15,720 bases of DNA, from positions 1 through 15,720 of the forward strand of contig CAKQFF010000030.1 of assembly GCA_934230685.1 (NCBI GenBank), given 5' to 3'. The stretch comes from an uncultured Prevotella sp. (GTDB lineage Bacteria > Bacteroidota > Bacteroidia > Bacteroidales > Bacteroidaceae). Position numbers and translations under genes: made by a program. Shown piece by piece: positions 1-15,720 of the stretch. Under the pieces are notes generated by a model, which was not told the DNA's origin, searched no databases, and was given only the letters and a program-made list of their open reading frames with translations. Positions within the stretch are counted from its first letter, which is position 1, and every line of letters begins with the position of its first letter.

Positions 1-566
1 ACTCTTACTTGCCAACCAACAAAGATTTTGAATTTTAATGCGGTTGGTCTGTTATAGAGTTTGTCTTCGTTATAAGCGCGTACTCCACCAATACAAAGGT
101 GAACCGATTGCCCATTGATAGTTTTTGTAAGGTTCTTGACGTGGCAGCAAAAAGCCAATCTCTGATAAAATACCGTCTTGTCTGCATCTGTCAATTCACT
201 TGCTTTCTTGTGTTGAGCTGATGGTATTCTTCCAATAATAGGATGAGAAACCCTGCACTCAACAGGTGTAAGTTCTCCAAATACTTTCTCGGCAACACTT
301 CTTACAGAACCAATAAAATTCTGGTGTGCTAACGTTAATGTGCCATCAACAAAAGTAGGAATTACGTTCTTTGTTTGCAACTCTTCAAGCGTGATACTCT
401 GAGTGTTGCTTTCAATGAAGTTAGGATGGTTGTCACCCCAATCTTCTTCTTCAATAACTTCAGCCTCGATTATATCATCTGATTTTTCGAGACCCAAGGT
501 TATGTCTGATGTGATAGTCCCTGCTGTAGGAACAATCACGGCTGTAGTTGCTTCTTTCTTCTTCAT
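1..566 (-). CDS. DUF3871 family protein, C-terminus beyond window
   Basis: About 188 codons are open from an ATG at 566 down to the window edge, so the C-terminal part is missing. The N-terminus is MKKKEATTAVIVPTAG, followed by an acidic linker (EAEVIEEEDWGD). A more conserved part contains FIGSVRSVAEKVFGE, RVSHPIIGRIPSAQ, VFYQRLAF and HLCIGGVRAYNEDKLYN. The combination RVSHPI-GRIP, a YxR motif, and GGVxxYNxDxLY matches my memory of DUF3871, a family of unknown function confined largely to Bacteroidota mobile elements. The start overlaps an upstream frame ending in ATGA, suggesting coupling to small upstream ORFs. No biochemical role can be read from the sequence. The family assignment is by recall, not by search. 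Confidence 0.75.
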   Translation of the reverse strand, partial: MKKKEATTAVIVPTAGTITSDITLGLEKSDDIIEAEVIEEEDWGDNHPNFIESNTQSITLEELQTKNVIPTFVDGTLTLAHQNFIGSVRSVAEKVFGELTPVECRVSHPIIGRIPSAQHKKASELTDADKTVFYQRLAFCCHVKNLTKTINGQSVHLCIGGVRAYNEDKLYNRPTALKFKIFVGWQVR

Positions 567-588
567 GTTGTTATTCTTTTTGAAGTTG

Positions 589-726
589 TTAGCAAACTGT
601 AAAGTAACTTAGTCGTGGGAGGAAAGGAAAGCGTATAATCTTTGCCTTCATGTTTCTCACGAGTTCCACCTTGCCATTCTTATTGATGGCTTTGATGATA
701 AGTTCTGATTTAGTTGTTTTGTTCAT
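589..726 (-). CDS. small ORF, 45 aa, possibly frameshifted
   Basis: An ATG at 726 opens a 45-codon frame beginning MNKTTKSELIIKAINKNGK, which reads like a genuine N-terminus: a basic, amphipathic helix then a turn. After VELVR at about residue 24 this frame becomes less protein-like and stops at 589. The frame one base back continues as HEGKDYTLSFPPTTKLLYS and ends in a TGA that overlaps the ATG of the DUF3871 gene at 566. Either the annotated 45-aa frame is the product, or the intact gene spans both frames (726 to about 564) and carries a one-base deletion or a -1 shift near 655. I do not recognise the family. Confidence 0.35.
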   Translation of the reverse strand: MNKTTKSELIIKAINKNGKVELVRNMKAKIIRFPFLPRLSYFTVC

Positions 727-874
727 GTTTATTATATTTTGAACAGTTAAAACTATGGGAGCAATCAGATTTGATTTTACTGGTTGCTCCCGATAATTTT
801 TTCCACCCTTTGAAGAAAAATGTTATAGCCTCCAATAGGGTAATTATTGTGTCGAGCTTTTCGTTTTTACTCAC
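710..874 (-). CDS. possible small ORF, 54 aa, GTG start
   Basis: A GTG at 874 overlaps the end of the 57-aa ORF upstream and opens 54 codons starting (M)SKNEKLDTIITLLEAITFF, then FKGWKKLSGATSK. The stop overlaps the start of the next small ORF by 17 bases. The first half could be one amphipathic or membrane-associated helix. The tight overlap chain argues for a run of small genes, but the GTG start, the composition of the C-terminal half and the short length make this a weak call. It could be leader sequence only. Confidence 0.25.
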   Translation of the reverse strand: MSKNEKLDTIITLLEAITFFFKGWKKLSGATSKIKSDCSHSFNCSKYNKHEQNN

Positions 875-1040
875 ATACAGGCTCAACTTTGTTTGTTGTG
901 TCGGTTGTCATTACAGGCTTTACCGACTTTTTGTTCTTGTACTTGCCGTAGATGGTTTTTCCAAGGTCTGCGGCTTCGATTAAAGTGACAGCTACACAAA
1001 GTACACGGTAGCCAATCACAAGAGTTTTTTTGATGTTCAT
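867..1040 (-). CDS. small ORF, 57 aa, unrecognised
   Basis: An ATG at 1040, preceded by an A-rich leader (AGAAAAA), opens a 57-codon frame. Residues 4-24 (KKTLVIGYRVLCVAVTLIEAA) form a hydrophobic, helix-like segment. A basic stretch with GKYKNKK at 32-38 and a Thr/Asn-rich tail follow. It could be a small membrane-anchored protein. It is the first ORF of the minus-strand run leading into the DUF3871 gene, and the terminator at 1120-1159 just upstream isolates this run from anything transcribed earlier, so a promoter should lie between about 1041 and 1120. I could not find a TAnnTTTG match there. Family unknown. Confidence 0.42.
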   Translation of the reverse strand: MNIKKTLVIGYRVLCVAVTLIEAADLGKTIYGKYKNKKSVKPVMTTDTTNKVEPVCE

Positions 1041-1119
1041 TTTTTCTGATATTTTACGTTGTTATTAAATTGTTTTGTCTATTCTATTAGTAAGGCTTTT
1101 AAGCGATAGCAGAAAAGAC

Positions 1120-1159
1120 AAAAAAATAGAGGCTCAAAAACACTTTGGTTTTTGACCTC
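1120..1159 (-). terminator. intrinsic terminator, minus strand
   Basis: TCAAAAAC (1134-1141) pairs with GTTTTTGA (1148-1155), and GAGG (1129-1132) with CCTC (1156-1159), with one bulged base and a 6-nt loop. On the minus strand the stem is followed by TATTTTTTTG. No convincing gene ends at it, which suggests a short minus-strand transcript from about 1325-1163. Confidence 0.7.
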
Positions 1160-1444
1160 ATAAATAAAACTTCAAGCATCAGCCTGACCTGCAAATTAAC
1201 CGCATCATAAGGGTTAAAGTTCCAGCCAAAGCCAAAGTTCATGTTGTTCCAAATTCATCATCTGGCAATCCCTTTCTTTATGCTTTGAAGCTCGTCAAGA
1301 ATTTTGTCCTGACGATTTGATATATTTACATTCAACTATAAGAGTATCAAGGCTTTACAAACGTTCGTTTTTATACCACCCACAAAAACAGGCAAATAAA
1401 GAACAAAAAGCCTTATATATGTAACAAAGTCAAAAGTAACGATT
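1160..1444. other. non-coding stretch between divergent units
   Basis: I see no convincing gene here. On the minus strand TTTG then 17 nt then TATAGTTG (about 1332-1361) is an imperfect promoter candidate that would yield a roughly 200-nt transcript ending at the 1120-1159 terminator. The ORFs in that transcript (25 aa, 15 aa, and 47 aa running through the terminator) are not convincing. The plus-strand promoter of the 1445 gene should also be here; TATATATG near 1415 is only a near-match to TAnnTTTG. Confidence 0.4.
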
Positions 1445-1768
1445 ATGTTTGAATATATGTTTTCCCTTGTTACCGATGAATTTAAAGTAGTTGGTGAAGG
1501 ACAGGAGACTCAACACTCCAAGGAACAGAATAAGGTTGAGAAATCGGTAAAAGGCAAGTTTATCAGAGACCTTGAAGCACTCAGAGATAATGGATATTCT
1601 CTTACCTCTGGAAGTAATATTGAAATTAGCTTACAAGACATTTTGAAGATTTGCCCAAGAGACAGAAGAAGAGTAGATGCCTATAACTCTTTGAAGTCAT
1701 ATCTCAATGAAGAGTTTAGCTGTACTCTTTGTATCACATCACAAAAAACTAAAGGAAAGGAGGATTAA
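1445..1768 (+). CDS. hypothetical protein, 107 aa, first of a two-gene unit
   Basis: The frame runs from ATG at 1445; an alternative in-frame ATG is four codons later. Residues about 20-36 are charged and Gln/Glu/Lys-rich (probably disordered or a short coil). Residues 38-107 look folded, with FIRDLEALRDNGY, then EISLQDILKICPRDRRRVDAY and SLKSYLNEEF, and a basic C-terminus TSQKTKGKED. The ILKICPRxRRRxDAY block looks like the core of a conserved family I cannot name. There is no signal peptide or membrane segment. The stop is 2 nt before the next ATG, so the two genes are almost certainly cotranscribed and probably coupled. It is oriented opposite to all its mobile-element neighbours, as cargo genes often are. 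Function unknown. Confidence 0.7.
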   Translation: MFEYMFSLVTDEFKVVGEGQETQHSKEQNKVEKSVKGKFIRDLEALRDNGYSLTSGSNIEISLQDILKICPRDRRRVDAYNSLKSYLNEEFSCTLCITSQKTKGKED

Positions 1769-1770
1769 CT

Positions 1771-2196
1771 ATGAAATTTTTAATACAGGGAATAGAAATT
1801 GATACCACTAAAGTAAAATATAAGCCAGCATTGGAAGATGTACTTTTGATGGTCACTAAGACTTATTATCCAGATATTAAACTAAGCAAGGTTGAATATG
1901 ATTTTGACGAGAAAGATAAATCTGTCATCCTAACATTTTACAGAGAAACAAAATATCATCTTCTTGGCGATATTAAAGATGTAGATGCCAAATTGATAAC
2001 AGGACTTCCAGAAGATGTTTTTTATCCTACTCCAGGTAAAAACTACTTTTTCTTGTTAGGTTATGCAGATGGATATTATGTTGACCAAAAGGATATTAAA
2101 GATGAATTTATGTCCTGTCAAGCTATAGAAGATGTTAAGGATGTAAACTTCAGTACATCTGATAGTTACTTGAAGATTATGATTTATGGTAAGTAA
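1771..2196 (+). CDS. hypothetical protein, 141 aa, second of a two-gene unit
   Basis: The ATG at 1771 lies 2 nt after the stop of the 107-aa gene, and the preceding AAAGGAGGATT is an unusually good Shine-Dalgarno-like sequence for this phylum, which decides the start. The protein is acidic and cytoplasmic-looking: a beta-rich N-terminus (MKFLIQGIEIDTTKVKYKP), a central YDFDEKDKSVILTFYRET, a segment ending in FYPTPGKNYFFLLGYADGYYVD, and a C-terminus SYLKIMIYGK. I see no catalytic motif, HTH or membrane helix. Tyr and Asp content is high. Its terminator follows at 2202. Possible roles include a toxin-antitoxin, anti-restriction or anti-phage accessory pair with the upstream gene, but nothing in the sequence proves any of these. 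Confidence 0.75.
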   Translation: MKFLIQGIEIDTTKVKYKPALEDVLLMVTKTYYPDIKLSKVEYDFDEKDKSVILTFYRETKYHLLGDIKDVDAKLITGLPEDVFYPTPGKNYFFLLGYADGYYVDQKDIKDEFMSCQAIEDVKDVNFSTSDSYLKIMIYGK

Positions 2197-2201
2197 AATT
2201 A

Positions 2202-2243
2202 GGGGAAGATTAGCTCAGTACTAAATCTTCCTCCTTTTCTTTT
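2202..2243 (+). terminator. intrinsic terminator of the 1445-2196 unit
   Basis: GGAAGATT (2204-2211) pairs with AATCTTCC (2224-2231), extended by G-U and G-C pairs outward, 12-nt loop, followed by CTCCTTTTCTTTTG. It begins 6 nt after the stop of the 141-aa gene. Confidence 0.7.
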
Positions 2244-2404
2244 GTCTTGGGAAATTGTCTTAGGGTTAAATTTACTATACCTTTATCTTCTTGCAGTCGA
2301 TAAAGGATATGTTATTATGATAATATAGGTGTAATTTCTTTGTCTCTATAATATATAATATGTGTATGAAGTTTTTACACCTCTTAAATGTATATTTAGG
2401 GTAT

Positions 2405-2424
2405 CTCATTCTGTAAGGAATGAG
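2405..2424. repeat. perfect 7-bp inverted repeat downstream of the helicase gene
   Basis: CTCATTC (2405-2411) and GAATGAG (2418-2424) surround a 6-nt loop, with GTA/TAC extending the pairing after one bulge. It lies about 30 bp past the minus-strand helicase stop (2455). With no T-run on either strand it is at best a weak terminator, or an RNA-stabilising or protein-binding site. A second, looser inverted pair, AGGTGTAA (2327-2334) and TTACACCT (2375-2382), lies close by. Confidence 0.45.
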
Positions 2425-2454
2425 TACAAGTAAGTTTATCCCCAAGTGAATTTA

Positions 2455-4104
2455 TTACAAAACCAAGGATATTCCAAATTTCTGCAATATACTGATTAAG
2501 TGTTTATAGTCTCTTCTCTTTTTATTCTTGCCTATGAGATTGTTGACTTCTTTTAAAGGTATGTTTATGGTTTTATTCTGATTACTCTCTGCTATCATTT
2601 GGGGGATATAAGGAAATCTCTGAGATAACCTTTCAATTTGACTGATAACTCTTTTGCCATTATTGAGTTTCTTTACCTTATCTCTCCAGTCTATATGCTC
2701 TTCTGGAATATCAAGAATGTTCTGGTTAAAATACTTCTCCAAGGTCTGTATAAAATCTCTATTGTGGTCATCTGTATAAAATACTTTGATGTCATTGTCC
2801 TGTCTGATACTTATTCTTGTTATCAACTGAACATACTCCCAAAGCATATATCTTGTAAGAGTCGTGTTTGTTTGGAAAACCTTGTTAAATTTTTCTGAAG
2901 AGGTTGAAACTGGAAGAGACCATTTACCAAGGAGGATTATGTTACTGTAGTCCTTAAAGTCATTAACAGCTTTACTTTCAGCACTTCCGTAATAGATAAT
3001 ACTGTAGAGGTCTTGTGGGATATTTGCTTTAGTCAGTTCATCAGAAAGTAAAGCAACAATAGTACTATCATTACTGCTTTGAGCATCACTTGTTATCCCA
3101 TTATCTTCACCCTTAAAATCATTCCAACAGGTAATGAGAGTTCTTCCTTTTACACAGGAAAGAATAGCGATTACGGCTTTAACCATACTCTTTATTAACT
3201 CTTGATGATTTTTGCTCCTACGGTTAAGATTGGGAACATTAAAGCTATGGAAGTCAGCCTTAGCTCTGTACTTATTCGGGATGTCAATAAGTCTATATAT
3301 GCTTGAATCCTTGAATAGTACATCACCAGCACCTTCCATAATCAACACAAGACTATTATTTGTTTGGAAATCACAAGGGGAGAATTGGATTACCGCATCA
3401 CCTTGTGCTTTCATCATGTTTGAATATTCACTTTCAACAATAGAGAGAGCTGTTTCTGTCTTTAGCTTTCCCAATGCTGTTGCCGTGTCAAATAAAGCAG
3501 CATCAGAGTGAGCAATGAATGTGTTATAAAACTTTTCCATTGCCACAAATTCTTTTGCCTTATACCCACCATTACCATCATCTGCCCCAAGAACACCCAA
3601 AAGCTGTTTAGATACAGTTGCATACTTTTGTATAAAGCCAGGAATCTCATCAATGATAATCCAACGGCGAGTATTGGGATTATTCATCAACTTCTTCCAG
3701 TCACCATCAAAAGGAGGCAGGGCTACACAATTTTTATTGTAAAGCAAATATACAGGGGGATATTCTGTATAAAGCCTAACGTTGGTCATAATCAACACTT
3801 TCTTCTTGGTTACTTCTTCTGGGGTATTGGCATATTCATTCTGAACATTATAATCAGTTTGGGAATGAATAAGCATAATGTCTGTTGCAGCCAAGCCTAA
3901 TAGGTTCAGCAAGTCGTAGTACAAGGTGTTGGCACTAACGATGGAATCAACCACAATCAACATTCCTTCCATATAGTGTGCCAATATGAATCGTTCCAAC
4001 CAGTAAGTTTTACCTGAGCCACATCCTGTACTCAAAATAAAATTACCCACATCATCAGGCAATTCCACGTTACAATTCTTTAAGTTGATTTTTAATATTG
4101 CCAT
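2455..4104 (-). CDS. SF2-type ATPase/helicase-like protein of a mobile element
   Basis: This is a 549-residue cytoplasmic protein. Walker A/motif I is STGCGSGKT at 25-33. Motif Ia-like LIVVDSIVSAN is at about 49-59. Walker B/motif II is WIIIDEIPG at 148-156 (D152, E153). A candidate motif VI, QLITRISIR, is at about 426-434. That order and spacing fit a two-lobed superfamily 2 (DEAD/DEAH-like) helicase. The C-terminal 100 residues are basic and may bind DNA (NKKRRDYKHLISILQKFG). Motifs are divergent from housekeeping helicases, as in phage or plasmid proteins. It is the last gene of the minus-strand run DUF3853-ParB-Myb-helicase, separated from the Myb-like gene by 112 bp containing a long imperfect hairpin. 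A role in element replication is inferred. Alternatives are a nucleic-acid translocase or a terminase-like ATPase, but no nuclease domain is visible. Confidence 0.72.
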   Translation of the reverse strand: MAILKINLKNCNVELPDDVGNFILSTGCGSGKTYWLERFILAHYMEGMLIVVDSIVSANTLYYDLLNLLGLAATDIMLIHSQTDYNVQNEYANTPEEVTKKKVLIMTNVRLYTEYPPVYLLYNKNCVALPPFDGDWKKLMNNPNTRRWIIIDEIPGFIQKYATVSKQLLGVLGADDGNGGYKAKEFVAMEKFYNTFIAHSDAALFDTATALGKLKTETALSIVESEYSNMMKAQGDAVIQFSPCDFQTNNSLVLIMEGAGDVLFKDSSIYRLIDIPNKYRAKADFHSFNVPNLNRRSKNHQELIKSMVKAVIAILSCVKGRTLITCWNDFKGEDNGITSDAQSSNDSTIVALLSDELTKANIPQDLYSIIYYGSAESKAVNDFKDYSNIILLGKWSLPVSTSSEKFNKVFQTNTTLTRYMLWEYVQLITRISIRQDNDIKVFYTDDHNRDFIQTLEKYFNQNILDIPEEHIDWRDKVKKLNNGKRVISQIERLSQRFPYIPQMIAESNQNKTINIPLKEVNNLIGKNKKRRDYKHLISILQKFGISLVL

Positions 4105-4148
4105 TACATATGATTTTTAAATTATTGCTTTTTTGTCTTTTAAATAAC

Positions 4149-4181
4149 GATACCAACATGACTAAAAATCATGCAGGTATC
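4149..4181 (-). repeat. imperfect hairpin between Myb-like and helicase genes
   Basis: GATACC (4149-4154) pairs with GGTATC (4176-4181) and CATGA (4157-4161) with TCATG (4169-4173), separated by a 2x2 internal mismatch, loop CTAAAAA. The pairing extends outward through TAA/TTA. On the minus strand no T-run follows directly, so it is more likely an operator, processing site or attenuator than a strong terminator. Confidence 0.5.
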
Positions 4182-4216
4182 ATTATTAAAATATAGAGGA
4201 GGTTTTACAGCACAAG

Positions 4217-4651
4217 CTAAGACAGACCGAGTTTCTTCTTACGACTAGAGATAGCTCCTTCATTGCGTCCAAGTAACTTTGAAATATCACGAGTTGTAAG
4301 TCCTTGAATGTGGTATTTTTTCAACATTTCTTCTTCCTCTGTAGTCCACGGATTATAAGCCTTTTTATATTTCACTTTCAATTCATCCATGTGGCTTGTT
4401 GCCATTGGGGAATTCGTAAAAGAAGGGAGGATCGGAACAAGAGCCTGAGATTGCAAGGAATCTGAAGGCAAATCTTTTTTGATTGCAAACAATGCTCTGG
4501 CTAATTTTTCCATTTCTTCATGGGTGAGACTTATAGTGCCTGTAACCACACCTCCAATCTCTTGCTTTAAAACAACTCCGTGGTCGCCAATGTCAATGTG
4601 AACCCTACCTATTACACTATTGACATAGTGCTTTTTGTAATTTTTTGCCAT
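4217..4651 (-). CDS. Myb/SANT-like HTH protein, 144 aa
   Basis: Residues 1-60 form a small domain with alternating beta-like stretches (SVIGRVHIDIGDHGVVL, GGVVTGTISL) and a helix (THEEMEKLARALFAI). A proline/serine linker follows. Residues 99-144 make a tri-helical DNA-binding domain: NPWTTEEEEMLKKYHIQGL with the Trp typical of Myb/SANT or GcrA-like folds, then TTRDISKLLGRNEGAISSR as helix-turn-helix, and KKKLGLS at the end. The start is 2 nt past the stop of the ParB-like gene, so the two are probably translationally coupled. It probably binds element DNA as a regulator or a partition/replication accessory factor. It could also be the specificity partner of the ParB-like protein; that is inference from context. 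Confidence 0.7.
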   Translation of the reverse strand: MAKNYKKHYVNSVIGRVHIDIGDHGVVLKQEIGGVVTGTISLTHEEMEKLARALFAIKKDLPSDSLQSQALVPILPSFTNSPMATSHMDELKVKYKKAYNPWTTEEEEMLKKYHIQGLTTRDISKLLGRNEGAISSRKKKLGLS

Positions 4652-4653
4652 AC

Positions 4654-5730
4654 TTATAACTTTATATTTTGCTGTCCCAAGAAGAAAGAGAAGGCTTTGT
4701 CAAGAATCTGCTTACGCTTCTCATCTTTTCGCTGCACCTTGGTACTCTTGGCAGCCTTAATATCTGCAACTTCCTTGTCTGTGAGAGTATTGATAAACTC
4801 CACCATTATGTCAGTAGCCCACTCAACACCCTTTCTGTTGGTTAATTTTTGAAGGGACAAGACAATCTCTTTCGTAAACTCTTTAGTCTTTATAGTCTTG
4901 TCATCCCCCTCTCCAAATCTATCTTTGAGAACTTCATGAATACGTTTGCCATATTCAATGTTTACGAAGAACTCACTCTCATCACCGTTTGCAACTTGTC
5001 TTGCTGTGAGGCGGTCAGGTTTGAGTGTTGCCAACTGACAGGCTGCTTGATACTTATAGCCCTTAGAAACAAGGTCGTTTATCATTACCCAACCCTCATG
5101 AGTATTATCACCATCTTCTATCTGACGCTTGGCTACCATGTCCTGAGTTTTCCACTTAGAGACATTGATGTTTATCTCAGTAAACGCTTTGGCGAAATTA
5201 TAATAACCATTTTTGTCCTTCATCGGGAAATGTCCCATGATGAGAGGCCACTCTTGTACAGTTTGCAAGAAGTCTACTCTACCATGCCCATCCACAATGA
5301 CAATACCATCAGAGTTTACAGGCTTGTCTTTGTTAGGGTCATTGGCAAATCGCTCTATTTTTATGCCTGCCTTTTCTGCCATCGGTACTGTTATGACAAT
5401 CAAGCTCTGTTGTGCGCCATTTTCAAGGATAGAGCGACCTGTCTTCTGCTCATCTGCGCCATGAGTACGATTTACACCAAGACCATAAAACTCAACACCC
5501 GCATCTTTAAGTCCCTTCAAGTTCAAAGAAGCAACATCGTCATTCGGGAATGTTGAGACACAATTAGGATATTGCTCTTTAACACGCAGCATCTCAAACT
5601 CGCAAAACTCTGTAAATGCCTTCAGGTTTGCCTCTTCATTGCTCTCCTGAGTGCTCGTCTGCTCAACAGCTATGTTTTCCGTTTCTTTACTAATTGGCTT
5701 TACAGCCACGTTTTCTAATTCATTTGTCAT
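4654..5730 (-). CDS. ParB/Spo0J-like protein, 358 aa
   Basis: A Glu/Thr/Ser-rich leader (1-35) precedes a ParB N-terminal-type domain: RSILENGAQQSLIVI at 99-113 corresponds to the 'sIxenGllqPlvV' part of the family, and IVIVDGHGRVDFLQ at 143-156 matches the ParB box (DGHxR). R151 would be the CTP/nucleic-acid-contacting arginine in ParB-like folds. Residues 195-245 (TQDMVAKRQI to YQAACQLATL) look helical, in the place of the central HTH. The C-terminus is basic (KVQRKDEKRKQILDK). No ParA ATPase gene lies next to it, so it may be a regulator or ParB-like nuclease/CTPase of the element rather than half of a ParABS pair. It sits 6 nt downstream of the DUF3853 gene and 2 nt upstream of the Myb-like gene, in one operon. 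Confidence 0.78.
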   Translation of the reverse strand: MTNELENVAVKPISKETENIAVEQTSTQESNEEANLKAFTEFCEFEMLRVKEQYPNCVSTFPNDDVASLNLKGLKDAGVEFYGLGVNRTHGADEQKTGRSILENGAQQSLIVITVPMAEKAGIKIERFANDPNKDKPVNSDGIVIVDGHGRVDFLQTVQEWPLIMGHFPMKDKNGYYNFAKAFTEININVSKWKTQDMVAKRQIEDGDNTHEGWVMINDLVSKGYKYQAACQLATLKPDRLTARQVANGDESEFFVNIEYGKRIHEVLKDRFGEGDDKTIKTKEFTKEIVLSLQKLTNRKGVEWATDIMVEFINTLTDKEVADIKAAKSTKVQRKDEKRKQILDKAFSFFLGQQNIKL

Positions 5731-5736
5731 AATTCC

Positions 5737-6051
5737 TTATTTTTTGTTGTTAACTGCTGATGCGTTGCGTCTTGCTTTCATCAATTCAAGAGCCAAGTCC
5801 GCATCAATTACTATTACTTTGCCATGTTGACTGATTGCTGGGTTTAAGATGCCACTGCTTTTAATTTTTGAAGCGGTAGATTTACATACTCCAAGCAGTT
5901 TAGCCAGTCCTGCCAATCCGTAAACCAGATGTTTTTTAACCTCTGGCGGTTTGTCGTGGGGATAGTCTGTAGGAGTTGCAAACATATCCTCAATCATTTC
6001 TTTCAAGTCACCCAGTGTTGCCTGGATGATAGGCTTGCTTTCTTTTTCCAT
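5737..6051 (-). CDS. DUF3853 family DNA-binding protein
   Basis: I choose the ATG at 6051 (104 aa, MEKESKPIIQATLGDLKEM). An upstream in-frame ATG at 6090 lies on top of the -7 promoter element (6088-6095), so it would not be transcribed. Residues about 46-60 (VYGLAGLAKLLGVCKSTA) followed by SKIKSSGILNPAISQ form a MerR/excisionase-like winged HTH, and VIVIDADLALELM is the strand-helix that closes the family signature. This matches DUF3853, small Bacteroidota mobile-element proteins with an excisionase-like HTH. It heads the operon with the ParB-like gene 6 nt away. A role as operon regulator or recombination directionality factor is inferred. The repeat array upstream (6135-6213) is a natural candidate binding site. 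Confidence 0.82.
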   Translation of the reverse strand: MEKESKPIIQATLGDLKEMIEDMFATPTDYPHDKPPEVKKHLVYGLAGLAKLLGVCKSTASKIKSSGILNPAISQHGKVIVIDADLALELMKARRNASAVNNKK

Positions 6052-6087
6052 GTTTATTTTGCGAGGCTTTAGTGCCGAATCGCAATG

Positions 6088-6095
6088 CAAAGGTA
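6088..6095 (-). promoter_or_regulatory. promoter -7 of the DUF3853-ParB operon
   Basis: On the minus strand TACCTTTG is an exact TAnnTTTG match followed by C. Transcription should begin near 6081, giving a leader of about 30 nt before the ATG at 6051. The -33 region is poor (CTTTA about 17-18 nt upstream instead of TTTG), which may imply activator dependence. Confidence 0.6.
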
Positions 6096-6134
6096 TTAAT
6101 GGATTTGGCGATTAAAGAATAAAATTATCCCAAG

Positions 6135-6213
6135 CGGATTGTTGCGGAAAACATTTTTTTTAACGGAAAAGTTTTGGGAAGTTACGGAAAATGTTTTCCG
6201 TAAAACGGATTGT
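6135..6213. repeat. CGGAAAA array with perfect palindrome (operator or iterons)
   Basis: CGGAAAA occurs at 6145-6151, 6164-6170 and 6185-6191, spaced 19 and 21 bp, close to two helical turns. The last copy is half of a palindrome: TTACGGAAAA (6182-6191), two bases, TTTTCCGTAA (6194-6203). The whole block is flanked by direct repeats CGGATTGT (6135-6142 and 6206-6213). The two-base centre is too tight for an RNA hairpin, so a dimeric protein site is more likely. It lies about 50-120 bp upstream of the operon promoter. Confidence 0.65.
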
Positions 6214-6370
6214 AATTTGACTGATTAGTGGATGCTATAGACACAAAAATAGCCATCGCCCTAATGTGAACGACAGCTATTATGTGCTACTCAAATATAA
6301 GAAGCATGATAACTATATATGTGATGTTCCAAAACATAATTACTATACCCTCAAATAAAATAGCATAATG

Positions 6371-6394
6371 GGGGGACTATTAGGGGGACTACTT
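6371..6394. repeat. GGGGGACTACTT tandem pair, left
   Basis: Two 12-mers in tandem at 6371-6382 (GGGGGACTATTA, degenerate) and 6383-6394 (GGGGGACTACTT), preceded by an AT-rich run and AATGG similar to the context of the right-hand pair. Candidate integrase arm-type sites or remnants of an attachment site. Confidence 0.6.
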
Positions 6395-6547
6395 TGTAAG
6401 ATTTATGGCTAAAGTACAGTATTAGGCAAAAGCACAAGTTGCAAATGGGTACAATCTTTCCCAATCATAAATCAACAAAAACACCCAAAAAGACGGACAA
6501 CAGCGCAAAGTCAGTGTTAAACAAATATAAAAATAATATTGCGCAAT

Positions 6548-6572
6548 GGGGGACTACTTCGGGGGACTACTT
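6548..6572. repeat. GGGGGACTACTT tandem pair, right
   Basis: Two exact copies of GGGGGACTACTT at 6548-6559 and 6561-6572, 13-nt period, 177-178 bp from the left pair and in the same orientation. The pair ends only 8 bp from the A-run of the tRNA-Ser terminator. Confidence 0.65.
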
Positions 6573-6580
6573 AAAACTAT

Positions 6581-6619
6581 AAAAAGAAAAAGTCCTGTAA
6601 ATCAAAGACTTACAGGACT
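6581..6619 (-). terminator. intrinsic terminator of tRNA-Ser
   Basis: Perfect 10-bp stem AGTCCTGTAA (6591-6600) and TTACAGGACT (6610-6619) with a 9-nt loop, followed on the minus strand by TTTTCTTTTT. It begins 6 nt after the mature 3' end of the tRNA. Confidence 0.9.
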
Positions 6620-6625
6620 CTGTTG

Positions 6626-6710
6626 CGGAGAGAGAGGGATTCGAACCCCCGGTACCTCTCAGTACGCCGGTTTTCAAGACCGGTGCATTCGACCACTCTG
6701 CCATCTCTCC
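6626..6710 (-). tRNA. tRNA-Ser (anticodon UGA)
   Basis: The 85-nt gene has a 7-bp acceptor stem (GGAGAGA/TCTCTCC) and a G discriminator base at 6626. The D-arm contains AGTGGTCGAA. The anticodon stem is CCGGT/ACCGG with loop CTTGAAA, so the anticodon is TGA (6674-6676). A long class II variable arm has a GTAC/GTAC stem, and the T-loop is TTCGAAT. No CCA is encoded. The gene reads UCA codons. Its 3' side faces the mobile element, consistent with use as an integration target. Confidence 0.97.
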
Positions 6711-6785
6711 AAGGATTCGGGATGCGATATATGTAGTCTCGCTATTCGCTACGGTTTGTTTATCCGTCTTGCTTATTTGCGGGTG

Positions 6786-6816
6786 CAAAGGTAGTGTTTT
6801 TTATTTATCCTGCAAA
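6786..6816 (-). promoter_or_regulatory. consensus promoter of tRNA-Ser
   Basis: On the minus strand TTTG (6813-6816), exactly 19 nt, then TACCTTTG (6786-6793) matches the Bacteroidota -33/-7 consensus fully. Start of transcription should be near 6779, about 70 nt before the mature tRNA 5' end at 6710. Confidence 0.8.
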
Positions 6817-6920
6817 ACTTTTTGCGACTTTTTTTTAGGAAAATGATAAAAAACTTGTTTTTTGCCCTTTTTCATGGATAAGTATATATAAATAATGTGG
6901 ATTGTTTGATTGAAAATACT

Positions 6921-6928
6921 TAACTTTG
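6921..6928 (+). promoter_or_regulatory. promoter -7 of mutS2, nearly leaderless
   Basis: TAACTTTG is an exact TAnnTTTG match ending only 4 nt before the mutS2 ATG (6933). If it is used, transcription starts at or within a few bases of the ATG. The -33 element is poor (ATTG 16 nt upstream). Confidence 0.5.
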
Positions 6929-6932
6929 CACC

Positions 6933-9452
6933 ATGATTTATCCAAGCAATTTTGAAAACAAGATACAGTTCAGCGAGATTCGCTCTCTGCTGAAAGGCTA
7001 TTGTCTGAGCCAGTTGGGCAAGGACAAGGTAGACGCAATGGCGTTCAGCGATAACGCTGAGCAGATAAACACGGCGTTGAGGCAAACACGTGAGTTCCGC
7101 CGTATGCAGGAGGAGACGGATGATTTCCCGTTGCAGTTTTTCTTTGACATGCGTGCCTCGATAAAGCGAATACGCATAGAGGAAACACATCTTGAGGAGA
7201 ACGAGATATTCGACTTGCGCCGCTCGTTGGAGACCATAGCAGGTATTGTGAAGTTTCTAAACCGTAGCGATGACGAAGGCAACTTCGACTATCCCACTTT
7301 GCACGACCTAACAGAAGATGTGCTGACATTCCCCGACCTGATACGCCGCATCGACCAGATACTCGACAAGTATGGCAAGATAAAGGATACAGCTTCGCCA
7401 AAGCTTGCAGAGATACGCTCGCAGCTGCGCAAGGCGGAAGGAAGCGTGTCGCGTACATTATATAGTATACTGCATGCGGCACAGAGTGAGGGTCTTGTAG
7501 ACAAGGACGTGACACCTACTTTGCGTGACGGTAGACTTGTGGTGCCTATCGCTCCTGCCATGAAGCGAAGGATAAAGGGTATTGTGCACGACGAGTCATC
7601 AACGGGAAAGACTGTGTTTGTGGAACCGACAGAGGTTGTCGAGGCCAACAACCGAATCAGAGAGCTTGAGGCAGACGAGCGTCGAGAGATAATCGTCATA
7701 CTGACAGAGTTCTCCAAACTGGTGCGTCCTCATGTTGACGACATTATATATGCCTATCAGCTATTGGCAGAGATTGATTTCATACGTGCGCGTGCCGAGT
7801 TTGCCAAGCTTACCAATGGCATAGAACCGGAAGTGGAGGCAAAGCCAGTGGTGGATTGGATTACTGCCAAGCATCCTTTGCTGTGGCTTGCCCTGAGGAA
7901 GCAGGACAAGCCCATCGTGCCTCTCGACATAATGCTCACTAAAGACCGCCATATACTCATCATCTCTGGTCCTAATGCCGGAGGTAAGTCGGTTTGCCTT
8001 AAGACAGTAGGATTGCTGCAATATATGCTGCAATGCGGACTGTCGATACCGGTGAGCGAGCGTTCGAAGGTGGGAGTGTTTGCCGACATCATGATCGACA
8101 TTGGCGATGAGCAGAGTATTGAGAACGACCTCTCTACCTATTCATCCCATTTGCTCAACATGAAAAACATGATGAAGCAGGCCAACGAGCGCACTTTGTT
8201 GTTGATCGACGAGTTTGGTACAGGCACTGAGCCACAGATAGGTGGAGCCATGGCTGAGGCTGTGCTCAATCAGTTTGTGAAGAAACACGCGTGGGGCGTA
8301 ATCACCACCCACTATCAGAACCTGAAGCATTATGCCGACTCGCACGACGGTATAGCCAACGGAGCTATGCTATACGACCGCCATGAGATGCGTCCTTTGT
8401 TTCAGTTGGCAATAGGTCAGCCGGGTTCGTCGTTTGCTATAGAAATAGCCCGCAAGACGGGCATTCCCGATGAGGTGATACGTGAGGCAAGCGACATCGT
8501 AGGCTCTGACTACATACAGAGCGACAAGTATTTGCAGGACATTGTACGCGACAAGCGCTACTGGGAGAACAAGCGACAGAATGTGCACCAGCGCGAGAAG
8601 GAGCTTGAGAAGACCATTGCAAAATATGAGGAGGAGATAAAGGAACTCGCACAGAAACGCAAGGAAATCCTGCGCCAGGCAAAGGAGCAGGCCCAGGAAT
8701 TGCTGAAGGAGAGCAACCGCAATATCGAGAACACCATACGCGAGATACGCGAGTGTCAGGCCGAGAAGGAGGAGACGAAGCGATTGCGCGAGGAACTGAA
8801 CGCCTTTAAGGAGGACGTGAGCGAGATAGACACCAAGTCTGCCGACGACCTTATAGAGAAAAAGATGCGACAGATTATGGAGCGCAAGGAGCGCAGAGAG
8901 AAGCGCAAGAAGGAAAAGAAGGAGAATGCCAACAAGCCAACAACCATTGGCAAGAACTTCCCAGCACCTTCAGCATCGGCCGAGCAGCAGACATTTGCCG
9001 TGGGTGACACCGTGCGCATGCGTGGGCTCACGACGGTGGGAACGGTGGAAAGCATCAGCGGCAAGGAGGCGACGGTTGTGTTTGGCGACGTGCGCACAAA
9101 GATAAAGATGTCGCGCTTGGAGCATACGGTGAAGACTCCGGAGGCATCCAAGCCCGCTACGTTTGGCGTCAGCCGCGAGACACGACAGACCATCGACTCG
9201 CACAAGCTCAACTTCCATCAAGACCTTGACGTGCGCGGTATGCGTGGCGATGAGGCTCTGAATGCCGTTCAGCACTTTATCGACGACGCTATACTTGTAG
9301 GCATGTCGCGAGTGAGAATACTTCATGGCAAGGGCAACGGAATATTGCGACAGCTGATACGCCAGTATCTGCAGTCAATACCCAATGTTACAAGCTGCAA
9401 GGACGAGCATGTGCAGTTTGGAGGAGCGGGAATAACGGTTGTGGATTTTTAA
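6933..9452 (+). CDS. mutS2: MutS2 (DNA/ribosome-associated ATPase with Smr domain)
   Basis: The 839-residue protein has the MutS2 layout. It lacks the mismatch-binding N domain of MutS1. A lever/clamp region leads to Walker A GPNAGGKS (346-353) and Walker B LLLIDEFGTGTEP (D426, E427). A long Lys/Glu-rich coiled coil follows (about 540-670), then a KOW-like segment (FAVGDTVRMRG). The C-terminal Smr domain has LDVRG (765-769) and HGKGNG (798-803). MutS2 proteins are known from studies elsewhere as suppressors of recombination that act on branched DNA, and as factors that recognise collided ribosomes. The Smr domain supplies nuclease activity in some members. Length is normal for Bacteroidota. 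The gene converges with the nrd-operon regulator, with only 7 bp between the stops. Confidence 0.95.
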   Translation: MIYPSNFENKIQFSEIRSLLKGYCLSQLGKDKVDAMAFSDNAEQINTALRQTREFRRMQEETDDFPLQFFFDMRASIKRIRIEETHLEENEIFDLRRSLETIAGIVKFLNRSDDEGNFDYPTLHDLTEDVLTFPDLIRRIDQILDKYGKIKDTASPKLAEIRSQLRKAEGSVSRTLYSILHAAQSEGLVDKDVTPTLRDGRLVVPIAPAMKRRIKGIVHDESSTGKTVFVEPTEVVEANNRIRELEADERREIIVILTEFSKLVRPHVDDIIYAYQLLAEIDFIRARAEFAKLTNGIEPEVEAKPVVDWITAKHPLLWLALRKQDKPIVPLDIMLTKDRHILIISGPNAGGKSVCLKTVGLLQYMLQCGLSIPVSERSKVGVFADIMIDIGDEQSIENDLSTYSSHLLNMKNMMKQANERTLLLIDEFGTGTEPQIGGAMAEAVLNQFVKKHAWGVITTHYQNLKHYADSHDGIANGAMLYDRHEMRPLFQLAIGQPGSSFAIEIARKTGIPDEVIREASDIVGSDYIQSDKYLQDIVRDKRYWENKRQNVHQREKELEKTIAKYEEEIKELAQKRKEILRQAKEQAQELLKESNRNIENTIREIRECQAEKEETKRLREELNAFKEDVSEIDTKSADDLIEKKMRQIMERKERREKRKKEKKENANKPTTIGKNFPAPSASAEQQTFAVGDTVRMRGLTTVGTVESISGKEATVVFGDVRTKIKMSRLEHTVKTPEASKPATFGVSRETRQTIDSHKLNFHQDLDVRGMRGDEALNAVQHFIDDAILVGMSRVRILHGKGNGILRQLIRQYLQSIPNVTSCKDEHVQFGGAGITVVDF

Positions 9453-9459
9453 AATACTT

Positions 9460-10062
9460 TTATATTTCATCCACTCCCACATATCCGTGCATCACGGCAT
9501 AGATGGTGAGTGCAGACACGCTGCGCATGCCAAGTTTGGTCATAAGATTTTTGCGGTGGGAGACAATCGTCGGCAGACTCAGATTGAGTAGGTCGGCGAT
9601 TTCTTTGTTTATATGCCCCTTCACCACAAGCGACAAAACCTCAATCTCGCGGGGTGACAGAGGTGTGGAAATATTGCTTTCGGCATTAGGCAATGGCGGG
9701 AGATTGCGTCCGTGGGCATGTGCGTGTTGCTCAAGCATAAGGATGGAGCGCAGCAACTGTTTGGGCGGCAGGCTTGTGCATATAGTATGGAAAGAGCTTA
9801 GGGCCGACGTGTCGTCGGCAGCCGAGCTTGACAATACAATGGTCTTGTGGCGCATCTGCTGAAAGAAAGGCATATGGGCAAGCACGACACGCATGTCGAC
9901 AAAGTAATGAAAATACTGTTCGGGGTGGTTGGCCTCAAGTTCGGCAAACGACCCAAATGAGTCGATGTGCATGATAGGCATTACCGACTCCAATAAATGA
10001 GTCAACCCCAATACTGCGAGAGTATTGGGGTCGACTATAGCGATACGTGGACTGTTGTTCAT
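9460..10062 (-). CDS. LuxR-type regulator with degenerate receiver-like domain
   Basis: I choose the ATG at 10062 (200 aa). The longer frame would overlap nrdG entirely, and this ATG lies 1 nt past the nrdG stop. Residues 1-110 resemble a CheY-like receiver: IAIVDP with D11, and FVDMRV with D56 in the phospho-acceptor place. The usual Lys-Pro near the end of the domain is replaced by TSLPPK, so phosphorylation signalling is doubtful. A linker HAHAHGRN (113-119) is histidine-rich. Residues 134-195 are a LuxR/FixJ HTH (LSPREIEVLSLVVKGHINKE, then TIVSHRKNLMTKLGM). As the third gene of nrdD-nrdG-luxR it probably reports on or controls this operon or anaerobic genes. The target is not visible. A perfect 10-bp inverted repeat lies in codons 11-19. 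Confidence 0.85.
   Translation of the reverse strand: MNNSPRIAIVDPNTLAVLGLTHLLESVMPIMHIDSFGSFAELEANHPEQYFHYFVDMRVVLAHMPFFQQMRHKTIVLSSSAADDTSALSSFHTICTSLPPKQLLRSILMLEQHAHAHGRNLPPLPNAESNISTPLSPREIEVLSLVVKGHINKEIADLLNLSLPTIVSHRKNLMTKLGMRSVSALTIYAVMHGYVGVDEI
10006..10030. repeat. perfect 10-bp inverted repeat inside the luxR coding region
   Basis: CCCCAATACT (10006-10015) and AGTATTGGGG (10021-10030) around 5 bases, about 32-57 nt downstream of the ATG of the regulator. It would be a strong RNA hairpin or a dyad operator. No T-run follows. Confidence 0.7.
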
Positions 10063-10063
10063 T

Positions 10064-10531
10064 TTATTTTCTCCAGAAACGTGAGGTGATATCGGTGAAG
10101 TCGTCGCCTGCAGCGCGCTTGTAGAGGCGCTGGTTGGTGGTGCGCTCCTTAAGGCATCCGAGATGTTCGATGTATGGACCAAGCTTGATGTAGTCGAAGT
10201 CGCGCTTGCGAATCGACTTGGGGAAGTGTTGTCTTCCACTATACCAAGCCACCTTTAAATCTTCATGCTCGCGATGCAGATACTGTGCAAGTTGGCTCAC
10301 ATACTTAGGGTCGGCATCTCCACCCATAAAGCAGATGCAGGTGATGTCGCCGCCATACTGTTTCATAAACTGGTCGAGCACCATGGGAGTAAGTGGCTTG
10401 CCAATATTCTCCCACAGATACTGGCTGTGGCATCCAGGACAATGACAGGGACATCCGGTGATGTTGATCGACAGAGTCACCTCGTCGGGTATTTCCTGGA
10501 ATACGATTCCTGTGTTTAGATAATTGAGCAT
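10064..10531 (-). CDS. nrdG: anaerobic RNR-activating protein, radical SAM
   Basis: The protein installs the glycyl radical on NrdD using S-adenosylmethionine and a [4Fe-4S] cluster. With ATG at 10531 it is 155 aa; a TTG four codons upstream is possible but less likely. The radical-SAM CxxxCxxC is in TGCPCHCPGC (C27, C31, C34). The extra Cys29 within the motif is typical of NrdG. FMGGDADP (about residues 68-75) takes the place of the GGE motif, and a YSGR follows. The length fits the NrdG family. It starts 28 nt after the nrdD stop and ends 1 nt before the luxR ATG, so the three genes form one operon. Active only without oxygen, because the cluster is O2-sensitive. Confidence 0.95.
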   Translation of the reverse strand: MLNYLNTGIVFQEIPDEVTLSINITGCPCHCPGCHSQYLWENIGKPLTPMVLDQFMKQYGGDITCICFMGGDADPKYVSQLAQYLHREHEDLKVAWYSGRQHFPKSIRKRDFDYIKLGPYIEHLGCLKERTTNQRLYKRAAGDDFTDITSRFWRK

Positions 10532-10559
10532 GAGGCTATCCAATTAAAGATAAAACATA

Positions 10560-12662
10560 TTAGTCCTTTATCGACTTGTCTACCTCAGCGTAGTAGCGAC
10601 GCTTGGCCTCTTCCTGACGAGCCTGAGAGAAGTTGCTCACACGCTTGAGGTAGCCGATGATACGTGTCATGTAGTCAATATTCTCGCTTCCGCAATGTGG
10701 GCACTTCTTGAGATAGCGCTTGTCGATGTAGCCACAATCGTTGCAGATAGTGTTTGGAATGTTGAATGTAAAGTAGTTGCATCCCTCCTTAGCAGCAACG
10801 CGCAGGAGCTGGCGATACTGAGGCTTTGAGAGGTGTTCCTCCAGATTCATGTGCAGAGCCGAGCCTCCGGTAAGGTGCTCGATGTATGGCGCACCGTGGA
10901 GTTTGAACTTGTCGACAATGTTGAGCGAGTCGTCCTCTACCACATAGAAATAGCTGTTGTAGCAGTCGCGCGGCACAAAATAGCCGTCCTCGCGGTCCCA
11001 CTTGGCATGCTTTACGCCTACGTTCTCTGCGGGAATCATCTCGCAGTTGAACATAAGTTCCTTGGTGTGATATTGTTTGTTGTACTTCTCCACAAGACCA
11101 AGCACCTTCTGTACGAAGTGCAGATAGTCGGGATTGTCGTTGATTTTCAAGCCCATGAACTCGGCAGCCTCTACAAGTCCATTCACGCCAATAGTGAGAT
11201 ACTGGCGGCTCATATTGATGTAGCCGGCGTCGAACAGAGGCAACATGCCCTGATTCTGCAAGTCCTTGAGATTCTCATTGTAGGCACTCTGCACCTTATG
11301 GCAAAGGTCGATGATGTGGCCAAGGAACTCCATGTAGTCCATGTTGTTCTTTACGGCATACTGGATGCAACGGTTGAGGTTGATGGTGAGCACGCTCTTT
11401 GAGCCTGTAGACACGCCACCAGCACCGAGAGTGTAGCTGAAGCCATTGTCCTGAATCTGGTTGCGCAGACGGCAGCAAGAACTCAGGGAGTCGGCATTGT
11501 CGCTCATGTAAGTAAAGAAAGAGTGACCCTCGGAGTACATCTCGGCAGTAAAGTCGCCCCATTCCTTATCTATAACGTCACCGTCCTTAGAGAGCAGAGC
11601 CATGGTTTCAACAGGGAATGTGAGCACAGTCTTGGTGCGCTCATGGTTGAACCACTTCATGAATCTCTTCTGAAGCCAAGACAAAGAATCCCAGTCGGGC
11701 TTTGAACCATCGGGGAACATAAATTCGCCGAAAAGGCTCTCGAAGTAAGGTTTGTCATAATAAGCAATGTTCCAGAACACAGCCTGATAGTTGCGTGCGC
11801 CGGTAGGCTGGTTGATGGAATATACAATCTGCTCGAAGCAGTCGGTGATCATTTTGTCGATAGTGCGCTGCTTGTTGGAGAGGTCGACCACATCGCCCAC
11901 ATGCTGCCAATAGTCCTTGCCATACTCAAGACCGATGAAGTAGTTGAGGTACATAAGGAACTCAGGAGTGGCGCATGCACCACTCAGCATACTTGACACC
12001 ATGAACACCATGTTGACGAAACCGCCACAGAACGACTTCAAGTTGGTAGGCTTGGTAGAGTTGCCACCGATTGACGATGTTCCACCAATGAGCCACGGGT
12101 ACATTGTTATAGATGCACAATAGTTGGCAAGCGATGTCTCGTCGTTCTTGTAGATGAAGTGGTGATAGAGCTTATCGATATACTCATTCGCAAGCTCTTT
12201 GCCATACATTTTCTTGATACGATCGGTAAGCAAACGGCGGTTTAATCTGATGAAGTTCGACTTGGGAAGCTCGCCTATGAGAGTGGCGATATTCTTGTGC
12301 TCGACATTCGCGTTTGCGTCATACTTTGAGCTTGTTGCAGCGTTGGCTGCTTTGCAATAGTCTGTCAAAAATTTCAACTTGTCGATAGTCTCACGGTCTT
12401 CATTGTGACGCTGTCGATAGAGCATGAACGACTTTGCAACCTTATAAAAACCCTCGCGCATAAGAGCCTCTTCCACCTGGTTCTGGATATCCTCTACGGT
12501 GATACCTTCGTGAACGTCTAAGTGGCTGAGTACCTTAGAGATAACACTAAGATTAACCTCCTCGTTGACAGACTCGAAAGCCTTTGTTACGGCATTCATT
12601 ATCTTGTCTAAGGAGAACTGATCCTGCGACCCATCGCGCTTGGTAATTAGAAAATCTTTCAT
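10560..12662 (-). CDS. nrdD: anaerobic ribonucleoside-triphosphate reductase (class III)
   Basis: The enzyme reduces ribonucleoside triphosphates to deoxyribonucleotides using a glycyl radical. I choose ATG 12662 (700 aa, MKDFLITKRDGSQDQFSLDK), because the ATP-cone domain (about 1-95) begins right there. A longer frame from 12722 would run through the repeat cluster of the leader. The glycyl radical site is RIIGY near the C-terminus (G670). A zinc site CNDC...CPHC (C640, C643, C654, C657) lies just before it. The ATP-cone indicates allosteric activity control by ATP/dATP. It is the first gene of nrdD-nrdG-luxR. Its leader of about 120 nt carries four AAAGTTTTCC-type repeats, suggesting dedicated regulation. 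Length and motif order are normal for the family. Confidence 0.96.
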   Translation of the reverse strand: MKDFLITKRDGSQDQFSLDKIMNAVTKAFESVNEEVNLSVISKVLSHLDVHEGITVEDIQNQVEEALMREGFYKVAKSFMLYRQRHNEDRETIDKLKFLTDYCKAANAATSSKYDANANVEHKNIATLIGELPKSNFIRLNRRLLTDRIKKMYGKELANEYIDKLYHHFIYKNDETSLANYCASITMYPWLIGGTSSIGGNSTKPTNLKSFCGGFVNMVFMVSSMLSGACATPEFLMYLNYFIGLEYGKDYWQHVGDVVDLSNKQRTIDKMITDCFEQIVYSINQPTGARNYQAVFWNIAYYDKPYFESLFGEFMFPDGSKPDWDSLSWLQKRFMKWFNHERTKTVLTFPVETMALLSKDGDVIDKEWGDFTAEMYSEGHSFFTYMSDNADSLSSCCRLRNQIQDNGFSYTLGAGGVSTGSKSVLTINLNRCIQYAVKNNMDYMEFLGHIIDLCHKVQSAYNENLKDLQNQGMLPLFDAGYINMSRQYLTIGVNGLVEAAEFMGLKINDNPDYLHFVQKVLGLVEKYNKQYHTKELMFNCEMIPAENVGVKHAKWDREDGYFVPRDCYNSYFYVVEDDSLNIVDKFKLHGAPYIEHLTGGSALHMNLEEHLSKPQYRQLLRVAAKEGCNYFTFNIPNTICNDCGYIDKRYLKKCPHCGSENIDYMTRIIGYLKRVSNFSQARQEEAKRRYYAEVDKSIKD

Positions 12663-12708
12663 TGTATTTAGTGATATATTTTTGACAACTTTTAAAATCC
12701 GAAAACGC

Positions 12709-12763
12709 AAAAAGTTTTCCATTTTGGAAAACTTTTGGAAAACTTTATTAGAAAAAGTTTTCT
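12709..12763 (-). promoter_or_regulatory. four-copy AAAGTTTTCC repeat cluster in nrdD leader
   Basis: AAAAAGTTTTCC (12709-12720) and GGAAAACTTTT (12726-12736) form a perfect 11-bp inverted repeat with a 5-nt spacer. A further direct copy GGAAAACTTT (12737-12746) and an opposite near-copy AAAAAGTTTTCT (12752-12763) follow. With the -7 at 12788-12795 all four lie in the transcribed leader. They could be operators or alternating RNA hairpins. The sequence does not resemble the NrdR box as I know it. Confidence 0.6.
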
Positions 12764-12787
12764 CGATTACACTCTCGAAATCGATTG

Positions 12788-12795
12788 CAAAGATA
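12788..12795 (-). promoter_or_regulatory. promoter -7 of nrdD operon
   Basis: On the minus strand TATCTTTG matches TAnnTTTG exactly. The expected start is near 12781, giving a leader of about 120 nt. The -33 box is poor, as expected for a regulated promoter. Confidence 0.55.
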
Positions 12796-12829
12796 ATATA
12801 AAAAAACGACTTGCGTATGCTTAGAGCAT

Positions 12830-12853
12830 AAAAAAAGCGGAAAAATTTTCCGC
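12830..12853 (-). terminator. intrinsic terminator of the hemerythrin-LuxR gene
   Basis: GCGGAAAA (12837-12844) and TTTTCCGC (12846-12853) form the stem. On the minus strand it is followed by seven T (12836-12830). It lies about 27 bp past the stop at 12881 and separates that gene from the nrdD promoter. A small extra hairpin, CTTGTT/AACAAG (12861-12875), sits in between. Confidence 0.85.
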
Positions 12854-12880
12854 CTTAAATCTTGTTAAAAACAAGTAGAA

Positions 12881-13837
12881 TTATAGTTTCACAGAAGATA
12901 TGTCGACAAGGTTATTAACTATTGCATAAATGGTCAGCCCTGCTGGACTGTGTATCTGTAACTTACGAGCAATGTTACGTCTGTGGGTGATGACAGTGTT
13001 GACCGAAATACACAGATGATCGGCAATTTCCTTGTTGGTCATTCCCTGCACGAGAGCCACAATCACATCCTTCTCTCTCTCGCCAAGTGCCTCTGTGCCC
13101 TCAACATTCTTGCCTATCATGTTGGATATTTTGGCTGTCACATCGCTCTGCTTCGACTTATGCTCCAGTCGTCTTACAGCAGGGATGAATATCTGTTCCT
13201 CCACCTCGGCGTGTAGCGCGAGCCATTCCTCATTATTATATATATCATATAAGGTGGCAGAGAGCTGGTTGTTGTGCAGGCCGTCGCTGGGCAGGTATTT
13301 GATGATTATGCTCTTGAGCTCGCGCAGCTTATTGCTCTCCTGTCCGTGGTGCTTGGAATACATGTCGATCTCGAAATCGCCCACAGGCTTGCCCTGGAGC
13401 AATGCCTCAACGTATGGGTAGACGTTGTTCTCCTCATATTTCATGTGGGCAGTAACCGAGCGGGCGTATTCATCATAAAGCTTAAGGATGAGTCGTGCGA
13501 GATTGTCTTTCTCGTCGAGAGCCTCCACAAGTTCCTTTCGGATGAAAGGCAACTGGAAGCCGAGGAAATACTCATGGCTCGCCTTGAGATATTGCAGAAG
13601 GGTAGGCATGGACAGCCGCGAAGCGTCGTCGAAGTCGCGATATCCATTTATCGTGAAGTTGACCACAGCAAGGAAAGTGTACGTGTCGACATGCTGTTCC
13701 TCGCACACCTGGCTCACGGTCTTGTCGCCAAAACCAAGGCTAATGCCGAAACTGCCCAGACTCTGGAGCAGATTGTAGTTATCCCGGATAAGAGAAATCA
13801 TCTTGTCATCCGGCTCATACATTTTGTGATTTTTCAT
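12881..13837 (-). CDS. RIC/hemerythrin di-iron domain fused to LuxR HTH
   Basis: The 318-aa protein joins three parts. Residues about 10-60 look like the ScdA/RIC N-terminal domain, but the usual Cys-Cys is replaced by LGFGDKT. Residues 80-225 form a hemerythrin-like four-helix bundle with H88, H131 and E135 (HMKYE), H163/H164, H209 and E213 (HAEVE). The pattern matches the six-ligand di-iron site known for YtfE-type RIC proteins. Residues 250-312 are a LuxR HTH (LGEREKDVIVALVQGMTNKE, then TVITHRRNIARKL). RIC proteins respond to NO and oxidative stress and deliver or repair iron. Fused to an HTH, the bundle probably senses O2, NO or iron and controls transcription. It lies just upstream of nrdD and is divergent from a porin/imelysin pair, which are candidate targets. 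No phospho-receiver is present. Confidence 0.9.
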   Translation of the reverse strand: MKNHKMYEPDDKMISLIRDNYNLLQSLGSFGISLGFGDKTVSQVCEEQHVDTYTFLAVVNFTINGYRDFDDASRLSMPTLLQYLKASHEYFLGFQLPFIRKELVEALDEKDNLARLILKLYDEYARSVTAHMKYEENNVYPYVEALLQGKPVGDFEIDMYSKHHGQESNKLRELKSIIIKYLPSDGLHNNQLSATLYDIYNNEEWLALHAEVEEQIFIPAVRRLEHKSKQSDVTAKISNMIGKNVEGTEALGEREKDVIVALVQGMTNKEIADHLCISVNTVITHRRNIARKLQIHSPAGLTIYAIVNNLVDISSVKL

Positions 13838-13851
13838 CTTATTGTATGCTT

Positions 13852-14001
13852 ATACCTAATAATAATCTTGTATCTAATATATATGATATATATACCTATT
13901 TATATAACACGTGCAAAATAACAAAAAAAACGCGAGACATACAATCATTATAAATAGGTATTTTGATTTATTAAAGCTTTGGATATGGGCAAAAATACCT
14001 A
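13852..14001. promoter_or_regulatory. divergent control region with ATACCTA repeats
   Basis: ATACCTA occurs at 13852-13858, 13892-13898 and 13995-14001, and inverted (TAGGTAT) at 13955-13961. The 10-mers ATACCTATTT (13892-13901) and AAATAGGTAT (13952-13961) form an exact inverted pair. A minus-strand TATTTTTG at 13990-13997 fits TAnnTTTG and could be the promoter of the hemerythrin-LuxR gene. One repeat overlaps it, as expected for autoregulation. Confidence 0.5.
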
Positions 14002-14047
14002 AATATGATGATGAAACCGACACAATGACATTTACCCAATATTGAGT

Positions 14048-14079
14048 ATTGCCCGATTTTGTTAATCATAATACCTTTG
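14048..14079 (+). promoter_or_regulatory. promoter of the porin-imelysin unit
   Basis: ATTG (14048-14051), a 20-nt spacer, then TACCTTTG (14072-14079), an exact TAnnTTTG -7 followed by C. The expected start is near 14086, leaving a leader of about 20 nt to the ATG at 14105. Confidence 0.7.
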
Positions 14080-14104
14080 CAGTCGTAAAAAATCATTAAA
14101 AAAC

Positions 14105-15403
14105 ATGAATAAATCGACTATCGTTAGCATGGCTTGCGCAGCCGCAATGTGCGCTCCGCTTGCCTCACAGGCACAGACAGTAGCAGCCGACAGCGTGATG
14201 CAACACTCCAAAGGCAATCGCCTTAGCGTAGGCGGATATGGCGAAGTGGCAATGAGCCGCAACTTCTATAGCGACTCGGGCAACCGCTATAGTTCGGCAA
14301 GTAGCCGAAAGAACGATCCAAGTCATGGACGTTTCGATATTCCTCATGCCGTGATTTATCTTGGCTATGACTTCGGAAAGGGTTGGACCCTTGGTACAGA
14401 GATTGAGTTTGAACATGGCGGCACGGGTTCTGCCATTGAATATGAGGCCGAGGAAGCCATTGAGTTTGAGCAAGAGCAGGAACGCGGTGGCGAGGTAGAG
14501 CTTGAGCAGTTCTGGATTCAGAAGTCGTTTGGACGTTTTGCCAATATCCGTGCCGGACATATTGTAGTGCCTGTAGGTTTGACAAATGCCTATCATGAGC
14601 CGTTGAACTTCTTCACAGTATATCGCCCTGAGGGTGAAAACACCATTCTTCCTTGCACATGGCATCAGACAGGTGTGTCGTTCTGGGGACATTCTGGTGA
14701 TTTCCGTTATGAAGTGCAGATGATAGCAGGTCTTGACGCTTGGCAGTTCTCGCGCGACCAATGGATAAAGCCTGGTACAACAAAACCGTTTGAGTTTGAG
14801 ACAGCCAACAAGTATGGATTCTCTGCACGTGTAGACAACTACACAATCCCCGGACTTCGAGTAGGCTTGAGCGGCTACTATGGACAGTCGATGCATAATG
14901 CCGTGCCTCACGACATGGAGACAGGCAAAAATAAGAAGATAAAAGGCAACGTGTATGTGGGTGCGGTAGACTTCACATATAACGCCCACAACTGGGTGGC
15001 CCGCGGCAATGCTGACTATGGTTATGTGAGCGACGCTAAGACCATCAGCGCGATACGCAAGCCTGGCACACAATACGTTAAACCCTACGAGAGCAACCAG
15101 ACATTTGGCTCACACGCCATAGCCACAAGCTTTGAGCTTGGCTACGACATTTTCTCGCAGATAGCAAAGCTTCGTGCCGACAAGCAGAAGCTCTATGTGT
15201 TCGGTCATATTGAGTACTACAATTCTTGTCTTGGCAGTTCGAAGGAATATACAAGCAAGAAGATATTCGCAGGCGGCATCAATTATTATCCGTTGCCACA
15301 GATTTGCGTGAAGGCAGAGTACAGTTACCGCAAGCTCAAGTCGCAGTATAACGATGAGCCGGCTGTGAACATTGGGGTTGCTTATCAGGGACAGTTCCTT
15401 TAA
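14105..15403 (+). CDS. outer-membrane porin, OprP/phosphate-selective-like
   Basis: The 432-aa protein begins with a signal peptide (1 to about 23, ending ASQA-Q). The mature part is a beta-barrel: alternating strands such as RLSVGGYGEVAMS, DIPHAVIYLGYDF and NIRAGHIVVPVG, ending in VNIGVAYQGQFL with a near-terminal aromatic residue. PVGLTNAYHEPLNFFTVYRPE followed by WHQTGVSFWG matches the conserved inner-loop region of OprO/OprP-like porins. An acidic insert (about 111-134: EYEAEEAIEFEQEQE, then EVELEQ) should form a loop. The usual substrate of the family is phosphate or another anion, but an acidic loop and an imelysin neighbour suggest iron or another cation. The promoter lies at 14048-14079. 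Confidence 0.82.
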   Translation: MNKSTIVSMACAAAMCAPLASQAQTVAADSVMQHSKGNRLSVGGYGEVAMSRNFYSDSGNRYSSASSRKNDPSHGRFDIPHAVIYLGYDFGKGWTLGTEIEFEHGGTGSAIEYEAEEAIEFEQEQERGGEVELEQFWIQKSFGRFANIRAGHIVVPVGLTNAYHEPLNFFTVYRPEGENTILPCTWHQTGVSFWGHSGDFRYEVQMIAGLDAWQFSRDQWIKPGTTKPFEFETANKYGFSARVDNYTIPGLRVGLSGYYGQSMHNAVPHDMETGKNKKIKGNVYVGAVDFTYNAHNWVARGNADYGYVSDAKTISAIRKPGTQYVKPYESNQTFGSHAIATSFELGYDIFSQIAKLRADKQKLYVFGHIEYYNSCLGSSKEYTSKKIFAGGINYYPLPQICVKAEYSYRKLKSQYNDEPAVNIGVAYQGQFL

Positions 15404-15510
15404 GAAATAGGTAATAGTTTCTTTCGGAAGAATGTAGTAATTGTAACTTAAATAAAACAAGTAGTCATTTATAGAATAACCAATAGTAATAATCAATAGT
15501 AGTAAAAAAG

Positions 15511-15720
15511 ATGAAAAAGATTCAGAATTACGTGATGGCGTTCCTGCTTGGAGCCATGACAATCGGATTTACAGCTTGTGGCAGCGACAATGGTGGCGAC
15601 GAGGAGTTCAACCTTCCTGAGGTTGGCCAGGCTACAACATCAGTAAGCAGCTCAGACAAGGAGATGCAGAAGGTGGCAAAGAACTACGTGCAGGCAGTTG
15701 TTTATCCTACATACCAGGCT
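15511..15720 (+). CDS. imelysin-family lipoprotein, N-terminal part
   Basis: The first 70 residues are present; the gene runs off the window. The N-terminus MKKIQNYVMAFLLGAMT is a lipoprotein signal, with IGFTACGS giving a lipid-modified Cys at 24. An Asp/Gly/Glu linker (DNGGDEEF) follows, then the start of the folded domain with KNYVQAVVYPTYQA. The NYVxxVVxPTYxA helix is the usual start of the imelysin (peptidase M75/EfeO-like) fold, a family of surface iron- or heme-linked proteins without proven peptidase activity in many members. It lies 107 bp downstream of the porin on the same strand with no terminator recognised between them, so an operon is likely. Confidence 0.8.
   Translation, partial: MKKIQNYVMAFLLGAMTIGFTACGSDNGGDEEFNLPEVGQATTSVSSSDKEMQKVAKNYVQAVVYPTYQA

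Follow-up and report, generated by a model that had tools for sequence, protein, structure and literature searches.

The window analyzed here is a 15,720-nt stretch of a contig from an uncultured Prevotella sp., and its features are collected in Table 1. The first-pass annotation had described a RIC-derived domain of the di-iron type joined to a DNA-binding domain, and this observation was confirmed: the ORF encodes a RIC-like hemerythrin domain, in which all six YtfE di-iron ligands are present, joined to a LuxR-type HTH. The imelysin assignment of the last gene in the window rests on a full-length relative in locus L001, which matches PF09375.

Table 1. Features of the window and of the fusion protein encoded in it
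Feature	Position	Strand	Remarks
lux2, second LuxR-type protein	9460..10059	-	about 199 aa; no Pfam receiver match
nrdG activase	10064..10543	-	incidental neighbor
nrdD, anaerobic ribonucleotide reductase	10560..12722	-	incidental neighbor
Hemerythrin-LuxR fusion regulator	12881..13837	-	318 aa
Degenerate ScdA_N-like N-terminus of fusion	residues about 8-65		alignment with RICs
Putative di-iron hemerythrin domain of fusion	residues about 77-220		ligands H88, H131, E135, H164, H209, E213
Long helix of fusion	residues 186-243		
LuxR/GerE HTH of fusion	residues 250-305		
Bacteroidetes-type -7-like element TATTTTG of regulator gene	13914..13920	-	sequence and spacing rule
Predicted operator of regulator gene	13945..13964	-	PWM score 25.2; center 13952.5
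Second strong predicted operator, divergent intergenic region	13992..14011	+	PWM score 26.9
7-2-7 inverted repeat TACCCAA-TA-TTGAGTA	14033..14048	.	center 31.5 nt upstream of porin -7-like box
-7-like element TACCTTTG of porin-imelysin operon	14072..14079	+	
Porin-like outer-membrane protein	14105..15403	+	divergent neighbor, predicted target; no Pfam match
Imelysin-family lipoprotein	15511..15720	+	cut by window end; predicted target via porin operon

The genome collection contains 458 stretches that encode the protein, and the neighborhood was compared across the best 80 of these; the 80 relatives are 73-92% identical and all come from Prevotella and allied genera. Some of these loci end early at contig ends, and the following counts are to be read accordingly: 45 of the best 80 loci have a divergent porin-like gene and 31 have nrdD (directly downstream in 27), while lux2 directly follows the fusion gene in 19. 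In the window, nrdDG stands between the fusion gene and lux2, and judging by these counts it seems to have been inserted between the two regulator genes. Elsewhere the divergent neighbor, judged from coordinates, is FeoB (four genomes) or flavodoxin (five genomes). In L001 (3082-7754, reverse strand), genes for a porin, an imelysin and a di-haem oxidoreductase (DHOR) lie in a row opposite the regulator, an arrangement suggestive of an operon for iron or haem acquisition. In three Bacteroides-like genomes, lux2 follows an FAD-dependent oxidoreductase gene; a guess from ORF length that this gene encodes Hcp was rejected on the Pfam match. The left part of the window (positions 1-6710) contains DUF3871, DUF3853 and several ORFs with no Pfam match over the cut-off, ends at a tRNA-Ser(TGA) (6625-6710, reverse strand) and looks like an integrated mobile element.

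The LuxR/GerE HTH of the fusion protein scored 58.3 bits against PF00196 (cut-off, 23.5) and is strongly conserved across 81 sequences. The predicted fold of the protein matches RIC, with most of the HTH modeled at a pLDDT under 55. Against the RIC model TIGR03652, the fusion reached 49.7 bits, below the curated cut-off of 204.7. The N-terminal DfCCgG motif occurs in most bacterial RICs (PMC9268430), and its CC pair was found in none of 51 aligned rows. At the position of YtfE E159, His occurs in 76/81 fused rows and in all 22 rows from the stand-alone search; at the E125 position, 16/81 fused rows have an acidic residue and the window protein has Ser, against Glu in 20/22 of the stand-alone rows. 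The fusion does not carry the pair E125 and E159, the residues controlling iron donation in RICs. Of the 11 genomes tested, 2 carry a separate gene for a classical RIC above the curated cut-off. The proposal that the protein is built for sensing rather than repair is supported by the loss of the Cys pair, the replacement of E159 and the separate RIC genes. If the protein served RIC-like repair or iron storage and its HTH were incidental, the fold and the di-iron ligands would be accounted for, but with the HTH so strongly conserved, predicted operators present (see below), the CC motif absent, E159 replaced and true RIC genes found separately, we consider this reading very improbable. All 81 relatives keep Cys45, which lies in the degenerate ScdA_N domain and is aligned in three classical RICs as well.

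A large protein database returned at least 8000 matches to the fusion protein. When the fusion was followed across Bacteroidota, a direction already given in the first-pass annotation, both fused and stand-alone forms of the hemerythrin were seen, the latter in a sample of 395 Bacteroidota genomes and in 61 genomes of the family. In the loci inspected, the stand-alone hemerythrin is 232-263 aa long, and the next gene encodes a partner of about 200 aa. We looked at 13 such pairs: the two genes overlap by 4-14 nt in 6, are separated by 1-8 nt in 5, and in the remaining 2 the partner ORF call begins later. Partners adjacent to close stand-alone relatives have HTHs that mostly share 57-71% identity with that of the window (two share 44-46%, with a longer stretch aligned), compared with a lower identity, mostly 40-55%, for lux2-type HTHs, and an HTH tree (72 columns, some failed long branches) separates lux2. 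By this comparison the window HTH is of the CdhR type rather than the lux2 type. The CdhR-type partners have a receiver-like region from which the phospho-acceptor Asp is absent in 12/12 (Asn in 9, other residues in 3), and a kinase is therefore unlikely as their input. Pfam found no receiver domain in the fusion protein, which accordingly does not classify as a two-component response regulator.

The split arrangement is known from print. A hemerythrin gene and cdhR form the operons PG1236-PG1237 (CdhR) in P. gingivalis and BT_0519-BT_0520 in B. thetaiotaomicron, the operon is fused in P. intermedia (PIN17_RS10465), and low iron raises expression of the split operon about 7-fold in P. gingivalis and 16- to 20-fold in B. 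thetaiotaomicron (PMC10434189). Judged from domain content and order together with that paper, the window protein is the fused form of this known kind of regulator; PG1236/37 and BT_0519/20 are linked to it on these grounds rather than by direct sequence comparison. PMC10434189 states that iron binding by CdhR is not demonstrated, and we would assign the iron site to the hemerythrin partner or domain, not to CdhR. The hemerythrin tree needs seven changes between fused and split forms, at least four by starred branches, and a single gain of the fusion followed by losses could also account for this pattern. One deep-branch fusion of 359 aa (L097, in genome G084) has a differently placed HTH, nearer to lux2-type proteins, in an HTH tree that is short and includes some failed long branches; this placement suggests a second, separate fusion. 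Two fusions of the same partners, if true, would be good evidence that the partners work together.

A conserved putative operator was found upstream of the regulator gene. The 300 nt 5' of this gene were compared in the window and 79 further loci (best 80 of 458); 64 of these 80 upstreams contain the 8-mer AATACCTA or its complement, compared with 0.6 expected from dinucleotide shuffles. Its 98 full instances give a consensus of about aaATACCTAWWWATRRTKATTG, a NarL-like 7-2-7 inverted repeat of about TACCTAW-WW-ATRRTKA. A 20-nt matrix scored above 15 in 70 of these 80 upstreams versus 3/200 shuffles, and within the same loci it gave 107 matches in 31.9 kb of regulator upstream DNA versus 20 in the remaining 1.168 Mb. 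In the window, the two strong predicted sites lie in the divergent intergenic region, where binding had been guessed at 13852-14001, and the next best site in the 15.7-kb window scores 9.9. The second arm is degenerate in the regulator's own sites. Across 31 flavodoxin and FeoAB sites, the arms pair as a 7-2-7 inverted repeat at 3.81 of 7 positions, compared with 2.21 in letter shuffles (0/2000 as high) and with 1.87 and 2.13 at spacers of 0 and 1 (the 20-mers reach no larger spacers), and a number of FeoAB sites, among them TACCTACATGTAGGTA in L269, are perfectly palindromic. The deep-branch hemerythrin-LuxR pairs (L094-L102) fall below the matrix threshold. The main text of PMC10434189 does not mention a binding motif, operator or palindrome, and a search of the literature on hemerythrin-LuxR fusions, CdhR sites and iron regulon motifs, which covered few subscription papers, returned neither the operator nor a fixed promoter position nor the predicted regulon. 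The architecture and the iron response of the split operon are already published; in that search we found no account in print of the operator, the promoter geometry or the predicted regulon.

The operator also keeps a fixed position in the promoter. We called -7-like boxes with TAnnTTTG, which we take to be the Bacteroidetes -7 consensus. Among the 71 regulator upstreams with a site (from the best 80 of 458), 58 site-promoter pairs fall into one 2-nt bin, with the site center about 32 nt upstream of the box, and 13 pairs fall into the same bin among 17 flavodoxin upstreams with a site. Both window promoters fit, that of the regulator with a distance from 13952.5 to 13920 read by hand and that of the porin with a distance from 14040.5 to 14072, where the repeat scores low with the regulator-trained matrix. 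With a looser pattern, TACY-N8-RGTA, 25 of 34 site-promoter pairs from 46 porin upstreams lie at 30-34 nt, such that the repeat stands at the fixed distance in 25/46 porin upstreams. The looser pattern gave only 4 pairs at this distance over the regulator upstreams (best 80 of 458), because their second arm is degenerate. FeoAB sites are off the 32-nt spacing, with 2/12 within range. The first-pass annotation had also linked the regulator to nrdD, and this link was not supported: a site occurs in 2/31 nrdD upstreams, both shared with a divergent regulator gene, the promoter geometry occurs in 0/31, and nrdDG is present in only 31 of the best 80 loci (of 458). Control of nrdD by the regulator was rejected, nrdD having no operator of its own.

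Sites at about -40 are typical of class-II activators. The position of the predicted operator resembles such a site, and on this basis the regulator is most likely a class-II-like activator. A repressor can likewise use a site near -40, and a Fur-like, iron-loaded repressor, whose di-iron form would block RNA polymerase there and whose loss of iron would release it, would govern the same regulon with the opposite polarity. The same operator evidence fits such a repressor, and PG1237 has been called a repressor of hmu (PMC2671838), but the fixed distance upstream of the -7 box speaks for an activator, as does a review that calls PG1237 an activator of hmu (PMC3832793). These two sources, both of which cite the earlier work, disagree on CdhR at hmu, and we hold iron-loaded repression to be a rather unlikely alternative. 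It overlaps with the other rival readings weighed here, and their odds need not sum to one.

A strict form of the pattern was next applied to the 61 family genomes, in which it matched 31 sites versus 7 for the reversed pattern. We examined 30 of these (one was without a locus), naming ten of the downstream proteins by Pfam and the others by eye or from coordinates. Twelve sites stand at flavodoxin, FeoAB, Zip, porin-family or hemerythrin-regulator genes and four at TonB receptors with no substrate assigned; the remainder include NqrE/Rnf, ResB and nitroreductase genes, sites inside genes and, by eye, enolase, metA and a sulfate-type transporter. The 99% shuffle threshold was exceeded by 17/30 flavodoxin upstreams (0.3 expected; 13/30 below), by 14/29 FeoAB upstreams (0.3 expected; 15/29 below) and by 18/41 upstreams of hemerythrin proteins of other genomes (23/41 below). 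HmuY, the classical target of CdhR, whose control of hmuYR is published for P. gingivalis (PMC10434189), was rejected as a general target: the signal was weak, with a site in 2 of 21 scorable upstreams from a set of 23 loci in which two were too short, start choice was crude and several ORFs are probably not HmuY.

Across the phylum sample of 395 genomes, six with a close relative were set aside, and in the 389 Bacteroidota genomes without one the pattern was not enriched (34 sites versus 47 controls). The difference from the family (31 versus 7) gave a Fisher p of 6e-5 with kinship not corrected, related genomes being counted that are not independent samples. Two genomes with close stand-alone relatives (G353 and G357) held no strict-pattern match. 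A hemerythrin domain is present in 54/61 family genomes, including all 27 that carry this flavodoxin; the 7 genomes without a close hemerythrin domain lack the flavodoxin (one-sided p 0.012, a weak test on small genomes).

The operator could instead be bound by another regulator, such as lux2 or a NarL-type protein, with the hemerythrin-LuxR gene as merely one of its targets. The regulator promoter has the same spacing as the flavodoxin promoters, and LuxR proteins are numerous in these genomes, both of which would fit. For lux2, however, 17/61 genomes have no match better than 1e-20, and at least six of these keep threshold-passing sites at flavodoxin, FeoAB or the regulator; lux2 is therefore not a needed binder, and we rejected it as a necessary partner. 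In addition, lux2 has no site of its own (1/43 upstreams, shared with a divergent regulator), its 43 upstreams, like the 31 of nrdD, contain no TACY-N8-RGTA site-promoter pair, and the family sample, where the hemerythrin domain is common, shows an enrichment that the remaining phylum genomes do not. We judge another binder to be quite improbable.

The nature of the signal was considered next. Hemerythrin sites react with O2 and NO, and a di-iron site that senses either gas could control iron genes through the link between oxidative or nitrosative damage and iron supply. Consistent with this, some stand-alone homologues are named "regulator of cell morphogenesis and NO signaling," Cys45 is invariant, and CdhR is described as an NO stress resistance gene (PMC11728304). 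Against it, the predicted targets that can be named serve iron uptake and iron sparing, no Hcp or NO detoxification gene was recognized among the 30 loci examined, two of these genomes have, at another locus, a classical CC-bearing RIC next to a gene that looks Hcp-like by eye, and in the published data iron depletion is what induces the split operon (PMC10434189). We regard an O2 or NO sensor as unlikely. The two classical CC-type RIC genes just mentioned lie in L118 and L119, and both genomes also carry the hemerythrin regulator. Among the genes most induced by low iron in PMC10434189 is flavodoxin. Together, the predicted targets (flavodoxin, FeoAB and porin-imelysin) and the split-operon expression reported in PMC10434189 point to iron supply as the signal.

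We favor, with a probability of roughly 55%, a one-component, kinase-independent regulator that senses low iron through a di-iron site and acts as an activator at the 7-2-7 repeat. The RIC-like four-helix bundle would hold the di-iron site, whose occupancy (or redox state) would report iron supply. The last helix of the bundle, bearing H209 and E213, appears to continue as the long helix to the HTH and could carry an iron-dependent change to a DNA-binding dimer. The HTH would bind the NarL-like repeat centered about 32 nt upstream of the -7 box, and when iron is scarce the presumably iron-free form would most likely recruit RNA polymerase in a class-II-like manner. In the window it would act on its own gene and on the porin-imelysin operon opposite; in relatives, its targets would include flavodoxin, FeoAB and some TonB receptors. 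Of this model, the domains, ligand conservation, fold match, operator conservation, fixed promoter geometry and shared genes come from the analysis itself, whereas iron binding, DNA binding by this protein, activity of the iron-free form and activation over repression are inferred. More broadly, and at slightly less than even odds, hemerythrin-LuxR/CdhR may be a major iron-responsive regulator of Bacteroidales and a counterpart to Fur, sensing di-iron occupancy without a kinase and, from a NarL-type operator at about -40, activating TonB uptake genes as well as flavodoxin, FeoAB and imelysin-porin when iron is short. If so, abundant gut and oral bacteria sense iron by a hemerythrin-type switch, and the DNA site, the promoter geometry and the short target list make this question directly testable.

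The regulator shares with the hemerythrin-CdhR operon of P. gingivalis, B. thetaiotaomicron and P. intermedia a hemerythrin protein and a LuxR-type regulator, but differs from the split form in that it has lost the receiver-like domain and links its hemerythrin straight to the HTH. It differs from the RIC, YtfE and ScdA repair proteins in lacking the CysCys pair, in having mostly His at E159, in scoring below the TIGR03652 cut-off and in its added HTH. With NarL/VraR-type response regulators it shares the GerE HTH, its best PDB sequence matches being VraR, and with NarL, whose heptamers are arranged as a 7-2-7 inverted repeat, the type of site; unlike these regulators, it has no receiver domain and would involve no kinase step. 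FBXL5 of animals is a hemerythrin iron sensor that controls protein degradation. A hemerythrin fold would sense iron supply in both proteins, and the output here would be transcription.
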